Assembly: GCA_040901445.1 (NCBI GenBank)
Contig: JBBDYQ010000020.1
Coordinates: 46,956 to 110,955, forward strand
Source of the DNA: Thermoleophilaceae bacterium
GTDB taxonomy: Bacteria > Actinomycetota > Thermoleophilia > Solirubrobacterales > Thermoleophilaceae
DNA length: 64,000 bases
Reading direction: 5' to 3'
In this document: positions 1-64,000 of the stretch, piece after piece
Layout of the letters: the number at the start of each line of letters is the position of its first letter
Numbering within the stretch: the first letter of the stretch is position 1
The notes under the pieces: generated by a model
The model's database searches: none
Told to the model about the DNA's origin: nothing
Seen by the model: only the letters and a program-made list of their open reading frames with translations
Program-made: the position numbers and the translations under genes

Positions 1-354
1 CTTGTGGGCGCGTCCGAGAAGCGCAACGGCCACGACCCGGGCGACGACCACGAGCTCGAGCAGTTCGTGGACGTGCACGCGTTCAGCCCGCGCGACCTCG
101 CCGGCTTCGCCCGCGCCGCCGGCTTTCGCGACGTGCGCGTGCGGGGAGAGGAGCTGGCGGCCAACTGGTTCGGCTGGTTCAACCGCACCTGCGAGGCCAC
201 CGCCGAGCCGGAGGAGGTGCCCTGGGCCTGGCGCCAGTACGCCTACCGCGGCTACCTGGCCCTCCAGGCCGTCGATCGTGCACTGCTCGAGCCGCGCCTG
301 CCGGCCGCGCTGTTCTACAACCTGCTCGTCAGCGCCCGCGCCCCCGACTGCTGA
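1..354 (+). CDS. C-terminal part of a class I SAM-dependent methyltransferase (gene truncated by window edge)
   Basis: An open frame runs from base 1 to a TGA at 352-354, so only the last ~117 residues are visible. The segment from about residue 20 (FSPRDLAGFARAAGFRDVRV) followed by GEELAANWFGW and the closing strand LLVSARAP is the usual tail of class I SAM-dependent methyltransferases. The SAM-binding glycine motif would lie upstream of the window, so neither cofactor binding nor substrate can be verified. The GTG at position 4 is in frame but is probably internal. The next gene is convergent and starts ~80 bp away. Confidence 0.55.
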   Translation, partial: LVGASEKRNGHDPGDDHELEQFVDVHAFSPRDLAGFARAAGFRDVRVRGEELAANWFGWFNRTCEATAEPEEVPWAWRQYAYRGYLALQAVDRALLEPRLPAALFYNLLVSARAPDC

Positions 355-431
355 ACCTCCCCGCGCGGATGCGCGCTCAGGCCTTCTCGGAGGGCGCGGC
401 CTGTGCCCGCCCGGGCCAGCTCCTCGCGAGC

Positions 432-944
432 CTACTCTCGCGCCAGCCGTCCGATCGCGATGTACTCCGCAACGTCGGCCTTGTCCCTCACGCGACCGGC
501 TGCGCGCTTCATCGCGATGAGGTCGTCGAGCGAGGCCACGGGAATACGGATCTCGTCATACGGCATTTCGACCGCGGCCCGCCGCATGCGCTCGTAGGGT
601 GGCGCCCCCGCCGGCTCGCCGCAGATGTCGAACCGGCCGAGCCGGGTGGCAAACGTGAAGTTCGCGCCCCGCCGCAGCGTCTCGGCGTCGAGCTGGAATG
701 GCAGGTCCGGCGGCACATTCTTCCCGCTGAGCCGGGCCTCGAGGTCGCGCAGGACCCCCGCGAGTCGCTCGAGGTTGGACGAGTCGCGCGCATACGTGAT
801 GTCGAGGTCGTAGGTGGCCCGCGCCGATCCATGCAGCGTGCCCGCGATCCCTCCGATCACAACGAAGTCCACCTCCCGTTCGACAAGCAGCTTCAGGATC
901 TTCTGGGGTCGAAACGACCGGCTGGGTTCAGCCACCGACCGCAC
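432..944 (-). CDS. Nucleotidyltransferase-fold protein, candidate toxin of a toxin-antitoxin pair
   Basis: A 170-residue protein with the minimal nucleotidyltransferase signature: VIGGIAGTLHG around residues 29-39 followed by TYDLDI (D46 and D48 as the metal-binding pair). This is the layout of the AbiEii/DUF6036-like nucleotidyltransferases, which in toxin-antitoxin pairs modify tRNA or other RNAs; the true substrate here is unknown. The GTG start at 944 lies inside the 3' end of the upstream XRE gene (17-bp overlap; an in-frame GTG at 935 would give 8 bp), so the two are translationally coupled. It could also be a lone nucleotidyltransferase with a regulatory partner. Confidence 0.75.
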   Translation of the reverse strand: MRSVAEPSRSFRPQKILKLLVEREVDFVVIGGIAGTLHGSARATYDLDITYARDSSNLERLAGVLRDLEARLSGKNVPPDLPFQLDAETLRRGANFTFATRLGRFDICGEPAGAPPYERMRRAAVEMPYDEIRIPVASLDDLIAMKRAAGRVRDKADVAEYIAIGRLARE

Positions 945-1248
945 CTCGTCGTGAGCTCAGGACGAAGTTCGCGAACTCCACGGCGTCGTCCAGCCGCGCG
1001 GCAGGCGTGCGGGCAAGGCTCTGTCGGATCAGGTCCTCGTCGAGGTCCCAGTCGCGCGGGCGTGCGTCGATGATGCCCTTCTCGCCCATCACCGCCAACA
1101 GGGCCTCCATCGTCTGGAAGGTGGGTGAGACCCGTCCGCTCTCGATCCGCGAGATGGCGGCTTGGCTGGTCCTGGCCCTCCGGGCGAGCTGTTCCTGCGA
1201 GAGGCGGTTCCGCGTCCTGACATCACGGAGGAGCGTTCCAGGAAGCAT
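928..1248 (-). CDS. XRE-family HTH regulator, candidate antitoxin
   Basis: A 106-residue protein whose first ~60 residues form a Cro/CI-type helix-turn-helix (LSQEQLARRARTSQAAISRI, then ESGRVSPTFQTMEALL). The C-terminal half is short, acidic and probably contacts the partner. It is the first gene of a two-gene unit with the overlapping nucleotidyltransferase. There is no Shine-Dalgarno in front of ATG 1248; instead a perfect palindrome with an embedded -10-like TATGAT sits 8 bp upstream, which suggests a near-leaderless, autoregulated message. The assignment as antitoxin rests on this arrangement, not on any test. Confidence 0.8.
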   Translation of the reverse strand: MLPGTLLRDVRTRNRLSQEQLARRARTSQAAISRIESGRVSPTFQTMEALLAVMGEKGIIDARPRDWDLDEDLIRQSLARTPAARLDDAVEFANFVLSSRRGAVGG

Positions 1249-1254
1249 TTGCTC

Positions 1255-1270
1255 ATATCATAAGTGATAT
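1255..1270 (-). promoter_or_regulatory. Palindromic operator and -10 element of the XRE/nucleotidyltransferase pair
   Basis: ATATCA-TAAG-TGATAT is a perfect 6-bp inverted repeat, conspicuously AT-rich for this DNA, ending 7 bp before the XRE start codon. Read on the minus strand it contains TATGAT (1262-1257), a good -10 hexamer 8 bp from the ATG. An XRE protein binding here would block its own promoter. The divergent Lon-domain gene has its own -10 at 1285-1290. Confidence 0.65.
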
Positions 1271-1284
1271 CGGGCATGCCTCGG

Positions 1285-1290
1285 TAGCCT
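1285..1290 (+). promoter_or_regulatory. -10 element TAGCCT of the Lon-N-domain gene
   Basis: TAGCCT lies 7 bp before ATG 1298 with no Shine-Dalgarno between them, fitting the TANNNT leaderless pattern repeated through this window. No clear -35 hexamer is seen. Confidence 0.5.
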
Positions 1291-1297
1291 TGCCTCG

Positions 1298-1918
1298 ATG
1301 GCCGACGTCCTCGAGCGCTTCCCTCTCTTCCCGCTCGGCATCGTCTGCCTTCCCACCGAGGTGCTGCCGCTCCACATCTTCGAGGAGCGCTACAAGACGA
1401 TGATCGGGGAGTGCCTGGAGGAGGAGCGGCCGTTCGGGATCCTCTGGCTCGCCGACGCCGGGCTGCGCGAGATCGGCTGCACCGTGGAGGTCACTGAGGT
1501 GCTCGAGGAGATGGAGGACGGGCGGCTCAACATCCTGGTCCGGGGCGGCCGGCCGTTCAGGCTGCTGCGGCGGATCGAAGACCTCCCCTACCCGGCCGGC
1601 GACGTCGAGCTGCTGCCCGACGAGGCGCCGGCCATCGACGAGCCGGCCGGCGCGGCCGCGCGCGAGCGCTACGCGACCCTGCTGGAGCGCGCCACCGACA
1701 CACGCCCGGACGAGGACGACCTGAGCGGCCTCAACGCCTACGAGATGGCCGCCACCGTGGACTTCGGCCACAAGGCCAAGCAGGAGCTGCTCGAGCTGCG
1801 CTCCGAGGACGAGCGGCTGCGGGCCCTCGCCGACCTCTTCGACGTCGCCATGAAGCGGATCGAGTACGCCGAGCGCACGAGCGAACGAGCGCGCACCAAC
1901 GGGCACGTGCGGCGCTAG
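1298..1918 (+). CDS. LON peptidase N-terminal (substrate-binding) domain protein
   Basis: A 206-residue stand-alone version of the Lon protease N-domain. The start FPLFPLGIVCLPTEVLPLHI followed by FEERYKTMI is the family hallmark; residues ~1-110 form the PUA-like beta fold and the remainder a helical bundle. It has no AAA+ or serine-lysine protease domain, so it is not a protease; stand-alone copies are thought to recognise proteins or act as adaptors, function unproven. The ATG at 1298 is immediately behind a TAGCCT -10, suggesting leaderless translation. It stands alone, divergent from the XRE/nucleotidyltransferase unit. Confidence 0.85.
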   Translation: MADVLERFPLFPLGIVCLPTEVLPLHIFEERYKTMIGECLEEERPFGILWLADAGLREIGCTVEVTEVLEEMEDGRLNILVRGGRPFRLLRRIEDLPYPAGDVELLPDEAPAIDEPAGAAARERYATLLERATDTRPDEDDLSGLNAYEMAATVDFGHKAKQELLELRSEDERLRALADLFDVAMKRIEYAERTSERARTNGHVRR

Positions 1919-2009
1919 GAAAGGGTTTAGGCCCCACCGGCCCGCGGGCATAGTCCGTTGCGGTTTCCGGTCCGGCGTCGTGCCGGGCCCCAGACGACGG
2001 GAGGTAGGG

Positions 2010-3269
2010 ATGCGCAGTCATCGCATCCTCGTCGCGGCGTGCTGTGCGCTCGCGACGACGCTCGCCATGGCGGCGAGCAGCTCGGCGGCTCCGTACGCGG
2101 ACGGCCAGGTGATCGTGAAGTACCACTCCGGCACGACCACCGCCGAGCGGCTGGCGCTGTTCGAGAACACAGGAGTGGTTCGCACGCTGGGCGACGTGGC
2201 CGGCGTGGGGGCCAAGGTCGTGCAGGTCACGGGCGACGCCGCGGCGGTCGCGGCGCGACTCGAGCGCAGCGCGCACGTGGCGTACGCGGAGCCGAACTAC
2301 ATCCTGCGGGCGACCGCCACGCCGAACGATCCGCTCTTCAACCAGATGTACGGCCTGCACAACACGGGTCAGACGGGCGGCAGCGCGGACGCCGACATCG
2401 ACGCCCCCGAGGGCTGGGACGGCCTGGGCGGGTTCTCGTCCACCGGCGGAGCACGGGTGGCGATCGTGGACACCGGGATCCAGCGCAACCATCCCGACCT
2501 GGTGGGCAAGGTGGCCAACGCGGACTGCGCGCAGTCCCGCGGCTTCCTGATCTTCCCCGGTCGGATCAGGGTGGGCAGCTGTACCGACGACAACGGGCAC
2601 GGCACCCACGTGGCCGGCACGATCTCGGCGAACACGAACAACGGCCAGGGCGTGGCCGGCGTGTCGTACAACTCGCCGCTGATCATCTGCCGGGCGCTGG
2701 GCGGCCCGCTCGGATCGGGCACCACCGCCGACGTGGCCAACTGCATCAACTGGTCGGCCTCGCGCGGCGCCAAGGTGATCTCGATGAGCCTCGGCGGAGG
2801 CAACTCCACGACGCTGCAGAACGCCGTGCGCAACGCCTGGAGCAACGGCAACGGAGCCCTGCTCGTGGCGGCCGCCGGCAACGACGGCGACTCCACGGTG
2901 AACTACCCGGCGGGCTACGCCGAGGTGGTCTCGGTGGCGGCCACCGACGACGACGACGCGCGGGCGAGCTTCTCGAACGCGAACGCGGACGTCGAGGTGG
3001 CGGCGCCCGGCGTGGACATCCTCTCCACCTACACCGGCAGCGGCTACACCGAGCTGTCCGGCACGTCGATGGCCACCCCGCACGCCTCCGGCGTGGCGGC
3101 GGTCATCTCCACCCTGAACCCGGGGGCGAATGCGGCCACGCTGCGCTCCCGGCTTACGGCCGCAGTGGACGATCTCGGCCCCACGGGGCGCGACCCGAGC
3201 TTCGGCTTCGGGCGCGTGAACCTGTGCGAGGCGGCCGGGGGGTCCTGCGCCTACACAGGCGGCGGCTGA
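2010..3269 (+). CDS. Secreted subtilisin-like serine protease (S8 family)
   Basis: A 419-residue extracellular protease. The start at ATG 2010 is chosen because GGGAGG lies just upstream and the protein then begins with a signal peptide (MRSHRILVAACCALATTLAM, cleavage near ASSSAAP); an in-frame GTG at 1980 would add ten non-signal residues. An inhibitor-I9-like propeptide (~30-100) precedes the peptidase domain. Catalytic residues are all present: D154 in VAIVDTG, H197 in NGHGTHVAGT, N291 in AAAGND and S353 in SGTSMATP. A CATAGT -10 at 1949-1954 would give a ~50-nt leader. Likely a thermitase/fervidolysin-type general protease; substrate unknown. Confidence 0.93.
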   Translation: MRSHRILVAACCALATTLAMAASSSAAPYADGQVIVKYHSGTTTAERLALFENTGVVRTLGDVAGVGAKVVQVTGDAAAVAARLERSAHVAYAEPNYILRATATPNDPLFNQMYGLHNTGQTGGSADADIDAPEGWDGLGGFSSTGGARVAIVDTGIQRNHPDLVGKVANADCAQSRGFLIFPGRIRVGSCTDDNGHGTHVAGTISANTNNGQGVAGVSYNSPLIICRALGGPLGSGTTADVANCINWSASRGAKVISMSLGGGNSTTLQNAVRNAWSNGNGALLVAAAGNDGDSTVNYPAGYAEVVSVAATDDDDARASFSNANADVEVAAPGVDILSTYTGSGYTELSGTSMATPHASGVAAVISTLNPGANAATLRSRLTAAVDDLGPTGRDPSFGFGRVNLCEAAGGSCAYTGGG

Positions 3270-3303
3270 CCGAACTGGTCCAGGCGCGTACCCACGCCCG
3301 AGG

Positions 3304-3329
3304 GGGGCCCCGTCTCTGCACGGGGCCCC
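3304..3329 (+). terminator. GC-rich hairpin after the subtilase gene, between convergent genes
   Basis: GGGGCCCCGT (3304-3313) and ACGGGGCCCC (3320-3329) form a perfect 10-bp stem with a 6-nt loop, 34 bp after the subtilase stop and just before the stop of the convergent lipoprotein gene. No T-run follows on either side, so termination is inferred from position and stability. Confidence 0.6.
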
Positions 3330-3343
3330 TCGTCGTAGAGGGG

Positions 3344-3727
3344 TCAGCAGAGCTCGCGGCCGAGCTGCAGCGCCAGCAGCTCGAGCCGGGGGAGCAGCTC
3401 CGGCTTGGGCTCGGTCCCCTCGCTCCAGCGCAGCGCGCCGTCGCGCGCACGCGCCACATACGAGCGGCCCTCGCCCCCGCCGAAGCGCCGCTCCTCCTCG
3501 TCGAGCTCGGTGAGCTCGCGCTCGAGCTCGCGGGCGTCGATCAGCTGCTGGTTGGAGATCGGCTGCAGCTCGCCGCCGTCGCAGCGACCGCGGCCGTCGC
3601 CGGTGACCACGATCGTGCGGTCGGTGCCCTGCGGGCCGCCCGAGACCTCGATCGCGAGCAGGTCGCCGGACTCGCCTCCACAGCCCGCCGCCAGCGCGGC
3701 GAGCAGCACCGGCGCCCAGCGCCTCAT
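3344..3727 (-). CDS. Putative lipoprotein of unknown function
   Basis: A 127-residue protein starting MRRWAPVLLAALAAGC: a very short signal sequence ending in a lipobox-like LAAGC, with Cys16 as the lipidation site. The mature part is acidic and charged, with no domain I recognise. Its ATG overlaps the stop of the DsrE-like gene by 4 bp, so it is translated from the same message; whether the two are functionally related is unclear. Confidence 0.65.
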   Translation of the reverse strand: MRRWAPVLLAALAAGCGGESGDLLAIEVSGGPQGTDRTIVVTGDGRGRCDGGELQPISNQQLIDARELERELTELDEEERRFGGGEGRSYVARARDGALRWSEGTEPKPELLPRLELLALQLGRELC

Positions 3728-4122
3728 ACGGCAACCAGCCGCGCGCCCGCGGTGGCCTTCATGAAGCGCGGCGTGGACATCACCCCGTCCAGGCGGCCCG
3801 TGTCCACGGCCATCGTGTCCACGGACGCCGCGCAGGCGTACAGCTCGAGCGTCTCGAGGTCGTACGCCGTGTCGCGCAGCTCGTCGAGCGAGCGGGCGAA
3901 GGTCTCGCGCCCGTTCAGGGCGAGCCCGGGCGTCTCCTCCGGGGCCATCGCGCGCTGTCGCAGCGCCGGATCGCACAGCAGCGCGAGCCCGCGAAAGGTC
4001 GCGAGGCCGGCGCAGCGCTCGCCCTCGACCGCGGCGGACACGAGCAGCGAGAGGCCCGTGTACAGCCGCTCCGGCTCGCCGCTGGCGAGCACGACGGCGA
4101 GGCTGTAGCCGGGAGCGTTCAC
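3724..4122 (-). CDS. DsrE/DsrF-like small sulfur-relay protein
   Basis: A 132-residue protein starting at GTG 4122 (NAPGYSLAVVLASGEPERLY) with the DsrE/F fold pattern: N-terminal strand SLAVVLASG, helix with TGLSLLVSAAV, strand CAGLATFRGLALL, and a late LELYACAASVD segment whose cysteine occupies the position of the DsrE active-site Cys. The tail (TPRFMKATAGARLVAV) is also typical. Such proteins pass persulfide sulfur. The divergent neighbour is a TusA-type sulfur carrier, which supports the assignment. Only 10 bp separate the two start codons. A longer in-frame extension back to 4239 exists but would overlap tusA and looks non-protein-like. Confidence 0.75.
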   Translation of the reverse strand: MNAPGYSLAVVLASGEPERLYTGLSLLVSAAVEGERCAGLATFRGLALLCDPALRQRAMAPEETPGLALNGRETFARSLDELRDTAYDLETLELYACAASVDTMAVDTGRLDGVMSTPRFMKATAGARLVAV

Positions 4123-4132
4123 AATCGAGCCG

Positions 4133-4351
4133 GTGGAGACCGTAGACGCCCGGGGTCTCACATGCCCCCTCCCGCTGACGATGGCCAAGCGCCGCCTGGC
4201 CGCACTGGCCCCGGGCGCCACCCTCGTGGTGCTGGCCACCGACCCCGAGGCGCCGATCGACTTCGCGGCCTGGGCGGCCGACGAGGGCTACGCGCTCGAG
4301 GAGCGCAGCGCCGAGGGATGGGTGGAGCTGAGGCTGCGCAGGACCGGCTGA
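4133..4351 (+). CDS. tusA: TusA/SirA/YedF-family sulfur carrier protein
   Basis: A 72-residue protein with the family signature DARGLTCPLPLTMAKRRL near its N-terminus; Cys11 in the CPxP motif is the persulfide-carrying residue. Family members carry sulfur for tRNA thiolation, molybdenum cofactor work or sulfur oxidation. The start is GTG 4133. It faces the DsrE-like gene head to head. Its last 64 bp overlap the 3' end of the convergent WS/DGAT gene. Which sulfur pathway it serves cannot be told from the window; moeA is 36 kb away. Confidence 0.88.
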   Translation: METVDARGLTCPLPLTMAKRRLAALAPGATLVVLATDPEAPIDFAAWAADEGYALEERSAEGWVELRLRRTG

Positions 4352-5757
4352 GACGGCCGGGCGGCCACGCGCCACGAGCCTCGCAGCGCGAGCAGCGACG
4401 CACACAGCGCGTCGGGGAGCAGCCCCACGCCGGGGAGAGCGTCCGGGTCCGCGTAGCAGCCGAAGTGGGCATGGTCGCGGTAGGTGAAGATCCCCACCGA
4501 CAGCGCGTGCTCGTCCGACAGCGGCACCACCGGATACGCCTCCGCCAGCTCCGCGCCGAGCATGTAGACCGGCACGCGCGGCCCGGGCACGTTCGAGACC
4601 GTGAGGTTGTACACGCGCGAGCTGCCCGCGATCCGGGCCGCGCGCGTCTTCACCGGCGCCGGCAGGCGCCCGACCGCGCCCAGCACCGCCTCGGTGCCCG
4701 CCGTCCGCCCGCTGCGCTTGAACGCCGCCGTGCGCTCGTGCACGAGCTGGAGCCGCCGCCGCGGGGAGCGCACGTTCACCGGCAGGTCGACGAAGGCGAA
4801 GCTGATGCGGTTGCCGAGCGCGCTGCGCTCCTCGTGGCCGCGGACGCTCACGGGCACCATCGCCTTCAGCGGCTGGGGGATGCGCCCGGCCCGGAGCACG
4901 AGGTCGCGCATCCCCCCGGCCACCACAGCCAGGCAGGCGTCGTTGAGCGTTGCTCCCGGTGCGGCGCGGCGGACGGCGTTCAGTTCCTCGATCGGCGCCC
5001 GGTAGCCCGCCAGCGTCCGGCGCGGGCCGATCGGCACGTTCACGTGCGAGGACGGCGCCGGACGCAGCAGGTCCTCCCCCACCGCCAGCGCCGTGCGGCG
5101 CAGGGTGTCGGCGATGCGCCCGCCGCCCCGCGGGCTCGCCAGCCGCGCGGCCGAGCGGACGTCTCGCAGCGAGTCCGCGGCTCCGTCGGCCAGCGCGTCC
5201 AGTGCCAGCCGCGTGGGGCCGGGCCGGGCCTCCGGCTCCCAGGCCTCGGGCTCAACCGGGACGGCATCCGGCGTGAGGTCGAACAGCAGCAGGCCGAGCT
5301 CGACGGCGGACTTGCCGTCCACCATCGCGTGGTGGAGCTTCACCAGCAGGCCCACGCGGTCGTCGTCGAGCCGCGGCACGAGGTAGACCTGCCAGAGCGG
5401 CCGTGAGCGGTCCAGCGGCACCGAGAGCACGCCGTCGCAGAGCTCGGCGAAGCGCGCCGGGCTCACGCGGTCGCGCGCCCCGGCAAGCGACGTGACGTGG
5501 CGCGCCACCTCGAAGCTCTCGTCGTCCACCCAGTAGGGCTCTCCCAGGCCGAGCGGCGGGAAGGCGAGCCGCTGGCGGAAGCGCGCCAGGTGACGCAGCC
5601 GCGAGTCCACGCTGCGACGCAGCGCCGCCAGTGTGGGCCGACGTCCTGCCGCGGGCGGGTGGAACACGCCGCTCCAGGCCACGTGCATGTGCGCAGTGGG
5701 GGTCTCGAGGCGCAGGAATGATGCGTCGAGTGGCGTGAGGCGGGTGCGGGAGGCCAT
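4288..5757 (-). CDS. Wax ester synthase/acyl-CoA:diacylglycerol acyltransferase (WS/DGAT)
   Basis: A 489-residue bifunctional acyltransferase that joins acyl-CoA to long-chain alcohols or diacylglycerol, making wax esters or triacylglycerol at the membrane and storage droplets. The start ATG 5757 gives MASRTRLTPLDASFLRLETP, the canonical N-terminus. The catalytic HHxxxDG motif is HHAMVDG at 142-148. The later VSNVPGP segment, also typical, is present (TVSNVPGPRVPVYMLGA). It is convergent with tusA (64-bp overlap) and divergent from fabI. Triacylglycerol storage is common in actinobacteria. Confidence 0.93.
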   Translation of the reverse strand: MASRTRLTPLDASFLRLETPTAHMHVAWSGVFHPPAAGRRPTLAALRRSVDSRLRHLARFRQRLAFPPLGLGEPYWVDDESFEVARHVTSLAGARDRVSPARFAELCDGVLSVPLDRSRPLWQVYLVPRLDDDRVGLLVKLHHAMVDGKSAVELGLLLFDLTPDAVPVEPEAWEPEARPGPTRLALDALADGAADSLRDVRSAARLASPRGGGRIADTLRRTALAVGEDLLRPAPSSHVNVPIGPRRTLAGYRAPIEELNAVRRAAPGATLNDACLAVVAGGMRDLVLRAGRIPQPLKAMVPVSVRGHEERSALGNRISFAFVDLPVNVRSPRRRLQLVHERTAAFKRSGRTAGTEAVLGAVGRLPAPVKTRAARIAGSSRVYNLTVSNVPGPRVPVYMLGAELAEAYPVVPLSDEHALSVGIFTYRDHAHFGCYADPDALPGVGLLPDALCASLLALRGSWRVAARPSQPVLRSLSSTHPSALRSSSA

Positions 5758-5890
5758 GGGTGCATGCTCCCCCGCGCGGGCGCGCGCGTCATCGGACCGG
5801 CGGTAGGAAATCCGGCCCGGCGGACTCGACGCTCCGGCCTGCTCCGTCGAGCCGCCGTAACGGTGGCCCGGCTTCGGGATAGGACGGGCG

Positions 5891-6694
5891 ATGCTGCTCG
5901 AAGGCAAGCGCCTGCTCGTGACCGGCGTCCTCACAGAGTCCTCGATCGCCTACGCGGTGGCCGAGGGCGCGCAGCGTGAGGGCGCGGAGGTGGTGCTCAC
6001 CGGCTTCGGGCGCGGGATGTCGATCACCGAGCGCATCGCGCGCCGGCTGCCGGCGGCGCCCGAGGTGCTCGAGCTCGACGTGAACGAGCCGGCGCACATC
6101 GACGCCGTGTGCGCCGCGCTGCGCGACCGCCTCGGCGGCCTCGACGGCGTCCTCCACGCAATCGCCTTCGCACCCGAGGACGCGCTCGGCGGCCGCTTCA
6201 TGGACACCCCGGCCGCCTCCGCCGAGACCGCCTTCCGCACGAGCGCCTACTCGCTCAAGGCGCTCGCCGCGGGGCTGCTGCCGCTGCTGCGCGATGCCGA
6301 GGGGCGCGGCGGGTCGATCGTCGGGCTCGACTTCGACGCCACCGTGGCCTGGCCCGGCTACGACTGGATGGGCGTGGCGAAGGCGGCGCTGGAGTCGGTC
6401 AACCGCTACCTGGCGCGCGATCTCGGCCCGCTGGGCATCCGCTCCAACCTCGTCTCCGCGGGCCCGCTGCGCACGCTGGCGGCCAAGGGCATCCCCGGCT
6501 TCGACCTGCTGGCCGGCGCGTGGGAGCGCCAGGCGCCGCTGGGCTGGGATCCCAAGGATGCCTCAGCGGTCGCCGACGCCTGCCTCTGGCTGCTCTCCGA
6601 CCGCTCACGTGCGATCACCGGCGAGGTGGTGCACGTGGACGGCGGCTATCACGCGCTCGGGGCTCCGCTCGGCGGGCCGCCCGGGAACGAGTAG
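5891..6694 (+). CDS. fabI: Enoyl-[acyl-carrier-protein] reductase, InhA/FabI type
   Basis: A 267-residue SDR-type enoyl-ACP reductase that performs the last NAD(P)H-dependent step of each fatty acid elongation cycle. It matches mycobacterial InhA almost colinearly: MLLEGKRLLVTG start, TGFGR, ELDV, FAPE, and the catalytic Tyr157 and Lys164 in YDWMGVAK (Y158/K165 in InhA). Its 3' end overlaps the convergent tetR by 46 bp, so it is transcribed separately from the fab operon it complements. A TAGGAC element 7 bp before the ATG may be a -10. Confidence 0.95.
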   Translation: MLLEGKRLLVTGVLTESSIAYAVAEGAQREGAEVVLTGFGRGMSITERIARRLPAAPEVLELDVNEPAHIDAVCAALRDRLGGLDGVLHAIAFAPEDALGGRFMDTPAASAETAFRTSAYSLKALAAGLLPLLRDAEGRGGSIVGLDFDATVAWPGYDWMGVAKAALESVNRYLARDLGPLGIRSNLVSAGPLRTLAAKGIPGFDLLAGAWERQAPLGWDPKDASAVADACLWLLSDRSRAITGEVVHVDGGYHALGAPLGGPPGNE

Positions 6695-7275
6695 ACCGCC
6701 CGCCACCACAGCTCCGCCAGCACGCGGATCGACTCCGTGGCGCTGCCGCCCCCGCGCACCACCTCGACGGTGATGTGGCGCTCCACCATCGCGGTCAGCG
6801 CCTGCGCGGACACGCGCGGCGAGATGTCGGCGGGCGCGGCGCCGCGCTCCTGGTCGCGCTGGATGCGGTGCTCGGCCGCCACCACCAGCCGGCGGATGTA
6901 GGGCTCCCACTCCGGCGGCAGGAAGTCCTCCTGCCCGTACAGCCGCGCCGCCAGCAGCAGCAGGTCGGCGTTGCGGTTGACCACCGACACCACGCGCGCG
7001 AGCGCGCTGCGCAGCTCGGCGCGCGGGTCGCCCTCGCCGTCGAAGTAGGGCGAGGCCGCGCTGTAGATGTCGGAGAACGCGCCCTGGATCAGCCGGTCGA
7101 TGACCGCGCGCTTGTTGGTGAAGTAGAAGTAGACCGACGTGCGGCTGACGAAGGCGCGCTTGGCGATTCCGTCGATGGTCACCCGCTCGTAGCCGTCGTG
7201 GGCCAGCGCCTCGCGCGCGGCGGCGAGGATGGCCTGCTCGGTGGCGTTGCGGGACTTCAGGGCGGTGGGGGTCAC
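6649..7275 (-). CDS. TetR-family regulator at the end of the fatty acid operon
   Basis: A 208-residue regulator with an N-terminal TetR helix-turn-helix (VTIDGIAKRAFVSRTSVYFY, residues ~30-60) and a helical ligand domain. GTG start 7275 overlaps the carboxyltransferase stop by 4 bp, so it is the last gene of the fab operon and probably senses an acyl-CoA or acyl-ACP to control it; this is inferred from position. A TGACCG-N5-CGGTCA inverted repeat upstream of fabD is a candidate binding site. It overlaps the 3' end of fabI by 46 bp. Confidence 0.88.
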   Translation of the reverse strand: MTPTALKSRNATEQAILAAAREALAHDGYERVTIDGIAKRAFVSRTSVYFYFTNKRAVIDRLIQGAFSDIYSAASPYFDGEGDPRAELRSALARVVSVVNRNADLLLLAARLYGQEDFLPPEWEPYIRRLVVAAEHRIQRDQERGAAPADISPRVSAQALTAMVERHITVEVVRGGGSATESIRVLAELWWRAVYSFPGGPPSGAPSA

Positions 7276-8624
7276 GCCAGGGCCTCCATCACCCGGGCGC
7301 GCGTTTCCTCGGGCGCGATCACCTCGTCCACGAAGCCGCCGTGCGCCGCCGCGTCGACGCCCAGGTGCTCACCCTCGTAGGCCGCCGCCAGCGCGCCGGC
7401 GTCCGCGCCCGCCGCGATCGCCCGGCGCTCGAGCAGCCCCACGGCGGGCTTGGCCCCCATCACTCCGATCCGCGCCTGAGGCCAGGCGAGGCTGAGGTCC
7501 GCTCCGAGGTCGCGCGAGTTCATCACGATGTACGCCCCACCGTATGCCTGGCGCAGCGTGACGGTTACACGCGGCACGCGGGCGCGGGCGAAAGCCCGGA
7601 GGAACGCGGCGCCGTGGCGGATGACGCCGTCGCGCTCCTGGCGCACGCCGGGGAGGAAGCCGGGGGTGTCGACGAGGACGAGCAGGGGGATGCCGAACCG
7701 GTCGCAGAACGTCACGAACCAGGCGCCCTTCTCCGCCGCCGCGCAGTCGATCGTACCCCCCAGCCGCCGCGGCTGGTTGGCGATCACTCCCACGGGAGAG
7801 CCGTCGATGCGGGCCAGTGCCGTCACCAGGTTCGGCGCCCAGCGCGGCGCCAGCTCGAGCAGGCGCCCGGCGTCGGTGAGGCGGCGGGCCACGTCGCGCA
7901 CGTCGTACACGCGGCGCGACTGCGCCGGCACCGGCTCGGACGGGTCACCGGGCTCCGGCTCGGCGGCCGGAGCCAGCGGGAGCGAGCCCCCGGCGCGCGC
8001 GGGCAGGTGGGCGAGCAGGTCGCGCACCAGCCGCCCCGCCTCCGCGGCGCCCGGCGCCTCGGCGTGGGCCACGCCGTTGGCTCCCTGGACGGCCGCCCCG
8101 CCCAGCTCGCCGGCGCTAACCCGCTCGCGCGTGACCTCCTCCACGATCCGCGGCCCGGTGAGGAACATGCGCGCCTCGGGGCCGCACATCACGGTGAGGT
8201 CGCCGAGGGCGGGTGAGTACGCGGCTCCGCCCGCGCACGGGCCGGAGACCACCGCCACCTGCGGCACCGTGGCGTTGGCCTGCTCGCGGAAGATGGACCC
8301 GTAGGCGGCGAGCGCCGCCACGCCCTGCTGGAGTCGCGCGCCACCGGAATGCGGAAAGCCCACCACGGGCGCGCCCGCGCGCTCGGCCGCCGCGAACGTG
8401 CGGGCGATGGTTTCGCCTCCCGCCGCCCCCAGCGAGCCGCCCACGTGGCCGCCGTCCTGGGCCCAGCAGAACACGGGCCGGCCCGCCGAGCGGCCACGGC
8501 CGGCCACCACGCCGTCGCCCACGGCCGTCCGCCAGGGACGAAAGGTGCCGGGGTCGCACAGCAGCTCGATGCGCGCGCGGGCAGGGTCCAGGCCGGTGGC
8601 CGCGAGCTCGAGGACGGCGGTCAC
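7272..8624 (-). CDS. Acyl-CoA carboxylase carboxyltransferase (AccD/PccB-like beta subunit)
   Basis: A 450-residue carboxyltransferase with both crotonase-like halves: the N half shows HSGGARLQQG and GPCAGGAAYSPALGD, the C half VDTPGFLPG and AYGGAYIVMNSR. It transfers carboxyl from biotin to an acyl-CoA, most simply acetyl-CoA to malonyl-CoA for the FabD step of this operon. It is shorter than the usual 510-530 residues of PccB-type subunits. GTG 8624 overlaps the fabF stop by 4 bp; upstream sequence in the same frame is a shadow. The biotin carboxylase partner is not in the window. Confidence 0.88.
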   Translation of the reverse strand: MTAVLELAATGLDPARARIELLCDPGTFRPWRTAVGDGVVAGRGRSAGRPVFCWAQDGGHVGGSLGAAGGETIARTFAAAERAGAPVVGFPHSGGARLQQGVAALAAYGSIFREQANATVPQVAVVSGPCAGGAAYSPALGDLTVMCGPEARMFLTGPRIVEEVTRERVSAGELGGAAVQGANGVAHAEAPGAAEAGRLVRDLLAHLPARAGGSLPLAPAAEPEPGDPSEPVPAQSRRVYDVRDVARRLTDAGRLLELAPRWAPNLVTALARIDGSPVGVIANQPRRLGGTIDCAAAEKGAWFVTFCDRFGIPLLVLVDTPGFLPGVRQERDGVIRHGAAFLRAFARARVPRVTVTLRQAYGGAYIVMNSRDLGADLSLAWPQARIGVMGAKPAVGLLERRAIAAGADAGALAAAYEGEHLGVDAAAHGGFVDEVIAPEETRARVMEALA

Positions 8625-9802
8625 GCGCGCGCCACCGCGAGGCAGGCGTTCTGGCCGCCGAAGCCAAACGAGCTCGAGATGGCGAGCTCGATGCCGGGCG
8701 CCTCGCGCGGGCCGTCCGGAACGTAGTCGAGGTCGCAGTCGGGGTCGGGGTGCTCGTAGTTCAGCGTCGGCGGCAGCACGCTGCGCTCGAGTGCGATCAG
8801 CGCGGCCAGTGCCTCCACCGCCCCGGCCGCGCCCAGCAGGTGGCCGATCTGCGACTTGGTGCTCGACACCGGCGGCGAGCCACCGTTCCAAACGGCGTGG
8901 ATGGCGGCCGTCTCGACGCGGTCGTTGTAGGGGGTGGAGGTGCCGTGGGCGTTCACGTAGCCGGCGTCGGCGGGCTGCGCGCCGGCGTCCTGTAGAGCGG
9001 CGCGCATGGCGCTCGCCGCGCCGCGGCCCTCGGGGTCGGGCTGGGTGATGTGGTGGGCGTCGCTGGACGCCCCGTAGCCGGCTATGCGCCCGTGCACCGC
9101 CGCCCCTCGGGCGCGCCCGTGCTCCGCCGCCTCCAGCACCAGCACGCCGGCTCCCTCGCCCATCACGAAGCCGTCGCGCTCGGAGTCGAAGGGGCGCGAC
9201 ACGCCCTCGCGTGAGAGAGCGCCCATCGACCGGAACGCCGCCAGGCAGAGGCCGGTGATCCCCGCCTCGGTGCCGCCCGCCACCACGGCGTCGGCCTCCC
9301 CGCGCTCGATCATGCGGGTGGCCTCGCCGATCGCGTGGGCGCCCGTCGCGCAGGCCGAGGACACCGACAGGCCGGGCCCGCGCGCGCCCAGCTTCATCGC
9401 CACCATGCCCGCGGCCGCGTTGGGCATCATCATCGGCACGAACTGGGGGGACACGGCGCGGTCGCCGCCGTCGATCCAGGCGCGGCACTCGCGCTCCATC
9501 GTGCCGAGCCCGCCCACGCCGGTCCCCACCAGCACGCCGAGGCGCTCCGGCTCGATCCCGCCGGGCAGCCCGGCCTCCTCCGCGGCCTGCGCGGCGGCCG
9601 CGAGCGCGAGCTGGGTGAAGCGGTCGCTGCGCCGGGCCTCCTTGGCGGTCATGTAGCGCTCCGGGTCGAAGGCGGTGCAGGCCGCCACGCCGTCGGCCAC
9701 GCCGGAGCGGCGGCCCAGGAGCCCCTCGGCGAACGCCGCGGCGCCCTCCCCGATCGAGGAGATCACGCCGCGGCCGGTGACCACCACCTCGCGCCGGCTC
9801 AC
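8621..9802 (-). CDS. fabF: 3-oxoacyl-ACP synthase II
   Basis: A 393-residue ketoacyl synthase that elongates acyl-ACP with malonyl-ACP. The Cys-His-His triad is complete: C151 in VSSACATG, H286 in VNAHGTST and H321 in KSQIGHLLGAAG. GTG 9802 overlaps the acpP stop by 4 bp. Being adjacent to acpP and carrying the standard FabF N-terminus (VVVTGRGVISSIG) it is FabF rather than a polyketide ketosynthase. Confidence 0.94.
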   Translation of the reverse strand: MSRREVVVTGRGVISSIGEGAAAFAEGLLGRRSGVADGVAACTAFDPERYMTAKEARRSDRFTQLALAAAAQAAEEAGLPGGIEPERLGVLVGTGVGGLGTMERECRAWIDGGDRAVSPQFVPMMMPNAAAGMVAMKLGARGPGLSVSSACATGAHAIGEATRMIERGEADAVVAGGTEAGITGLCLAAFRSMGALSREGVSRPFDSERDGFVMGEGAGVLVLEAAEHGRARGAAVHGRIAGYGASSDAHHITQPDPEGRGAASAMRAALQDAGAQPADAGYVNAHGTSTPYNDRVETAAIHAVWNGGSPPVSSTKSQIGHLLGAAGAVEALAALIALERSVLPPTLNYEHPDPDCDLDYVPDGPREAPGIELAISSSFGFGGQNACLAVARA

Positions 9803-10086
9803 GTACGCTCCGGCTCGAGGCCTGCGCCTCGCGCCTCCGCCACGCCCTCCTGCGCCAGCTCCAGCGTCAGGCGCACGGCGTCGCCGACGGACTCGACGCC
9901 GTCGAGGCGCTCGTCGGGCACGTGGATGCCGTAGCTGTCCTCCAGCGCCCGGACCAGCTCCACCAGGTCGAGCGAGTCCACGTCCAGCTCCTCGAACGTG
10001 GTCGATAGCTGCGCCTCGCCCCCGTTCGGGACCTTGATCTCCACCAGCGTCTGCCGGATGCGCTCCAGCACGTCCTGCTCGGTCAT
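9799..10086 (-). CDS. acpP: Acyl carrier protein
   Basis: A 95-residue acidic carrier protein. Ser38 in the DVDSLDLVEL motif takes the 4'-phosphopantetheine arm. ATG 10086 is preferred over the in-frame ATG at 10107 because a GGAGG lies between them, about 7 nt before 10086. The last ~20 residues (GVAEARGAGLEPERT) extend beyond the usual ACP length of 75-80. Fourth gene of the fab operon. Confidence 0.94.
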   Translation of the reverse strand: MTEQDVLERIRQTLVEIKVPNGGEAQLSTTFEELDVDSLDLVELVRALEDSYGIHVPDERLDGVESVGDAVRLTLELAQEGVAEARGAGLEPERT

Positions 10087-10111
10087 GTGTCCTCCTTCGT
10101 TTGTCATGGGC

Positions 10112-10795
10112 TCACGTGGCCAGCCCGCCGTCCACGGCGAGCACGGCCCCGTTCACGTATGCGGCACCGTCGGAGCAGAGGAAGGCCACGGCGTCGGCGA
10201 CCTCCTCCGGGGTGCCCACCCGTCCGGCCGGCACCGCCCCCACCAGCCGCTCCGCCACGCCGTCCGCGGTCATGTCGGTGTCGATCACGCCCGGCGTCAC
10301 GGCGTTGCAGGTCACGCCCTTGCGGGCCATCTCGCGCGCCACGGTCCTGGTGAGTGCCAGCATGCCGGCCTTGGCCGCCGCGTAGTTCGCCTGGCCCGGG
10401 TTCGCGCGCACGGCGACCGCGGAGGAGACGTTCACGATGCGGCCGTAGCGCGCCGACAGCATCTGCCCGAGCGCCTGCTGCGTGCAGTGGAAGGCGCCGC
10501 TGAGGTTCGTGGCCACCACGCTCTCGAACTGCTCGCTGGTCATGCGCACGGCCAGCCCGTCGCGGCGCTGCCCCGCGTTGTTCACGAGGCAGAGCACGGG
10601 GCCAAGCTCCACCTCGACCTGCTTGAAGGCGCGCGCCACCGCCTCGGCGTCGGCGACGTCGGCACAGACGTCGCCACCGCTTCGGCCGAGGGTCGCCACG
10701 CGCCATCCCTCCGCGCGCAGGCGGCCGGCCACGGCGGCGCCGATCCCGCGGGTCCCGCCCGTCACGAGGGCGCAGCCGCCGTCACGCGCAGACAA
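10112..10795 (-). CDS. fabG: 3-oxoacyl-ACP reductase
   Basis: A 227-residue short-chain dehydrogenase that reduces 3-oxoacyl-ACP with NADPH. Seen: TGGTRGIG nucleotide motif (12-19), NNAG (72-75), and the catalytic S125, Y138 and K142. The start is an unusual TTG at 10795, supported by AAGGAG 7 nt upstream and by the lack of any other in-frame start before the glycine motif. It overlaps the end of fabH by 14 bp. The operon position identifies it as FabG among SDRs. Confidence 0.92.
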   Translation of the reverse strand: MSARDGGCALVTGGTRGIGAAVAGRLRAEGWRVATLGRSGGDVCADVADAEAVARAFKQVEVELGPVLCLVNNAGQRRDGLAVRMTSEQFESVVATNLSGAFHCTQQALGQMLSARYGRIVNVSSAVAVRANPGQANYAAAKAGMLALTRTVAREMARKGVTCNAVTPGVIDTDMTADGVAERLVGAVPAGRVGTPEEVADAVAFLCSDGAAYVNGAVLAVDGGLAT

Positions 10796-11813
10796 GCCGT
10801 CGCTCCTTCCACGACACCACGCCCGCGGCCCATACGAAGCCGGCGCCGAAGGCCGCCAGCACCACGGTGGCGCCGGGCCGCAGCAGGCCGTCGCGCTCGG
10901 CCTGCTCGAGCGCCAGCGGGATCGAGGCGGCCGAGGTGTTGGCCACCCGGTCGACGTTCAGGGCCACGCGCTCCGCCGGCAGGCCCAGCGCGGCGGCGGT
11001 GGCTTCCACGATCCGCGCGTTGGCCTGATGGGCCACGAGCAGGTCCACGTCGTGTGTCGTCAGCCCGGCCTGTGCGAGGGCCGCGGCCGTGGCCTCGGTC
11101 ATGCGGTCCACCGCGTGGCGATACACCTCCCGCCCCTGCATCCTGATCAGCCCGCGCTCGTCGGAGCCGAGCAGGGCGCCCCTGCCCGGGTCGCAGCCCA
11201 GCACGAACGGCGGGCAGCCCAGGTCCAGCTCGCCACCGCCCACCACGACGGCGCCGGCGCCGTCGGCCAGCAGCACAGCCGTGGAGCGATCCTCGTGGTC
11301 GGTGATCCGCGACAGCGCCTCGGCGCCCACGACCAGCACGGTGCGGGCGCGGCCGGTCTCCACGGCCGCGGCCGCTTCGTCCAGCGCGTAGAGAAAGCCG
11401 GCGCAGGCGGCGTTCACGTCGTAGGCCGCGCCGCGCATGCCGATCTCGGCCGCCACCTCCGGGGCGAGGCCGGGGGTCAGGCGGTCGGGCGTGATGGTGG
11501 CGGCGATCAGCCGGTCGACGTCCTCGGGGCGGCGGCCGGCGTCGGCGAGCGCTGCGCGGCAGGCATCGGCCGCCAGGCCGGTGAGCGAGCCCTGGTCTGC
11601 CAGCTTGCGGCGCTCGCGGATGCCGGTGCGCTTGACGATCCACTCGTCGCTGGTGTCCAGGCGCTCCTGGAGGTCGGCGTTGGTCACCGTGTTCTCCGGC
11701 AGCGCGGCGCCCACGCCGAAGATGCCGGCGGCGAGGCGGGCCGGGCGGCCGTTGCGGCTGTTTGCGCGCCGCGCCCGGGCGTCATCGAGCGGGATCACCA
11801 GCTCGCCGGTCAC
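10782..11813 (-). CDS. fabH: 3-oxoacyl-ACP synthase III
   Basis: A 343-residue initiating ketoacyl synthase that condenses acyl-CoA with malonyl-ACP. The Cys-His-Asn triad is present: C137 in NAACAGFLYAL, H262 in VAHQANARI, N292 in ANTSAASIPL. GTG 11813 overlaps the fabD stop by 4 bp. A ~25-residue arginine-rich N-terminal segment precedes the usual FabH start (AAGIFGVGAALPE), so a later start is possible, but none with a better ribosome site is evident. Confidence 0.93.
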   Translation of the reverse strand: MTGELVIPLDDARARRANSRNGRPARLAAGIFGVGAALPENTVTNADLQERLDTSDEWIVKRTGIRERRKLADQGSLTGLAADACRAALADAGRRPEDVDRLIAATITPDRLTPGLAPEVAAEIGMRGAAYDVNAACAGFLYALDEAAAAVETGRARTVLVVGAEALSRITDHEDRSTAVLLADGAGAVVVGGGELDLGCPPFVLGCDPGRGALLGSDERGLIRMQGREVYRHAVDRMTEATAAALAQAGLTTHDVDLLVAHQANARIVEATAAALGLPAERVALNVDRVANTSAASIPLALEQAERDGLLRPGATVVLAAFGAGFVWAAGVVSWKERRLVCA

Positions 11814-12619
11814 GCGGCCACCGCGAGCGTGCGCTTGACCAGCCCGTTGAGGACCTTGTCCGGCCCCAGCGTCACGAAGCGCTCCACCCCGCGGGCGCGC
11901 AGCGCGAGCAGCGTCTCGCGCCAGCGGACCGTTCGCAGCAGGTTGGCGGCGAGCTCGGCACGCACGTTCCCGAACGGCGAGGCGGTGCCGTTGGAGTAGA
12001 CCGGGAAGCGCGGCGGGCGAATCGTTATCTGGGCGAGCGCGCAGGCCAGCTCCTCCGCCGCGGGCACCATCAGCTCGGAGTGGAAGGCCCCGCTCACGTC
12101 GAGCTTCCGCGCCCGCAGCCGCCGCTCGCGGACCTCTGCCTCGGCGGCCTCGATCGCGTCCGCGGCACCGGAGAGCACGAGCTGCCCGGGTGCGTTGTCG
12201 TTGGCGATCGTCAGGCGATGCCGGCGCGTGAGCTCGTCGGCGTCCCCATTCCCGGCTCCGAGCAGCGCCAGCATCCCGCCGGGCGCGGCCTCACCGGCGC
12301 GGGCCATGGCATCGCCGCGCAGGGCCACGAGCCGCAAAGCGTCCTCGAAGTCGAGCGCCCCTGCGGCCGTGAGCGCGGTGTACTCGCCGAGCGAGTGGCC
12401 GGCCCCGGCCGCAGGCTCGTGGAGTCCCGGCTCGGCCTCGAGCGCCGCCAGCCCGCACAGGAACAGGGCGGGCTGCTGGAAGCGCGTGCCCTCATCGAGG
12501 CGGGCGAAGGGGTCGTAGCCCAGCAGCTCGATCCCGCGCGGGATGACCTCGCCGTCGCGCCACGGCTCGTCCATGCCGGCGGCGTGGCTGCCCTGGCCCG
12601 GGAACAGGAGCGCGGTCAT
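11810..12619 (-). CDS. fabD: Malonyl-CoA:ACP transacylase, first gene of the fab operon
   Basis: A 269-residue acyltransferase that loads malonyl onto ACP. Catalytic Ser76 in GHSLGEY and His180 in GAFHSELM are present, after the N-terminal LLFPGQGSHAAGM. It opens a seven-gene minus-strand operon; the upstream 70 bp contain a candidate operator. It is a little shorter than the usual ~310 residues, mainly in the small subdomain. Confidence 0.93.
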   Translation of the reverse strand: MTALLFPGQGSHAAGMDEPWRDGEVIPRGIELLGYDPFARLDEGTRFQQPALFLCGLAALEAEPGLHEPAAGAGHSLGEYTALTAAGALDFEDALRLVALRGDAMARAGEAAPGGMLALLGAGNGDADELTRRHRLTIANDNAPGQLVLSGAADAIEAAEAEVRERRLRARKLDVSGAFHSELMVPAAEELACALAQITIRPPRFPVYSNGTASPFGNVRAELAANLLRTVRWRETLLALRARGVERFVTLGPDKVLNGLVKRTLAVAA

Positions 12620-12686
12620 CAGGGGTCCGGACCCCGCCGCGTGACGGGGGTTACCGATGTTCGACGCGCCGGGCCGGAATGTCGAT

Positions 12687-12703
12687 TGACCGGGATTCGG
12701 TCA
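12687..12703. promoter_or_regulatory. Inverted repeat upstream of fabD, candidate operator
   Basis: TGACCG-GGATT-CGGTCA is a perfect 6-bp inverted repeat with 5-bp spacer, centred ~75 bp upstream of the fabD start codon. Size and position fit a TetR-type dimer site, and a TetR gene ends the same operon. No -10 or -35 could be placed with confidence, so this is a suggestion only. Confidence 0.4.
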
Positions 12704-12780
12704 GGCCACGATCCACCCCCGCATCATCGAACGTCCCGGACTACCCCCTATAGATGGTTGATTCCACCCGCTCTTGCGGG

Positions 12781-13120
12781 TAGGCCACGAGCGAGCGGCA
12801 CGGGCAAGTCCCCCGATCACGGCCCCAGCCGTGGAATCAACCACCTGGCGGCGGCCCCGCCGCGACCGTGCGGAGTTGACCACCGTATGGGTCGCAAAGT
12901 CCGCACGGCTCGGCCCGAACGCCGGAGGGCCCGGTCACCCGTCCCTAGAGACGAGTCATCCCGCGTCGGGTTAACCGGCGAGTGTGGCGAGGCGCCGCGG
13001 AGCGACCGAGGTGGTGGTGAGCCAGATTGCCGCGCGAGTCCACTCCCGCCTCTCTCACTGCAAACCTGGCGGCGCTGAGCCAAACCACCGCCCGGCGAAA
13101 GCACACGACCAACCGCGGAA
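12781..13120. repeat. Dispersed structured repeat R1, copy 1 (with a ~119-bp insert)
   Basis: Positions 12781-12918 match 38051-38188 at all but six of 138 positions, and 13037-13120 match 38188-38271 more loosely; copy 1 carries an extra ~119 bp (12919-13036). The conserved part folds on either strand into a closing helix (CGAGC 12788-12792 with GCTCG 12908-12912) and three hairpins: 12818-12833 (6-bp stem), 12848-12863 (6-bp stem) and 12866-12908 (9-bp stem plus an inner 4-bp helix). The sequence GCACGG at 12798-12803 could compete for the third hairpin. Both copies sit just 3' of a diguanylate cyclase gene. Nature unknown: structured RNA, or a small non-autonomous mobile element. Confidence 0.75.
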
Positions 13121-13183
13121 TCACTCATCTACACGGGCCAGTGCGGGACGTTCATGTTTGGCGCCGCCGAGGGGCTCGGGTCG

Positions 13184-14635
13184 CTAGGCACCGATCAGTG
13201 AGCGGTTCCGGCCGGTTCGCTTCGCCTGGTAGAGCGCCTCGTCGGCGCGGCCGAGCAGCGCCGACGCCGTGTCGCCGGCCTCCCGGCGCGCGACGCCCGC
13301 CGAGCAGGACTCCCCGCGAGGCGTCGCGGCTCGCAGGCGGTCCACGACTCTGCGCGCGACCTGGACGTCGTCTCCGTGCAGGAGCACGACGAACTCCTCG
13401 CCGCCGTACCGCGCCAGCGTGTCGGCCGGGCGCAGTTGCGCACGCCACGCGGCGGCCGCCTCCTTGAGCAGGCGGTCTCCGGCCTGGTGTCCGTGATCGT
13501 CGTTGTAGGACTTGAAGAAGTCGAGATCGAGGATCGCCACGCAAACCGGCTCGGCGTCGCGGGTCACCCGCTCCAGGTGCTCGTCCCATGCCCGGCGATT
13601 GGGCAGGCCGGTCAACACGTCGGTCAGGGCCACCTCGGTCAGCCGTCCGAGCAGGTCGGCGCGCTCGATCACGAACGCCGCCTCGGACGCGAGCAGGCGG
13701 ACGAGACCGGTCGTCCGGCGCACATCGGCCGGCGGCTGCCGCCAGCCGGCGACGAGGACTCCCACGACGTCCTCGCCGCGATGAACGGGCTCGAACAGGA
13801 CGGCCGCCGGTCTCTCCGCCGCCTCGAATGCCCAGGTGTCGTTGTCCGGATGCTCGTCGGGATCGGAGACGAAGCGCGCGGCGCCCGAGCAATAGGCCGC
13901 CATCGCCCAGGACGAGCCACCCTTCGGCGTGATGGTCAGCGACGAATGGCTCAGCCCGGCTCCGGCGGTCCAGGCGAGTGAGCCGTCGCCCTGCCCCTCG
14001 AGCAGCACGGCGAAGTTCGCCCCGCTGACGTCGCAGGCGGCGGCGCAGAGGCGCTCGCGGGCATCGGTGGTCCCGGAGAGCGAGCGCGACAGATCGGCCA
14101 TCGTCTCCAGGTCGCGTTCGCGAGCCGCCAGGGCTTCGGCGTGGCCGCGCACGCCGGCGACCAGGTTCTGCACCGCGATCCCGACGATCGCCGACGCGGC
14201 CGCGAACACGACGGCTATCCGCCAGATGCTGAGCGGGTACTCCGGCCCGCCGGTGAGCACGGCGGGGGCCACGAGGAAAGTGCAGACCCCGCCGATCAGC
14301 ACCAGAAGCTGGCCGCGGCTACCGTGCAGAGCCAGCCAGAAGACCGGCACCAGCGCGAGCGCTCCGACGCCCGCCACGGCGCCGCCGCTCGCATCCCGCA
14401 GCAGCGCGACCGAGATGAGGAACAGCAGCGAGGGGGCGATCCACGTCGCTCGGGGCAGATTGCGCCAGGGCGCGAAGACGGCCACGCAGGCGGTGGCGAG
14501 CATCAGCACCGCCGCAACCGTGTAGCCGGTCCAGTCGACGCCGTTCCCGATCGGCACGAGTGCGAATCCGAGCAGGGTCGCCGCGCCAAACGGCGCGATC
14601 TCGCGGGCGAGCCGGCGATCGAGCGTCATCACCAT
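13184..14635 (-). CDS. Membrane-bound GAF-GGDEF diguanylate cyclase
   Basis: A 483-residue enzyme making c-di-GMP from two GTP. About six hydrophobic helices fill residues ~15-165, a GAF-like sensor domain ~185-320, and a GGDEF domain the C-terminal 165 residues. The active-site motif is GGEEF at 411-415, and an RxxD inhibitory site (RPAD, from residue 402) lies the canonical five residues upstream, so both catalysis and product inhibition look intact. ATG 14635 or 14629 both serve as start. Downstream lies repeat R1, as for the second cyclase at 38.3 kb. Confidence 0.93.
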   Translation of the reverse strand: MVMTLDRRLAREIAPFGAATLLGFALVPIGNGVDWTGYTVAAVLMLATACVAVFAPWRNLPRATWIAPSLLFLISVALLRDASGGAVAGVGALALVPVFWLALHGSRGQLLVLIGGVCTFLVAPAVLTGGPEYPLSIWRIAVVFAAASAIVGIAVQNLVAGVRGHAEALAARERDLETMADLSRSLSGTTDARERLCAAACDVSGANFAVLLEGQGDGSLAWTAGAGLSHSSLTITPKGGSSWAMAAYCSGAARFVSDPDEHPDNDTWAFEAAERPAAVLFEPVHRGEDVVGVLVAGWRQPPADVRRTTGLVRLLASEAAFVIERADLLGRLTEVALTDVLTGLPNRRAWDEHLERVTRDAEPVCVAILDLDFFKSYNDDHGHQAGDRLLKEAAAAWRAQLRPADTLARYGGEEFVVLLHGDDVQVARRVVDRLRAATPRGESCSAGVARREAGDTASALLGRADEALYQAKRTGRNRSLIGA

Positions 14636-14707
14636 CTAGTCGACGGATCGGCGAGAAAGGTTGAGTCCCGTCCTCTGCCGCCGCCGGAGGACGCCGCCCC
14701 GGCGGGT

Positions 14708-15907
14708 TCAGCCGGGGAGCGGCGCGCCGAGCGCGCTCGCGAGGGCGCCCACGGCACCAGCGACGATCACTGTCGAGACGACGCCGTGGCGCAGGACGAA
14801 GAGCGCGACGACAGCAGCGGCGAGGACTGCGAACTGCCAGGTCTCGGTGAGCGCAAGCGCGAGCGGGATGGCGGCGCCGGCGATCGCGCCGATCGCGGCG
14901 GGGCCGGCGCCGTCGAGGAAGCAGCGCACGCTCTGGTTTGCGCGCAGGCGGTCGAAACGCTCGGCGCCGACGAGGATGAACGAGAACGATGGCGCGAACG
15001 CGACGGCGGCGGCCAACAGCCCGCCCCCGACGCCGGCGGCGGCGTAGCCGACGACGGCGACGGTCTGCACGACCGGGCCGGGCGTGACCTGGCCGAGGGC
15101 GACGGCGTTGAGGAACTGCCCTCCGGTCATCCAGTCGTAGGTGTGGACGGCGTCGTGCTGCATCAGCGGGATGATCACGAAGCCGCCGCCGTAGGACAGC
15201 GCGCCGACCTTGAACGCCAGCCACGCCAGCGCCAGCAGTCCACCGCTGGCCGCGCCCGCGGTCGCGAGCAGCGGCCAGGCGTGGATCGCCGCGACGCCGG
15301 CGCCCGCGGACCGGATGCGCCGCAGCGCGATCTCGAGGGCGCCGCAGCCGAGCAGGACCAGCACCAGCCACGCGCCGACGGTGGCGGCGGAGACGGCGCC
15401 GGCGAGCGTGTAGAGGAGCCAGCGGGGACGGGCGGCCGCGCGGCGCCGGCTCGCGGGGGCCAGGCTGGCGGCCGCCTGCAGCGCGACGGCGGCCACTGCG
15501 GCGCCCGATCCGGCGCCGGCGCCGAGCGCCCACCCGGGCGGGGAGTCGGCGAGGAACAGCGCCGCGAGCGCGAGGATCAGCACCAGGCCGGGGAGGATGA
15601 AGCCGGCCCCGCCGACGAGCGCTCCGGCGATCCCGCGCAGCCGCCAGGCGCAGTAGATCGCCAGCTGCGTCGACGCCGGTCCTGGCAGCAGGTTGGTCGC
15701 GGCGATCGCGTCCTCGAACTCGCGGTCATCGAGCCACCCGCGTCGCTCCACGCACAGCTCGCGCAACAGCGCGATGTGCGCCGGTGGGCCGCCGAAACCG
15801 ATGCACCCGATGCGCCCCCACTCGCGCAGGACGACCGCTAGTCCCGGCCGCGGCGCCGGCGCGCTGGCCTGCGAGCGAGCGCGCCGCGCCTCGTCGGCTC
15901 CGGACAC
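14708..15907 (-). CDS. chrA: Chromate transporter ChrA (two fused CHR domains)
   Basis: A 399-residue polytopic membrane protein of the CHR family, exporting chromate. The N half has FGGPPAHIALLRE and NLLPGPASTQLAIY, the C half the repeated FGG/YGGGFVIIPLM and LGQVTPGPVVQTVAVVGY motifs, the typical duplication of long-chain ChrA. GTG 15907 is 6 bp from the end of the VOC gene, so it is third in an operon behind the ArsR-ArsC fusion and the VOC protein. Confidence 0.92.
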   Translation of the reverse strand: MSGADEARRARSQASAPAPRPGLAVVLREWGRIGCIGFGGPPAHIALLRELCVERRGWLDDREFEDAIAATNLLPGPASTQLAIYCAWRLRGIAGALVGGAGFILPGLVLILALAALFLADSPPGWALGAGAGSGAAVAAVALQAAASLAPASRRRAAARPRWLLYTLAGAVSAATVGAWLVLVLLGCGALEIALRRIRSAGAGVAAIHAWPLLATAGAASGGLLALAWLAFKVGALSYGGGFVIIPLMQHDAVHTYDWMTGGQFLNAVALGQVTPGPVVQTVAVVGYAAAGVGGGLLAAAVAFAPSFSFILVGAERFDRLRANQSVRCFLDGAGPAAIGAIAGAAIPLALALTETWQFAVLAAAVVALFVLRHGVVSTVIVAGAVGALASALGAPLPG

Positions 15908-15913
15908 CGGCAG

Positions 15914-16297
15914 CTATGCGCCCGCGGGCTGGAAGAGCTCGATCGGGTTGCCGGAGGGGTCCTCGAGCAGGATCTGCCGGCCGCCCGGCCCGCTGACGAT
16001 GTCGTTGCGGAACGTCAGGCCCGCGGCGCGCAGCCGCTCGACGTCGGCCGCGATGTCCTCGACGATGAAGTGGATGCGGTTCCAGCCTCCCGGCGCCGGC
16101 GTGCGGCCGTCGGGCATCGGCCGCCCGGCAGAGCTCGCCGGACCGCTGAGCAGCAGCCGCAGGTTGCCGCGCACGACGTCTGCGAACGCCGGCGCGGCGC
16201 TGGTGCGCACCTCAAAGCCGAAGTGGTTGGTGTAGAACGAGACGGCGTCCTCGACGTCGTCGACCATGTAGCGGACGTTGACGAGCGCGTCAGGCAC
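15914..16297 (-). CDS. VOC (glyoxalase/bleomycin-resistance) superfamily protein
   Basis: A 127-residue protein with the two beta-alpha-beta-beta-beta modules of the vicinal-oxygen-chelate fold (VRYMVDDVEDAVSFYTNHFG and IHFIVEDIAADVERLRAAG, ending in LLEDPSGNPIELFQP). Metal ligands would come from H76-region and the terminal Glu. It has no cysteines, so it does not look like the ArsI C-As lyase despite lying between an arsenate reductase fusion and ChrA. GTG 16297 overlaps the upstream stop by 8 bp. Substrate unknown. Confidence 0.82.
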   Translation of the reverse strand: MPDALVNVRYMVDDVEDAVSFYTNHFGFEVRTSAAPAFADVVRGNLRLLLSGPASSAGRPMPDGRTPAPGGWNRIHFIVEDIAADVERLRAAGLTFRNDIVSGPGGRQILLEDPSGNPIELFQPAGA

Positions 16298-17096
16298 GTT
16301 CGGTCACCTCCTGATTGGTGGATGGTCGGGTGGTCTGTTCGATCGCCTCGATGAGGAAGGCGATGCGGGTGCCAAGCTCGGTCGCGGTGCGCTCGAACGC
16401 GGGCAGCGTTTCCTCGTCGCTCTCCGCTTCTCGCGCGGGGTCGGGGATGCTCCAATGGATCAGCTCGGGCCAGTCCGGGAACTCGGGGCAGACCTCGCGC
16501 ACGCGATCGCAGAGGCTGATCACGTAGTCGAAGGGCTGCCCGGCGAACTCGCCGAGGTGCTTGGAACGACGCCCGGCGAGGTCTATGCCGCGGTCGCGCA
16601 TCACCCGCACCGCGTTGGGATGCAGCGGCTTGGGATGGCTGCCCGCACTCGCCGCGCTGACAGCGCCGTCGGACAGCTGCTCGGCGAGCGCCTCGGCGAT
16701 CTGCGAGCGGGCACTGTTGCCGGTGCACAGAAACAGGACGCGCGTGAGTGCGGAGCGGCGTTCGCGCCCGGCGCGTGGGCGCGGGCCGGGCGCCAGGCCC
16801 GGGTGCAGCGCCACTCCGGCGCTCGACAGCAGCTCGCCGCAGCGCGCCAGATCGAGGACGTAGTAGGTGTCGCGACCGTCGGCGGCGCTGCGACGCATCG
16901 ACACAAGATCACCGTCGCGCAGCTGACGCAGGTGATAGGAGACCAGGCTCTGGGGTCGGCCCGCCAGTGCGCACAGCTCGCCCACGCGCCGATCGCTGCG
17001 CGCCAACTCGCTCAAGAGCCGCCACCGCAGCGGGTGCCCCGCCAGCCGCAGAAATGACGGCGGTGGACTCTCGGCGTGTCCCAAAGTGGCGATCAC
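16290..17096 (-). CDS. Fusion of ArsR-type repressor and low-molecular-weight-phosphatase arsenate reductase
   Basis: A ~268-residue fusion. Residues ~10-95 are a winged helix of ArsR type (HPLRWRLLSELARSDRRVGE); residues ~117-260 are a thioredoxin-type ArsC with the CX5R loop CTGNSAR at 124-130 and DRVREVCPEFP, so it should reduce arsenate to arsenite. The ArsR metal motif ELCxC is degenerate (ELCALAG keeps one Cys; another is at C86), so its inducer is uncertain. GTG 17096 is chosen because a TATTAT -10 and the operator lie immediately upstream; an ATG at 17114 is in frame but would place the -10 inside the gene. First gene of an operon with the VOC protein and chrA. Confidence 0.88.
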   Translation of the reverse strand: MIATLGHAESPPPSFLRLAGHPLRWRLLSELARSDRRVGELCALAGRPQSLVSYHLRQLRDGDLVSMRRSAADGRDTYYVLDLARCGELLSSAGVALHPGLAPGPRPRAGRERRSALTRVLFLCTGNSARSQIAEALAEQLSDGAVSAASAGSHPKPLHPNAVRVMRDRGIDLAGRRSKHLGEFAGQPFDYVISLCDRVREVCPEFPDWPELIHWSIPDPAREAESDEETLPAFERTATELGTRIAFLIEAIEQTTRPSTNQEVTERA

Positions 17097-17103
17097 CAGA
17101 GTG

Positions 17104-17130
17104 GGATAATACATCAAGTGGGTTTGATGT
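17104..17130 (-). promoter_or_regulatory. ArsR-type operator overlapping the ars/chr operon promoter
   Basis: ACATCAA (17111-17117) and TTGATGT (17124-17130) form a perfect 7-bp inverted repeat with a 6-bp spacer, the ATCAA-N-TTGAT pattern known for ArsR/SmtB operators. TATTAT at 17104-17109 (minus strand) is a strong -10, 7 bp before GTG 17096. Repressor bound here would cover the promoter. Confidence 0.75.
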
Positions 17131-17970
17131 GTCTTGCGCTGCCTGACAGGCGTATCTGTTTGCACGCGACCGTAGGAAGCGCTCCGCGAAGTGCGACTGC
17201 CCAAGAGCGCGCGCACCTCACGCCCGTGGCGGATCCACGAGTTCACGCCCGACTTCCGGCTCGAGCGCCCACTGCCCACATAGACGCCGTCGCCTTTCGC
17301 GCGTAGTGAAAGCTTCCTCGTCTACCCCTTTCGGGTAGCCAGCGGGTTCCGCGGAACCGCCTTGTCAGGCGATCTCTTCTGATCCGTCGAGCCCGGGGGC
17401 TTCCAGGAGCGTGACGCGGCTGTCCGTCGCGGGCGCGCCCCAAGGCGCCTCACTGCCGCGCCCGCGGGCCCCCGGCGGGCAAACCGCTCTCGTTTACCGC
17501 GCGCAAAGCAGAAGCGCGCTGCGACGGCCGGCCGCAACGAACCTGATCGCTTCTCGCTTCAGGCGAATGCGAAAGCGGATGCCGTGACGGGGAACGCGGC
17601 GCGGCTGGTTCGGGGCGCCCACGCTGTGCCTATGCAAGGCGCAGGAGCGACGGCCGACACGGATCCTCCTTGTCCCAAGGCGCGCGCCAGACTTGACCGC
17701 CGTCGCGCTCGCGTTTCAACGCGGGAGCGGCGGGTGTCCAGTTGACGCCCGTCACTGCGACACCTCACCGGGCGGGTCTTACGGGACACCGGTGCCGACA
17801 CCGCCGCGACAAGGCGCCATATCGAGGCGGAGTGTCCGCAACGGGTTCCCTTCCGTATGCAGCATCCGCTTGGCGCGGTGGTCAACCGGCCCTCGGTGTG
17901 GTCTGACCGATGAATTTTCCGCGCCGTGTTGGTCTGTACGCCGAATACCGACTCATGGGAGGCTGACGCC
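17131..17970. other. Gene-poor interval upstream of the ars/chr operon
   Basis: About 840 bp without a believable gene in any frame. It contains two short hairpins in tandem: CTACCC/GGGTAG with a 5-nt loop (17322-17338) and the palindrome GGTTCCGCGGAACC (17345-17358), and one arm (17778-17797) of a 20-bp direct repeat whose partner lies beyond the next gene. It may be eroded accessory DNA. I see no tRNA-like cloverleaf. Confidence 0.6.
17778..17797. repeat. 20-bp direct repeat, left arm (flanks the DHFR-like gene)
   Basis: CTTACGGGACACCGGTGCCG recurs at 18600-18619 with one mismatch. The two arms are 822 bp apart and bracket exactly one gene, the DHFR-like protein at 17971-18534; a short tyrosine recombinase gene follows. 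This could be a cassette boundary, but origin by chance shared sequence cannot be excluded. Confidence 0.5.
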
Positions 17971-18534
17971 GTGCGGAAACTGACCTTTGGCATGAACCTG
18001 AGCCTGGACGGCTACATCGCCGCGCCCGGCGACGACCTCGGCTGGAGCGTGCCGAGCGACGAGCTGTTCCAGTGGTGGTCCGACCGGGTGGGGGCGACGG
18101 GCCTGGCGCTGTACGGGCGCAAACTGTGGGAGACGATGAGCTCCCACTGGCCGACCGCCGACAAGCAGCCGGGCGCCACACCGGCGGAGCTCGAGTTCGC
18201 CCGCCGCTGGCGGGACATGCCGAAGGTGGTGTTCTCCTCGACGACCAGCGCGGTCGACTGGAACGCCCGCCTGGTCACCGGCGACGCTGTCACCGAGATC
18301 ACCCGGCTCAAGACTGAGGATGGCGGCCCCATGGACATCGCCGGCGCCACCCTCGCCGCGGCGGCCATGCGGGCCGGGCTGATCGACGAGTACGCGATCG
18401 TCACCCACCCGGTCCTGGTGGGCGGCGGCACGCCGTTCTTCACGGCCCTGGACAACTGGGTGAACCTGAACCTGGTGGAGACCCGGACGTTTCCCGACGG
18501 CGTGCTCCTGACCAGGTACGAGACCAGGCGCTGA
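17971..18534 (+). CDS. Dihydrofolate reductase-like (RibD C-terminal domain) protein
   Basis: A 187-residue protein of the RibD-C/DHFR-like family: VRKLTFGMNLSLDGYIAAPG at the start, GRKLWE, KVVFSSTTSAVDW, then ITRLKTEDGGPMDIAGATLA and YAIVTHPVLVGGGTPFF. Such proteins bind NADPH; most have no assigned substrate. GTG 17971 is chosen for the GGGAGG 8 nt upstream; an in-frame start at 17926 lacks one. Bracketed by 20-bp direct repeats, and a second family member lies 1.1 kb on. Confidence 0.85.
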   Translation: MRKLTFGMNLSLDGYIAAPGDDLGWSVPSDELFQWWSDRVGATGLALYGRKLWETMSSHWPTADKQPGATPAELEFARRWRDMPKVVFSSTTSAVDWNARLVTGDAVTEITRLKTEDGGPMDIAGATLAAAAMRAGLIDEYAIVTHPVLVGGGTPFFTALDNWVNLNLVETRTFPDGVLLTRYETRR

Positions 18535-18599
18535 ATACCCGACCTCGGATCGGCGCGGGCTCGGGCCACCCAAGGATCTCGTGGCCGTTGGGGGATCGC

Positions 18600-18619
18600 C
18601 TTACGGGACACCGCTGCCG
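18600..18619. repeat. 20-bp direct repeat, right arm
   Basis: Matches 17778-17797 at 19 of 20 positions. The surrounding 276 bp (18535-18810) between the DHFR-like gene and the recombinase hold no gene I can support. Confidence 0.5.
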
Positions 18620-18810
18620 CTCTTCCACCGGATGTGGGCGTCCCGGAACGCTCCCCGAAGGTTGTCGCTCGGGGACGACCAACGGAAGCGCCAGTTGGCC
18701 GGGCCCGTGGAGCCCGGTGCATAGGCACCATGTCGGCGCGTGCGAACTCCCGATCGACGCGAGCCCGAGCACCGTCGCTGCCGCAATGAGGCCGAGCGAA
18801 AGCGTCGGGT

Positions 18811-19503
18811 TCAGAGTGCCGAGCTGGCCGGGATCATCGGAGCTCGGCGGGCGTGGACAGTGTCAATGATCTCGCTGTTGTCGATCCCTTGTAGGTAGAC
18901 AGACGTGATTCCGAGATCGACGTGTCCGGGCTGGCGCTGGATGACCATGAGCGGGACACCCTCTCGCGCCATCTCGACGGCATGTGCGTGGCGTAGCTGG
19001 TGTGGTGCGAACCGCCTACGCACGCCGGCCTGAACCGCGAGCCGCCGCAGCTGCGCGCGGATCGCTGGCGCCGCGCATGCTCGCCCGGCGGTCGGACCAT
19101 GCACAACGCAGAAGAGTGCGCCAACCGGCAGCGCTGTGCGGTCGTGCAGCCACGGCTCGAGGTGTTCCCAGCCCCACGTGTCCATGCCGACGGTGCGCCG
19201 CTTGCCGCCCTTGGCGTTGCGCACCACGATCGCACCGCGGTTATGGTCGAGATCGGTTTCGCCGAGCGCGACCGCCTCGCTGATCCGCAGTCCGGCGCGC
19301 CAGAGCACGACCATCAGGCCACGCACTCGCCGCCCGTCGATGCCGGCACCGGCCTGCCGCATGACTGCGACGATCTCTTCCACGGCCGGAGGGTCAGCCG
19401 GGTAGCGCCGTCCCTTGTTCCGCGGCGAGCGTCCAGCGTGAAACCCGGCCATGGTCGCCGGCGAGCGACGCCGACCAGCAACATCGAGAAGCTCGGATGA
19501 CAT
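18811..19503 (-). CDS. Short tyrosine recombinase/integrase (catalytic domain)
   Basis: A ~230-residue site-specific recombinase with the full catalytic set: R73 in AGLRISEA, K98/K101 in NAKGGKRR, H168 and R171 in PHQLRHAHA, H194 in QPGHVDL and nucleophile Y203 in TSVYLQG. It has only ~40 residues before the catalytic domain, so the usual SAM-like core-binding domain is missing or reduced. ATG 19503 has GGAGG 4 nt upstream; ATG 19518 is an alternative. It sits between two DHFR-like genes in an accessory stretch. Whether it mobilises anything is unknown; no matching attachment sites were identified with confidence. Confidence 0.85.
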   Translation of the reverse strand: MSSELLDVAGRRRSPATMAGFHAGRSPRNKGRRYPADPPAVEEIVAVMRQAGAGIDGRRVRGLMVVLWRAGLRISEAVALGETDLDHNRGAIVVRNAKGGKRRTVGMDTWGWEHLEPWLHDRTALPVGALFCVVHGPTAGRACAAPAIRAQLRRLAVQAGVRRRFAPHQLRHAHAVEMAREGVPLMVIQRQPGHVDLGITSVYLQGIDNSEIIDTVHARRAPMIPASSAL

Positions 19504-19599
19504 GACTCCTCCAGACATCGGGGAAGCCCATCGTCCTCGCGTGAGGCAGGAGTCGCGGCGAATCCCTGTCGAGCTCCTGCTTGAGCGTCCTCGGGCGGC

Positions 19600-20154
19600 T
19601 CAACGCCTCGGCACCAGAACTTGCGCGAGGGCTCCGCTTCGGAAGCGCTGCTCTTCGACCACTTCGAGCTTCAGGTGCTCCTTGAGGTCGGCGAACGGGC
19701 TGCGCCCCGCGCCGATCGCGATCGGGACCGTTGATAGCTGGTACTCATCGACGAGGCCCAGGCGGGTCAGCGCCTTGGCGAAATCGGGACCACCATGGAC
19801 CAGGACTGTCCCTTTGTCATCGCGCGCCTTCAGGTCCGCTACGCCTGCGCTCACGTCTCCGAAGATGTCGACCGGTCCCCACTCTGCCTTTTGGAGGGTG
19901 TGGGAGAAGACGGCTTTCGGCTTGTCGTTCATCGCCGTGGCGATCGGACCGTCAGACGCGGCCCAGTGCGGGCCCATGATCTCGTAGCTCCGGCGCCCCA
20001 TCGCGTGAACTCCGGCCTCTTGGAGCGCGCGGAGACTCCGCTCGGTGGAATCGTCGCCGAACCACTCGAACATCCACTCGTGGGTGCCGTCCAGGCTCGT
20101 AGCAAAACCATCGAGGGACATGACCATCTTGAGAATGACTTTTCTCTCGCTCAT
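19600..20154 (-). CDS. Second dihydrofolate reductase-like (RibD C-terminal domain) protein
   Basis: A 184-residue RibD-C/DHFR-family protein: KVILKMVMSLDGFATSLDG start, GRRSYEIMGPHW, KAVFSHTLQKAEWG, GTVLVHGGPDFAKALTRLGL and YQLSTVPIAIGAGRSPF. It resembles but is clearly diverged from the protein at 17971-18534. ATG 20154 gives the conserved N-terminus; upstream sequence belongs to the gamma-glutamyltransferase region. Function beyond presumed NADPH-dependent reduction is unknown. Confidence 0.85.
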   Translation of the reverse strand: MSERKVILKMVMSLDGFATSLDGTHEWMFEWFGDDSTERSLRALQEAGVHAMGRRSYEIMGPHWAASDGPIATAMNDKPKAVFSHTLQKAEWGPVDIFGDVSAGVADLKARDDKGTVLVHGGPDFAKALTRLGLVDEYQLSTVPIAIGAGRSPFADLKEHLKLEVVEEQRFRSGALAQVLVPRR

Positions 20155-20186
20155 GACGGTGAAGGCAGAACGCCCCGCGACCACGC

Positions 20187-21695
20187 CTAAACGCGCACCG
20201 CCGCCCCACCCCGCCGCGGGTCCCCCATCCCCGACAGCTCGCCCGTCTCCGGGTCGCGCGCCACCGCCTGCACGCCGCCGAAGTAGAGGTTGCGCTCGTG
20301 CCACCGGCGCACGGTCCAGCCATCTGCTTCCAACGCAGTGAGAGCATCGACGTCCACCCCCGGCTCGGCCTCCACGGCATCCCCCTCGAGGTGCACCCGC
20401 GGGCGCTCCACGGCCTCCTCGGCCCCCAGCCCCAGGTCCACCACACCCATGATCGTCTGCACGATCGCGCTGCGGATGCGGTTGGAGCCCGCCGAGCCCA
20501 GCGCCATCTCCGGCACGCCCTGGTTGAGCACCACCGTGGGCGCCATCATGCTGGGCACGCGCCGGCCCGGCGCGTGGCGGTGATAGCCCAGCGGGTTGAG
20601 GTCCTGCTCGCCCAGCATGTTGTTGAGGTGCATGCCGGTGCCGGGCACGATCACGCCCGAGCCCGAGCCGTTCGAGCAGGTCACGCTGGCGCAGCCGCCT
20701 TGGTCGTCGAGCACCGCGATGTGGGTGGTGGAGCCCAGCCGGCCGGCCTCGTGATCGAGCGCATCCGCGGCCAAGAAGCGCTCCAGGTAGCCCTCGGTGT
20801 GCAGGCCGAGCAGGAACTCCTCGGTGCGTGCCTGGTTGGCCCGGGCCGTGACCTCCACGAACGAGCGCGGGTCCGCCGGCCGGCCGAGCCTCTCGAGCAG
20901 GCCCAGTGCGTAGGCGATCAGGATCCCACCCGACGACGGCGGCGGGTTGGTGAGGATGCGCCGGCCGCGGTAGTCCGCGGACGCGGGCTCGCGCTCCACC
21001 GGCTCGTACGCCGCCAGATCCTCCTCCGTCAACAGGCCGCCGCGCTCGAGCACCCACTCGCTGATCCGCCGCGCGACCTCTCCCCGGTAGAGGAACCCGG
21101 GTCCCTCCGTGCCGAGCCGCTCGAGCAGGTCGCCCAGCTCGGGCTGGCGCAGCACCTCGCCCTCACGCAGCGGCCGCCCGCCGGGCTCGTAGATGGCCTG
21201 CCCCTCGGCGCTCGACGCCATGATCGGCCCGAGGATCTTGTGGAGGTACTCCTGCATCGACGTGAGCGCCACGCCCTCGCGGGCCGCACGCGCCGGACCC
21301 TCCACCAGCGTGCCGAGCGAGATCGTGCCGAAACGAGACAGCGCCGCCGCCAGCCCCGCCGTGGTGCCGTAGGCGCCGCACGAGGACGGCCCCACGTTGA
21401 AGACCTGCACGGCCTCCTCGGAGAACACGACCTCGATCGGCTGCAGCGCCGCCGGCTCCCGCCCATCGGCGCCGCGCCCGGGCGCGGCCACGAAGAAGTC
21501 GAGCAGGTGGTCCTCGCCGCCGGCGGTGTGCACGAGCATGAACCCGCCCGCGCCCGGCCCCGTCAGGGGCGACTCCGTCACGAACGACATCAGCACCGCG
21601 CCAACCGCGGCGTCCACCGCGTTGCCGCCATCGCGCAGCACGGCGGCGCCGGCCTCGGCGGTCAGCGGATGGCCGGCTGCGACCACCCCACCCAT
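20187..21695 (-). CDS. Gamma-glutamyltransferase-family Ntn hydrolase
   Basis: A 502-residue GGT-family protein that should cleave itself before a threonine and hydrolyse or transfer gamma-glutamyl groups. The cleavage/nucleophile threonine is T323 in GSTTHIAVLD, followed by VTCSNGSGSGV and PGTGMHLNNMLG, then PSMMAPTVV. No signal peptide is visible, so a cytoplasmic form is likely, unlike the periplasmic E. coli enzyme. A TAGGTT -10 (21702-21707) lies 6 bp before ATG 21695, suggesting a leaderless message. Confidence 0.9.
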   Translation of the reverse strand: MGGVVAAGHPLTAEAGAAVLRDGGNAVDAAVGAVLMSFVTESPLTGPGAGGFMLVHTAGGEDHLLDFFVAAPGRGADGREPAALQPIEVVFSEEAVQVFNVGPSSCGAYGTTAGLAAALSRFGTISLGTLVEGPARAAREGVALTSMQEYLHKILGPIMASSAEGQAIYEPGGRPLREGEVLRQPELGDLLERLGTEGPGFLYRGEVARRISEWVLERGGLLTEEDLAAYEPVEREPASADYRGRRILTNPPPSSGGILIAYALGLLERLGRPADPRSFVEVTARANQARTEEFLLGLHTEGYLERFLAADALDHEAGRLGSTTHIAVLDDQGGCASVTCSNGSGSGVIVPGTGMHLNNMLGEQDLNPLGYHRHAPGRRVPSMMAPTVVLNQGVPEMALGSAGSNRIRSAIVQTIMGVVDLGLGAEEAVERPRVHLEGDAVEAEPGVDVDALTALEADGWTVRRWHERNLYFGGVQAVARDPETGELSGMGDPRRGGAAVRV

Positions 21696-21732
21696 GTGTT
21701 CAACCTACCCGCGGGGAGCGGGTCCCGAGGGC

Positions 21733-23184
21733 CTAGCGGCCCCCGGGGATGAACTCCGGCACGTCGAGCTCGCCCAGCGAGCCGTTGGAGCGCGTGCGCT
21801 GCGGGGCGCGCGCGATACGCGGCTCGCGGTCGGCCTCGCGGGCCGCCGAGGAGGCATCGGGCGCGCGGCGGGCCGGCGTGACGCGCCGGTCCCCGTAGCC
21901 GGTGGCCACGACCGTGACCCACACCTGGTCCACCACCTTCTCGTCGACCATCGCGCCGAAGATGATGTTGGCGTCGGGATGGGCGGCCTCGCTGACCGCG
22001 CGCGCCGCCTCGTTGACCTCCCACAGGGAGAGGTCGCGGCCGCCGGTGATGGAGAGAAGGATCGACTGCGCGCCGTCCACGGAGGTCTCGAGCAGCGGCG
22101 AGGCCACCGCGGCCTGGGCCGCGTCGATCGCGCGGGTCTCGCCCACGCCCATGCCTATGCCCAGCAGCGCCTGCCCTGCCTCCGACATGATCGTGCGCAC
22201 GTCCGCGAAGTCGAGGTTGATGAGGCCCGGCAGGGTGATGAGGTCGGAGATGCCCTGCACGCCCTGGCGCAGGACGTCGTCGGCCACGCGGAAGGCCTCG
22301 ACCATCGAGGTCTGCTTGTCGAGCACGGTGAGCAGGCGCGTGTTGGGGATCACGATGAGCGTGTCCACCTCGCCCGACAGGTCGTCCACGCCGCGGTCGG
22401 CCTGGTCGCCGCGCCGCGAGCCCTCGAAGGCGAACGGCTTGGTGACGATGCCCACCGTGAGCGCGCCGAGGTCGCGGGCGATGCGCGCCACGACGGGGGC
22501 CGCGCCCGTTCCGGTGCCGCCGCCGGCGCCGGCGGCGATGAACACCATGTCGGCGCCCTTGAGCATGGCCTTCACACGGTCGTGCTCCTCCATCGCAGCC
22601 TGGCGGCCGAGATCGGGGTTGGAGCCGGAGCCCAGCCCGCGCGTGACCTCGCTGCCGATGTGCAGCGTGGTCTCCGCGTTGGAGGTCTGCAGCGACTGGA
22701 GGTCGGTGTTGACGGCGATGAAGTCCACGCCCTCGACGCCCGCCTCGATCATCCGGTTGACGGCGTTCACGCCGGCGCCGCCGACGCCCACGACCTTGAG
22801 CACGGGCTGCCCGATCGGCTCCTGCTGCGCCGGCACCTGGGGCTCGTCGCGCCCGTAGCGCGGGGCCGCCGGCTTGTCGAGGATGTTCTCGGGGATGTCG
22901 GAGGAGAAGACGTGCCGCAGCCGCTCCTCGGCCGAGCGCACGTGGCGCTCCTCGGCCTCGTGCTCGCGCTGCGAGGGCGGCGCGGGGCGCAGCTGCTCGG
23001 CGGGCGGCGGCGAGGCGGCAGGCGTCTGACGGCGCACGCCGCCCTCCTGCGGGGGCTTGACGCGCGGCGCGCCGGCGTCGGTCTCGGCGCGCTGGGGCGC
23101 GTCCTCCAGCCCCTCCTCCTCCGTCTTGCGGAAGAGCGCCGCCAGGGGGCCCTCGCGCATGCTCGCCCGCTTACCGCTTGCCAT
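21733..23184 (-). CDS. ftsZ: Cell division GTPase FtsZ with a long N-terminal extension
   Basis: A 483-residue tubulin-like protein. The GTPase core begins only at ~126 ([17 protein letters not shown]), with [13 protein letters not shown] and T7-loop [11 protein letters not shown] intact, and the C-terminal peptide ELDVPEF that binds FtsA/SepF-type partners is present. Residues 1-125 are a charged, proline/glutamate-rich extension not found in ordinary FtsZ. ATG 23184 has AGGAGG upstream and overlaps the parA stop by 14 bp; ATG 23160 would shorten it by only 8 residues. Cotranscribed behind parA rather than in a division-and-cell-wall cluster, so it may be a second FtsZ. Confidence 0.92.
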
Positions 23185-23938
23185 TCGAGAGGACCTCCTC
23201 AGCCAGCCGTCGGTAGGCGTAGGCCGCCTTACCGTCCGGGTCGTACTTGAGCACCGACATGCCCTTCACGGGCGCCTCGGCGAAGCGCACGGTCTTGGTG
23301 ATGCGCGAGGCGAAGACGCGGTCGCCGAAGTTCTCCTCGAGGATCTCGATTGCCTCCTTGGCGTGCACGGTCCGGGTGTCCACGAGGGTAGGCAGGATTC
23401 CCTCGATGTCCACGTCCGGATTGAGGTTCTCCTTGATCATCGAGAGCGTGTTCTGCAGCTGGATCAGGCCGCGCATGGAGAGATACTCGCATTGCACGGG
23501 GACGATCACCTTGTCCGCGGCCGTCAGGGCGTTGATCGTGAGCAGCCCGAGGCTCGGCGGGGTGTCGATGCAGATGAAGTCGTAGTCCTCCTTCACCGGG
23601 TCCAGGGCCTTCGACAGCGCGCGCTCGCGCCCGATCTGCGTGGACATGGCGATCTCGGCGCCGGCGAGGTCGATCGAGGAGCAGGCCACGTCCACCTCGC
23701 GCTTGCGGATGACCTCCCGGATGGAGATGTGGTGAACGAGCACGTCGTACATCGAGGTCTCGAGCGTGTCCGGGTCGATGCCCTGGCTCATCGTCAGGTT
23801 GCCCTGAGGATCGAGGTCGACGCAAAGGACCCGGTGGCCCTTCTCGCCGAATGCCGCCGCGAGGTTGAGCGTGGTCGTGGTCTTGGCGACCCCGCCCTTC
23901 TGGTTGGCGAACACGATGACTTTGCACTTGGATGCCAC
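23171..23938 (-). CDS. parA: ParA/Soj-type partition ATPase
   Basis: A 255-residue Walker-type ATPase with the deviant Walker [11 protein letters not shown] (K14 and K19), [22 protein letters not shown] and the ParA-typical [13 protein letters not shown] 23938 is chosen because GAGGAG sits 7 nt upstream and it gives the family N-terminus. It overlaps ftsZ by 14 bp. No parB follows, so this looks like an orphan ParA coupled to FtsZ, perhaps acting in division-site or chromosome positioning. Confidence 0.9.
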
Positions 23939-24033
23939 AGGGGACTCCTCTTGGGGTTGGAAACCCGCTTCGCAAGCGGTATTCGCAGGTGACCTGGCGA
24001 TTCCTCCCGGCCCGTCCGATCCGCCCGCGGAGG

Positions 24034-24039
24034 TACCTT
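24034..24039 (+). promoter_or_regulatory. -10 element TACCTT in front of the MNT remnant
   Basis: TACCTT lies 6 bp before GTG 24046, matching the leaderless TANNNT pattern. It indicates that the decayed gene may still be transcribed. Confidence 0.4.
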
Positions 24040-24045
24040 GCGAGC

Positions 24046-24357
24046 GTGATCGACTTCCAGACGATCGAGGACGCCGGCCGCAAGCTGGCAGAGGCGGCTG
24101 GGCCTGACTCGAGTCATCCTGTTCGGGTCGCACGCGCGCGGGCAGGCGGGGAGGCGAAGCGACGTCGACTTCCTCGTCATAGAACGAGAGGTGGAGGACC
24201 AGAACGCCGAGGCCGTGAGGCTGCGCCGGGCACTCCGGCCCCTCGTCCTGCCGACGGACATCCTCGTGGTCACCGAGGCGCACGTGGAGGAATGGGCATC
24301 GGTGCCCGGGACTGTCGTGCATGCCGCGCTGCGCGAGGGCCGGGTGCTGCATGGCTG
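24046..24357 (+). pseudogene. Frameshifted MNT-type nucleotidyltransferase (antitoxin remnant)
   Basis: The first 20 codons from GTG 24046 read VIDFQTIEDAGRKLAEAAG; the rest of an MNT domain continues one frame later from ~24095 as LGLTRVILFGSHARG, then SDVDFLVIE, to a TGA at 24355-24357. The second frame has a stop at 24047-24049 and no start codon, so one extra base near 24100-24109 breaks the gene (or is a sequencing error). Intact MNT proteins are ~100 residues and neutralise HEPN RNase toxins by AMPylation. It overlaps the HEPN remnant by 7 bp, the normal arrangement. Confidence 0.75.
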
Positions 24358-24488
24358 ACGGGCCGGCCCTGGCGCGCACGCTGCTCGACAAGGCCGCAGG
24401 CGATGAGGCCACGGTGCGGGCACTCGTCTCCAACGAGGACGTACCAGACGCCAATTGGGCGGAGGACCTGATCGGCCGCAACGCGTAG
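24351..24488 (+). pseudogene. Truncated HEPN-domain protein (toxin remnant)
   Basis: ATG 24351 opens a 45-codon frame, MADGPALARTLLDKAAGDEA then TVRALVSNEDVPDA, which resembles the first helix and turn of HEPN proteins (normally ~130 residues). It then stops after NWAEDLIGRNA, before the RX4-6H active-site motif. The following 55 bp lead directly to the next gene, so the rest has been lost. With the frameshifted MNT gene it makes a dead toxin-antitoxin locus. Confidence 0.6.
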
Positions 24489-24543
24489 CCCGACGGCGGC
24501 GGTCCTCGTCTCCGAGTTCGCGCCTCTACGCTCCCGGGCGCTG

Positions 24544-25473
24544 ATGCCCTCGCTGCTCGACAAGCGGCTCGTCTTCGTCACCGGCAAGGGCGGGGTGGGC
24601 AAGACCACCGTGGCCGCCGCGCTGGGACTCGCCGCGGCCCGCGCGGGCAAGCGCACGATCGTCTGCGAGGTGGCCGAGCAGGAGCGCCTCGCGGGCATGT
24701 TCGGCCACGGCGACACGGGCTACGCCGAGGTGGAGCTGGCCGAACGCCTGTGGGCGATCTCGATCGACCCGCAGCGGGCCCAGGAGGAGTACCTGCGCGA
24801 CCAGCTGCCCTCGCGCACGCTCGCGGGCATGCTCGCCGGCAGCTCGCTCTTCACCTACCTCAGCGCCGCCACACCCGGCTTGCGGGAGCTGCTCACCGTG
24901 GGCAAGGTCTGGGAGCTGGCCCAGCTCGAGCGACGCGACCGGGCCAGGACGCCGTACGACCTCGTGATCGTGGACGCCCCCGCCACCGGCCACGGCCTGG
25001 GCCTGCTCACCGCGCCGCGCACCTTCCGCGATGTGGCGCGGGTGGGGCCGATCGCGCGCCAGGCCGGCGTCATCCACACGTTCCTCTCCGACCCCAAGCG
25101 CACCGGCGTCGTGGCCGTGGCCCTGCCGGAGGAGACGCCGGTGGCGGAGACGATCGAGCTGCGCAGGCGCCTGCGCGAGGAGCTGGACACGGAGGTGGAC
25201 GCCGTCGTGGTGAACGGGCTCTACCCGGAGCGCTTCAGCGGCGCCGAGTCCGAGCGGATCGCGTCCGCGGACGGCGACGTCCGCCCCCCGGCGCTGCGGG
25301 CCGCCCTGCGCTCGGCGCTGTCCGAGCACCGCCGCGCGCGCACACAGCGCACCCAACTACGGCGGCTGCGCCGGGCCGTGGGCGATGTCTCAACCCTCCC
25401 TTTCATCTTCGAGCCGGAGCTCGGCGTGGCCGACCTCGAGCGGCTGTCGCGCGGACTGGAGCGGCGGCTGTGA
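24544..25473 (+). CDS. ArsA/Get3-like P-loop ATPase (first of a pair)
   Basis: A 309-residue ATPase of the ArsA/TRC40 superfamily: signature P-loop GKGGVGKTTVAAALGL (residues ~14-29), switch region DAPATGHGLGLL, and ending PFIFEPELGVADLERL. It lacks the second ATPase half of classical ArsA and the metal-site cysteines, so arsenite pumping is unlikely. Paired ArsA-like ATPases occur in mycobacteria (Rv3679-Rv3680 type), where a role in membrane-protein handling has been proposed. TACGCT at 24527-24532 is a possible -10. Its stop overlaps the start of the second ATPase by 4 bp. Confidence 0.85.
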   Translation: MPSLLDKRLVFVTGKGGVGKTTVAAALGLAAARAGKRTIVCEVAEQERLAGMFGHGDTGYAEVELAERLWAISIDPQRAQEEYLRDQLPSRTLAGMLAGSSLFTYLSAATPGLRELLTVGKVWELAQLERRDRARTPYDLVIVDAPATGHGLGLLTAPRTFRDVARVGPIARQAGVIHTFLSDPKRTGVVAVALPEETPVAETIELRRRLREELDTEVDAVVVNGLYPERFSGAESERIASADGDVRPPALRAALRSALSEHRRARTQRTQLRRLRRAVGDVSTLPFIFEPELGVADLERLSRGLERRL

Positions 25474-26570
25474 GCATCGGAGCGCTGCTCGAGGGCCGCT
25501 CGATCTGCATCTGCGCCGGCGCCGGCGGGGTGGGCAAGACCACCACCTCGGCCGCCATCGCGCTCGGCGCCGCGGCCCGCGGCCGGAAGGTGGCCGTGCT
25601 CACCATCGACCCGGCCCGCCGGCTGGCGAGCGCGCTCGGGCTCCCGGAGCTCGGCAACGAGGAGCGCCGGGTGCACGTCCCCGGGCTCGAGGGCGAGCTC
25701 TGGGCAATGATGCTCGATCCCAAGCGCACCTTCGACGACCTGGTCGAGAGCTACGCGCCCGACGAGCGCACGCGCGACGCCGTGCTCTCCAACCGCATCT
25801 ACCAGGAGCTGTCCGCCGCGGTCGCGGGATCGACGGAGTACATGGCGATGGAGAAGCTCTACGAGCTGCACGCCGAGGGCCGCTACGACCTGCTGGTGCT
25901 CGACACCCCTCCAACCCGCAACGCGCTCGACTTCCTGGAGGCGCCGGAGCGGCTGTCGGGCTTCATCGACTCGCGCTCGCTCAAGCTGCTGCTTGCCCCG
26001 GGCCGGAGGGGTCTGAAGGTGCTCAGCCGCGGCACCGGCCTCCTGTTCTCGGTGCTCGAGCGGGTGACGGGGGTCGACCTGCTCGCGGACCTGTCGGCCT
26101 TCTTCAACTCCTTCGGCAGCATGGCGGAGGGCTTCCGCGAGCGGGCGGTACGCGTGCGCGAGCTGCTCGGCGCGCCCGAAACCGTATTCGTGCTCGTCTC
26201 CTCCCCCCAGCGCTCTGCCGTGGACGAGGCCATCTTCTTCCGCCGCCGCCTGGCCGAGGCCGGCATGCCCTTCGGCGGGGTGATCGTGAACCGGATGCAC
26301 GAGGAGGGGCTCGCGAAGGGAAAGCTCGGCGACGCCGGGGCGGAGCTGCTGGGCGAGCGCCTCGGCCGCAAGGTGGAGCGCACGTTCGAGGACTACCGGC
26401 GGCTGGCCGAGCGCGACCGCGACAACGTGGCGCGGCTCGCCTCCGAGCTCGACGGAGAGCCGATCGTGCGCGTGCCCTACTTCGACGAGGACGTGTACGA
26501 CCTCGCGGGCCTGCGGCGGATGGACGAGTACCTGTTCCGGCGCGCGCGCCGAAGCCGGCGACGGCGTTAG
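25470..26570 (+). CDS. ArsA/Get3-like P-loop ATPase (second of a pair)
   Basis: A 366-residue ATPase with P-loop GAGGVGKTTTSAAIALG (residues ~14-30), TIDPARRLASALGL, switch VLDTPPTRNALDF, and a C-terminal PYFDEDVYDLAGLRRM. The GTG at 25470 overlaps the TGA of the partner, so the two are made in fixed ratio, probably as a heteromer. The helical middle (residues ~160-230) with methionines and phenylalanines could form the hydrophobic groove used by Get3-like proteins; this is inference. Terminated by a strong hairpin at 26647-26693. Confidence 0.85.
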   Translation: MSIGALLEGRSICICAGAGGVGKTTTSAAIALGAAARGRKVAVLTIDPARRLASALGLPELGNEERRVHVPGLEGELWAMMLDPKRTFDDLVESYAPDERTRDAVLSNRIYQELSAAVAGSTEYMAMEKLYELHAEGRYDLLVLDTPPTRNALDFLEAPERLSGFIDSRSLKLLLAPGRRGLKVLSRGTGLLFSVLERVTGVDLLADLSAFFNSFGSMAEGFRERAVRVRELLGAPETVFVLVSSPQRSAVDEAIFFRRRLAEAGMPFGGVIVNRMHEEGLAKGKLGDAGAELLGERLGRKVERTFEDYRRLAERDRDNVARLASELDGEPIVRVPYFDEDVYDLAGLRRMDEYLFRRARRSRRRR

Positions 26571-26646
26571 GTGACGTGCCCAGGGACGTCGCGAAGGCGT
26601 GGCCGGCTGGGCCATCGCATGGCTCGGCGAACGGGCTGAGTCCGGG

Positions 26647-26693
26647 CGCTGGGTCGCTTTACCCAGAACATGTCGGGGCAAAGCGACCCAGCG
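26647..26693. terminator. Bidirectional terminator hairpin between convergent genes
   Basis: CGCTGGGTCGCTTT (26647-26660) pairs perfectly with AAAGCGACCCAGCG (26680-26693), a 14-bp stem; CCC/GGG inside the 19-nt loop can extend it. It lies 76 bp after the second ArsA-like gene and 58 bp after the stop of the convergent unknown gene. Confidence 0.75.
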
Positions 26694-26750
26694 GCGCTGC
26701 TGCGGGAGTACGCCGGCCTGTACCGGGTGGGGCATCGCGCCGCCCGGCGT

Positions 26751-28448
26751 CTAGATCGGCGCGGAGAAGCTGTCCGGGTCGTCGTCGAAGTCCCAGTCCG
26801 TGGACGCCGTGACCCCCGGGTCCATGTCGATGTCGAAGGACGCCTGCCGTGACACCGCCGCGAACTCCGTGGTGGTGGGCTCCAGCTCGCCCTCGTCGGG
26901 CTCGGCGCGCTCGTCGCGCTCGCTGGGCACCTCGCCCGGGCGGCCGTCGAGGCGCCGCACGGTGATGGCGCCCGCGGGCTCGGGCGGGGCGCCTGCGGGA
27001 GGTGAGGTCGCGAGCTGGGAGCGCGGCGGCGCCACTGCCGGCGCCGCCACCGGCACCGGCTCCGGGTCGGGCAGCGGCTCGCGCTCGTAGTCGGGCTCGG
27101 GCCCGTAGTCGGGATCGGGGTCGGCCTGCAGCTCGGGCAGCGGCTCCTGCCGGGGCCTTGCAGCCTCGCGGCTCAGGTCGCGAGCGCCGATCTCGAACGG
27201 CTCACTCGCGGCCAGCAGGATGTCGTCCGCAACCGCCCTGAGGTCCGGCTCGAGGTAGCCGCAGAGGATGTCGCGCAGCAGCGCGCGCAGGTGGTGCTCG
27301 ATCTCGGCCGCGATCGACGCGGGGGGCTCGGAGCCGATCACGTCGATGTATGCGGGACCGGCGCCGCCGGCGATGGCCCAGCGCTCGAGCGCGAAGGCCA
27401 GCTCCACGCGCCGCTGCACGGAGCGCCGCCCCTGCTCCTCGGCGCAGAGCGCGGCCAGGCGCAGCGACAGGCTCCCGCGCCCGCCCTCGTCGTTCGCGCC
27501 GAGCAGGGCGCCCAGCGCGAGCAGGTGGTCCGACAGGCCCTCGGTGGCGTCCGCGCGCTCGCAGCCCATCTCGAAGCGGTCCAGGGCCCAGGCCACCGCG
27601 CCCGCGTGCGTGGAGCGCGCCACCACGGCGAGGAACTCGCGCAGCTCGTCCTCCTCCCCGCGTGAGAGGCGCCACTCCGGCGCGCGCGGGTCGGTGGGCA
27701 CGGCGAGCGGGAAGCTGCGCCAGGGCCCGGTGTCGGCCCGCGCCCAGCCCGCCGGCCCGGGCGCCACGCCGCCGGGCTTGAACAGCCGCAGCGCGGTGCA
27801 CAGCGCGGCGAAACGAGCGGCGGCCTCTGCGAGCGGCAGCTCCCCATCGCCTTCCGCATCCTCGTCGAGCACGCAGAGCACGTTGGGCAGCGCCTCCGCG
27901 CCCTGCGGCGGCCCGAACTCCGGCCACACCGCCTCGGGCGGCGCCTCGGTCCAGTCGCCGCGCACCAAGGCGAGCCCGCCGCCGAGCTCGACGCGGTCGG
28001 AGTCCATCCGCAGCCCCCGCAGCGGCGTGATCACCGACATGCGGATGGCGTGCTCGTAGAGCGTGCCCTCCACCTCGGCGTACACGCGCTCGTAGCGCTC
28101 CTCGGGGAACTCGAAGCCGGTGGCGTCCTCGTACAGGCGGTCGAGCAGCGCGTGCAGCGCCGGCTCGGCATCGTCACCACCGACGCCGCGCACGCGCAGG
28201 TAGGCGGCGGCGCCGGAGCCGAGCGCCGCGGCGGCGGGCTCGAAGGCCGCCAGCGTGCGCAGGCGCTCCCAGCGCGGCGCGATGAACTCCGCCGTGAGCG
28301 GGCGGTAGCTGTAGAGCACCGAGCGGCGTCCGCCGGTCTCGTCCACGTCGAAGGACAGCTCCGCGCCCGCCTGCACGTCCGCGGTGAGCAGCGCGGCGGC
28401 CTCGAGCGCGAAGTCCCTCAGGGCGTCGTGCAGGCGACGATTGCGCAC
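26751..28448 (-). CDS. Large conserved-looking protein of unknown function
   Basis: A 565-residue protein I do not recognise. Residues ~1-410 look globular and largely helical, with no signal peptide or membrane segment; YSYRPLTAEFIAPRWERLRT near the start and CAEEQGRRSVQRRVELAFAL around 330-350 are regular amphipathic segments. Residues ~420-510 are a low-complexity proline/glutamate/aspartate linker, and the tail is very acidic (DMDPG...DWDFDDDPDSF). GTG 28448 has no clear ribosome site. Codon pattern is strongly GC-third, so it is a real gene. It stands alone between two terminator hairpins. Confidence 0.75.
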   Translation of the reverse strand: MRNRRLHDALRDFALEAAALLTADVQAGAELSFDVDETGGRRSVLYSYRPLTAEFIAPRWERLRTLAAFEPAAAALGSGAAAYLRVRGVGGDDAEPALHALLDRLYEDATGFEFPEERYERVYAEVEGTLYEHAIRMSVITPLRGLRMDSDRVELGGGLALVRGDWTEAPPEAVWPEFGPPQGAEALPNVLCVLDEDAEGDGELPLAEAAARFAALCTALRLFKPGGVAPGPAGWARADTGPWRSFPLAVPTDPRAPEWRLSRGEEDELREFLAVVARSTHAGAVAWALDRFEMGCERADATEGLSDHLLALGALLGANDEGGRGSLSLRLAALCAEEQGRRSVQRRVELAFALERWAIAGGAGPAYIDVIGSEPPASIAAEIEHHLRALLRDILCGYLEPDLRAVADDILLAASEPFEIGARDLSREAARPRQEPLPELQADPDPDYGPEPDYEREPLPDPEPVPVAAPAVAPPRSQLATSPPAGAPPEPAGAITVRRLDGRPGEVPSERDERAEPDEGELEPTTTEFAAVSRQASFDIDMDPGVTASTDWDFDDDPDSFSAPI

Positions 28449-28507
28449 ATCCGCGGTTTCGCCGCGGCGGGGCGCGCTCCTGCTGCGTTTCGCGTCCCGG
28501 GGACCGC

Positions 28508-28558
28508 CGCGCCGTCCTGCCCTGGGCCGTCACACGCGGCCCAGGGCAGGACGGCGCG
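28508..28558. terminator. Perfect 22-bp hairpin downstream of the HxlR regulator
   Basis: Positions 28508-28529 are exactly complementary to 28537-28558 with a 7-nt loop. It begins 14 bp after the stop of the HxlR gene on the minus strand and ends 59 bp before the start of the unknown protein gene. There is no T-run. Length and perfection are unusual for a terminator. Confidence 0.65.
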
Positions 28559-28572
28559 GGCGAAAGAGGCGC

Positions 28573-28938
28573 TCAGGCAGCCGCGACGGTGGTGACGGCC
28601 GGAGCGCTGCCCGCGCAGGACTCCACGCCCAGCCACTCGCGGCCGTAGTGGCGCATGTCCTCGATGATCGGCAGCAGCGCGCGGCCCTTCTCCGTCAGGC
28701 GGTACTCCACCCGCGGCGGGACCTCGGGGAAGGTGGTGCGCCGCACGATCTGCTCCTCCTCCAGCGCCCGCAGCCGCAGCGATAGCGTGCGCGGGCTGAT
28801 GCCGGCGAGGGAGCGCTCGAGCTCGCAGAAGCGGCTGCGGCCCTCGGCCAGGTCACGGATGATGAGGAGCGTCCACTTGGCGCAGACGAGGTCTGCGGTC
28901 GCGCAGACGGGACACGTGTCGTCGGCCATCACCCGCAT
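28573..28938 (-). CDS. HxlR-family winged-helix regulator
   Basis: A ~121-residue MarR-like winged helix of HxlR type: CPVCATADLVCAKWTLLIIR, SRFCELERSLAGISPRTLS, then the RRTTFPEVPPRVEYRLTEKG wing. Four cysteines near the N-terminus (CPVC...C...C) could act as a redox or electrophile sensor as in QorR/HypR relatives. ATG 28938 follows TATCGC by 7 bp; ATG 28929 is equally plausible. A CTTCAG-N3-CTGAAG palindrome upstream may be its autoregulatory site. Confidence 0.88.
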   Translation of the reverse strand: MRVMADDTCPVCATADLVCAKWTLLIIRDLAEGRSRFCELERSLAGISPRTLSLRLRALEEEQIVRRTTFPEVPPRVEYRLTEKGRALLPIIEDMRHYGREWLGVESCAGSAPAVTTVAAA

Positions 28939-28950
28939 GGTAGCGCGATA

Positions 28951-28965
28951 CTTCAGCAACTGAAG
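28951..28965. promoter_or_regulatory. Palindrome upstream of the HxlR regulator
   Basis: CTTCAG-CAA-CTGAAG is a perfect 6-bp inverted repeat, 12 bp upstream of ATG 28938 and just downstream of the AIM24 gene terminator. Its place next to a dimeric winged-helix regulator gene suggests an operator. Confidence 0.5.
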
Positions 28966-28971
28966 CTTTGC

Positions 28972-29007
28972 AAAAACGGCCCGGGCGGGGAGAACGCCCG
29001 GGCCGTT
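28972..29007 (-). terminator. Rho-independent terminator of the AIM24-family gene
   Basis: AACGGCCCGGGCG (28975-28987) and CGCCCGGGCCGTT (28995-29007) form a perfect 13-bp stem with a 7-nt loop; on the minus strand it is followed by a run of five T (two in the stem). It begins 22 bp after the stop of the gene at 29029-29745. The best classical terminator in the window. Confidence 0.85.
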
Positions 29008-29028
29008 GCTGCGAGTCCGGCGAGAAGA

Positions 29029-29745
29029 TCAGCGGCCGAGATTTCCCAGTACGCCCCCGCCGCCGCCGGCGTTGCCTCCGGCCGTGGGCACGACGCGGCC
29101 CTCGCTGGGCTGGACGAGCACCCAGCCCGCGCCCTGGAACGCGACCTGCAGCGACTCGCCCGAGCCCCTGCCGATGAGCGTCTTGAGGTTGACGTCCGTC
29201 TTCACGGACGTGCTGACGCCGCTGGACCAGGTGATGGCGGCGGACGGGTCGGCGTAGGTGGGAGCGTCGCCCGTGTTGAGCAGGACGGGCGGGCCGTCGG
29301 AGACCACGGCCACCCAGCCCGTGCCGCCGAGCTCCATGTTGAACAGGCCGCCGGCGAGCGCGCCGGAGAAGCCGCCCTCGACCTTCTTGATGTCCCAGTC
29401 GATGCCGGCGTCGAACGCGAGCACGTTGCGCCCGTTGCAGGTGATCTGGTCGTTCTCGAGGTAGATCAGGTGGATGTCCTGAGCCTGGTCCGCGAGGAAG
29501 ACCTCGCCGCTGCCCTCGATCTTCATGAGCTGCGTGCCCTCGCCGGTGACCGCCTTCTTGATGAACTTGCTCACTCCACCCGAGCCGGCGTGCTCGAAGC
29601 GGACGTCGCCCTGGTAGGCCACCATCGAGCCGAGCTTGGCCTGGATCGTGATCTGGTCCAGGTGGGCCTTCAGGAGCTTGGAGTTCTGGAGCGCGAACGC
29701 ATCCTGCGACGCGGTCTCCTGGAATTCGCCGAGCGTGCTCTGCAC
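29029..29745 (-). CDS. AIM24-family protein
   Basis: A 238-residue AIM24/TIGR00266-type protein: a beta-rich tryptophan-RNA-binding-attenuator-like fold with repeated glycine-rich turns (KIEGSGEVFLADQAQDIHLI, then LENDQITCNGRNVLAFD, GFSGALAGGLFNMELGGTG). The family is widespread with no fixed role; the mitochondrial member is linked to cristae. GTG 29745 is chosen for the AGGAGG ~9 nt upstream. The C-terminus is a glycine-rich tail. Monocistronic, ended by the terminator at 28972-29007. Confidence 0.85.
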   Translation of the reverse strand: MQSTLGEFQETASQDAFALQNSKLLKAHLDQITIQAKLGSMVAYQGDVRFEHAGSGGVSKFIKKAVTGEGTQLMKIEGSGEVFLADQAQDIHLIYLENDQITCNGRNVLAFDAGIDWDIKKVEGGFSGALAGGLFNMELGGTGWVAVVSDGPPVLLNTGDAPTYADPSAAITWSSGVSTSVKTDVNLKTLIGRGSGESLQVAFQGAGWVLVQPSEGRVVPTAGGNAGGGGGVLGNLGR

Positions 29746-29824
29746 GTTGCTGGTCCTCCTTGGGGGATCGTGGTACCCGTCCACTTTCGGACGAGAGCAG
29801 GCTTGCGTCAAGGGACGGTTCCAT

Positions 29825-29830
29825 TACGCT
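29825..29830 (+). promoter_or_regulatory. -10 element TACGCT of the S55-like gene
   Basis: TACGCT lies 9 bp before ATG 29840 with no Shine-Dalgarno, fitting the leaderless pattern. Confidence 0.45.
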
Positions 29831-29839
29831 CGGCGGCGG

Positions 29840-31579
29840 ATGCGCATCCGGCCCGCCCTCGCCGTCGCCGGCGCCACGCTCGCACTCGCCGCGCCGGCGT
29901 CAGCGCAGGCGGGCGATCCGATCATGCCGCTGTCCGAGGTCCGCGCCGGGATGGAGTGCACCGGCCTGTCGGTGGTGCGCGGCACCGAGATCGCGAGCTT
30001 CGACGTCGAGGTGGTCGACGTCGTGGCCGGCCAGCAGGGAGCGCCCGCCGCCCGCATCCTCGTGCGCGTGGGCGGCCCCGCCATCGAGGCCACCGGGATC
30101 GGGCCCGGCTTCTCGGGCTCGCCGGTCTACTGCGCCGACGGAGCCGGCACCAGCCGTGTGATCGGCGCCCTCGCGGAGGCCATCGGCGAGTTCGGCAACG
30201 AGGTGGTGCTGGCCACGCCGATCGAGGAGATCCTCGGCGAGACCCCCACCCCTCCCACCGGCGCGAGCCGCGATGCCCGCATGCTGCGCCGCGCCCGCCC
30301 GCTCGCCGCGCCGCTCACCGTGGCCGGCCTCCACCCCGCCCTCGCCCGCCGCCTCCCGCCCGCCGGCGCACGGGCAGGCCGCACGCTGCTCGCCTCGCCG
30401 CCGGGCCCGCTCGGCACGTTCGCGCCCCAGCAGCTGCGCCCGGGAGCAGCGGTCGCGGTGGGCCTCACGAGCGGCGACCTCGGCTTGGGCGCCATCGGCA
30501 CGGTGGCGTACGCCGACGGCGACGCGGTGTGGGCCTTCGGGCACCCCTTCGACGGCACGGGCCCAAGATCGCTCCTCCTCCAGGACGCCTACGTCTACAC
30601 GGTCATCGGCAACCCGTTCGGCGTGGAGCCGGCGTTCACGTACAAGCTCGCGTCACCCGGACACGACATCGGCACGCTCACCAACGACGCCGCGGGCGCC
30701 GTGGTGGGCCGCGTGGGCGCCCTGCCCCGCACGATCCCGATCAAGGTGGTGGCGCAGGACCTCGACTCGGGGCGCGTGAGCGTGGTCGAGCTGCGCGCCG
30801 CGGACGAGGCCCCGCTCGGCCTGCCGTCCGCATCGTCCGCGCTCTCGCTCGCCACGCCGCTGGCGGTGGCGCAGGCCGGCACCCAGGCGCTGCGCGGCGT
30901 GCCGTCGCGGGTGACCGCCTCGCTGTGCCTGCGGATCGAGCTCGAGGAGCGCGAGCGGCCCATCCGCTTCTGCAACCGCTACGTGGCCGGCGGCTCGGCC
31001 GATGCCGACGCGGGCGGCCTGGGCGCTCCCATGACCGACGCCGCCAACGCGATCGGCTTCCTCGACGCCTTCAACTTCGGGCCGCTGCGCGTCACGTCCG
31101 TTGAGGTCAACCTCAAGCTCCGCCGCGGCCTGCGCCAGGGCTACCTCACGCGCGTGTCCGCGCCCCGGCGGGTGCGCCGGGGGCAGCGCGTGCCGGTCAC
31201 CGTCACCGTGCGGCGGGTGAACGGGCCGTCGCAGCGGCGGCGCTTCCGGCTGCGCATCCCGCGCTCGTCCCCAACCGGACTGGTGGAGCTCGAGCTGGCC
31301 GGCACCGCCACCGACCTGTTCACCGACGAGATCATCATCGACTTCGACGAGCTGCTGTCGGAGGGCACCGACGAGGACTTCGATCCCGGCGAGCCCGGCC
31401 CCCGCGACGTGGACGAGCTCGCCGCGGAGATCGAGAGCCTGCGCCGCTACGACGGCGTGGCGGCCCGCTTCGGCCGGCCGGGCCGGCGCAGCGGGCGGGC
31501 GCTGGTGCGGCGGGCCCTGCGCGACCGAGGCATCCGCATCAGCGGGCGGGCATCGACGCTGATTCGCGTCGTCCGCTAA
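29840..31579 (+). CDS. Secreted SpoIVB-type (S55) peptidase-like protein
   Basis: A 579-residue exported protein. After a signal peptide (MRIRPALAVAGATLALAAPA, cut near ASAQA) comes an S55-like domain: VRAGMECTGLSVVRGTEIAS, VRVGGPAIEATGIG, then GFSGSPVY with the presumed nucleophile S94, TPIEEIL, and later AFGHPFDGTG. The remaining ~300 residues are beta-rich. SpoIVB itself cuts in the forespore pathway, yet members with this order are also found in non-sporulating bacteria. A structural, non-catalytic role is possible. The start ATG 29840 follows a TACGCT -10. Confidence 0.82.
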   Translation: MRIRPALAVAGATLALAAPASAQAGDPIMPLSEVRAGMECTGLSVVRGTEIASFDVEVVDVVAGQQGAPAARILVRVGGPAIEATGIGPGFSGSPVYCADGAGTSRVIGALAEAIGEFGNEVVLATPIEEILGETPTPPTGASRDARMLRRARPLAAPLTVAGLHPALARRLPPAGARAGRTLLASPPGPLGTFAPQQLRPGAAVAVGLTSGDLGLGAIGTVAYADGDAVWAFGHPFDGTGPRSLLLQDAYVYTVIGNPFGVEPAFTYKLASPGHDIGTLTNDAAGAVVGRVGALPRTIPIKVVAQDLDSGRVSVVELRAADEAPLGLPSASSALSLATPLAVAQAGTQALRGVPSRVTASLCLRIELEERERPIRFCNRYVAGGSADADAGGLGAPMTDAANAIGFLDAFNFGPLRVTSVEVNLKLRRGLRQGYLTRVSAPRRVRRGQRVPVTVTVRRVNGPSQRRRFRLRIPRSSPTGLVELELAGTATDLFTDEIIIDFDELLSEGTDEDFDPGEPGPRDVDELAAEIESLRRYDGVAARFGRPGRRSGRALVRRALRDRGIRISGRASTLIRVVR

Positions 31580-31595
31580 CCGCCCGCGCGCACGC

Positions 31596-31642
31596 CGAAC
31601 GTCCCGCGCACCTACCAAAGCGGGGGGTGCGCGGGACGTTCG
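31596..31642. terminator. Bidirectional terminator between the S55-like gene and pilT
   Basis: Positions 31596-31612 (CGAACGTCCCGCGCACC) are exactly complementary to 31626-31642, a 17-bp stem with a 13-nt loop, filling the 68-bp gap between two convergent stop codons. Confidence 0.8.
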
Positions 31643-31647
31643 ACGCG

Positions 31648-32826
31648 CTAGAGCCCGTAGACGGAGGGATCCCGCTGCGGGACGGCGGCCGCCGGCTCGT
31701 CGCCGTTGCCCTCCGCGTCCTCCAGGATCTGCTCGACCGACGTCGAGCGCTGGCCGTCGGAGGAGACGAGCAGCTTGAAGTCGTGCGGCGAGGTGGCGGC
31801 CTTGAGCGCGGTCTCCATCGAGACGTGCCCGGCCTGCACGTGCGCGAGCAGCGCCTGGTCGAAGGTCTGCATGCCGTAGTAGGTGCCGTCGGCGATGGCG
31901 TCGGTCAGCTTGCCCGTGTCCTCGGGGTTCATGATCATGTCGCGCACCCGGCCGGTCATCCGCAGGACCTCGCAGGTGGGCACGCGCCCCTTGCCGTCGG
32001 CGGTGCGCACCAGCCGCTGCGAGACCACGCCCTTCAGCGTGCCGGCGAGCATCGCGCGCACCTGCTGGTGCATGTGCGGGGGGAAGAAGTCGATGATGCG
32101 GTTCACGGTCTCCGGCGCGTCCACCGTGTGGAGGGTGGAGAGCACGAGGTGGCCGGTCTCGGCCGCCGACAGCGCGGTGTGCACCGTCTCCTCGTCGCGC
32201 ATCTCGCCCACGAGGATCACGTCGGGATCCTGGCGCAGCACACGGCGCAGGGCGCGCTTGAAGGAGAGCGTGTCGTCGCCCACCTCGCGCTGGTTGATCA
32301 CCGAGCGCTTGTCGCGATGGAGGAACTCGATCGGGTCCTCGATCGTCACGATGTGCTTGGCCTCGCGCTCGTTGATCTGGTCGATCATCGCCGCGAGGGT
32401 CGTGGACTTGCCCGATCCGGTCGTGCCGGTCACGAGGATGATCCCGCGCTCCTCCTCGGCCAGCTCCGAGATCACGGGCGGGAGGAGCAGCTCGTCCACC
32501 GTCTTGATCTCATGCGGGATCGCCCGGCAGACGATCGAGATCGAGCCGCGCTGGCGGAATGCGTTCACGCGGAAGCGGCAGACGCCCGGGATGCTGTAGG
32601 CGAAGTCCACCTCGCCCTGCTCGCTGAACTCGGCGTGGCGCGGGGCCTCGTCGCCGAGCATCTGGCGGAGCACGGCCTCGGTGACGTCGGGCATGAGCTT
32701 CTCCGCGTCCGGGATCGGCTCGAGCACGCCGTTGAGGCGGATCATCGGGGTCGAGGGGACCTTGAGGTGAAGATCTGAGCCCCCCACCTCGACCATGCGG
32801 CGGAGGGCATCGTCCAGGACGAACAC
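31648..32826 (-). CDS. pilT: PilT-like type IV pilus retraction ATPase
   Basis: A 392-residue hexameric secretion-type ATPase. N-terminal PAS-like domain (MVEVGGSDLHLKVPSTPMIR), Walker A GTTGSGKST with K140, Asp box TIEDPIEFLH, Walker B DPDVILVGEMRDEET and His box HLVLSTLHT are all present. GTG 32826 is the likely start though its G-rich ribosome site is close. No other pilus genes are nearby, so its partners lie elsewhere. The last ~30 residues are an acidic tail. It follows the aldo-keto reductase gene by 32 bp. Confidence 0.9.
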   Translation of the reverse strand: MFVLDDALRRMVEVGGSDLHLKVPSTPMIRLNGVLEPIPDAEKLMPDVTEAVLRQMLGDEAPRHAEFSEQGEVDFAYSIPGVCRFRVNAFRQRGSISIVCRAIPHEIKTVDELLLPPVISELAEEERGIILVTGTTGSGKSTTLAAMIDQINEREAKHIVTIEDPIEFLHRDKRSVINQREVGDDTLSFKRALRRVLRQDPDVILVGEMRDEETVHTALSAAETGHLVLSTLHTVDAPETVNRIIDFFPPHMHQQVRAMLAGTLKGVVSQRLVRTADGKGRVPTCEVLRMTGRVRDMIMNPEDTGKLTDAIADGTYYGMQTFDQALLAHVQAGHVSMETALKAATSPHDFKLLVSSDGQRSTSVEQILEDAEGNGDEPAAAVPQRDPSVYGL

Positions 32827-32858
32827 ACCCCCCGTATCGGCGGGCGAGACCCGGCGCT

Positions 32859-33650
32859 TTAGCGCGCGAGCCCTGTGATGCGCGCCCGTTGCTCCCCTGT
32901 CAGCTCGAAGCCGAACACGTCCAGGTTGGACGCGCGCCGGTCGTGCGAGGAGGCCTTGGGGATGGCGCTCACCCGCGGCTGGTCCAGCAGCCAGCGCAGC
33001 ACCACCTGCGCCGGCGTCCTGCCGTGGGAGTCGGCGATCTCTGCGAGCACGGGGTCGTCGAGCACGTCGCCGCGGGCGAATGGCGAGTAGGCGGTGACCA
33101 TCACGTCGCGCTCGGCCGCCAGCTCGAGCAACGCGCGCTGGCCCTTGTAGGGGTGGTACTTGACCTGGTCGGCGATGACCGGCGCCAGCTCGAGCGCCTG
33201 GCGCAGGAGATCCGTGCCGAAGTTGCTCACGCCGATGTGGCGCGTCATGCCTTCGTCGCGCAGCGCCGTCATGGCGCCGAGCGTCTCCTCCAGCGGCACC
33301 TCGGGGTTGTGCCAGTGGATCAGGAGCAGGTCCACGTGGTCGGTGGCGAGCGCGTCGAGCGATCCCTCGATCTGCTCGCGCACCTCGTCCGCGCGTAGGC
33401 GATCCTGGGCGAGCTTGGTGGTGAGGAAGAAGTCGTCGCGCGGCACGCCCGCGTCGGCCATGCCGCGCCCGACCTCCGCCTCGTTCTCGTACACGCGGGC
33501 GGTGTCGATGTGGCGATAGCCCAGCTCGAGCGCGTCGCGCACGCCCTCGGCGCACTCGGCGCCCGTGAGCTGCCACGTGCCCAGCCCGAGCTTGGGGATC
33601 TCGACGCCACCGACGGTCAGGTGGGTCTCGGCGACGGCTTCGCGTGGCAT
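32859..33650 (-). CDS. Aldo/keto reductase (AKR5-like)
   Basis: A 263-residue NADPH-dependent TIM-barrel reductase. Catalytic tetrad: D in YRHIDTARVY with the Tyr of ARVYENE, Lys in TTKLAQ, His in LLLIHWHNP. The C-terminus PKASSHDRRASNLDVFGF is the cofactor-binding loop. The best resemblance is to 2,5-diketogluconate/methylglyoxal reductases; the substrate is unknown. ATG 33650 gives the standard N-terminus (PREAVAETHLTVGGVEIPKL). Confidence 0.9.
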   Translation of the reverse strand: MPREAVAETHLTVGGVEIPKLGLGTWQLTGAECAEGVRDALELGYRHIDTARVYENEAEVGRGMADAGVPRDDFFLTTKLAQDRLRADEVREQIEGSLDALATDHVDLLLIHWHNPEVPLEETLGAMTALRDEGMTRHIGVSNFGTDLLRQALELAPVIADQVKYHPYKGQRALLELAAERDVMVTAYSPFARGDVLDDPVLAEIADSHGRTPAQVVLRWLLDQPRVSAIPKASSHDRRASNLDVFGFELTGEQRARITGLAR

Positions 33651-33725
33651 CGCGGCTCCCGTGCCCGGGCACCCCGCGGGCGAAACGACAGAGGGCGGAC
33701 CCGAAGGCGAGCCCTCTGGCTCATG

Positions 33726-33826
33726 TAGGGCAGCGAGAGGCGAGCATGCCAAGGACGCAGGGAGCGACGCGTGCTACGCACGCGAGCGACCGAGGACGCA
33801 GGCAGGCGACGCCTATCGCTGCCCTA
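33726..33826 (-). repeat. Dispersed repeat R2, copy A, inside a long stem at the 3' end of rpoD
   Basis: The 49-bp core 33751-33799 matches 45529-45577 with four differences. It contains the hairpin GCGTGC-TAC-GCACGC; in copy B one base pair changes from C-G to T-A, keeping the stem. Around copy A, 33726-33742 pairs with 33810-33826 (17 bp, one mismatch), and the right arm includes the rpoD stop codon. A small AGAGGGC/GCCCTCT hairpin (33690-33717) lies beyond. It may act as a terminator or 3'-end stabiliser for the sigma factor mRNA, or be a REP-like mobile sequence. Confidence 0.7.
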
Positions 33827-34927
33827 CGCGACGTCGCGGAGCTTCTGGGCTTCCGCGAGCGACTGCAGCTTCTTGAGCGACTGGTTCTCGATCTGGCGGA
33901 TGCGCTCGCGCGTGACGTTGAACGTGCGGCCCACCTCGTCGAGGGTGCGGGGGTGCTCCCCGCCGAGCCCGTAGCGCAGCTCGAGCACGCGCCGCTCGCG
34001 GTAGCTCAAGTTCTCGAGCGCCTCGCGCAGCGCCTCCTTGGTGAGGATCTCCGCGGCGCGCTCGTACGGCGACTCGGCCCGCTCGTCGGCGATGAACTGG
34101 CCGAACTCGGACTCCTCCTCGTCACCCACCGGCTTCTCCAGCGAAACCGGTGCCTGGGCGGAGCGCTTGATCGAGTCGACCTCCTCGGGATCGATGCCCG
34201 TGTGGGCGGCGATCTCCTCGGGGGTGGGCTCACGCCCCAGCTCGGTGACGAGCTTGCGCTCGGCGCGGCCGATCTTATTGAGCTTCTCGACCACGTGCAC
34301 GGGGATGCGGATGGTGCGCGCCTTGTCGGCCAGCGCGCGGGCGATGGCCTGGCGGATCCACCAGGTGGCGTAGGTGGAGAACTTGAAGCCCTTGCGGTAG
34401 TCGAACTTCTCAGCCGCGCGGACCAGGCCCAGCGTGCCCTCCTGGATGAGGTCGAGGAAGGGCAGGCCCTGGTTGCGGTAGTTCTTGGCGATCGAGACGA
34501 CCAGCCGCAGGTTGGACTCCACCATCTTCTGCTTGGCGTCGAGGTCGCCGCGCTCGATGCGCTTGGCGAGATCGACCTCCTCCTGCGCCGTCAGCAGTCT
34601 GACCTTCCCGATGTCCTTGAGGAAGAGCTGCAGCGAATCCGTCGTCATGTCCGGCTTGAGGTCGATCTGGCTCTTGGCCTTGCGCCGGCGTCCCTTGCCG
34701 TCCACAGCGCGCTCTTCCTGATTGGCGGCGAGCGCCGGATCGATCTCCTCGACGAGCTCGATCTCGGACTTCTCGAGGAAGCCGTGCAGCTCCTCGATGT
34801 CCGACTCGTCGATGTCCACCTCGGCCAGCGCCGTCGCCACCTCCGCGTAGGTGAGCACGCCCGTTGCCGTGCCCTTGGTGACGAGGAGCTTGACCTCCTC
34901 GAGTTCCTGGAGTTCCGCTACTGACAT
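33824..34927 (-). CDS. rpoD: Primary-type sigma-70 factor (RpoD/SigA)
   Basis: A 367-residue sigma factor with a region 1.1-like N-terminus ([20 protein letters not shown]), region 1.2 [16 protein letters not shown], region 2 with [20 protein letters not shown] and [14 protein letters not shown] (the -10-binding part), region 3 and region 4 ending [17 protein letters not shown]. This is the full domain set of a housekeeping sigma, without the long acidic extension of actinomycete HrdB/SigA. ATG 34927 begins at region 1.1; ATG 34978 is an in-frame alternative. A good promoter lies at 34995-35023. Confidence 0.93.
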
Positions 34928-34994
34928 CCCGTTCCGATCGTTTCCGCTGAATGACCGCAGGCACGCACCCTGGGCCATTCAAACATGCGTTCGT

Positions 34995-35023
34995 ATCCTA
35001 CAAACTATATGTTCTGAAGTAAA
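34995..35023 (-). promoter_or_regulatory. Promoter upstream of rpoD
   Basis: On the minus strand, TTTACT (35023-35018) and TAGGAT (35000-34995) are separated by exactly 17 bp in an AT-rich patch, a good sigma-70 promoter. Transcription would start near 34988, giving a ~60-nt leader to ATG 34927. Confidence 0.65.
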
Positions 35024-35184
35024 GGGTCGGAGCGCGGTATTTGGCGCCATGAAACGCACGTCATCCCGGCGCACCCCCTTTTCTACCCGCGATGCCGCCG
35101 TCCGATACACGGCAACGCGCGACGTTCGCGACCGCCACAGCTTCGGCGCGGCGCGCCACTGACTTTAGCGGCGGCGTGTGCGCT

Positions 35185-35190
35185 TAAACT
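35185..35190 (+). promoter_or_regulatory. -10 element TAAACT of the small basic protein/YihY operon
   Basis: TAAACT ends 9 bp before ATG 35200 with no Shine-Dalgarno, another leaderless-type arrangement. Confidence 0.45.
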
Positions 35191-35199
35191 GGCCGCCGG

Positions 35200-35493
35200 A
35201 TGAATGCCGGCGAGGACGAGATCCTGGGGAACCTGCCGCGCGAGCGGCCGGGCACCCGGAGCGGCAAGCGCACGGGGGCGCGGGGCAAGCCCGCGCGCAA
35301 GACCGAGCAGAAGCCGCCCGCGGCCGCTCGGTCCACGCCCGGGACGGCCGCCTCCAGGGCGCGCCCGGCGCCGCCGGCCGGCGCCGACCCCGTCGCTGAG
35401 GCCGCGCGCGTTGCGGGGCAGGTCGCCGGCCTGGGCCTGCGCATCGCGTCTCGCGTGGCGGGCGGCGTCATCGGCCGGCTCCCCCGTCCGTAG
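35200..35493 (+). CDS. Small basic protein of unknown function
   Basis: A 97-residue protein with a Lys/Arg/Pro/Ala-rich disordered N-terminal two thirds (about residues 10-60) and a short amphipathic glycine/alanine helix at the end (VAGQVAGLGLRIASRVAGGV) that may lie on a membrane. It does not match a family I know. It is 8 bp upstream of the YihY-family gene and likely cotranscribed from the TAAACT promoter. Confidence 0.6.
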   Translation: MNAGEDEILGNLPRERPGTRSGKRTGARGKPARKTEQKPPAAARSTPGTAASRARPAPPAGADPVAEAARVAGQVAGLGLRIASRVAGGVIGRLPRP

Positions 35494-35501
35494 GGATCCG
35501 C

Positions 35502-36416
35502 GTGCCCGGACCGCCCAAGCCGGCCACGGGGTGGCGGCGGTCGTGGCGGCTCGTGAAGGCCTTCTACTGGAAGGCCTACGAGGACAACCTCACCGGGCTC
35601 TCCGGCATGGTCGCCTACAACCTGCTGCTGTCGGTCTTCCCGCTGGCGCTGGTCGCGCTCTTCGTCGCGGGCCGGGTGCTCGAGAGCCCGGAGCTGGAGC
35701 AGCGCGTGCTCGAGGACCTGCAGGAGCTGTTCCCGAGCACCGCCGAGGCCACGCTGACGAGCACCCTGGACTACGTGCGCAACTCGTCCACCGGCCTGGG
35801 CATCGTCGCGCTGGTCACGAGCATCTGGATCGGCGCCTCTTTCTGGGGCGCGCTCGACACGGCCTTCTGCCGCATCTACCACGTGCGCTGCCGCAGCTGG
35901 CTCGAGCAGAAGCGCTTCGCGCTGCTCATGCTGTTCGTGGTCCTGCTGTTCATCGCCGCGACCGTGGCGGTGCCGGTCGCCCAGAGCGTGCTGGTGTCCG
36001 GGACGGAGGACCTCCCGTTCGGGTTGGAGGACGTCCCGGGCGTCATCTTCGGCATCAGCCTGGCGATCGGACTGGCGATCCTGTTCGCGGTCCTCTGCCT
36101 CGTCTACTGGTCGGTGCCCAACCGCTTCGTCCCCTGGCGCGCGATCTGGCCCGGCGCGCTCGGGGCCACGATCGCGATCGGGACCGTGGACTATGCCTTC
36201 CCCGCGTACCTGTCGAGCATCAACACCATCGCCCGCTTCGGCACGACGTTCGTCTTCGTGGTGATCGTGATGATCTGGTTCTACGCGCTGGGGATCATCA
36301 TCCTCGGAGGGGCCACGATCAACGCCATGCGCTTCGAGGTGCACGACACGGGCCGCCGCCTGAGCCAGATCGTGCCGTCGCTCAAGGGAAAGCCGCCCGA
36401 GGCCGAACACCCATGA
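35502..36416 (+). CDS. YihY/BrkB-family inner membrane protein
   Basis: A 304-residue polytopic protein with about six membrane helices: LTGLSGMVAYNLLLSVFPLA near residue 30, then GIVALVTSIWIGASFWGALD, and the late KRFALLMLFVVLLFI and FVFVVIVMIWFYALG segments, plus the family's conserved YxxxP pattern (VYWSVPNRFVPWRAIWPGAL). Named after serum-resistance factor BrkB and often misannotated as RNase BN; the true function is unknown. GTG 35502. The tandem 15-bp repeat begins at the last base of its stop codon. Confidence 0.9.
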   Translation: MPGPPKPATGWRRSWRLVKAFYWKAYEDNLTGLSGMVAYNLLLSVFPLALVALFVAGRVLESPELEQRVLEDLQELFPSTAEATLTSTLDYVRNSSTGLGIVALVTSIWIGASFWGALDTAFCRIYHVRCRSWLEQKRFALLMLFVVLLFIAATVAVPVAQSVLVSGTEDLPFGLEDVPGVIFGISLAIGLAILFAVLCLVYWSVPNRFVPWRAIWPGALGATIAIGTVDYAFPAYLSSINTIARFGTTFVFVVIVMIWFYALGIIILGGATINAMRFEVHDTGRRLSQIVPSLKGKPPEAEHP

Positions 36417-36445
36417 CGCGGACGTCCGTAACGCGGACGTCCGTA
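36416..36445. repeat. Tandem 15-bp repeat with palindromic cores
   Basis: ACGCGGACGTCCGTA occurs twice in a row (36416-36430, 36431-36445) with the palindrome CGGACGTCCG in each, followed by the first seven bases of a third near-copy. It lies 7 bp upstream of the TATAGT -10 that drives the c-di-AMP riboswitch and occupies the -35 region. This looks like a two-dimer binding site for an activator or repressor. Confidence 0.65.
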
Positions 36446-36452
36446 ACGCCGG

Positions 36453-36458
36453 TATAGT
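36453..36458 (+). promoter_or_regulatory. -10 element TATAGT of the riboswitch/RlpA transcript
   Basis: TATAGT, the best -10 in the area, would start transcription at about 36464, right where the riboswitch begins. No -35 match is seen; the tandem repeat is in its place. Confidence 0.6.
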
Positions 36459-36459
36459 C

Positions 36460-36606
36460 CGCGCCGCCGAATCGTCCGGAGCCATCCGGGCGAACGGGGG
36501 ACCCGCTGCCGGGCATGCGCCCGGCGGGGGCGAGTCGGCCGCATTGCCGCGGCCGTAGGGGCTTCCTCAAAGCTCCGAGCCCGTCAGCTCACCTCGCAGG
36601 CACCGG
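36460..36606 (+). ncRNA. Cyclic di-AMP riboswitch (ydaO/yuaA class)
   Basis: The sequence carries the conserved blocks of the ydaO class in order: CGCCGAATCGTCCGGAGC, GGCGAACGGGGGACCCGC, GGGGGCGAGTC, GTAGGGGC and the hallmark 3' end GAGCCCGTCAGCTCACCTCG-CAGGC. Actinobacterial members precede cell-wall hydrolase genes, and here the next gene is an RlpA-like secreted protein starting ~9 bp after the motif. Known members are genetic OFF switches: c-di-AMP binding lowers expression. Two variable hairpins (36508-36528 and 36540-36555) fit the peripheral stems. Confidence 0.92.
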
Positions 36607-36614
36607 AACACGAC

Positions 36615-37313
36615 GTGACACGGATGAGCCCCCACCTGTGGGCGCTCGCGGCCGCGCTCTGCACGGCCCTTGCGCTCTCCGCCCCCGCGGCAGCCCAGAC
36701 GGGAGGCCTCTCCGCGCCGTCCCCCGGCGAGGGGGCCGAGCCCGTGGATCCCGAGTTCAAGATCAGCGCGCGGCGATCCGTGTACCTGGGCCGCGAGATG
36801 CGCGTGAAGGGATCGGCGCCGCAGGCCGCCGGCAAGGCCGTCCGGATCGAATGGCTCGACCCGGCGGGCGCCTGGCAGCCGGCCGCCACCGTCCAGGCCG
36901 ACGCGCAGGGCGCGTTCATGACCACGTGGGAGCCGGAGCACGTCGGACGCTACAAGCTGCGGGCGGTGCTCGGCCACAACGCCAGCAGCGCCCAGGCCCA
37001 GGCGGCACGGTCGTCGGTGCCGCGCACGCTCACGGTCTATCGCTCCGCGAAGGCGAGCTGGTACGGCCCGGGCTTCTACGGCAACCGCACGGCCTGCGGG
37101 CAGCGGCTCCGGCGGGGCACGGTGGGCATCGCGCACCGGCGCCTGAAGTGCGGCACGCGCGTGGCCGTCCGGCGCGGGCGGCGGTCCATGGTCGTCCGCG
37201 TGATCGACCGCGGGCCCTACGTCCGCGGCGTCCACTGGGACCTCACCGAAGCGGCCGCGCGGAAGCTCGGCGTGGAGCACACAACCCGTATCGGTGCCGC
37301 CCCACTCGGCTGA
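36615..37313 (+). CDS. Secreted RlpA-like double-psi beta-barrel protein
   Basis: A 232-residue exported protein: signal peptide MSPHLWALAAALCTALALSA (cut near AAAQ), a ~100-residue beta-sandwich-like middle (SVYLGREMRVKGSAPQAAGK), and a C-terminal RlpA-type double-psi barrel: ASWYGPGFYGNRTACGQRL, GTRVAV, and VRVIDRGPYV whose Asp matches the catalytic Asp of RlpA lytic transglycosylases. It probably acts on peptidoglycan. Start GTG 36615, or ATG 36624. Controlled by the c-di-AMP riboswitch directly upstream, as for many actinobacterial wall hydrolases. Confidence 0.88.
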   Translation: MTRMSPHLWALAAALCTALALSAPAAAQTGGLSAPSPGEGAEPVDPEFKISARRSVYLGREMRVKGSAPQAAGKAVRIEWLDPAGAWQPAATVQADAQGAFMTTWEPEHVGRYKLRAVLGHNASSAQAQAARSSVPRTLTVYRSAKASWYGPGFYGNRTACGQRLRRGTVGIAHRRLKCGTRVAVRRGRRSMVVRVIDRGPYVRGVHWDLTEAAARKLGVEHTTRIGAAPLG

Positions 37314-37352
37314 CGGGTAGAAACGCCAGACGGGTGCTGTCCCCGATGTGGT

Positions 37353-37358
37353 GTATCG
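37353..37358 (+). promoter_or_regulatory. -10 element TATCGT of the response regulator gene
   Basis: TATCGT ends 9 bp before ATG 37368; no Shine-Dalgarno intervenes. Confidence 0.45.
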
Positions 37359-37367
37359 TTGACCCCA

Positions 37368-37991
37368 ATGAATGCCGCTCGCGACACCTTCTCCTGCGTC
37401 GTCATCGATGAGCATCCCGTTGTGCGCCAGGGCATCCGTGCCCTCCTCGAAAAGGAGTTCCCGGCGATCGACGTGTCCGATCTCGAGTCGCCGTCCTCGG
37501 CCATCGACCAGAAAGCCCCGGGCAAGGCCGACATCGTGATCTTCGACCCGCGCCGCGCGGGCACCGACATCGAGCGGACGATCGCCGGGCTGCACAAGCG
37601 GGGCGCGGCCGTCGTGGTCTTCACCTCCGACGGCGGCGCGCGGCTGCTGTCCGAAGCGCTCAAGGCCGGGGTGAAGGGCTACGTCCGCAAGGACTCCCCG
37701 CCGGAGGACCTCGTGCGCGCCATCCAGGCCGCCCGCCAGGGCGACTTCTACGTGGACCCGGCGCTGTCCTCGGCCATCGTGCTCGAGGAGGGCGACCGCA
37801 CGCTCACCGCCCGCCAGCGCGAGATCCTCCAGATGCTGGCCGACGGCATGCAGACCGACGCCGTGGCCCGCAAGCTCGGCCTCTCCACCGAGACGGTCCG
37901 CACCCACACCAAGCGGATCCTGGCCAAGCTCGATGCCGACACGCGCACGCAGGCCGTGGCCATCGGCATCCGCAACAGCCTCATCGAGTAG
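37368..37991 (+). CDS. NarL/LuxR-type response regulator
   Basis: A 207-residue protein with a receiver domain (residues ~9-125; acidic pocket D14/E15, phosphoacceptor D60 in DIVIFDPRR, Lys in YVRKDSP) and a LuxR-type helix-turn-helix (LTARQREILQMLADGMQTDA to THTKRILAKL). The receiver is somewhat unusual around D60 (FDP rather than LLD). No kinase gene is adjacent. It is 292 bp from a diguanylate cyclase gene, with repeat R1 between. Confidence 0.9.
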   Translation: MNAARDTFSCVVIDEHPVVRQGIRALLEKEFPAIDVSDLESPSSAIDQKAPGKADIVIFDPRRAGTDIERTIAGLHKRGAAVVVFTSDGGARLLSEALKAGVKGYVRKDSPPEDLVRAIQAARQGDFYVDPALSSAIVLEEGDRTLTARQREILQMLADGMQTDAVARKLGLSTETVRTHTKRILAKLDADTRTQAVAIGIRNSLIE

Positions 37992-38015
37992 GGCGGCTCG
38001 ACTGAAGTTCGCGCG

Positions 38016-38046
38016 CCCGCCTCTAGGGCGCGCCGGCCGCGCGGGC
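38016..38046. repeat. 31-bp direct repeat flanking R1 copy 2 (left arm)
   Basis: These 31 bp equal 38276-38306 with one mismatch. The right arm is the 3' end of the diguanylate cyclase gene including its stop codon; the left arm is a detached duplicate 260 bp away. The two arms exactly enclose R1 copy 2, as expected of an insertion that duplicated its target or of a segmental duplication. Confidence 0.7.
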
Positions 38047-38050
38047 CGCG

Positions 38051-38272
38051 TAGGCCACGAGCGAGCGGCACGGGCAAATCCCCCGATCATGGCCCCAGCC
38101 GTGGAATCAACCGCCCAGCGGCGGCCCCGCCGGGACCGTGCGGAGTTGACCACCGTATGGGTCGCAAAGTCCGCACGGCTCGGCCCGAGTCCACTTCCCC
38201 CCTCCCTCACTGCCAACCTGGCCGCGCTTCGCCAAACCACGCCGCGGGGAAAGGACACGACCAACCGCGGAA
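38051..38272. repeat. Dispersed structured repeat R1, copy 2
   Basis: Near-identical to copy 1 over 38051-38188 and again, less closely, to 38272, but without copy 1's ~119-bp insert. Two of the three hairpins and the closing helix are unchanged; the first hairpin has C-G replaced by a T-G wobble (CATGGC/GCCGTG), which keeps the stem. It fills the 291-bp gap between the response regulator and the second diguanylate cyclase, enclosed by 31-bp direct repeats. No gene is seen inside. Confidence 0.75.
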
Positions 38273-38282
38273 CAACCCGCCT

Positions 38283-39266
38283 CTAGGGCGCGTCGGCCGC
38301 GCGGGCGGCAGCTCCGGGCTCGGCCACCGCCACGCTGCGGCCAGCGGCCTTCGCGCGGTACATCGCCTCGTCGCCGGTCTCGAGCAGGTGCTCGGCGTCG
38401 ACGGCGTGCTGGGGACAGGACGCGACCCCGATGGAGATGCCCACGCCGGAGTCGCCGGCGTCGATGGACTCGGCGATGCGGTCCGCGATCACGCGCGCGC
38501 GGGAGGCGGTCTGCTGCGGGGCCACCACGCAGAACTCGTCGCCGCCGATGCGCACCGGCGTGTCCACCCGGCGGATGGCCGCGCGGATGGCCTCCGCCAC
38601 CGCCACGAGCGCGCGGTCCCCCGCGGCGTGGCCGCGGGAGTCGTTGAGTCGCTTGAGGCCGTCCATGTCGAGCAGCAGGACCGAGAACGGGTGGCCGTAG
38701 CGGCGGTGGTGGTCGAGCAGCTGCTGGAGGTGCTCCTGCAGGAAGCGGACGTTGTAGAGGCCTGTGAGGGGGTCCGTGTGGGCGAGTCGCTCGAGCTCGC
38801 GCTCGCGCTTGCCGAGCAGCTGTTCGATGGCCGCGGCCTGGATGCCGCCGAAGGCCGTCGCCAGGCGGTCCACCGCATCGACGAAGACATGCGGGTCACG
38901 GTCGTCGAGCTCGCGCCGGAGGGCGGCCACGATGACCGACTGGAGCGCGGTGAGGTCGCGCGCGAGGTCCGAGGCGGATGCGCCCTGGCCGCCGCGCAGC
39001 TCCCCGAGGCGGGCGGCGCGATCGCGGCCGTCCGCGTCGAGCTCCATGGGGCCGTCCTTCACGCCGAGCGCCCGGAGGATGTCCGAGATCAGCGGCGGCA
39101 GCTCACGCGCGATCCGATCGGTGGGCAACCGCTCGATCTCGTCGAGCGAGGCCCGCTCCAACAGCCGGAGCAGCCATGCCTTGGCCAGCTCCTCCCGACC
39201 TTCGTGGAGGCGGGCAAGGGGCTCGTCGAGCGCGGCTGGCAGGCGGCGGACGTCTGGGTCGGGCAC
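38283..39266 (-). CDS. Soluble diguanylate cyclase (helical sensor domain plus GGDEF)
   Basis: A ~327-residue enzyme. Residues ~1-135 are an all-helical sensor-like domain (ELAKAWLLRLLERASLDEIE, typical of RsbR-type N-domains); the GGDEF domain follows with active site GGDEF at 241-245 and RxxD inhibitory site RRVD five residues before it, so it should make c-di-GMP and be product-inhibited. GTG 39266 is the first start after a TAGGGT -10 (39303-39298); in-frame GTGs at 39299 and 39347 are alternatives. Its 3' end is duplicated as the 31-bp repeat arm beyond R1 copy 2. Confidence 0.9.
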   Translation of the reverse strand: MPDPDVRRLPAALDEPLARLHEGREELAKAWLLRLLERASLDEIERLPTDRIARELPPLISDILRALGVKDGPMELDADGRDRAARLGELRGGQGASASDLARDLTALQSVIVAALRRELDDRDPHVFVDAVDRLATAFGGIQAAAIEQLLGKRERELERLAHTDPLTGLYNVRFLQEHLQQLLDHHRRYGHPFSVLLLDMDGLKRLNDSRGHAAGDRALVAVAEAIRAAIRRVDTPVRIGGDEFCVVAPQQTASRARVIADRIAESIDAGDSGVGISIGVASCPQHAVDAEHLLETGDEAMYRAKAAGRSVAVAEPGAAARAADAP

Positions 39267-39370
39267 GGCGGCTGTGAGAGGCCGGGGGCGGTGGTCCACC
39301 CTAGCCACGCACCCGGAGGGATCGACGGCTCCGCCGGAGGAAAGCACGCAACGAGCGCGAAACCGCTGTC

Positions 39371-40189
39371 GTGACCGCGGACCTCCCCTCTCCGACCCCT
39401 GAGCTGGGGGCCTGGCTCGCGGCGAACCGAGAGACGCTGATCCGGCGCTGGCTGGAGCTGGTGGTGGAGCGCTCGACCCTCGAGGAGCTCGCCGCCCGGC
39501 CGCTGGCCGAGCGCGTGCGCGAGCTCGACCTGCTTCTTGAGGCCGCGCGCAGCGAGGGCGGCGCCCGGGGCGGCGGCCTCGGGCCCGACCTCGACCAGGC
39601 GCTGGAGGCCGCGTCCGCGGACGGCCGCCCGTTCGCGCTCGCGCTGCTGGCGCCCCCCGCCGGCGGCCCGAGCCCCGAGGCGTGGACGGAGGCGACCGCG
39701 GAGACGGCGCGCCGCGAGGAGCGCGTCGTGGCCGCCGAGGGAGGGCTGACGGCGGTAGTCATCCCCACGCCCGACGCGGACGCGGCGCGTGTGGAAGCCG
39801 ACCGCATCCGGGCCGGCGCCTGGCAGCTGCTGGGCGGCGGGTCGGTGCTCCCCGACGTGGGCTTCGCGATGCATCCGCTGGACGCCAGGGACGCGGCCGG
39901 CCTGGCCGCCGTGGCCCACGAACGGCTTCCCGAGCGGGCCCCGGAGCCCGTTCAGGAGCCGGGCGCGGCGCCGGCGTACGAGCCGCCCGCCTTCTCGGAA
40001 GAGCTGCGCGTGAGCCGCACCGGGCACGGCGCGCTGCGCGAGGAGCTGGACCGCTGGGCGCGGGAGGGCGGCCAGGACGAGCGACGCGACCTCTGGCGCG
40101 AGCTCTCCACCCGGACGGACGCGCCCGAGCCCGACGACGACGGCCCACGGGCCGATGTCACCCCGCTGTACCCGCCGCCTCCTGAGTGA
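39371..40189 (+). CDS. Paralogous helical-domain protein with a degenerate GGDEF-like region
   Basis: A 272-residue protein divergent from the cyclase. Its N-terminus (LGAWLAANRETLIRRWLELV) parallels the cyclase's helical domain. The middle (EGGLTAVVIPTPDADAARVE, then VLPDVGFAMHPLDARDAAGL) aligns with GGDEFxVVxP...VSIGxAxxPxDA, but the GGDEF signature is reduced to EGGLT and the substrate residues are gone, so it cannot be a cyclase. The C-terminal ~70 residues are proline/acid-rich. It may sense c-di-GMP or regulate its partner. GTG 39371. Confidence 0.7.
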   Translation: MTADLPSPTPELGAWLAANRETLIRRWLELVVERSTLEELAARPLAERVRELDLLLEAARSEGGARGGGLGPDLDQALEAASADGRPFALALLAPPAGGPSPEAWTEATAETARREERVVAAEGGLTAVVIPTPDADAARVEADRIRAGAWQLLGGGSVLPDVGFAMHPLDARDAAGLAAVAHERLPERAPEPVQEPGAAPAYEPPAFSEELRVSRTGHGALREELDRWAREGGQDERRDLWRELSTRTDAPEPDDDGPRADVTPLYPPPPE

Positions 40190-40219
40190 GGCCCGCCGTC
40201 CCGGTGGGATGATCCCGCC

Positions 40220-41410
40220 GTGCCGCCCGAGCTGATCGACATCGCCGAGGCGCGGGCGCGCGTGCTCGCCGCCGTGGCGCCCGGCCCGGTCGAGGAGGTC
40301 GCGGTGGGCGAGGCGAACGGGCGGGTGCTCGGCGAGGACGTGGCGGCGGCCGGTGACTCGCCGCCCTTCGACTCCTCGGCGATGGACGGCTACGCCGTGG
40401 TGGCCGGCGCGGCGGCCGAGCTGCCGGTCGTGGACGAGTCGCGCGCGGGCCGCCCGGCGCAGCTCGCGCTCGCGGCCGGCGAGGCCATCCGGATCTCCAC
40501 CGGGGCCGCTGTGCCCGAGGGTGCCGACAGCGTGATCCCGGTCGAGCGGGTGGAGGAGCTCGGAGACAGCGTGCGCGTGCCGGACTGGGCGGCGGACCGC
40601 AACATCCGGCGGGCGGGCGAGGACATGCGCGCGGGAGCGGCCGTCCTCGCCGCGGGCACGCCGGTGGGCCCCGCCGAGCTGGCCGTCCTGGTGGCCGCCG
40701 GCGCGGAGCACGTGCGCTGTGCGGTGCGGCCGCGCGTTGCCGTGCTCGCCACCGGCGACGAGCTGGTGGAGCCTGGTGAGCCGCTCGGGCCGGGGCAGAT
40801 CCGCAACTCGAACGCGTACGCGCTCGGGGCCCTCGCGGAGCGCGCAGGAGCCGAAGTCGTGCTGCGGCGGCGTGTGCCCGACGACGCCCGGGTCACGCGT
40901 GACGAGCTCGCCGCCGCGATCGAGGCCGCGGACGTGGTGTGCGTCTCGGGCGGGGTCTCCGTGGGCCCGCACGACCACGTGAAGCCGGCGCTCGAGGCCC
41001 TCGGCGTGGAGGAGCGCTTCTGGGGCGTGCGGGTCAAGCCCGGCAAGCCCACCTGGTTCGGCGTGGCGCCGGGCGGAGGGCTGGTGTTCGGCCTGCCCGG
41101 CAATCCGGTGTCCGCGATGGTGACGTTCCACCTCTTCGCCCGCCCCGCCCTGCGGCGGCTCGCGGGCGCCGACCCCGGCGACGTCCGGGCGCGCGCCGTG
41201 CTCGACGCGGCCGTGGCCCTCAGCCCGCGCCGCGAGCAGGTGCTGCGCTGCCGGCTGGCCGCTCGCGACGACGGCTGGCACGTGGAGCCCACCCGCGAGC
41301 AGGGCTCGCACATCCTCACCTCAATGCTCGGGGCGGGCGCCCTCGCGCTCGTGCCCGCCGGCGACGGCGAGCTGACCGCGGGGGAGCGCGTCCAGATACA
41401 GCTCCTCTAG
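40220..41410 (+). CDS. moeA: Molybdopterin molybdotransferase MoeA
   Basis: A 396-residue enzyme that inserts molybdate into adenylylated molybdopterin. It has the MoeA domain order: FDSSAMDGYAV (~50-60), RISTGAAVPEGADSVIPVE (~92-110), NIRRAGEDM, the MoaB-like domain with VLATGDELVEPGEPLGPGQI, SNAYAL and SGGVSVGPHDHV, and FGLPGNPVSAMVTF. Start GTG 40220. No other molybdenum cofactor genes are nearby. Followed at 10 bp by an unknown gene with its own TAGCGT -10. Confidence 0.94.
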   Translation: MPPELIDIAEARARVLAAVAPGPVEEVAVGEANGRVLGEDVAAAGDSPPFDSSAMDGYAVVAGAAAELPVVDESRAGRPAQLALAAGEAIRISTGAAVPEGADSVIPVERVEELGDSVRVPDWAADRNIRRAGEDMRAGAAVLAAGTPVGPAELAVLVAAGAEHVRCAVRPRVAVLATGDELVEPGEPLGPGQIRNSNAYALGALAERAGAEVVLRRRVPDDARVTRDELAAAIEAADVVCVSGGVSVGPHDHVKPALEALGVEERFWGVRVKPGKPTWFGVAPGGGLVFGLPGNPVSAMVTFHLFARPALRRLAGADPGDVRARAVLDAAVALSPRREQVLRCRLAARDDGWHVEPTREQGSHILTSMLGAGALALVPAGDGELTAGERVQIQLL

Positions 41411-41413
41411 CGT
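41408..41413 (+). promoter_or_regulatory. -10 element TAGCGT overlapping the moeA stop codon
   Basis: TAGCGT begins with the TAG stop of moeA and ends 7 bp before ATG 41421. Confidence 0.4.
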
Positions 41414-41420
41414 TCCGGCG

Positions 41421-42119
41421 ATGCGACCGAGGGATCCGCGACGCCTGCTTCCCCGCACCGAACGGCTCGCCCGCGTGGACATCGTCGAGGAGCCGGAGTC
41501 GCGCGACGAGCCCGACGGCAGCGTCACCAGCCGTCAGGTGGCGAGGATCACGCTTCCGCGCGAGGAGCTCGACCGCATCTGGCGCCCCGAGTACCTGGAG
41601 CGCCTGGCGCGCACGTACTGGCGCTATCTCACGCGCATCTCGCTCGGGCTGCTGAAGGTGGTCTACACGGAGAGCTCGCGGCAGGTGGTGCTGATCGGCC
41701 GGCCGCTCGTGCTGCTGCGCTTCCACGCGCCCGAGTACGACGCGGAGGCGACCAAGGGCGTGGTCACGTGGCGGATCCACCGCGGCCTGCTCGTGGCGCC
41801 GCGCGGCCGGGGGCATGGCTTTCTGCGGATCACCGTCGAGAGGGCTCCGGACGAGGGCGCACAGGACGTGACGGTGCGGGTGAGCTCGGAGGTGTCGAAC
41901 TTCTATCCGGTGCTCGCCGCCTCGCGGCCAGGCGGCCGCGGAGGCACGCTGGGAAGGCTCGCGCGCTGGTTCTACGCGGTCACCCAGCTGCGCATCCACG
42001 TGATCGTCACGCACGGCTTCCTGCGATCGCTGGCGCGGCTGGACCTGGAGCCGTCGGTGGTGGGGTCGCTGAAGGCCGCGATCGCGCGGGATCAGCCGAC
42101 GGAGACGGCCGGCCGCTAG
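41421..42119 (+). CDS. Conserved-looking protein of unknown function
   Basis: A 232-residue protein, no signal peptide, one weakly hydrophobic stretch (LTRISLGLLKVVY). A beta-rich middle reads VVLIGRPLVLLRFHAPEYDA, GVVTWRIHRGLLVAPRGRGHGF and LRITVERAPDEGAQDVTVRV, reminiscent of a lipid-binding or START-like fold, and the C-terminal helix has TQLRIHVIVTHGFLRSLARL. I cannot name the family. Its stop overlaps the convergent secreted-protein stop by 3 bp. Confidence 0.65.
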   Translation: MRPRDPRRLLPRTERLARVDIVEEPESRDEPDGSVTSRQVARITLPREELDRIWRPEYLERLARTYWRYLTRISLGLLKVVYTESSRQVVLIGRPLVLLRFHAPEYDAEATKGVVTWRIHRGLLVAPRGRGHGFLRITVERAPDEGAQDVTVRVSSEVSNFYPVLAASRPGGRGGTLGRLARWFYAVTQLRIHVIVTHGFLRSLARLDLEPSVVGSLKAAIARDQPTETAGR

Positions 42120-43111
42120 AAGTCTTCGTCGTTGCCGGACTCCGTCACGGTGCCCGTGTTCGCGTTGTTGTCCGCGCGGTCGCGGAAGGCCGACTGCACC
42201 GCCCACTGCATCTCGGGGCAGCAGCCGCCCTCGCCGGTACCGAGGCCGCTGTGGGTGCCCAGCGTGACGGTGACCTGGTTGGCGCTCATCGTCATCGTGC
42301 TGCTGGACCACACGCCGTAGCCGCCGAGCAGCCCGGTGACGTAGCCCCCCGCGTTGAGGTCGATCGTCCCGAACGGCAGCGTGGCGGAGTTGCCCGCGTT
42401 GCGGATCTCGAGCTCGTCGTCACCCAGCAGGCCCAGCAGGACGCCGCCGTCCTTGATGCGCACGGTGACGGTGGCGGTCCCGCCGGTCCACCCGGCCAGG
42501 ATGCTCTCGCGCTCGATCGGCTCGCTGAAGCTGAAGATCACACGGTCGCCCGAGCCCGGCTGGCCGGAGTCGCCGTTGCCGTCCTGGGTCTGGATGTCGG
42601 TGCCCGACGGCTTGGTGTTGTCCACCATCACCGAGAAGCCGGTCTGCGTCCGGGCGTTGCCGACCACGTCGGCAAGGGCGAAGGAGAAGGCGTGCGAGCC
42701 TCCGGGCTGCGGGTCGTTGGCTGTGAGCGCCGCGCTGCGGTAGTTGAAGCTCTGGCCCCCGGCCGTCCAGCTGCCCGAGCTCATCGGGACGCTCGTCTGC
42801 CCGCTGTCGAAGCCGGAGACGTCCGCGCTCACGCTCGCGGTGCCGCTCGGCGGGCTGCCCCCGTCGGTGACGTTGGCATACACGTGGTAGCTCCCGCCCT
42901 GCTTGATGTAGCCGGTGGAGCCCCCGCTGGCCTTGCCCACCACCGCGGGGGCGGCGCTGGGCGCCGTGAGATCGGGCGCGGCGCTGAACGCGTTCCCGGG
43001 GTTGGAGCTGGCCGAGGAGAACAGGGCCTGTGTGCCCTGGCCCGCGGACGCGAGCACGCCGAGGCCGAAGCAGGCGGCGGCCGTGACCGCGGCCCTAGCG
43101 AGCGCGCGCAT
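42116..43111 (-). CDS. Secreted protein with TasA/camelysin-type signal region
   Basis: A 331-residue exported protein. The signal peptide (MRALARAAVTAAACFGLGVL) is followed by ALFSSASSNPGNAFSAAP, the SipW-type processing region seen in TasA/CalY proteins, but the rest is longer and differs: an Ig-like segment with DVSGFDSGQTSVPMSSGSW, then ADVVGNARTQTGFSVMVDNT, FSEPIERESILAGW and an acidic end. It overlaps the signal peptidase gene by 17 bp. Probably a cell-surface or matrix protein processed by that peptidase. Confidence 0.75.
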   Translation of the reverse strand: MRALARAAVTAAACFGLGVLASAGQGTQALFSSASSNPGNAFSAAPDLTAPSAAPAVVGKASGGSTGYIKQGGSYHVYANVTDGGSPPSGTASVSADVSGFDSGQTSVPMSSGSWTAGGQSFNYRSAALTANDPQPGGSHAFSFALADVVGNARTQTGFSVMVDNTKPSGTDIQTQDGNGDSGQPGSGDRVIFSFSEPIERESILAGWTGGTATVTVRIKDGGVLLGLLGDDELEIRNAGNSATLPFGTIDLNAGGYVTGLLGGYGVWSSSTMTMSANQVTVTLGTHSGLGTGEGGCCPEMQWAVQSAFRDRADNNANTGTVTESGNDEDF

Positions 43112-43769
43112 CGGCCCTCGGCCTCCAGATGCCGGCCAGCAGGAGCATCCCCAGCAACAGCGAGGGGACGGTGACGAGCGCAAGCTTGGCCCAGCGCCCA
43201 CCCGTCCAGAAGAGCGCGTAGCCGAGACGGGGGACGCGGTAGTCCACGCGGCCTATCTCCCCGCTCTCGGAGACCGTCCAGCGCTCGGTGGAGCTGTTGG
43301 CGTCGCCCTTGGTGACGACGGTGACCTGGGCGCCACTCGCGCGGACCGCCCGCACGCGGTGGGTGATGAGCTGCCCCGTGTCGCCCGGGTCGCGGAACGT
43401 GACCACGTCGCCGGCCCGCGCCTCGAGGGGGGCGATGCGCTTGTTCACCACCACGTCGCCGGTGGCGATGGCCGGCTCCATGCTGCCGGACATCACCGTG
43501 AGCGAGCGGTAGCCCGCGAGCCACGAGACGCCGAGCACGGCCAGCAGGGTCACGGCCATCCCGGCGGCGGCCCAGCCGGTGAACAGCGCCGCCACCCGCA
43601 ACGACCCCGGAGCGCGCCGGCGCGCCGCTGGGACGGGCGTGGCGGCCGGCGTCGGGGCGCGACGGCGACGCGCGCGCCACTCGGGAAGGACTGCCACGCG
43701 GGCGGCCACCACCAGGGCCGCGGAGCCGAGGCCGATGGTCAGGGCGAGTCTGCCGAGCGCCCGCTTCAC
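43095..43769 (-). CDS. SipW-type signal peptidase I
   Basis: A 224-residue membrane peptidase of the ER/archaeal-like S26B type. Two N-terminal hydrophobic segments (residues ~5-25 and ~58-88), catalytic S96 in VMSGSMEPA, and H137 in LITHRVRAV where bacterial LepB would have the general-base Lys; a C-terminal helix anchors it. In Bacillus, SipW processes TasA and TapA. Here it lies between TasA-like genes, with 4-bp and 17-bp overlaps on either side, so these are its likely clients. GTG 43769. Confidence 0.9.
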   Translation of the reverse strand: MKRALGRLALTIGLGSAALVVAARVAVLPEWRARRRRAPTPAATPVPAARRRAPGSLRVAALFTGWAAAGMAVTLLAVLGVSWLAGYRSLTVMSGSMEPAIATGDVVVNKRIAPLEARAGDVVTFRDPGDTGQLITHRVRAVRASGAQVTVVTKGDANSSTERWTVSESGEIGRVDYRVPRLGYALFWTGGRWAKLALVTVPSLLLGMLLLAGIWRPRADARAR

Positions 43770-44317
43770 CGGTTCCTCGCCTCCCAGGTGAAGGTGGCGG
43801 TGGCGGTGAGGTTCTCGGCGGCGGGGTCGTCGGCCAGCTCCGCCCGGACGCGGTAGGAATGCGATTCCCCGGTGCTCCAGGCCTCGGGGTCCGCGATCCC
43901 CGTGCCGTAGGTGCCCGGGTAGGAGGAGAGCGGCCCGTCGAAGAGGTCCCCCGGCTCGGGGGAGAACGACGCGCAGGAGTCGAAGGAGGGCGCCGCGTCG
44001 GTCCCGCGCGTCACCGTCAGCACGAGGTGGGGCGCCAGCGCGCCCGAGACGGACGCGTACAGCCGGACGTCGGCGTCCAGCGAGCCGCCGTAGGTCACGA
44101 GGATGCAGCCCGTGCTCGAGGCCCCGGGCATCGCGCCGCTCAACGAGAGCAGCGCCGTGCCCGCGTCGTTGTCGCTCAGCAGCACGGTGCCGGCCGCGTA
44201 GCCGTTGGACTCGTTCGCCGTCGTGTCGGAGAACGCCGACCAGGTGCCCGCGCCCGCCACGGCGGCGCAGCAGCCCACGAGCGCCACCGCCGCGAGCCGG
44301 CGCTGCACGCGGGTCAT
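43766..44317 (-). CDS. TasA/CalY (camelysin)-like secreted protein
   Basis: A 183-residue protein: signal peptide to about residue 25, then the family block GTWSAFSDTTANESNGYAAG-TVLLSDNDAG, a beta-rich body with SLDADVRLYASVSG, and end FTWEARNR shared almost exactly with the paralogue at 44852. TasA-family proteins polymerise into matrix fibres; camelysin has been described as a protease. Cysteines at ~72 and ~114 are shared with the paralogue, perhaps a disulfide. Overlaps both neighbours by 4 bp. Confidence 0.82.
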   Translation of the reverse strand: MTRVQRRLAAVALVGCCAAVAGAGTWSAFSDTTANESNGYAAGTVLLSDNDAGTALLSLSGAMPGASSTGCILVTYGGSLDADVRLYASVSGALAPHLVLTVTRGTDAAPSFDSCASFSPEPGDLFDGPLSSYPGTYGTGIADPEAWSTGESHSYRVRAELADDPAAENLTATATFTWEARNR

Positions 44318-44829
44318 CGGGCGCCTTCCGTGGTCAGCTCCAGCGGCACGTCCACGATCCGGCCGGCCCAGCGTGTGGCGCCCTCGGGGAGCCAGGCCCG
44401 CAGCGTCAGGGTGGCGGTGGCTCCCGACCCGAGCTCGATCGCGCGCGAGGTCCAGCGGCGCATGCCGCCCAGCTCCCCGTCGTAGAGCACGGCGCCGCCG
44501 GCGCTGGCGCGCACGCGCAGCGCGCGGTCCACCTCCGCGCTGGACGGCAGCGCCCGCAGCCTCAGCGCCCGCCGGCGGCCCGTCTGGTTGCGCACCGCGA
44601 CCGTGCCCGTGGCCGCTCCGGATCCCGGGCGCATGCCCGCCACCCTGATCGCCGGGCCGGGTGGGGTCACGCCGAGCTCGCCGGTCGCGGTGGCGGCGAC
44701 CGTCAGGTCGAGGCCGAGCTCCCCGGCGCCCGCCGGCACGCGCGCGCTCGCGAGGGCCGCCACGGCGAGACCGGCGCCCAGGCAGGCGCCGATGGTCCTG
44801 GCCCAGCCGTCGGCTCGAGCTCTCCGCAT
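44314..44829 (-). CDS. Secreted protein of unknown function in the SipW/TasA operon
   Basis: A 171-residue protein with an arginine-rich start, a hydrophobic signal or anchor (residues ~13-33, ending near PAGAG) and a beta-rich domain (GTVAVRNQTGRRRALRLRAL, AIELGSGATATLTLRAWLPE) that resembles an Ig-like/chaperone-type sandwich. It does not carry the TasA signature. Cotranscribed between the two TasA-like genes, it may be an assembly factor comparable in position to TapA, though without sequence resemblance I can see. Confidence 0.6.
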   Translation of the reverse strand: MRRARADGWARTIGACLGAGLAVAALASARVPAGAGELGLDLTVAATATGELGVTPPGPAIRVAGMRPGSGAATGTVAVRNQTGRRRALRLRALPSSAEVDRALRVRASAGGAVLYDGELGGMRRWTSRAIELGSGATATLTLRAWLPEGATRWAGRIVDVPLELTTEGAR

Positions 44830-44851
44830 GACATCGGCCTCCGCCCCCGGG

Positions 44852-45445
44852 CTACTGGTTCCGGGCTTCCCAGGTGAACGCGTGCTCGCCGGTGGTCAGC
44901 GCGTCGCTGCCGCCGTTGGCGTCGTTGTCGTCGGCGAGCGTGAGCTGGAGGCGGTACACCACGGCGCTGCCGGCCCCCCAGCTCGACCCGGCGCCCGGGT
45001 GGTCGGCGAGCCCGTCGGCCCAGCCGGAGTGTGCGGCGGCGAAGCCCTGGAGCGTGCCGCTGAAGATGGAGCCGCCGGCGTCGGCCACGAAGTCGGTGCA
45101 GCCGGGGAAGACCGAAACCGCCTGGGTGCCCGGCGTGACGGTGAGGTTCACGTACGGCGCCAGGGTGTCGAGCGCATCAGTCGTGTAGAGCTTGACGTCG
45201 GCCGCCAACGAGCCCGTGTAGGTGACCTTGATGCAGCGCTCGATGGTCACGCCGGGCTTCTGGTCGGTGACGTCGTACATGGCGGACCCGGCATCGTTGT
45301 CCGAGATGTCCACCGTGCCCGCCGCGAACTCGTTGCCGGGGTTGTCCGTGGTGGACGAGAAGGCCGAGAGCGCCGAGACGGCGACGAGGCTTCCCGTGAT
45401 GCCGAGGACGAGCAGCGTGAGCAGAACCTTCCGTGGCTCGATCAT
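44852..45445 (-). CDS. TasA/CalY (camelysin)-like secreted protein, first gene of the operon
   Basis: A 197-residue protein: signal MIEPRKVLLTLLVLGITGSL, then the SipW-type block SAFSSTTDNPGNEFAAG-TVDISDNDAG, a beta-rich body with SLAADVKLYTTDAL and two cysteines, and the end FTWEARNQ. It is the closest here to canonical TasA. ATG 45445 opens a five-gene minus-strand operon; a TAGCGT -10 lies ~22 bp upstream. Confidence 0.85.
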   Translation of the reverse strand: MIEPRKVLLTLLVLGITGSLVAVSALSAFSSTTDNPGNEFAAGTVDISDNDAGSAMYDVTDQKPGVTIERCIKVTYTGSLAADVKLYTTDALDTLAPYVNLTVTPGTQAVSVFPGCTDFVADAGGSIFSGTLQGFAAAHSGWADGLADHPGAGSSWGAGSAVVYRLQLTLADDNDANGGSDALTTGEHAFTWEARNQ

Positions 45446-45528
45446 GCGGCCAATGTGCGCGCCGGACGCTACTACCGCAAGTCGGACATGCGTCCAGAGC
45501 GTCCCGAGATGCTCAGGCCAAGCTATGC

Positions 45529-45577
45529 AAGGACGCAGGGAGCGACGTGTGCTCCGCACACAAGCGACCGAGGACGC
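45529..45577 (-). repeat. Dispersed repeat R2, copy B, at the 3' end of glpX
   Basis: Matches 33751-33799 in 45 of 49 positions. Its hairpin GTGTGC-TCC-GCACAC differs from copy A by a paired C-G to T-A change plus a loop change. It begins 23 bp after the glpX stop (minus strand) and ~85 bp before the TasA-like gene start. CGTCCAG near 45491 and CTGGACG near 45592 can close a larger stem around it. Confidence 0.65.
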
Positions 45578-45599
45578 CGCAGAGCGCCGGCCTGGACGT

Positions 45600-46607
45600 T
45601 CAGCCGACCCGGCCGGCGGTGATCTCGCGCAACTTCGCGCGGTCGTGGCGCGCGGCGATGCGGCGCACGGTGCCCGATCGCGAGCGGGTGACCAGCGACT
45701 CCGTGGTGGCACCCTGGGCGTCGTAGTGGGCGCCCTTGAGCACGTCACCGTCGGTGACGCCGGTGGCGGCGAAGAAGACGTTGTCGCCGGAGACGAGCCT
45801 GCTCACCTCGAGGATCTCGGCCAGGTCGTAGCCCGCCTCGACCGCCGCATCGCGCTCCTCGTCGTCGCGCGGCCACAGCCGGCCGATCATCTGGCCGCCC
45901 ACGCACTTGATGGCGGCCGCCGAGATCACGCCCTCGGGCGTGCCGCCGATGCCCCAGAGCAGGTCCACCTCGGAGTCCTCGTCCACGGCGTCAAGCGCCG
46001 CGGACACGTCGCCGTGCTCGATGAAGCGGATGCGGCCGCCCACGCGCATGACGTCGTCCACGGCGTGCTGATGGCGCGCGGGCCGGTCGAGCATGATCAC
46101 CGTGACGTCCTCGACGCTGCGTCCGGTCTCCTTCGCCACCAGCTCCATGGTGTCGCCGAGCGGGCGGTCGAGGTCGAGCAGGTGGGCGATGCGCCGGGAG
46201 CCCGCGATCTTCTCCATGTAGACACACGGGCCCGGATCGAACATCGTGCCGCGCTCGGCCAGCGCGATGACGGCCAGCGCCCGCGGCATGCCCTTGGCGC
46301 AGAGCGTGGTGCCCTCGAGCGGGTCCACGGCGATGTCCACCTCCGGGGGCGAGCCGTCGCCGATGCGCTCGCCGTTGTAGAGCATGGGCGCCTCGTCCTT
46401 CTCGCCCTCGCCGATCACCACCAACCCGTCCATCTGGATCGTGCCGAGCATGAGCCGCATGGCGTCCACCGCGGCGCCGTCGGCCGCCTCCTTCTCCCCG
46501 CGGCCGGTCCAGCGGGCCGCGGCGAGCGCCGCGTACTCGGTGACGCGCACGAGCTCGAGCGCCAGGTTGCGGTCCGGATGCTCGCCGGTGGGCTGCTCGG
46601 GAAGCAT
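45600..46607 (-). CDS. glpX: Class II fructose-1,6-bisphosphatase
   Basis: A 335-residue GlpX-type gluconeogenic phosphatase converting fructose-1,6-bisphosphate to fructose-6-phosphate. Key segments: EKEAADGAAVDAMR, VVIGEGEKDEAPML and DIAVDPLEGTTLCAKG (metal-binding Asp/Glu), CVYMEKI, and WGIGGTPEGVISAAAIKCVG. GlpX is the usual FBPase of actinobacteria. A TAGGCT -10 at 46622-46617 overlaps the stop of the upstream membrane protein gene. Repeat R2 copy B lies at its 3' end. Confidence 0.94.
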   Translation of the reverse strand: MLPEQPTGEHPDRNLALELVRVTEYAALAAARWTGRGEKEAADGAAVDAMRLMLGTIQMDGLVVIGEGEKDEAPMLYNGERIGDGSPPEVDIAVDPLEGTTLCAKGMPRALAVIALAERGTMFDPGPCVYMEKIAGSRRIAHLLDLDRPLGDTMELVAKETGRSVEDVTVIMLDRPARHQHAVDDVMRVGGRIRFIEHGDVSAALDAVDEDSEVDLLWGIGGTPEGVISAAAIKCVGGQMIGRLWPRDDEERDAAVEAGYDLAEILEVSRLVSGDNVFFAATGVTDGDVLKGAHYDAQGATTESLVTRSRSGTVRRIAARHDRAKLREITAGRVG

Positions 46608-46619
46608 TGCGGCCCGAGC

Positions 46620-47111
46620 CTACAAGCTGCCGGGCGGCTTGCGGCCGCGGATGTAGCCCGCCTGGCGCAGGTAGCCGCCGACCCCTATCCCGAGCGCCGC
46701 CAGCATGGCCACGAGGTAGCCGATCTCGAAGCCGATCTCCACGCTGTCGCCGGGCTTGCCGAGGACCACGCCGTTGAGCAGGATGAGCACTGCGGCCGTG
46801 ACGCCGACGATCATCGTGACCTCGCCCGGGTTCCACGTGAGCTTGTGCCCGCGGGCGATGATCCAGGCGAGGATGAACGGCGCGGTGGCCGCGGCGATGA
46901 GCCACCACTGCAGCGTGCTGAACGTCTCGAAGGCGTTGAACTGGCCCTGCTCGCCGTTGATGAGCGAGAACTCGTTGGTGTCGCTCGTGCTGAACCAGGG
47001 CAGGAACAGCGAGGCGACCAGCACGAGCGCTGCGGCCATCCCGAAGATCTCGCCACGCGAGAGCCGCGAGAGGTCGAGGTACGAGCCGCGTCGTGCCGAG
47101 GAGGCCTCCAT
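46620..47111 (-). CDS. Four-helix membrane protein of unknown function
   Basis: A 163-residue protein with four hydrophobic segments: FGMAAALVLVASLFLPWFST, WWLIAAATAPFILAWIIA, VTMIVGVTAAVLILLNGVVL and IGYLVAMLAALGIGVGGYL. The LFLPWF(S/Y) motif followed by an acidic loop is common in actinobacterial small membrane proteins with no known role. TAGGTT (47126-47121, minus) ends 9 bp before ATG 47111, a leaderless-type promoter back to back with that of the LLM gene. Confidence 0.7.
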   Translation of the reverse strand: MEASSARRGSYLDLSRLSRGEIFGMAAALVLVASLFLPWFSTSDTNEFSLINGEQGQFNAFETFSTLQWWLIAAATAPFILAWIIARGHKLTWNPGEVTMIVGVTAAVLILLNGVVLGKPGDSVEIGFEIGYLVAMLAALGIGVGGYLRQAGYIRGRKPPGSL

Positions 47112-47150
47112 CCCGCCCGAAACCTACACCCCCGCGGCGCAACGCTTCAA

Positions 47151-47156
47151 TAGGGT
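47151..47156 (+). promoter_or_regulatory. -10 element TAGGGT of the LLM oxidoreductase gene
   Basis: TAGGGT ends 6 bp before ATG 47163; no Shine-Dalgarno. The divergent gene's TAGGTT lies 24 bp away. Confidence 0.5.
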
Positions 47157-47162
47157 GCCGTC

Positions 47163-48116
47163 ATGCGCTGGGCGCTTTCCCTCGAGCTCCCCGGCCTCAC
47201 CCTCCCCCAGCACGAGCCGGTCGTGCGGGCGGCGGAGGCGGCGGGCTACACCGATGCCTGGTCTGGCGAGACAGGCGGGCACGACGGCTTCACGAGCCTC
47301 GCCCTGGCGGCGGCATGGACGGAGCGGATGCGCCTGGGCACCGGCGTGGTGAACGTCTTCACGCGCGGGCCAGCCGTGCTCGCCCAGCACGCCGCGGCGC
47401 TGCAGGACGCCAGCGACGGGCGCTTCTGCCTGGGCATCGGCTCGTCGTCGGACGTGATCGTCGAGCGCTGGAACGGGATCCCGTTCCAGAAGCCGCTCAC
47501 CCGCGTGCGCGAGACCGTTGAGTTCCTGCGCGCCGCACTCGCGGGCGAGCGCGCGGGTGAGGGCCGCTTCAGGCTCGAGCAGCCGCCGCCGTCCCCGGTC
47601 CCGATCGTGGTGGCCGCACTGCGGGGGCGCATGCTGCGGACGGCCGCGGAGGTCGGGGACGGGGTGTTCGTGAACTTCACCCCGCTCGGCTCGCTCCCCA
47701 AGGTGATGGAGGCGATGGGGCGCGACACCGAGGTGCTCTGCCGCTTCTTCTGCATCCAGGGCGACCCCGAGCAGGCGCTGCCGCTGGCGCGCTGGATGTT
47801 CGCTGCCTACGCCACCGTCCCCGTCTACGAGGCGTTCTTCCGCTGGCTCGGCCACGGCGAGGCCATCGACCCGATGGTGGACGCCTGGCGGGCGGGCGAC
47901 CGCTCGCAGGCCGTCGAGCTGGCGCCGCGTGAGCTGGTCGAGGACATCTTCATCCTCGGGGACGCCGACGCGCAGGTGGCGCGGCTCGAGGCCTACCGCG
48001 ACGGGGGGATCACCACGCCCGTGGTCATGCCCATCCCACTCGCGGCGCCCGGAACGCCCGTGTCCGTGGACGCCTATCTCGAGCTGGTCTCGTCGCTGGC
48101 CCCGCGAGGCCGGTAG
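47163..48116 (+). CDS. LLM-class flavin/F420-dependent oxidoreductase
   Basis: A 317-residue luciferase-like TIM-barrel protein: start MRWALSLELPGLTLPQHEPV, RMRLGTGVVNVFTRGPAVLA, DASDGRFCLGIGSSSDVIVE and PIVVAALRGRMLRTAAEVGDG match the F420-dependent LLM group (methylene-H4MPT reductase-like), which is expanded in actinobacteria. Cofactor F420 is probable but not proven by sequence. Substrate unknown. It ends 33 bp before the dodecin gene. Confidence 0.86.
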   Translation: MRWALSLELPGLTLPQHEPVVRAAEAAGYTDAWSGETGGHDGFTSLALAAAWTERMRLGTGVVNVFTRGPAVLAQHAAALQDASDGRFCLGIGSSSDVIVERWNGIPFQKPLTRVRETVEFLRAALAGERAGEGRFRLEQPPPSPVPIVVAALRGRMLRTAAEVGDGVFVNFTPLGSLPKVMEAMGRDTEVLCRFFCIQGDPEQALPLARWMFAAYATVPVYEAFFRWLGHGEAIDPMVDAWRAGDRSQAVELAPRELVEDIFILGDADAQVARLEAYRDGGITTPVVMPIPLAAPGTPVSVDAYLELVSSLAPRGR

Positions 48117-48148
48117 GGTTTCGCCAGCCCCGAGCGAGGAGGACCCAC

Positions 48149-48355
48149 ATGGCCGTCGTCAAGATCATCGAGCTGGTCGGTGCATCGAGCACGAGCTCCG
48201 ACGACGCGGTCCAGCAGGCGCTGCGCGAGGCGCAGTCGACTCTCCGCAACATCAAGGCGGTCGACGTCGTGTCCACGGGCCTGCGCGGAGAGAACCTGGA
48301 CGAATGGCGCGCCCACGTGCGCGTGGCGTTCCTCATCGATCGCGTCAGCGAGTAG
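48149..48355 (+). CDS. Dodecin-family flavin-storage protein
   Basis: A 68-residue dodecin: MAVVKIIELVGASSTSSDDA, then VQQALREAQSTLRNIKAVDV and EWRAHVRVAFLIDRV. Dodecins form 12-mers that bind flavins or CoA and buffer them. The usual flavin-stacking tryptophan position is not obvious. AGGAGG precedes ATG 48149, and TAGGGT (48114-48119) overlapping the LLM stop could be its -10. It ends 2 bp before the egtB start. Confidence 0.9.
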   Translation: MAVVKIIELVGASSTSSDDAVQQALREAQSTLRNIKAVDVVSTGLRGENLDEWRAHVRVAFLIDRVSE

Positions 48356-48357
48356 AC

Positions 48358-49632
48358 GTGCCCTCATCCACCACAACGCCCCACGGAGGGGCCGCCGCCC
48401 TGCTCGGGGAGGCGCGTGAGCGAACGTTCGAGCTCGTCGAGCCGCTGAGCGACGAGGACCTGCACCGCCAGCTCAGCCCGATCATGTCCCCGCTCGTGTG
48501 GGACCTGGCGCACATCGCCGCGTACGAGGACCTGTGGGCGTGCCACCGCACGGGCGGGATGGAGCTGCTGCGCCCGGACGTGGCCGCGACCTACGACGCG
48601 TTCGAGACCCCCCGTTCGGAGCGCGGAGAGATCGAGCTGCTGCGCGAGGCCGAGGCGCGCGAGTACATGGGGCAGGTGCGGGAGGAGGCGCTCGGAGTGC
48701 TCGAGCGCGACGGCGACGGGTTCGTCTGGGGCCTGCTCCTCGAGCACGAGCAGCAGCACAACGAGACCATGCTGCAGGCGCTCAACCTCGCCGAGCCCGG
48801 CGTATACGCGCCGCGGCGCCGGCCGCTGCCCCCGCCTCCGGCGGAGGCGCCGTCGGGCACGGTCGGGGTGGCCGCCGGGCCGTTCGAGATGGGCGATGCC
48901 GGAGACCGCTTCGCCTACGACAACGAGCGCCCGCGGCACGAGGTCGACGTGGCCGCTTTCGAGATCGACCGCGGGCCTGTCACGAACGGCGACTGGCTGG
49001 CGTTCATGGAGGACGGTGGCTACGCGCGGCGGGAGCTGTGGAACGAGGAGGGCTGGGCCTGGCGATCGGGCGATGACGTCGAGCGCCCGCTGTTCTGGCG
49101 GGCGGACGGCACGGTGCAGGAGTTCGAGCGGGTGGGGCCGCCGGACCCGGCGTCGCCCGTGATCCACGTGTCGTGGTTCGAGGCCGACGCGTACGCGCGC
49201 TGGCGCGGCATGCGGCTGCCCACCGAGTCCGAGTGGGAGAAGGCCGCCACCTGGGACCCCGAGGCCGGCGTCAAGCGCCGCTACCCGTGGGGGGATGAGG
49301 AGCCGGACCCCGCCCGGCACGCCAACGTCGACCAGACCGCGTTCGGCACCGCCCCGGCCGGCTCCCATCCGGAGGGCGCCTCCGCCTACGGGGTGCTCGG
49401 CATGACGGGCGACTGCTGGGAGTGGACCGCAACCGAGTTCGGCGGCTACCCCGGCTTCCGCGCCTTCCCCTACCGCGAGTACTCCGAGGTCTTCTTCGGC
49501 CAGGGCTACCGGGTGCTGCGCGGCGGCTCCTGGGCCACCCGCCCGCGGGTGGCGCGCGGCAGCTTCCGCAACTGGGACCACCCTCACCGGCGTCAGATCT
49601 TCGCCGGGCTGCGATGTGCGAGGGACGCATGA
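48358..49632 (+). CDS. egtB: Ergothioneine biosynthesis sulfoxide synthase EgtB
   Basis: A 424-residue non-heme iron enzyme that couples trimethylhistidine (hercynine) to a thiol donor with O2. The N-terminal DinB-like four-helix domain supplies the iron ligands (H in WDLAHIAAYE, HEQQHNETM), the C-terminal FGE-sulfatase domain ends in RVLRGGSWATRPRVARGSFR. GTG 48358 overlaps nothing but is 2 bp behind dodecin. Its TGA overlaps the egtD ATG. No egtA, egtC or egtE is adjacent, so the sulfur donor (gamma-glutamylcysteine or cysteine) cannot be assigned. Confidence 0.93.
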   Translation: MPSSTTTPHGGAAALLGEARERTFELVEPLSDEDLHRQLSPIMSPLVWDLAHIAAYEDLWACHRTGGMELLRPDVAATYDAFETPRSERGEIELLREAEAREYMGQVREEALGVLERDGDGFVWGLLLEHEQQHNETMLQALNLAEPGVYAPRRRPLPPPPAEAPSGTVGVAAGPFEMGDAGDRFAYDNERPRHEVDVAAFEIDRGPVTNGDWLAFMEDGGYARRELWNEEGWAWRSGDDVERPLFWRADGTVQEFERVGPPDPASPVIHVSWFEADAYARWRGMRLPTESEWEKAATWDPEAGVKRRYPWGDEEPDPARHANVDQTAFGTAPAGSHPEGASAYGVLGMTGDCWEWTATEFGGYPGFRAFPYREYSEVFFGQGYRVLRGGSWATRPRVARGSFRNWDHPHRRQIFAGLRCARDA

Positions 49633-50624
49633 GCGTGCGCATCGCACCCGAGCCGGACGTGCGCATCGACTCCTACGTGCGGGATGACGGCAGCCTCGAG
49701 TCGATGGCGGCCGACGTGCGCCGCGGCCTGACTCGTCCCGGGCTGAAGGAGATTCCGCCCAAGTACTTCTACGACGCGCGCGGCTCGGAGCTGTTCGAGG
49801 AGATCACGCGCCTGCCCGAGTACTACCCCACGCGCTGCGAGCGGGCCATCCTCAACCGGCGCTCGCCGGAGATCGTCGCCATCACCGGCGCGCGCGAGCT
49901 GGTGGAGCTGGGCTCTGGCTCGGCGTCCAAGACGCGTGCGCTGCTGTACGCGATGGCGGGCGCGGGCACGCTGGAGCGCTACGTGCCCGTGGACGTGTCC
50001 GAGACCGTCGTGGCGCAGTCGGCCACCGAGCTGATCGAGACCTACCCGGGGCTGCGGGTGCACGGCCTGGTGGGCGACTTCGAGCGCCACCTCGACCTGC
50101 TGCCTCCGGGTGAGCAGCGGCTGATGGTGTTCCTGGGCGGCACGATCGGCAACTTCTACCCGGCCGAGCGCGCCCGCTTCTTCGCTCGCGTGCGGGCGCT
50201 GATGGAGCCGGGCGACCACCTGCTGCTGGGCGTGGACCTCGTCAAGGACGCAGAGAGGCTCGAGGCGGCCTACAACGACTCTGCCGGCGTGACCGCGGAG
50301 TTCAACCGCAACGTCCTCCACGCCATCAACCGCGACCTCGGCGCCGACTTCGACGTGGATGCATTCGAACACGTGGCGTTCTTCGACTTCGACAACTCGT
50401 GGATCGAGATGAGGCTGCGCGCGTGCGGCGGCCAGCGGGTGGAGGCGCCGGCGTGTGGGCTGGAGCTCGAGCTGGCCGACGGCGAGGAGATACGCACCGA
50501 GATCTCCACCAAGTTCACCCCCGCCTTCCTGGCCGCCGAGTTCGCCACGGCCGGACTCTGCCTCGAGAGCTTCTTCACCGACCCGGAGGGCCTGTTCGGG
50601 CTCAGCCTGGCGTCGCCGGTCTAG
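49629..50624 (+). CDS. egtD: L-histidine N-alpha-methyltransferase EgtD
   Basis: A 331-residue SAM-dependent enzyme that trimethylates histidine to hercynine, the first step of ergothioneine synthesis. Family marks: IPPKYFYDARGSELFEEITR, LPEYYPTRCERAIL, ELVELGSGSASKTRALL, VFLGGTIGNFYP and LLLGVDLVKD, and the histidine-binding RTEISTKFT near the end. ATG 49629 overlaps the egtB stop by 4 bp. Confidence 0.95.
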   Translation: MSVRIAPEPDVRIDSYVRDDGSLESMAADVRRGLTRPGLKEIPPKYFYDARGSELFEEITRLPEYYPTRCERAILNRRSPEIVAITGARELVELGSGSASKTRALLYAMAGAGTLERYVPVDVSETVVAQSATELIETYPGLRVHGLVGDFERHLDLLPPGEQRLMVFLGGTIGNFYPAERARFFARVRALMEPGDHLLLGVDLVKDAERLEAAYNDSAGVTAEFNRNVLHAINRDLGADFDVDAFEHVAFFDFDNSWIEMRLRACGGQRVEAPACGLELELADGEEIRTEISTKFTPAFLAAEFATAGLCLESFFTDPEGLFGLSLASPV

Positions 50625-50634
50625 CGAGGCTCGC

Positions 50635-50640
50635 TAGAGT
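50635..50640 (+). promoter_or_regulatory. -10 element TAGAGT of the SDR gene
   Basis: TAGAGT ends 11 bp before ATG 50652, marking a separate transcript from egtBD. Confidence 0.4.
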
Positions 50641-50651
50641 CGCCCGCCCTC

Positions 50652-51404
50652 ATGCAGCTCGACGGCACAGGCGCATTCGTTGCCGGCGGGGCCTCGGGCC
50701 TCGGCGAGGCCACCGCCCGAGCGCTCGCCGAGCGCGGCGCCGACGTGACGCTGCTCGACCTCAACGAGGAGAAGGGCGAAGCCCTGGCGGCCGACATCGG
50801 GGCCCGCTTCGTGAAGGGCGACGTCACGGAGGAGGACCAGGTCCGCGCCGGCGTGGAGAAGGCGGCCGAGGGGCTGCGCCTCGCGGTGTCCTGCGCGGGC
50901 ATCGGCTGGGCCGAGCGCACCGTGGGCAAGGACGGTCCGGCCAACCTGCAGCCGTTCGAGACGGTCGTCCGGGTCAACCTCATCGGCACCTTCAACGTCC
51001 TGCGCATGTCCGCCGCCGCCATGGCCGCCGGTGAGCCGGACGAGAACGGGGAGCGCGGCGCGGTGGTCATGACCGCCTCCGCGGCGGCCTTCGACGGCCA
51101 GATCGGCCAGACCGCCTACGCCGCCTCGAAGGGGGGCGTCGTGGGCCTGACCCTCCCGGCCGCGCGCGACCTCGCGCGCCACGGCATCCGCGTCTGCACG
51201 ATCGCCCCCGGCCTCTTCGACACCCCCCTGCTCGCCGCCCTGCCCGAGGCCGCCCGGCAGGAGCTGGGCCGCCAGGTCCCCTTCCCGCCGCGACTCGGCG
51301 ACCCGTCCGAGTACGCGCTGCTCGCCTGCCACATCGCGGAGAACCCGATGCTCAACGGTGAGACCATTCGTCTCGACGGCGCCCTCCGGATGCCGCCGAA
51401 GTAG
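50652..51404 (+). CDS. Short-chain dehydrogenase, 3-hydroxyacyl-CoA dehydrogenase type 2-like
   Basis: A 250-residue [17 protein letters not shown] nucleotide motif (~12-25), [14 protein letters not shown]-preferring Asp, SCAGIG, catalytic Ser in [10 protein letters not shown] and YAASKGG (Tyr and Lys). The end ([20 protein letters not shown], then [17 protein letters not shown]) is typical of HSD17B10-like 3-hydroxyacyl-CoA dehydrogenases. A thiolase gene follows 31 bp later, so the pair likely works in beta-oxidation or the reverse. Confidence 0.9.
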
Positions 51405-51435
51405 CAGCAAACCACCCACAGGAGAAGACACCCTC

Positions 51436-52599
51436 ATGCCCGAAGCCGTCATCGTCGACGCCGTCCGCACGCCCATCGGCCGCGCCTTCAAGGGCTCGCT
51501 CGCCGGCCTGCGCCCGGACGAGACCGGCGCCTACGTCGTGGACCAGCTGCTGGAGCGCAACCCGGACGTCGCGCCGGAGATGATCGAGGAGGTCATCTGC
51601 GGCGTGGGCCTGCCCCAGGGCCTGCAGGCCTTCAACATGGGCCGCATCATCGCGCTGCTGTCGGAGAAGCTGCCCCAGGGCGTGAACGGCTACACCATCT
51701 CCCGCTACTGCGCGTCCAGCCTCGAGTCCATCCGCTCGGCCGCCAACGCGGTCACTGCCGGCCAGGGCGATGCCTACGTGGCCGCCGGCGTCGAGTGGGT
51801 CAGCCGCTACAACGAGCGCCAGGAGGCCGCGGGCGAAGCCGACCAGAACGAGAACCTCCAGGGCAAGAACGGGCAGCCCGACGCCTACATCTCCATGGGC
51901 GTGACCGCCGAGAACGTCGCGGAGAAGTACGGCGTCTCGCGTGAGGATCAGGACAAGTACGCGCAGCGCTCCCAGGAGCTCGCGGTGGCCGCCGTGGATT
52001 CCGGGCACTTCGCGCGCGAGATCGTGCCGGTCAAGGGCGCCGACGGCAACGAGGTCGCCAACGACGACGGTCCGCGCCCCTCCTCGACCTACGAGAAGCT
52101 GTCCCAGCTCGAGCCCGCCTTCCGCGAGGGCGGCACCGTCACGGCCGGCAACTCCTGCCCGCTCAACGACGGCGCGGCCGCCGTGCTCGTGATGTCGGAC
52201 ACCAAGGCGAAGGAGCTGGGGCTGAAGCCGCGAGCGCGGATCATCACCGCGGCCACGGCCGCGCTGGAGCCCGAGCTCATGGGCGTCGCGCCGATCGGCG
52301 CCGTGAAGAAGGTGCTCGACCGCGCCGGCATGACGATCGGCGACGTGGACGTGGTGGAGCTCAACGAGGCATTCGCCGCCCAGGTCATCCCGATCATGGA
52401 CGAGTGCGACATCCCGCTCGAGAAGCTCAACCCGCACGGCGGAGCGATCGCCCTCGGCCATCCGTTCGGCATGACGGGCGCGCGCATCATGACCACCCTC
52501 CTCAACGACCTCGAGACCGGCGGCGGGACCATCGGGCTCGAGACGATGTGCGTGGCCGGCGGGCAGGGCGAGGCGATGCTGGTCGAGCGGCTGACCTGA
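51436..52599 (+). CDS. Acetyl-CoA C-acyltransferase (thiolase)
   Basis: A 387-residue thiolase. The nucleophile Cys is in SRYCASSLESI, the His in GGAIALGHPFGMTGAR and the second Cys in ETMCVAGGQGEAML. It cleaves 3-ketoacyl-CoA or condenses acetyl-CoA. Preceded by a fitting dehydrogenase, it supports a degradative role. GGAG precedes ATG 51436. Confidence 0.94.
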   Translation: MPEAVIVDAVRTPIGRAFKGSLAGLRPDETGAYVVDQLLERNPDVAPEMIEEVICGVGLPQGLQAFNMGRIIALLSEKLPQGVNGYTISRYCASSLESIRSAANAVTAGQGDAYVAAGVEWVSRYNERQEAAGEADQNENLQGKNGQPDAYISMGVTAENVAEKYGVSREDQDKYAQRSQELAVAAVDSGHFAREIVPVKGADGNEVANDDGPRPSSTYEKLSQLEPAFREGGTVTAGNSCPLNDGAAAVLVMSDTKAKELGLKPRARIITAATAALEPELMGVAPIGAVKKVLDRAGMTIGDVDVVELNEAFAAQVIPIMDECDIPLEKLNPHGGAIALGHPFGMTGARIMTTLLNDLETGGGTIGLETMCVAGGQGEAMLVERLT

Positions 52600-52639
52600 A
52601 GGCCGCATTGCGCGAGTTCGTCGGGGGGTAACGGGCACA

Positions 52640-53758
52640 ATGGGTCTCGTGAGCGAGACCCGCAACGTGGCCTACCGGGCGATCCTCCTGGCCGCCGGCC
52701 TCGTGGTGCTCGGGCTGCTGTTCCAGCAGCTCGTGACGCTGATGCTCGCCGTGCTGATGACGGTGATCGTCGCGATCCCGCTGTCGGCGGGCGCGGACCG
52801 CCTGGAACGCCGGGGAGTGCCGCGCCCGCTCGGCGTGCTGGCCGGCCTGCTGACGGGACTCGCGGCCCTGGCGCTGATTCTCGCGCTCGTCATCCCGCCG
52901 TTCGTGGACGAGGCGGAGGCCTTCATCGACGACGTGCCGGCGGTGGTCGACGACCTGCGCGACCAGGTCCACGACGTCACCGGGGCCACGACCGAGGACA
53001 TCGGCGAGCAGGTGCAGGAGTTCTTCCAGGGCCTCGTCGACGACCCCGCCCAGCTGCTCGGGCGGATCACCTCGATCGGGTTGAGCATCGCCGCGGTGCT
53101 GGCCGCCGTCATCCTCATGCTGATCACGGCGTTCTACATGGCTGTGCGCCCGGAGCCGCTGCTCGACGGGGCGCTCAAGCTCTTCCCACCCGCCCGCCGC
53201 CCCCACGCCCAGCACGTCATGGGCCGCCTGCGCACGTCCTGGATCGGATGGATGCAGGGGGTGGCCGTGGACATGGTCGTGACGGGCGTGCTGCTGTACA
53301 TCGGGCTGTCACTCGTCGGGCTCGAGTTCGCGATCGTGTTCGCGGTCGTCACCGCGCTGCTGGTGGTCGTGCCCTACTTCGGCGCCATCGTCGGCGGCGC
53401 GCTGCCGGTGCTGTTCGCGCTCACCGACACGCCCGGCAAGGCGCTCCTCGTGCTGCTCGTCTACCTGGCCGTCCAGCAGGTCGAGAGCAACGTGATCATC
53501 CCGCTGGTCATGTCGCGCACCGTGCGGCTGCACCCCGCCGTCATCGCCGTCGGCGTGGTGCTGGTGGGACAGATCTTCGGCTTCGTGGGGCTGGTGGTGG
53601 CGGTGCCGATCCTGTCCGCGCTCGTGATCCTCGTGGACGAGCTGTGGATCAAGCCGACCGAGGAGCGGCACGAAACCGAGAGACATACGGCGATAGAGCT
53701 CCCGCGCGAGGCGGAGGACTCGCGGGACGAGCCCACCGCCCCCGCCCGTTTGGGGTAG
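52640..53758 (+). CDS. AI-2E family transporter (TqsA/YdiK-like permease)
   Basis: A 372-residue membrane protein with about seven or eight helices and the family layout: two N-terminal helices, a ~110-residue acidic soluble section (DDVPAVVDDLRDQVHDVTGA), then LLVVVPYFGAIVGGALPVLF and QQVESNVIIPLVMSRTVRLH, the diagnostic C-terminal motifs. Family members export autoinducer-2 or act as Na+/H+ antiporters; the substrate here is unknown. The tail is charged. Confidence 0.9.
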   Translation: MGLVSETRNVAYRAILLAAGLVVLGLLFQQLVTLMLAVLMTVIVAIPLSAGADRLERRGVPRPLGVLAGLLTGLAALALILALVIPPFVDEAEAFIDDVPAVVDDLRDQVHDVTGATTEDIGEQVQEFFQGLVDDPAQLLGRITSIGLSIAAVLAAVILMLITAFYMAVRPEPLLDGALKLFPPARRPHAQHVMGRLRTSWIGWMQGVAVDMVVTGVLLYIGLSLVGLEFAIVFAVVTALLVVVPYFGAIVGGALPVLFALTDTPGKALLVLLVYLAVQQVESNVIIPLVMSRTVRLHPAVIAVGVVLVGQIFGFVGLVVAVPILSALVILVDELWIKPTEERHETERHTAIELPREAEDSRDEPTAPARLG

Positions 53759-53761
53759 CCT
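53756..53761 (+). promoter_or_regulatory. -10 element TAGCCT of the kinase gene
   Basis: TAGCCT overlaps the stop codon of the permease gene and ends 9 bp before GTG 53771. Confidence 0.4.
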
Positions 53762-53770
53762 CGCCCGCGG

Positions 53771-55372
53771 GTGTCGGACGACCCTCGCATCGGCTCGCAG
53801 CTCGCCGGCTACCGCATCGAGCGACTGCTCGGGCGCGGAGGGATGGGCGTGGTGTACCTGGCGGAGCAGCTCGCCCTCGGCCGCAGCGTGGCGCTCAAGC
53901 TGATCGCGCCCGACCTCGCCCAGGACGAGGGGTTCCGCGAGCGCTTCCAGCGGGAGTCGCGGCTGGCCGCGTCGATCGACCACCCGAACGTGATCCCCGT
54001 GCACGAGGCCGGCGAGGCGGACGGCCAGCTCTTCATCTCGATGCGGTTCGTGGAGGGCATCGACCTCCGCGAGCTGATCGCGGGCGGCGGGCGGATCGAG
54101 GCGCTGCGCGCCGCGCGGATCGTCGCCCAGGTGGGCGCCGCGCTGGACGCCGCGCATGCTCGCGGGCTCGTGCACCGGGACGTGAAGCCCGCGAACGTCC
54201 TGATCGACCGCGAGGACCATGCCTACCTGTCGGACTTCGGCCTCACGAAGAGCATGGCGTCCGCCTCGGGGCTCACGGCAACCGGCCAGTGGGTGGGCAC
54301 CCTCGACTACATCGCGCCCGAGCAGATCCAGGGTGAGGCCGTGGACGCCCGCACCGACGTGTACGCGCTCGGCTGCGTGCTCCATCAGGCGCTCACCGGG
54401 AACGTGCCCTACCCGCGCGACAGCGATCCCGCCAAGCTCTGGGCCCACATGAACGAGCCGCCGCCGGCGGTGAGCGAGTCCGCGCCCGGGTTGCCGGGGT
54501 CCTTCGACGGCGTGGTGGCGCGGGCGATGGCCAAGGACCCCGCGGAGCGCTTCCCCTCTGCCGGCGACCTCGGGCGCGCCACGGTCGCGGCCGCCGAGGG
54601 CCGCGCGGCGGCCGAGCCGGAACGCAGCGTGGCGGCCGGGGCCGCGGCGCCGGGCGAGATCACCGTGCCACGCGGCCGGCCGGCGCCCACGGCCGCTGCC
54701 GGGCCTCCCACCGCCGCCACGGCCGCTCTGCGGCACCGGCGCCCGGGCGGCCGCGGCCGCTGGTTCGCCCTCGGGGGTGCCGGGGCGGTGGTCCTGGCGG
54801 GCGGGGCCGCGCTCGCGCTGGCGCTCGGCTCGGGCGACGAGGATCCCGAGCCGGGTCCTGCGCCGGGGCCGGAGACGGTGACGGTGGAGCGCACGACCGA
54901 GACTGAGACCGAGGCCCAGACCGAGGCCGATGCCGCGCCCACCGACCTCACCACCCACACGGCCGAGGGGTACACGGCGCGGTACCCCGCCGGCTGGGCG
55001 GTGGAGATCGACGACGAGCTGCAGACGACGTTCCGGCGCAGCCGTTTCACCAGCCCGGGCGGGGACGCCTTCGTGTCCATCGACCGAAGCCCCGGCGAGA
55101 CCACCGATCCGGCGGACAAGGCGGCGGAGGTGGAGAGGGCGCTGCGCGGCTCGCCCGGGTATGAGCGGATCAGCTTCGAACCGGTGACGATCGCCGGCGA
55201 GCCCGCGTTCGAGTGGACCTTCTTCACCGACGACGGCGGGACCCGCGAGCGCCGGATCGACCTCTTCCTCAACCGCGGCGGCGACAGCTACGCGGTGCTC
55301 GGCGGCGGAGCCGACTTCGGGCTGGCGCTGCCCGCGGCCAGGCGCGTGGCCGGGTCGATCGAGCCGCGCTGA
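53771..55372 (+). CDS. Membrane-anchored Ser/Thr protein kinase (PknB-like)
   Basis: A 533-residue kinase. Kinase domain ~10-275: GRGGMGVVY loop, K43 in VALKLI, HRDVKPANVLI with catalytic D137, DFGLT, and APEQIQGE. A proline/alanine-rich linker precedes one membrane helix (~330-355, FALGGAGAVVLAGGAALALA). The extracellular ~150 residues contain no PASTA repeats; they read YTARYPAGWAVEIDDEL and WTFFTDDGGTRERRIDLF, a domain also found in other actinobacterial sensor proteins (PsbP/Mog1-like). Signal unknown. GTG start 53771. Confidence 0.92.
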   Translation: MSDDPRIGSQLAGYRIERLLGRGGMGVVYLAEQLALGRSVALKLIAPDLAQDEGFRERFQRESRLAASIDHPNVIPVHEAGEADGQLFISMRFVEGIDLRELIAGGGRIEALRAARIVAQVGAALDAAHARGLVHRDVKPANVLIDREDHAYLSDFGLTKSMASASGLTATGQWVGTLDYIAPEQIQGEAVDARTDVYALGCVLHQALTGNVPYPRDSDPAKLWAHMNEPPPAVSESAPGLPGSFDGVVARAMAKDPAERFPSAGDLGRATVAAAEGRAAAEPERSVAAGAAAPGEITVPRGRPAPTAAAGPPTAATAALRHRRPGGRGRWFALGGAGAVVLAGGAALALALGSGDEDPEPGPAPGPETVTVERTTETETEAQTEADAAPTDLTTHTAEGYTARYPAGWAVEIDDELQTTFRRSRFTSPGGDAFVSIDRSPGETTDPADKAAEVERALRGSPGYERISFEPVTIAGEPAFEWTFFTDDGGTRERRIDLFLNRGGDSYAVLGGGADFGLALPAARRVAGSIEPR

Positions 55373-55379
55373 GCGGCTC

Positions 55380-55997
55380 TCAGCGGCCGGCGACCGCCGG
55401 CACGCCCCCGAGGAACAGCCCGGTGCAGAAGCGCGCCGCGCCGTGCACGTCTGGCGGGCGGCGATCGATCATCCGGGTGGCCACCTGGAAGCCGATGGCC
55501 ACGCCGGCCGTGGCGAGGTAGTCGAGGTCGACCGGCGGCAGCATCCCTTCCTCCACCCAAGCACCCAGGTCCTCGAAGAACTCCCGGACGCCGGCCTCGA
55601 AGACGCCCTCGTCGCCGATCAGCGCGATGGCCCCCGCGTTGCGCACGAGCACGCTGAACAGCTCCCGCTCCTCCACCACGAGCTCGAAGTAAGCCCGGTA
55701 GGCGCTCTCCACCCGCTGCTCGAGCGTGCCCTCGCGCAGCCGCTCGTCGCGCACCGCCACGCGCGCCTTGGCCGAGAAGTCCTCCAGGAGGGCCCGGAAG
55801 ATCTCCTCCTTGTCGGCGAAGTAGTTGTAGAACGTGCCGGTGGCGAGGTCGGTCTCGCGGATGACGTCGCGGACCGTGGCGGCCCCGAGGCCCTTCTCCG
55901 CGAAGACGCTGCGCGCGGCCGCGAGGAGCTTCTCGCGGTTCTGCGCCTTGCGCTCCGCGCGCCGCCCGACCGCGTGCGCTGCCAGAAGTTGACTCAC
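55380..55997 (-). CDS. TetR-family regulator beside a quinone oxidoreductase gene
   Basis: A 205-residue regulator with TetR helix-turn-helix (GAATVRDVIRETDLATGTFY, then NYFADKEEIFRALL) and an all-helical ligand domain. GTG 55997 lies 32 bp downstream of the stop of the oxidoreductase gene, in one orientation, so they may share a transcript. TGAC-N6-GTCA at 55990-56003 straddles its start codon and could be an autoregulatory site. Confidence 0.88.
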   Translation of the reverse strand: MSQLLAAHAVGRRAERKAQNREKLLAAARSVFAEKGLGAATVRDVIRETDLATGTFYNYFADKEEIFRALLEDFSAKARVAVRDERLREGTLEQRVESAYRAYFELVVEERELFSVLVRNAGAIALIGDEGVFEAGVREFFEDLGAWVEEGMLPPVDLDYLATAGVAIGFQVATRMIDRRPPDVHGAARFCTGLFLGGVPAVAGR

Positions 55998-56029
55998 CCG
56001 TCAGGTTCTATCCGCCGGGGCGGATGGGG

Positions 56030-56971
56030 TCAAGGAACCGTCAGGACGACCTTGCCGAGCTTGCCGCCGGCGGCGAAGCGCTCATAGGCGTCCGCGACGC
56101 GCTCGAGCGGGAAGGCCTCGGCCACCGGCACCGAGACGGCGCCCGCGGCGACCAGCGGCAGCACGTGGCGCTCCACCGCGCGCATCGCGGCGGCCTTCTC
56201 CTCCAGGGGGCGCGCGCGCAGAGTGGAGCCCATCACGCGGCCGCGGGCGCCCATGAGCGCGCCGAGGTTGAGCTCGGCCTTGGCGCCGGCCCCGATGCCG
56301 ATGACCACGATCCGGCCGCCCGGCGCCAGCGACTTCACGTCGGCTCCCAGGTTGGGGGCGCCCACGAGCTCGAGCACCACGTCGAACGGGCCATGCTCCT
56401 CGAAGCCCTCCGGCGCGATGGCCTCGGCGCCCAGCTCTGCCACATGCGGCCGCAGCTCCTCGTTGCGCACGGTGGCGGTCACGCGGGCGCCGCAGGCGCG
56501 GCCCAGCTGCGCGGCGGCCGTGCCCACACCACCGGCCGCCCCGTGCACGAGCAGCCGCTCCCCCGGCCGCAGGCCGGCCTGGGTGAAGAGCGCGTCGTGC
56601 GCGGTGACGAACACCTCGGGAAAGCCGCCCGCCTCCGGCCAGCCGAGGTCGTCCGGGACCGGCATCGCGGCCCGCTCGTGGAGCAGGCACAGCTCCGCCT
56701 GGCCGCCGCCGCCCACGATGGCCATCACGCGCTCGCCCTCCTCGAAACGGCTGGTCCCCGGCCCGAGCGCGGCCACCTCGCCCGCGAGCTCCAGGCCCGG
56801 GATGTCCTGCGGAGAGCCGGGCGGGGCCGGGTAGAAGCCCTTGCGCTGCAGCATGTCCGCGCCGTTCAGGCCGGCGGCCCGGACCCGCACCAGCAGCTCG
56901 CCCGAGCCGGGCTCGGGGTCGGGATGCTCGCGGACCTCGAGCTCGCCGTCGACGATGGTGGCAGCCTTCAT
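56030..56971 (-). CDS. Zinc-independent quinone oxidoreductase (MDR family)
   Basis: A 313-residue NADPH-dependent medium-chain reductase: start MKAATIVDGELEVREHPDPE, NGADMLQRKGFYPAPPGSP, and VHGAAGGVGTAAAQLGRACG as the nucleotide fold. No structural or catalytic zinc cysteines are present. It most resembles QOR/PIG3 proteins reducing quinones and enones, and may protect against electrophiles with the TetR gene behind it. ATG 56971. Confidence 0.9.
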   Translation of the reverse strand: MKAATIVDGELEVREHPDPEPGSGELLVRVRAAGLNGADMLQRKGFYPAPPGSPQDIPGLELAGEVAALGPGTSRFEEGERVMAIVGGGGQAELCLLHERAAMPVPDDLGWPEAGGFPEVFVTAHDALFTQAGLRPGERLLVHGAAGGVGTAAAQLGRACGARVTATVRNEELRPHVAELGAEAIAPEGFEEHGPFDVVLELVGAPNLGADVKSLAPGGRIVVIGIGAGAKAELNLGALMGARGRVMGSTLRARPLEEKAAAMRAVERHVLPLVAAGAVSVPVAEAFPLERVADAYERFAAGGKLGKVVLTVP

Positions 56972-57021
56972 CTGGCGCGCCAGGATATTCAGTAGCGACG
57001 CCGGACGGCCGATGGTCGGGG

Positions 57022-57027
57022 TAGGGT
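57022..57027 (+). promoter_or_regulatory. -10 element TAGGGT of the alpha/beta hydrolase gene
   Basis: TAGGGT ends 7 bp before ATG 57035, no Shine-Dalgarno; leaderless-type. Confidence 0.5.
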
Positions 57028-57034
57028 GACCTTC

Positions 57035-57832
57035 ATGTCCCAGCCCCCGATCTGGCGCGAGACGCGCCTCGGACTGGAAGTCGCATCCCTTCTGAGGGAC
57101 CCGATCTTCCGCGGGCACGGGGTCAAGGACGCCGCTGGGCAGCCGGTTCTACTCGTCCCCGGCTTCCTCGCGGGGGACGACTCGCTCGGCCTCATGACCA
57201 AGTGGCTGCGCCGTACGGGACACCACACGTCCAAGGCGGGAATGCGGGCCAACGTCGGCTGCTCCGCCGCCACCGCCGACCGCCTGGAGGAGCGCCTCGA
57301 GTCCCTGGCGGAGCGCCAGGGCCAGCGCGTGGCCATCATCGGCCAGAGCCGCGGCGGCCACTTCGCGCGCGTGCTCGCCGTCCGGCGGCCGGATCTCGTG
57401 TCGGGCATAGTCACGCTCGGCTCGCCGCAGCTGGCGCCGCTCGCCGTCAACCCCATCGTCCGAGCCTCCATCCTCGCCGTCGGCCTCGCGGGCACCATCG
57501 GCCGCCGCGGCCTCATGCGGCGCTCCTGCATCTGGGGCAAGTGCTGCACGGAGTTCTGGGACGACTTCGAGTCGCCGTTCCCGCGCGGCGTGGGCTACGT
57601 CTCCGTGTACTCGCGCAGCGACGGCATCGTGAGCTGGGAGTCCTGCCTCGACCCCGCGGCCGAGCATGTCGAAATCGGGGCCAGCCACATCGGCATGGCC
57701 GTGCACCCCGCCGGCTACCGGGCGATCGCGGAGTCGCTCACCGGATTCCGGAAGGCGGACGCCAGGCGCCGTAGCCGCGCTCGCGCCCGCGGCGGCACGT
57801 CCAAGGTCACGCCCATCCGCCGCGCCGCCTGA
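57035..57832 (+). CDS. Alpha/beta hydrolase (lipase-like)
   Basis: A 265-residue hydrolase: oxyanion strand PVLLVPGFLAGD (~38-49), nucleophile S105 in IIGQSRGGHFARVLA, acid in YVSVYSRSDGIVSWESC and His in VEIGASHIGMAVHP. This resembles LipE/PGAP1-like hydrolases acting on lipids or esters. A Cys cluster (CIWGKCCTEF) lies in the cap region. No signal peptide. The basic tail (RRRSRARARGG) may bind nucleic acid or membrane. Substrate unknown. Confidence 0.85.
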   Translation: MSQPPIWRETRLGLEVASLLRDPIFRGHGVKDAAGQPVLLVPGFLAGDDSLGLMTKWLRRTGHHTSKAGMRANVGCSAATADRLEERLESLAERQGQRVAIIGQSRGGHFARVLAVRRPDLVSGIVTLGSPQLAPLAVNPIVRASILAVGLAGTIGRRGLMRRSCIWGKCCTEFWDDFESPFPRGVGYVSVYSRSDGIVSWESCLDPAAEHVEIGASHIGMAVHPAGYRAIAESLTGFRKADARRRSRARARGGTSKVTPIRRAA

Positions 57833-57856
57833 CGGCGAGAACCGGGCAGGCCAAGG

Positions 57857-58498
57857 TCAGTTCAGCTTCCGCTCCGCCGCCCAGCGGCTGAGCTCGTGGC
57901 GGTTGGACAGCTGCAGCTTGCGCAGCACCGCCGACACGTGCGCCTCCACCGTCTTCACCGAGATCCCCAGCCGCAGGCCGATCTCCTTGTACATGTAGCC
58001 GCGGGCGATGTGCTGGAGCACCTCCCGCTCGCGGGCCGTGAGCTGGTCGAGCTCGGGGTCGATCTCGGGCGGCAGCGCTCCCGCGAAGGCGTCGAGCACG
58101 AAGCCGGCCAGGCGCGGAGAGAAGACGGCGTCGCCCTCGGTCACGCGACGGATGGCGTCGGCCAGCTCGGGGCCGGAGATCGTCTTCGTCACGTAGCCGC
58201 GCGCGCCCGAGCGGATGATGGCGATCACGTCCTCCGCGGCGTCGCTCACCGACAGCGCGAGGAAGAGCATGCCGGGGTCGGTCTCCGCAACGCGCCGGAT
58301 GACCTCCATGCCGCCGCCGTCGGGCATGTGCACGTCGAGCAGCACGACGTCGGGCCGCTCGCGCAGGACGCAGGCCACGGCGTCGTCCACCGTGCCGGTG
58401 TCGCCCACGACCTCCACGAGCCCTTCCAGCTCGGCCCGCACCCCGGCGCGGAACAGGCCGTGGTCGTCCACGATCACCACGCGCGGCAGACCGCTCAT
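57857..58498 (-). CDS. LuxR-type response regulator of the PspC-kinase system
   Basis: A 213-residue NarL-type regulator: receiver (VVIVDDHGLFRAGVRAELEG, phosphoacceptor D55 in VVLLDVHMPDGG, Lys in YVTKTI) and LuxR helix-turn-helix (LTAREREVLQHIARGYMYKE). ATG 58498 overlaps the stop of the kinase gene by 4 bp, so it is its cognate partner. Order and family match LiaR/VraR-like envelope-stress regulators. Confidence 0.93.
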   Translation of the reverse strand: MSGLPRVVIVDDHGLFRAGVRAELEGLVEVVGDTGTVDDAVACVLRERPDVVLLDVHMPDGGGMEVIRRVAETDPGMLFLALSVSDAAEDVIAIIRSGARGYVTKTISGPELADAIRRVTEGDAVFSPRLAGFVLDAFAGALPPEIDPELDQLTAREREVLQHIARGYMYKEIGLRLGISVKTVEAHVSAVLRKLQLSNRHELSRWAAERKLN

Positions 58499-59832
58499 CG
58501 TTCCCGCTCCACCGTCAGCTCGACCTCCGTGCCGGCGTCCGTGCGGATCTCGGCGTGGCCGCCGTGGCGCTCCATGCGGCCGACGATCGACTCGCGCACG
58601 CCACGGCGGTCGGCCGGGATCGCCGCCGGGTCGAAGCCCGGGCCGCGGTCGCGCACGAAGACCTGCACGCGCCCGTCGGCCACCTCGGCATAGACCGACA
58701 CGGGCACCTGGCCGGCGAACTTGGCCGCGTTCACCAGCGCCTCGCGCGCGGCCGCCACGACCGCCTCGGTGCGCTGGTCGAGGGGACAGTCGCCCACGGC
58801 CACGACGTCGATCGTCGTGCCGTGCGCCTCCTCCACCTCCGCGGCGGCGTGCTCGAGCGCGGCGGTGAGGCTCGCGCCAGGCCCGGGCGCCGGGCGCCCC
58901 GACAGCCAGGCCCGCAGCTCCCGCTCCTGCCGGCGGGCCAGCCCGGCCACCGCGCGGGGATCGCCGGCGCGGCGCTGGACGAGCGCGAGCGTCTGGAGCA
59001 CCGAGTCGTGGAGGTGGGCGGCCACCTCGGCGCGCTCCTGGGAACGGATGCGCTCGGAACGCTCGGCCGACAGGTTGCGCACGAGGCGCAGCCACCAGGG
59101 CGCGAGGATCACGAAGGCGCACACGAAGACGACCAGGACCGTCAGTCCGACATCATTCGAGATCTGGTTCACAGCGAGGAAGAGGCCGCCGCCCGCGACC
59201 ACCAGCAGCGCGCCCCCCGCCGCGCGGGCGGCGCTGCGGGCGCTGGGCACCGGAAGGCCGTGCGGGGCCACACGGGCAGCGATGTGTGCGGACCCCCGCC
59301 CCCTGGCTGCTTCGACCGCTCCGGCGGGTGCCGCTGCCGCACCGGCCTGGCCGCCCGCGGGCGCGGCGGACGCGGCGCTGAGCGCGGCCGCGGGGGGCGC
59401 GGCGGGGCCGGGCTCGTCCTGCTCGCGCCCGGCGGACTGGCGCCAGATGAGGGCGCCGCCGGCCAGGGCGAGCACCAGCGGCCACACCAGCTCGTCGCTG
59501 AACCAGACGCCGAGCTGGCGCATCACGAGCACCACGCCCAGCACGAGCAGCGCCACGCCCGCGGCGATGCGCTTGCTGCCCGGGCGCCCTCCGAAGCGCG
59601 CCGCGGCCGGCCCGTCCTCCGTCTCGTCCCGCGGGATCACGGCCCACGCGATCCCGTAGAGCGGGATGCCTATCCCACCGGCCATCGTGGCCACGAGGAA
59701 GGCCACGCGGAGGAAGAGCGCATCGATGCCGAGGTTGCGCGCTGCGCCGGCACAGACCCCGGCTATCACACGGCGGCTGCAGTCACGGCGCAGCGGCGGG
59801 CGCGCCGGCGCAGATGTGGGGACGGCGCTCAC
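58495..59832 (-). CDS. Histidine kinase with an N-terminal PspC domain
   Basis: A 445-residue membrane kinase. Residues ~15-70 are a PspC domain (RRVIAGVCAGAARNLGIDAL, GIPLYGIAWAVI), followed by two pairs of hydrophobic segments (~85-130, ~210-255), a HisKA_3 domain with phosphoacceptor H275 in AAHLHDSVLQTLAL, and a compact HATPase with DRGPGFDPAAIP and GVRESIVGRMERHGG. It likely senses envelope stress and phosphorylates the overlapping LuxR-type regulator. GTG 59832. Confidence 0.92.
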   Translation of the reverse strand: MSAVPTSAPARPPLRRDCSRRVIAGVCAGAARNLGIDALFLRVAFLVATMAGGIGIPLYGIAWAVIPRDETEDGPAAARFGGRPGSKRIAAGVALLVLGVVLVMRQLGVWFSDELVWPLVLALAGGALIWRQSAGREQDEPGPAAPPAAALSAASAAPAGGQAGAAAAPAGAVEAARGRGSAHIAARVAPHGLPVPSARSAARAAGGALLVVAGGGLFLAVNQISNDVGLTVLVVFVCAFVILAPWWLRLVRNLSAERSERIRSQERAEVAAHLHDSVLQTLALVQRRAGDPRAVAGLARRQERELRAWLSGRPAPGPGASLTAALEHAAAEVEEAHGTTIDVVAVGDCPLDQRTEAVVAAAREALVNAAKFAGQVPVSVYAEVADGRVQVFVRDRGPGFDPAAIPADRRGVRESIVGRMERHGGHAEIRTDAGTEVELTVERER

Positions 59833-59862
59833 GGGCTCATGATCGCACCGGCTCGCGGCACG

Positions 59863-60051
59863 TCAGCGGTCGTCCCCGCGGCTGGCCAGGCCGCTCACGA
59901 GCAGGATCACGCCGACGGTCGCGGCGAGCAGCGGCAGGAACCAGCCGAAGCCGAGGTCGAGGTCGTCCATCCGGTCGAGCAGCAGGAGCGTCCCGAGGGC
60001 CATGATGGCGATGCCTGCGACGAGCGATGTGGTGTCCGGGCGGCGGCTCAC
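59863..60051 (-). CDS. Small two-helix membrane protein (LiaI/LiaF-type transmembrane region)
   Basis: A 62-residue protein with two hydrophobic helices: LVAGIAIMALGTLLLLDRMD and WFLPLLAATVGVILLVSGLA, as in the LiaI-LiaF-like membrane module. GTG 60051 overlaps the stop of the PspC/LiaF gene by 4 bp and the kinase gene follows after 30 bp. Probably an accessory of the envelope-stress sensor. Confidence 0.75.
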   Translation of the reverse strand: MSRRPDTTSLVAGIAIMALGTLLLLDRMDDLDLGFGWFLPLLAATVGVILLVSGLASRGDDR

Positions 60052-61163
60052 TCGCTTCCCACCAGGCACGGGTCGTTCTCTCGCCCGCCGTCGTCCCCGT
60101 CCCCCCCGGAGGGGCCGCGGTGGCGCCCGCGGCGGTCCAGGTCGTCGGGGTCGTCCACCACCCGCACCTGGCCGATGCCCACGTCCGCGTCGAGCACGAG
60201 CCGGGGGACGCCCGGGCGGGCGGGCGGGCTGTCGCGACGGTCCACGTCGATGCCGCCGCTCTCGCGGCCGAAGGTGTCGATGGCGCCGATGCCGACGTCC
60301 GTGGTGGAGGTCACGCACACCTCCTCGGGCACGATCACGTCGATCTGGCCGATGCCGAGCTGGGCGTCGAGCGGCGTCGGCCCCGGCGGGAAGTCCACGT
60401 CGCGGAGGTCGAGCTCGAGCCGGCCGACCGCGAGGCGATAGTCGTCGCGGACCTCGGCCGGCGTCTGCGGCCGGTGGAGCTCCTCGCCGATGCCGCCGTC
60501 CAGCTCCACGTCGGCGGCGGCCACGAGCCCGGCCGGCACAGCCAGCGCGAGCGCCGGCAGCACGAGCCAGGCGGCTCCGCCGTAGAAGGCGCTCACCACC
60601 AGCACTCCGCCGGAGGCGATCACCAGGCCGGCCACCACCTCGCCCCCTCCGACGGCGGTCCCCCAGGCGGCGCCCACCGCGGCCACGCACATCAGCACGA
60701 GCACGCCGAGCACGATCGCCAGCCGGCGCAGCACCTCGCCCGCGCTGCTTGACGTCTCGGCCCCGCGGCGACGGTCGACCAGCCGCCAGGCGAGCACGGC
60801 GCCGGCTGCGAGCACGAGCAGCCACGCGAGGCCGAACGGGTCGAGCCAGAACGGGCCGCCCCAGGGGCCGCCGGCGAAGATCGCCAGCGCCACGAGCAGA
60901 AGGACCACGCCGCCGGCGATCGCGACGTTGCGAGAGGGCGTGGCGGCCTCCCCCTCTCCCCCCTCGCTCGGCACGAACAGCACGGCCGCGAGGTAGAGGA
61001 AGACGCCGAGCCCGCCGAAGAGCGCGAGCGCGGCGAAGCCGATCCGGAAGATGACCGGGTCGAGGTCGAAGTGGCGCGCGAGGCCGCCGGCCACGCCGGC
61101 GACCACGCGGTCCTCGCGCGAGCGGAGGAGGCGGCGGGGGGTGTTGGGTTCCTGGTCGGTCAT
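60048..61163 (-). CDS. PspC-domain protein with LiaF-like C-terminal domain
   Basis: A 371-residue membrane protein: PspC domain at ~10-70 (RRLLRSREDRVVAGVAGGLA, FALFGGLGVFLYLA-like), a run of about five hydrophobic segments (~80-225), and a beta-rich C-terminal domain with repeats of LDAQLGIGQIDVIVPEEVCV, TDVGIGAIDTFGRESGGID and LDADVGIGQVRVV, the toast-rack-like LiaF C-terminal fold. The G-I-G strand repeat is clear. First gene of the operon with the small membrane protein, PspC-kinase and regulator. ATG 61163. Confidence 0.88.
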   Translation of the reverse strand: MTDQEPNTPRRLLRSREDRVVAGVAGGLARHFDLDPVIFRIGFAALALFGGLGVFLYLAAVLFVPSEGGEGEAATPSRNVAIAGGVVLLLVALAIFAGGPWGGPFWLDPFGLAWLLVLAAGAVLAWRLVDRRRGAETSSSAGEVLRRLAIVLGVLVLMCVAAVGAAWGTAVGGGEVVAGLVIASGGVLVVSAFYGGAAWLVLPALALAVPAGLVAAADVELDGGIGEELHRPQTPAEVRDDYRLAVGRLELDLRDVDFPPGPTPLDAQLGIGQIDVIVPEEVCVTSTTDVGIGAIDTFGRESGGIDVDRRDSPPARPGVPRLVLDADVGIGQVRVVDDPDDLDRRGRHRGPSGGDGDDGGRENDPCLVGSE

Positions 61164-61234
61164 GGCAGCCAGGTTGCCGCGCCGGAGCGGCGCTGCCAAT
61201 TGGGAATTACCCCGATGCCGGCCTCAGGGTCAGG

Positions 61235-61516
61235 TCAGGGGCGAGCGGGATTGGCTGCGGCCCAGGCGGCGATCTCCTTCGATCCCTGCACCACCTCGCC
61301 GTCGTCGGCGACGAGCACCGGCACCCAGTTGCTGCCGGTGAGCTCGCGGACCTTCGCGCGCCGCGGATTGAGGAAATCGGGCAGCGGCGCGAGCCCGTAC
61401 ACCTTCTCGACCTCCGGGTCGTGCCCGGCGTCCGTCAGGGCGCTGTGCGCATTCGCGCACGGGTGCCCGCCGGGGCGCGGCGTCTGGAATGTTCCCCAAC
61501 AGATGTAGAGCTTCAT
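61235..61516 (-). CDS. Glutaredoxin/GST N-terminal-like small protein
   Basis: A 93-residue thioredoxin-fold protein: MKLYICWGTF start, a HPCANAHSAL segment in place of the CPxC loop, VRELTGSNWVPVLVADDGEV (cis-Pro strand) and SKEIAAWAAANP. It resembles stand-alone GST N-domains. C6 and C20 are the only obvious redox cysteines. Partner and function unknown. A TAGGGT lies ~27 bp upstream of ATG 61516. Confidence 0.75.
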   Translation of the reverse strand: MKLYICWGTFQTPRPGGHPCANAHSALTDAGHDPEVEKVYGLAPLPDFLNPRRAKVRELTGSNWVPVLVADDGEVVQGSKEIAAWAAANPARP

Positions 61517-61572
61517 GCGAGATCCGGCACGACGGCTCCGCTGACCCTACCCGCTTCGTCGAGGAGCGCGCA

Positions 61573-62010
61573 TCAGCGGAACGTGCCCCGCTCGCCCCCG
61601 GCGCGGGCCCCGCGCATGTACTCGGCCATGTCCTGAGACCAGAACTCCACGACGTTGCCGTCCGGGTCCGTGACGTAGATGGCCCGCCCGGGACCGAGCT
61701 GGTACGGCCCGTCGACGTTGGCCCCAAGCTCCTCGAGGCGGTGCTGGAGCGTGTCGAGCGCTGCGTCTTCGAGGTGGAGGGCAAAGTGCACGTGCGTCCC
61801 GCCGCGGCCGCCCGCCAGGCCCACCTGCTCGGTCCACAGCCCGAGCCGGGCTGTCTCGCCCACGAGGTACCAGACGCGGCCCTCGCGCCCCTCGCCGTAG
61901 AGCGTCTCCTCGAAGCCGAGCAGGTCGCGATAGAAGGCGCGGGCGCGCTCGAGGTCCGACACCTCGAGCACGAGCTCGGAGATGCCGGTGACGGGCGGGG
62001 GCTCGGGCAC
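61573..62010 (-). CDS. VOC-family (glyoxalase-like) protein
   Basis: A 145-residue protein: ISELVLEVSDLERARAFYRD and THVHFALHLEDAALDTLQHR are the two VOC modules, with IYVTDPDGNVVEFW providing the C-terminal metal Glu. Substrate unknown; it resembles fosfomycin-resistance/dioxygenase-type members only at fold level. GTG 62010 is chosen because TACGCT (62022-62017) ends 6 bp upstream; an open frame extends further to 62130 without support. Confidence 0.85.
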   Translation of the reverse strand: MPEPPPVTGISELVLEVSDLERARAFYRDLLGFEETLYGEGREGRVWYLVGETARLGLWTEQVGLAGGRGGTHVHFALHLEDAALDTLQHRLEELGANVDGPYQLGPGRAIYVTDPDGNVVEFWSQDMAEYMRGARAGGERGTFR

Positions 62011-62016
62011 GATCGC

Positions 62017-62022
62017 AGCGTA
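62017..62022 (-). promoter_or_regulatory. -10 element TACGCT of the VOC gene
   Basis: On the minus strand TACGCT ends 6 bp before GTG 62010, which fixes the start of this gene as leaderless. Confidence 0.45.
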
Positions 62023-62123
62023 CCCTGGGCACGAATGGCGTTCGGACCGCTGGTGCACGCGGACTGGCTGCGCGCGCGGGCCGCCGGCGGAGTGACGTCC
62101 GCCGGGCGCGCCACGATGCGGCC

Positions 62124-62477
62124 ATGGCACCCGTGCGCAGACTGCCGGGCGGCGCCGGCGCGCTCGTCCTCATCAAGCTTGCCCATTCCCTATACCGCCG
62201 CTGGGAGGTCCTCGGCCCCGGGGAGCGGGATCGGCTGCAGGCGCTGGCCGAGCGGGCCAAGGGTGCTGCCCTCGACGTGCGAGGCCGAGCCGACCGCGAT
62301 GCGGCCGAGGCCGAGCTGTGTGAGGTCAACGAGCAGCTGGGCGGCGCCCTCGCCGACGCGGCGGAGGCCAACCCGGACGTGAGCGCCGCCGAGGTCGCGG
62401 CCCTGCGCGCCGACCTCGCCCGCGAGCTCGAGCGCGTGGCAGGCCGGCGCCGAGACCCCCCGGCGCGGGCTGCCTGA
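62124..62477 (+). CDS. Small charged helical protein of unknown function
   Basis: A 117-residue protein, mostly amphipathic helix rich in Arg, Glu and Ala (LGPGERDRLQALAERAKGAA, then ELCEVNEQLGGALADAAEAN), with a weakly hydrophobic start (GGAGALVLIKLAHSLYRRW). Possibly a coiled coil. No family recognised. Start ATG 62124 is 114 bp from the divergent VOC gene. Confidence 0.6.
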   Translation: MAPVRRLPGGAGALVLIKLAHSLYRRWEVLGPGERDRLQALAERAKGAALDVRGRADRDAAEAELCEVNEQLGGALADAAEANPDVSAAEVAALRADLARELERVAGRRRDPPARAA

Positions 62478-62549
62478 CGCCGGCGCTCTCGCAGCGCCAG
62501 ACGAGTCTGCGACGTCTCACGTCCGGCGGCCGTAGCGCGTTGGAGGCCG

Positions 62550-63425
62550 ATGGCCACTGACACGACGCGACAGCTCGACTATCGCCCGCCGCTCGACGCC
62601 GCCGCCCTGCTCGGCTTCTTCGGGCGGCGCGCGGTGCCGGCCGTCGAGGAGCTGGCGGGCGGCACGTACCGGCGGAGCCTGCGCCTGCCCCATGGGGCCG
62701 GGATCGCGGAGCTGTCTCCGGCGGAAAGGCACGTGTGGGCCCGCCTGCTGCTCGACGACGAGCGCGACGTGCCCGTCGCGACGGAACGCTGCCGGCGGCT
62801 GCTGGACCTCGATGCCGACCCGGCTGCGATCGACGGCAGCCTGGGCGAGGACGAGGTGCTCGGCTCGCTGGTGCGCGGAGCGCCCGGGAGGCGCGTGCCG
62901 GGTGCCGCCGACGGGGGCGAGCTGGCGCTGCGCGCCGTGCTCGGCCAGCAGGTGTCGCTCGCCGGCGCCGTCACCCTGGCCGCGCGGCTGGTGGCGGCCC
63001 ACGGGGAGCGGCTGCGGCGCCCGCGCGGCGGCGTGACCCACCTCTTCCCATCCCCCGCGGCGCTCGCCGCGGCGGACCCCGAGAAGCTGGCCATGCCCGG
63101 CGCCCGGCGGCGCGCGCTGCTGGATCTGGCCGCGGCGCTGGCGAGCGGCCGGCTGAACCTCGGCAAGGGCGCCGACCATGCCGAGGCCGAGCGCCGGCTG
63201 CTGGCGCTTCGGGGCGTCGGCCCCTGGACCGCCGCCTACGTGGCGATGCGAGCCCTCCGTGACCGCGACGCCTTCCTCCCCACCGACCTGGGCGTGCGCC
63301 ACGCGCTCGAGCGGCTCGGCCAGGACGCCCGCCCCGCCGCGGCCGCCCGCCTGGCGGAGCGCTGGCGGCCCTACCGCGCGTATGCCGTCCAGCACCTGTG
63401 GGGGTCGCTCGCCGCCACGAGCTGA
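62550..63425 (+). CDS. alkA: DNA-3-methyladenine glycosylase II (AlkA)
   Basis: A 291-residue base-excision glycosylase removing alkylated bases. N-terminal AlkA-N domain (LDYRPPLDAAALLGFFGRRA) and HhH-GPD domain with ALRAVLGQQVSLAGA, hairpin LRGVGPWTAAYVAMR (220-234) and catalytic D246 in FLPTDLGVRHAL. No Ada or Ogt part is fused. GGAGG precedes ATG 62550. Confidence 0.93.
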   Translation: MATDTTRQLDYRPPLDAAALLGFFGRRAVPAVEELAGGTYRRSLRLPHGAGIAELSPAERHVWARLLLDDERDVPVATERCRRLLDLDADPAAIDGSLGEDEVLGSLVRGAPGRRVPGAADGGELALRAVLGQQVSLAGAVTLAARLVAAHGERLRRPRGGVTHLFPSPAALAAADPEKLAMPGARRRALLDLAAALASGRLNLGKGADHAEAERRLLALRGVGPWTAAYVAMRALRDRDAFLPTDLGVRHALERLGQDARPAAAARLAERWRPYRAYAVQHLWGSLAATS

Positions 63426-63470
63426 GCGCTTGCGCGCGACGGCGTGCGATGTGATGATCGGTTGGACCGG

Positions 63471-64000
63471 ATGCCCGTCACCGATGCCGAGCGCTGGTTT
63501 CGCGAGAGGTACGCGAGCACCCCCGAGCGGGATGCGTCCTTCGCCACGATGTCGGGCGAGCCGATCGAGCCCCTGTACACGGAGGAGGACGTTCCGGCGG
63601 CGGGGGAGATCGGGCTGCCGGGCGAGTATCCGTACACGCGCGGGGTGTACCCGTCGATGTACCGCGGGAGGCTCTGGACCGTTCGCCTCGTCTCCGGCTT
63701 CGGCACCGCCGAGGAGTCGAACAGGCGCTTCCGCTATCTGCTCGACCACGGCCAGACGGGCCTCTCGGCGGTCTTCGACATGCCCACGCTCATGGGGCAC
63801 GACTCCGACAGCCCCCGCAGCGAGGGCGAGGTGGGGCGCGGCGGCGCCGCGATCGACACCGCGGCCGACATGGAGGCGCTGTTCGACGGCATCCCCCTGG
63901 ACCGGGTCTCGACCAACCTGGTGGTGAGCGGGCCCGCCGCGGTCCTGCTCGCGTTCTACGTGGTGGCGGCGGAGCGGCGGGGTGTGGCGGCGGAGCGGCT
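63471..64000 (+). CDS. Methylmalonyl-CoA mutase large-subunit-type protein (5' part, runs off the window)
   Basis: From ATG 63471 the frame stays open to the window end (~176 residues): PVTDAERWFRERYASTPERD, then PLYTEEDV, GEYPYTRGVYPSMYRGRLWT, GFGTAEESNRRFRYLLDHGQ and TGLSAVFDMPTLMGHDSDSP. This is the substrate-binding barrel of B12-dependent acyl-CoA mutases. Methylmalonyl-CoA is the default substrate, but ethylmalonyl- or isobutyryl-CoA type mutases share these motifs. The B12 domain is beyond the window. Confidence 0.88.
   Translation, partial: MPVTDAERWFRERYASTPERDASFATMSGEPIEPLYTEEDVPAAGEIGLPGEYPYTRGVYPSMYRGRLWTVRLVSGFGTAEESNRRFRYLLDHGQTGLSAVFDMPTLMGHDSDSPRSEGEVGRGGAAIDTAADMEALFDGIPLDRVSTNLVVSGPAAVLLAFYVVAAERRGVAAER

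Follow-up and report, generated by a model that had tools for sequence, protein, structure and literature searches.

R1, the repeat found at two places in the window (the whole 64,000-nt stretch of Thermoleophilaceae DNA analysed here), is probably a composite of two intergenic palindromic DNA elements, likely passive mobile DNA moved by a transposase acting in trans. One part is a ~45-bp palindrome with the apex TTGACCACC and genus-specific paired stems, which is dispersed and lies preferentially between convergent genes. A weak model match relates the left part of copy 1 to a second palindromic element of ~167 bp with TA at its ends, and R1 copy 1 appears to be a decayed relative of this 167-bp element beside the short palindrome, while copy 2 appears to share the composite. 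A preliminary description of this DNA had left the choice between a structured RNA linked to c-di-GMP genes and a small mobile element that favours this site. That interpretation is supported in part: the mobile-element option is largely right, with gene 3′ ends rather than GGDEF genes as the site, whereas the RNA option is not, and the c-di-GMP RNA hypothesis gives way to concrete repeat biology.

The repeat pair, initially delimited as ~96% identical over 138 bp (12781-12918 and 38051-38188), is borne out and extends to 142 nt at 95% identity (Table 1). Its surroundings had been called otherwise unrelated, which they are not wholly, since a second block is also shared by the two sides; the block on the copy 1 side recurs at three more places in the window's own genome (L002, L005/L018 and L025). 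Around copy 1, TA at 12751-12752 and 13130-13131 bounds the 377-nt segment lying inside the inverted arms. Copy 2 has no TA-ended outer arms and is placed between 34-nt direct repeats, the right-hand one of which includes the TAG, part of a CTAG, that ends the GGDEF gene; this arrangement is unlike a simple TA insertion. What had been observed about the two copies is confirmed as to the repeat and its GGDEF neighbours, and not as to a four-way junction. The minimum-energy folds of copies 1 and 2 differ on either strand, with the palindrome as the common strong helix (z-scores for copy 1 and copy 2 of -2.51 and -2.05 on the + strand and of -1.25 and -1.65 on the - strand), and a four-way-junction RNA was rejected because, apart from the palindrome, copies 1 and 2 do not share a fold. 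The stem change from C-G to T-G, once read as preserving pairing, is a single C-to-T difference between two copies and no evidence of covariation.

Table 1 Features of the two R1 copies and their surroundings, in window coordinates
Feature	Position	Strand	Remarks
R1 copy 1, 142 nt	12777..12918	.	95% identity to 38047-38188
R1 copy 2, 142 nt	38047..38188	.	95% identity to 12777-12918
Palindromic core, copy 1, 43 nt	12866..12908	.	19-nt arms, 79% complementary; 5-nt loop GTATG; apex TTGACCACC
Palindromic core, copy 2, 43 nt	38136..38178	.	Inverted repeat
97-nt probable relative of the ~167-bp element, internally deleted	12751..12847	.	Weak match to model R2 (26.9 bits; E 6.7e-4 over 464 kb)
Left arm, 37-nt imperfect inverted repeat enclosing copy 1	12729..12765	.	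81%
Right arm, 37-nt imperfect inverted repeat enclosing copy 1	13117..13153	.	81%
377-nt segment inside the 37-nt arms around copy 1	12753..13129	.	Inverted ends GATGGTTGATTCC ... GGAATCACTCATC
Second shared block, copy 1 side	13044..13120	.	86% to 38196-38272
Second shared block, copy 2 side	38196..38272	.	86% to 13044-13120
34-nt direct repeat left of copy 2	38016..38049	.	94% to 38276-38309
34-nt direct repeat right of copy 2	38276..38309	.	94% to 38016-38049
GAF-GGDEF diguanylate cyclase gene	13184..14635	-	3′ end towards copy 1
GGDEF diguanylate cyclase gene	38283..39347	-	3′ end towards copy 2

The best-paired part common to both R1 copies is a 43-nt imperfect palindrome, on which model R1 matches copy 1 at 12860-12915 (68.5 bits) and copy 2 at 38130-38185 (69.2 bits). 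A DNA search of the own genome gave 13 matched places, of differing extents and with two of them within copy 2, most of which have the core CGTGCGGAGTTGACCACC-GTATG-GGTNNNNAAGTCCGCACGG in common. In other genera the apex is kept and the outer stem is different in sequence, still paired. The 88 hairpins measured have a median length of 47 nt and a median stem of 21 pairs (quartiles 18-23, mismatches counted), and 70 of them have a 5-nt loop. The search pattern constrained the inner arm and left the outer stem free. From 25 sequences, 24 were aligned (the near-duplicate L004 was left out, and L032 from genome G148, which looked coding by eye and folds without the outer stem, had been dropped beforehand), and 85.8% of the 408 cells pair. 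Cells changed on both sides number 58, compared with 21.2 ± 3.3 in shuffled alignments, none of 500 of which reach this value, and the covariation of 0.373 (0.118 in shuffles) is lost when the partner is slid. Of the 192 cells in the outer eight pairs, 56 differ on both sides and 2 have a change confined to one side. The number of pairs having any double change, nine, is not unusual (125/500 shuffles).

Model R1 identifies at least 13 distinct sites in the own genome, not counting a weaker candidate (L137, 26.5 bits), and matches 26 of the 232 genomes of the order in 17 of 54 genera (E ≤ 0.001); as the model searches covered between 12 and 24 candidates in each genome, copy numbers are lower bounds. 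Wider samples gave matches in 14 of 299 genomes of the class, one of them outside the order, and in 5 of 396 genomes of the phylum, two of them beyond the order, with G576 borderline. The centre pattern, with up to two mismatches, occurs in 10 of the 232 order genomes (the later dropped G148 among them) and its reversal in none. The bare apex 15-mer turns up in 7 of the 396 genomes of the phylum, its reversal in 2. Three of these seven (G000, G037 and G600) carry members of the palindrome family; in the other four (G554, G610, G415 and G520) the places fold without a paired outer stem. The apex pattern was also seen in four stretches of viral contigs (42-44% GC), which fold without a long outer stem, a pattern search of genome contigs returned one record, a Thermoleophilaceae MAG, and a comparison of 12740-13160 with plasmids gave no match. 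The preliminary description would have settled on an ordinary dispersed repeat in the case of many copies with no GGDEF association and no covariation: copies without GGDEF are indeed many, and covariation is present but looks DNA-level.

Two genomes illustrate how the palindrome varies. G226 has 24 model R1 matches, both strands counted, and its congeners G012 and G021 have none. At three loci of G226 (L041, L095 and L097) the short palindrome sits inside a ~340-bp repeat with the ends GGGCGACGAAG ... CTTCGTCGCCC, which is present at several places in that genome and without a match in the same congeners. In G600, from the same phylum and another class, 12 matches fall at 11 places and have their own stem sequence; its palindrome series GCTGTGAGCACTTGACCACC ... 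(L150, L152, L158-L166) has variable loops, with several members squeezed between convergent stop codons.

Placement relative to genes was scored for 88 copies, with G212 (14 matches, resembling those of G213) and some other matches left out, using genes predicted by a home-made codon-usage program that had been trained on the window. None lies inside a gene, some overlap a gene end, and 47 are found between convergent, 31 between codirectional and 5 between divergent genes, the other 5 being unplaced at contig edges. The intergenic bases in 464 kb of the own genome lead one to expect 20, 37 and 26 of the 83 placed copies in these settings, a background that comes from one genome alone and partly from stretches chosen near copies, whereas the copies come from many genomes.

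If the stems acted in sense RNA, G.U should outnumber A.C on the transcribed strand, so that this comparison tells a DNA palindrome from an RNA. Pair counts, for which 99 hairpins were entered and those with fewer than 10 paired positions skipped, gave 51 G.T and 55 A.C over all stems, and 22 G.U versus 19 A.C on the transcribed strand of codirectional copies. The asymmetric motif is oriented with the genes in 18 cases and against them in 18. Small as these numbers are, they favour a DNA-level palindrome over RNA for the short palindrome stems, and R1 presents a case in which compensatory pairs, usually taken for RNA function, appear to stem from DNA-level palindromes. Rfam searches of the whole window at gathering scores found nothing over the repeats and only a c-di-AMP riboswitch (RF00379, 36455-36617, + strand, 44 bits); there was no match in 12600-13300 at E ≤ 1, and at E ≤ 0.5 the locus spanning copy 2 (L028), together with six more loci, gave only part of the same riboswitch.

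The second element is recognised by its ends. An end pattern taken from the 377-nt segment occurs with at most one mismatch in 22 of 31 family genomes, against one match for the reversed control, and 10 of the 35 distinct end pairs in the loci examined are exactly 163 nt long (167 with the TAs). The 163-nt copies inspected fold end to end; among the 35 pairs, which lie up to 2 kb apart, the longest (839 and 853 nt) each begin with a complete 163-nt copy. In a consensus of 11 sequences the ends pair and 23 of 46 pairs have a double change. Model R2, of this element, matches 121 of the 232 order genomes and 43 of the 54 genera. At the 53 sites examined for element ends, mostly best matches, the length is 165-170 nt in 52 and 203 nt in one, and TA is present at 44 left and 44 right ends, with CTAG at 37 and 36. 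The 167-bp element shares with TA-target MITEs its inverted termini and the TA at either end. Its context is codirectional at 26 sites, convergent at 15 and divergent at 7, with 5 at edges. On the model strand A.C pairs number 72 and G.T pairs 20, and this strand is the transcribed one in 20 of the 26 codirectional copies; in these related sequences the A.C excess does not favour sense RNA. Within the 97-nt match on copy 1 lies an inverted repeat (12752-12767 / 12831-12846). A 167-nt copy (L242) compared with phages gave no match.

Facing genes stop exactly on the first three bases of the 167-bp element in 29 of 58 cases, on both sides at three sites, although an insertion inside a gene would bring an in-frame TAG in one of three frames and some of these coincidences are perhaps not native. 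In G012 the element sits at a TAG stop that the same gene also uses in G226 and G021; its right end is without TA, and G226 has the short palindrome at that stop. The one gene pair compared for the short palindrome gave no clean contrast of empty and filled sites: G012 holds the 167-bp element there, and the G021 genes are on different contigs. The word CTAG occurs 16 times in the window where 155 are expected, with 11 counts at stop-codon edges, a tally that may score one word for two genes. Ten copies of the element read from G080 (L291-L300), there a 166-bp palindrome, represent three distinct sequences, and at eight of them a gene stops on the outermost three bases of the element, at one copy from either side.

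Mobilisation probably takes place as follows. A transposase acting in trans would move both elements. The 167-bp element would insert at TA, mostly within CTAG, and because CTAG is rare in this GC-rich window and found mainly at stop codons, insertion would keep the stop codon and land at gene ends. The short palindrome would be copied as a DNA hairpin and kept where it is harmless, at 3′ ends, where it may in addition terminate or shield convergent transcripts. Y1 transposase (PF01797), the only family tested, is present in none of the 31 family genomes and in 5 of 14 control genomes, on which ground Y1/RAYT mobilisation within the family was rejected; no transposase tied to either element was identified. 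A more ambitious reading, which we offer as a speculation that may well fail, is an order-wide class seated at stop codons, comprising a 167-bp CTAG inserter that rebuilds the TAG of one or both neighbours and short satellite palindromes whose stems are rewritten per genus yet stay paired, the whole kept at the DNA level and serving as two-way gene-end markers. Should the CTAG/stop-codon rule prove right, the choice of target would by itself account for small repeats collecting at gene ends in such GC-rich bacteria.

The short palindrome could instead be chiefly a functional bidirectional terminator or mRNA 3′-end hairpin whose copies are kept by selection, an account that we regard as possible although the odds are against it. 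It draws on the position of 47 of the 83 placed copies between convergent genes, on a facing stop codon no more than 40 nt away in 39 of 88, and on the richness of convergent gaps in strong hairpins generally (below -40 kcal/mol in 28% of 25 gaps of the own genome versus 1% of 188 coding controls). Against it, a T-rich tract lies beside the hairpin in only 2 of 88 copies, for which reason a canonical intrinsic terminator was rejected; the transcribed strand has no G.U preference; and the near-identity within genomes, along with the absence from congeners, points to copying. The short palindrome is more strongly biased towards convergent gaps than the 167-bp element, of which 15 of 48 placed copies are convergent, so some retained function is possible. 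Palindromy might also be kept by the copying process itself, through template switching or repair in the hairpin, as a mutation bias involving neither function nor transposition. The near-absence of single-sided changes in the outer eight pairs and the strand symmetry would both fit, but the dispersal of near-identical copies and their excess at convergent ends would be left unexplained, and we consider this unlikely.

A structured RNA, riboswitch-like or a small RNA, connected with c-di-GMP signalling is the least credible of the alternatives and can be set aside almost entirely. It has in its favour the compensatory pairs and the place of the two window copies, each of which does lie 3′ of a GGDEF gene with an intact RxxD site, as first described, five residues ahead of GG[DE]EF (RPAD-TLARY-GGEEF and RRVD-TPVRI-GGDEF). 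The own genome has 17 GGDEF matches, two of which adjoin a copy, and the Poisson chance of two GGDEF neighbours in its 26 neighbour slots is ~0.008, a value weakened by the shared descent of the two copies and by their having been picked for this adjacency. The expectation that other copies would flank such genes fails, in that GG[DE]EF occurs in 2 of 171 neighbour genes of the 88 copies, both in the window, and in none of those beside the other 86. Pfam scans of 20 of the 22 neighbours of the other 11 own-genome copies found no GGDEF and no EAL; crotonase, FliD/FliS, IPPT, NDK, penicillin amidase and glycosyltransferase were among them. The absence of Rfam matches over the repeats, the strand symmetry of stems and orientation, the different folds of the two copies outside the palindrome and their position 3′ rather than 5′ of genes all count against such an RNA, and with 2 of 17 GGDEF matches beside copies, these two both in the window, the c-di-GMP linkage was rejected. 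That the window copies are a mere segmental duplication of one locus is nearly as improbable: they share 142 + 77 nt, more than with most other own-genome copies, but the core occurs at 11 further own-genome sites and in 25 genomes besides. This refutes a duplication as the whole story, though it may explain the same composite in both copies.

For the composite of two mobile palindromes that we prefer, the closest known kinds are REPs for the R1 palindrome and TA-target repeats such as RUP for the 167-bp element; papers on such repeats in Solirubrobacterales were absent among the open-literature matches listed. REP/BIME sequences of the GTAG and CGTC super-families are short dispersed extragenic palindromes that lie for the most part between convergent or unidirectional genes; their stems are 6-13 bp long and, in GTAG REPs, often contain G.T pairs (PMC3733652). 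The short palindrome is likewise extragenic and on the 3′ side of genes. It differs from REPs (20-40 bp) in its greater length and longer stems, in having no consistent GTAG/CGTC tag, and from GTAG REPs in the absence of Y1 transposase from the 31 family genomes and of a G.T excess. One of these tags, or a complement, is found no more than 10 nt from an end of 29 of the 88 copies, a slight excess over shuffled flanks (20.4 ± 4.2).

ERIC and Correia elements have TA ends. RUP, ERIC and Correia/NEMIS are non-coding, mostly intergenic elements of ~100-200 bp with inverted ends (PMC2229807, PMC10969869), and RUP inserts at TA-containing targets, which is ascribed to IS630-Spn1 (PMC2229807). Sequences aside, the 167-bp element is similar in its inverted ends and TA and works like RUP; it differs in its host order, in a near-constant 165-170 bp across many genera, in an end that often doubles as a stop codon and in that no autonomous partner was found. 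The Yersinia palindromic sequence RU-2 is ~168 bp long, palindromic and intergenic, with no TA at its ends (PMC2229807), and the 167-bp element is like it in length, palindromy and intergenic place and unlike it in the TA ends, sequences again aside. In DNA uptake signals of Neisseria and Pasteurellaceae the repeated sequence forms 3′-end hairpins that are terminators (PMC1852404). The short palindrome has 13 own-genome sites, not about a thousand, and the T tract in 2 of 88, and an uptake signal was rejected because of too few copies.

Two further observations concern the window itself. The strongest local hairpin of the intergenic gaps scanned lies in 28449-28572 (-60.9 kcal/mol in 56 nt), with no model R1 match. 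The central part of R2 also matches 33724-33828 (30.8 bits) and 45514-45594 (30.9 bits), both of which carry AAGGACGCAG ... GAGGACGC, a repeat shared within the window (D6).
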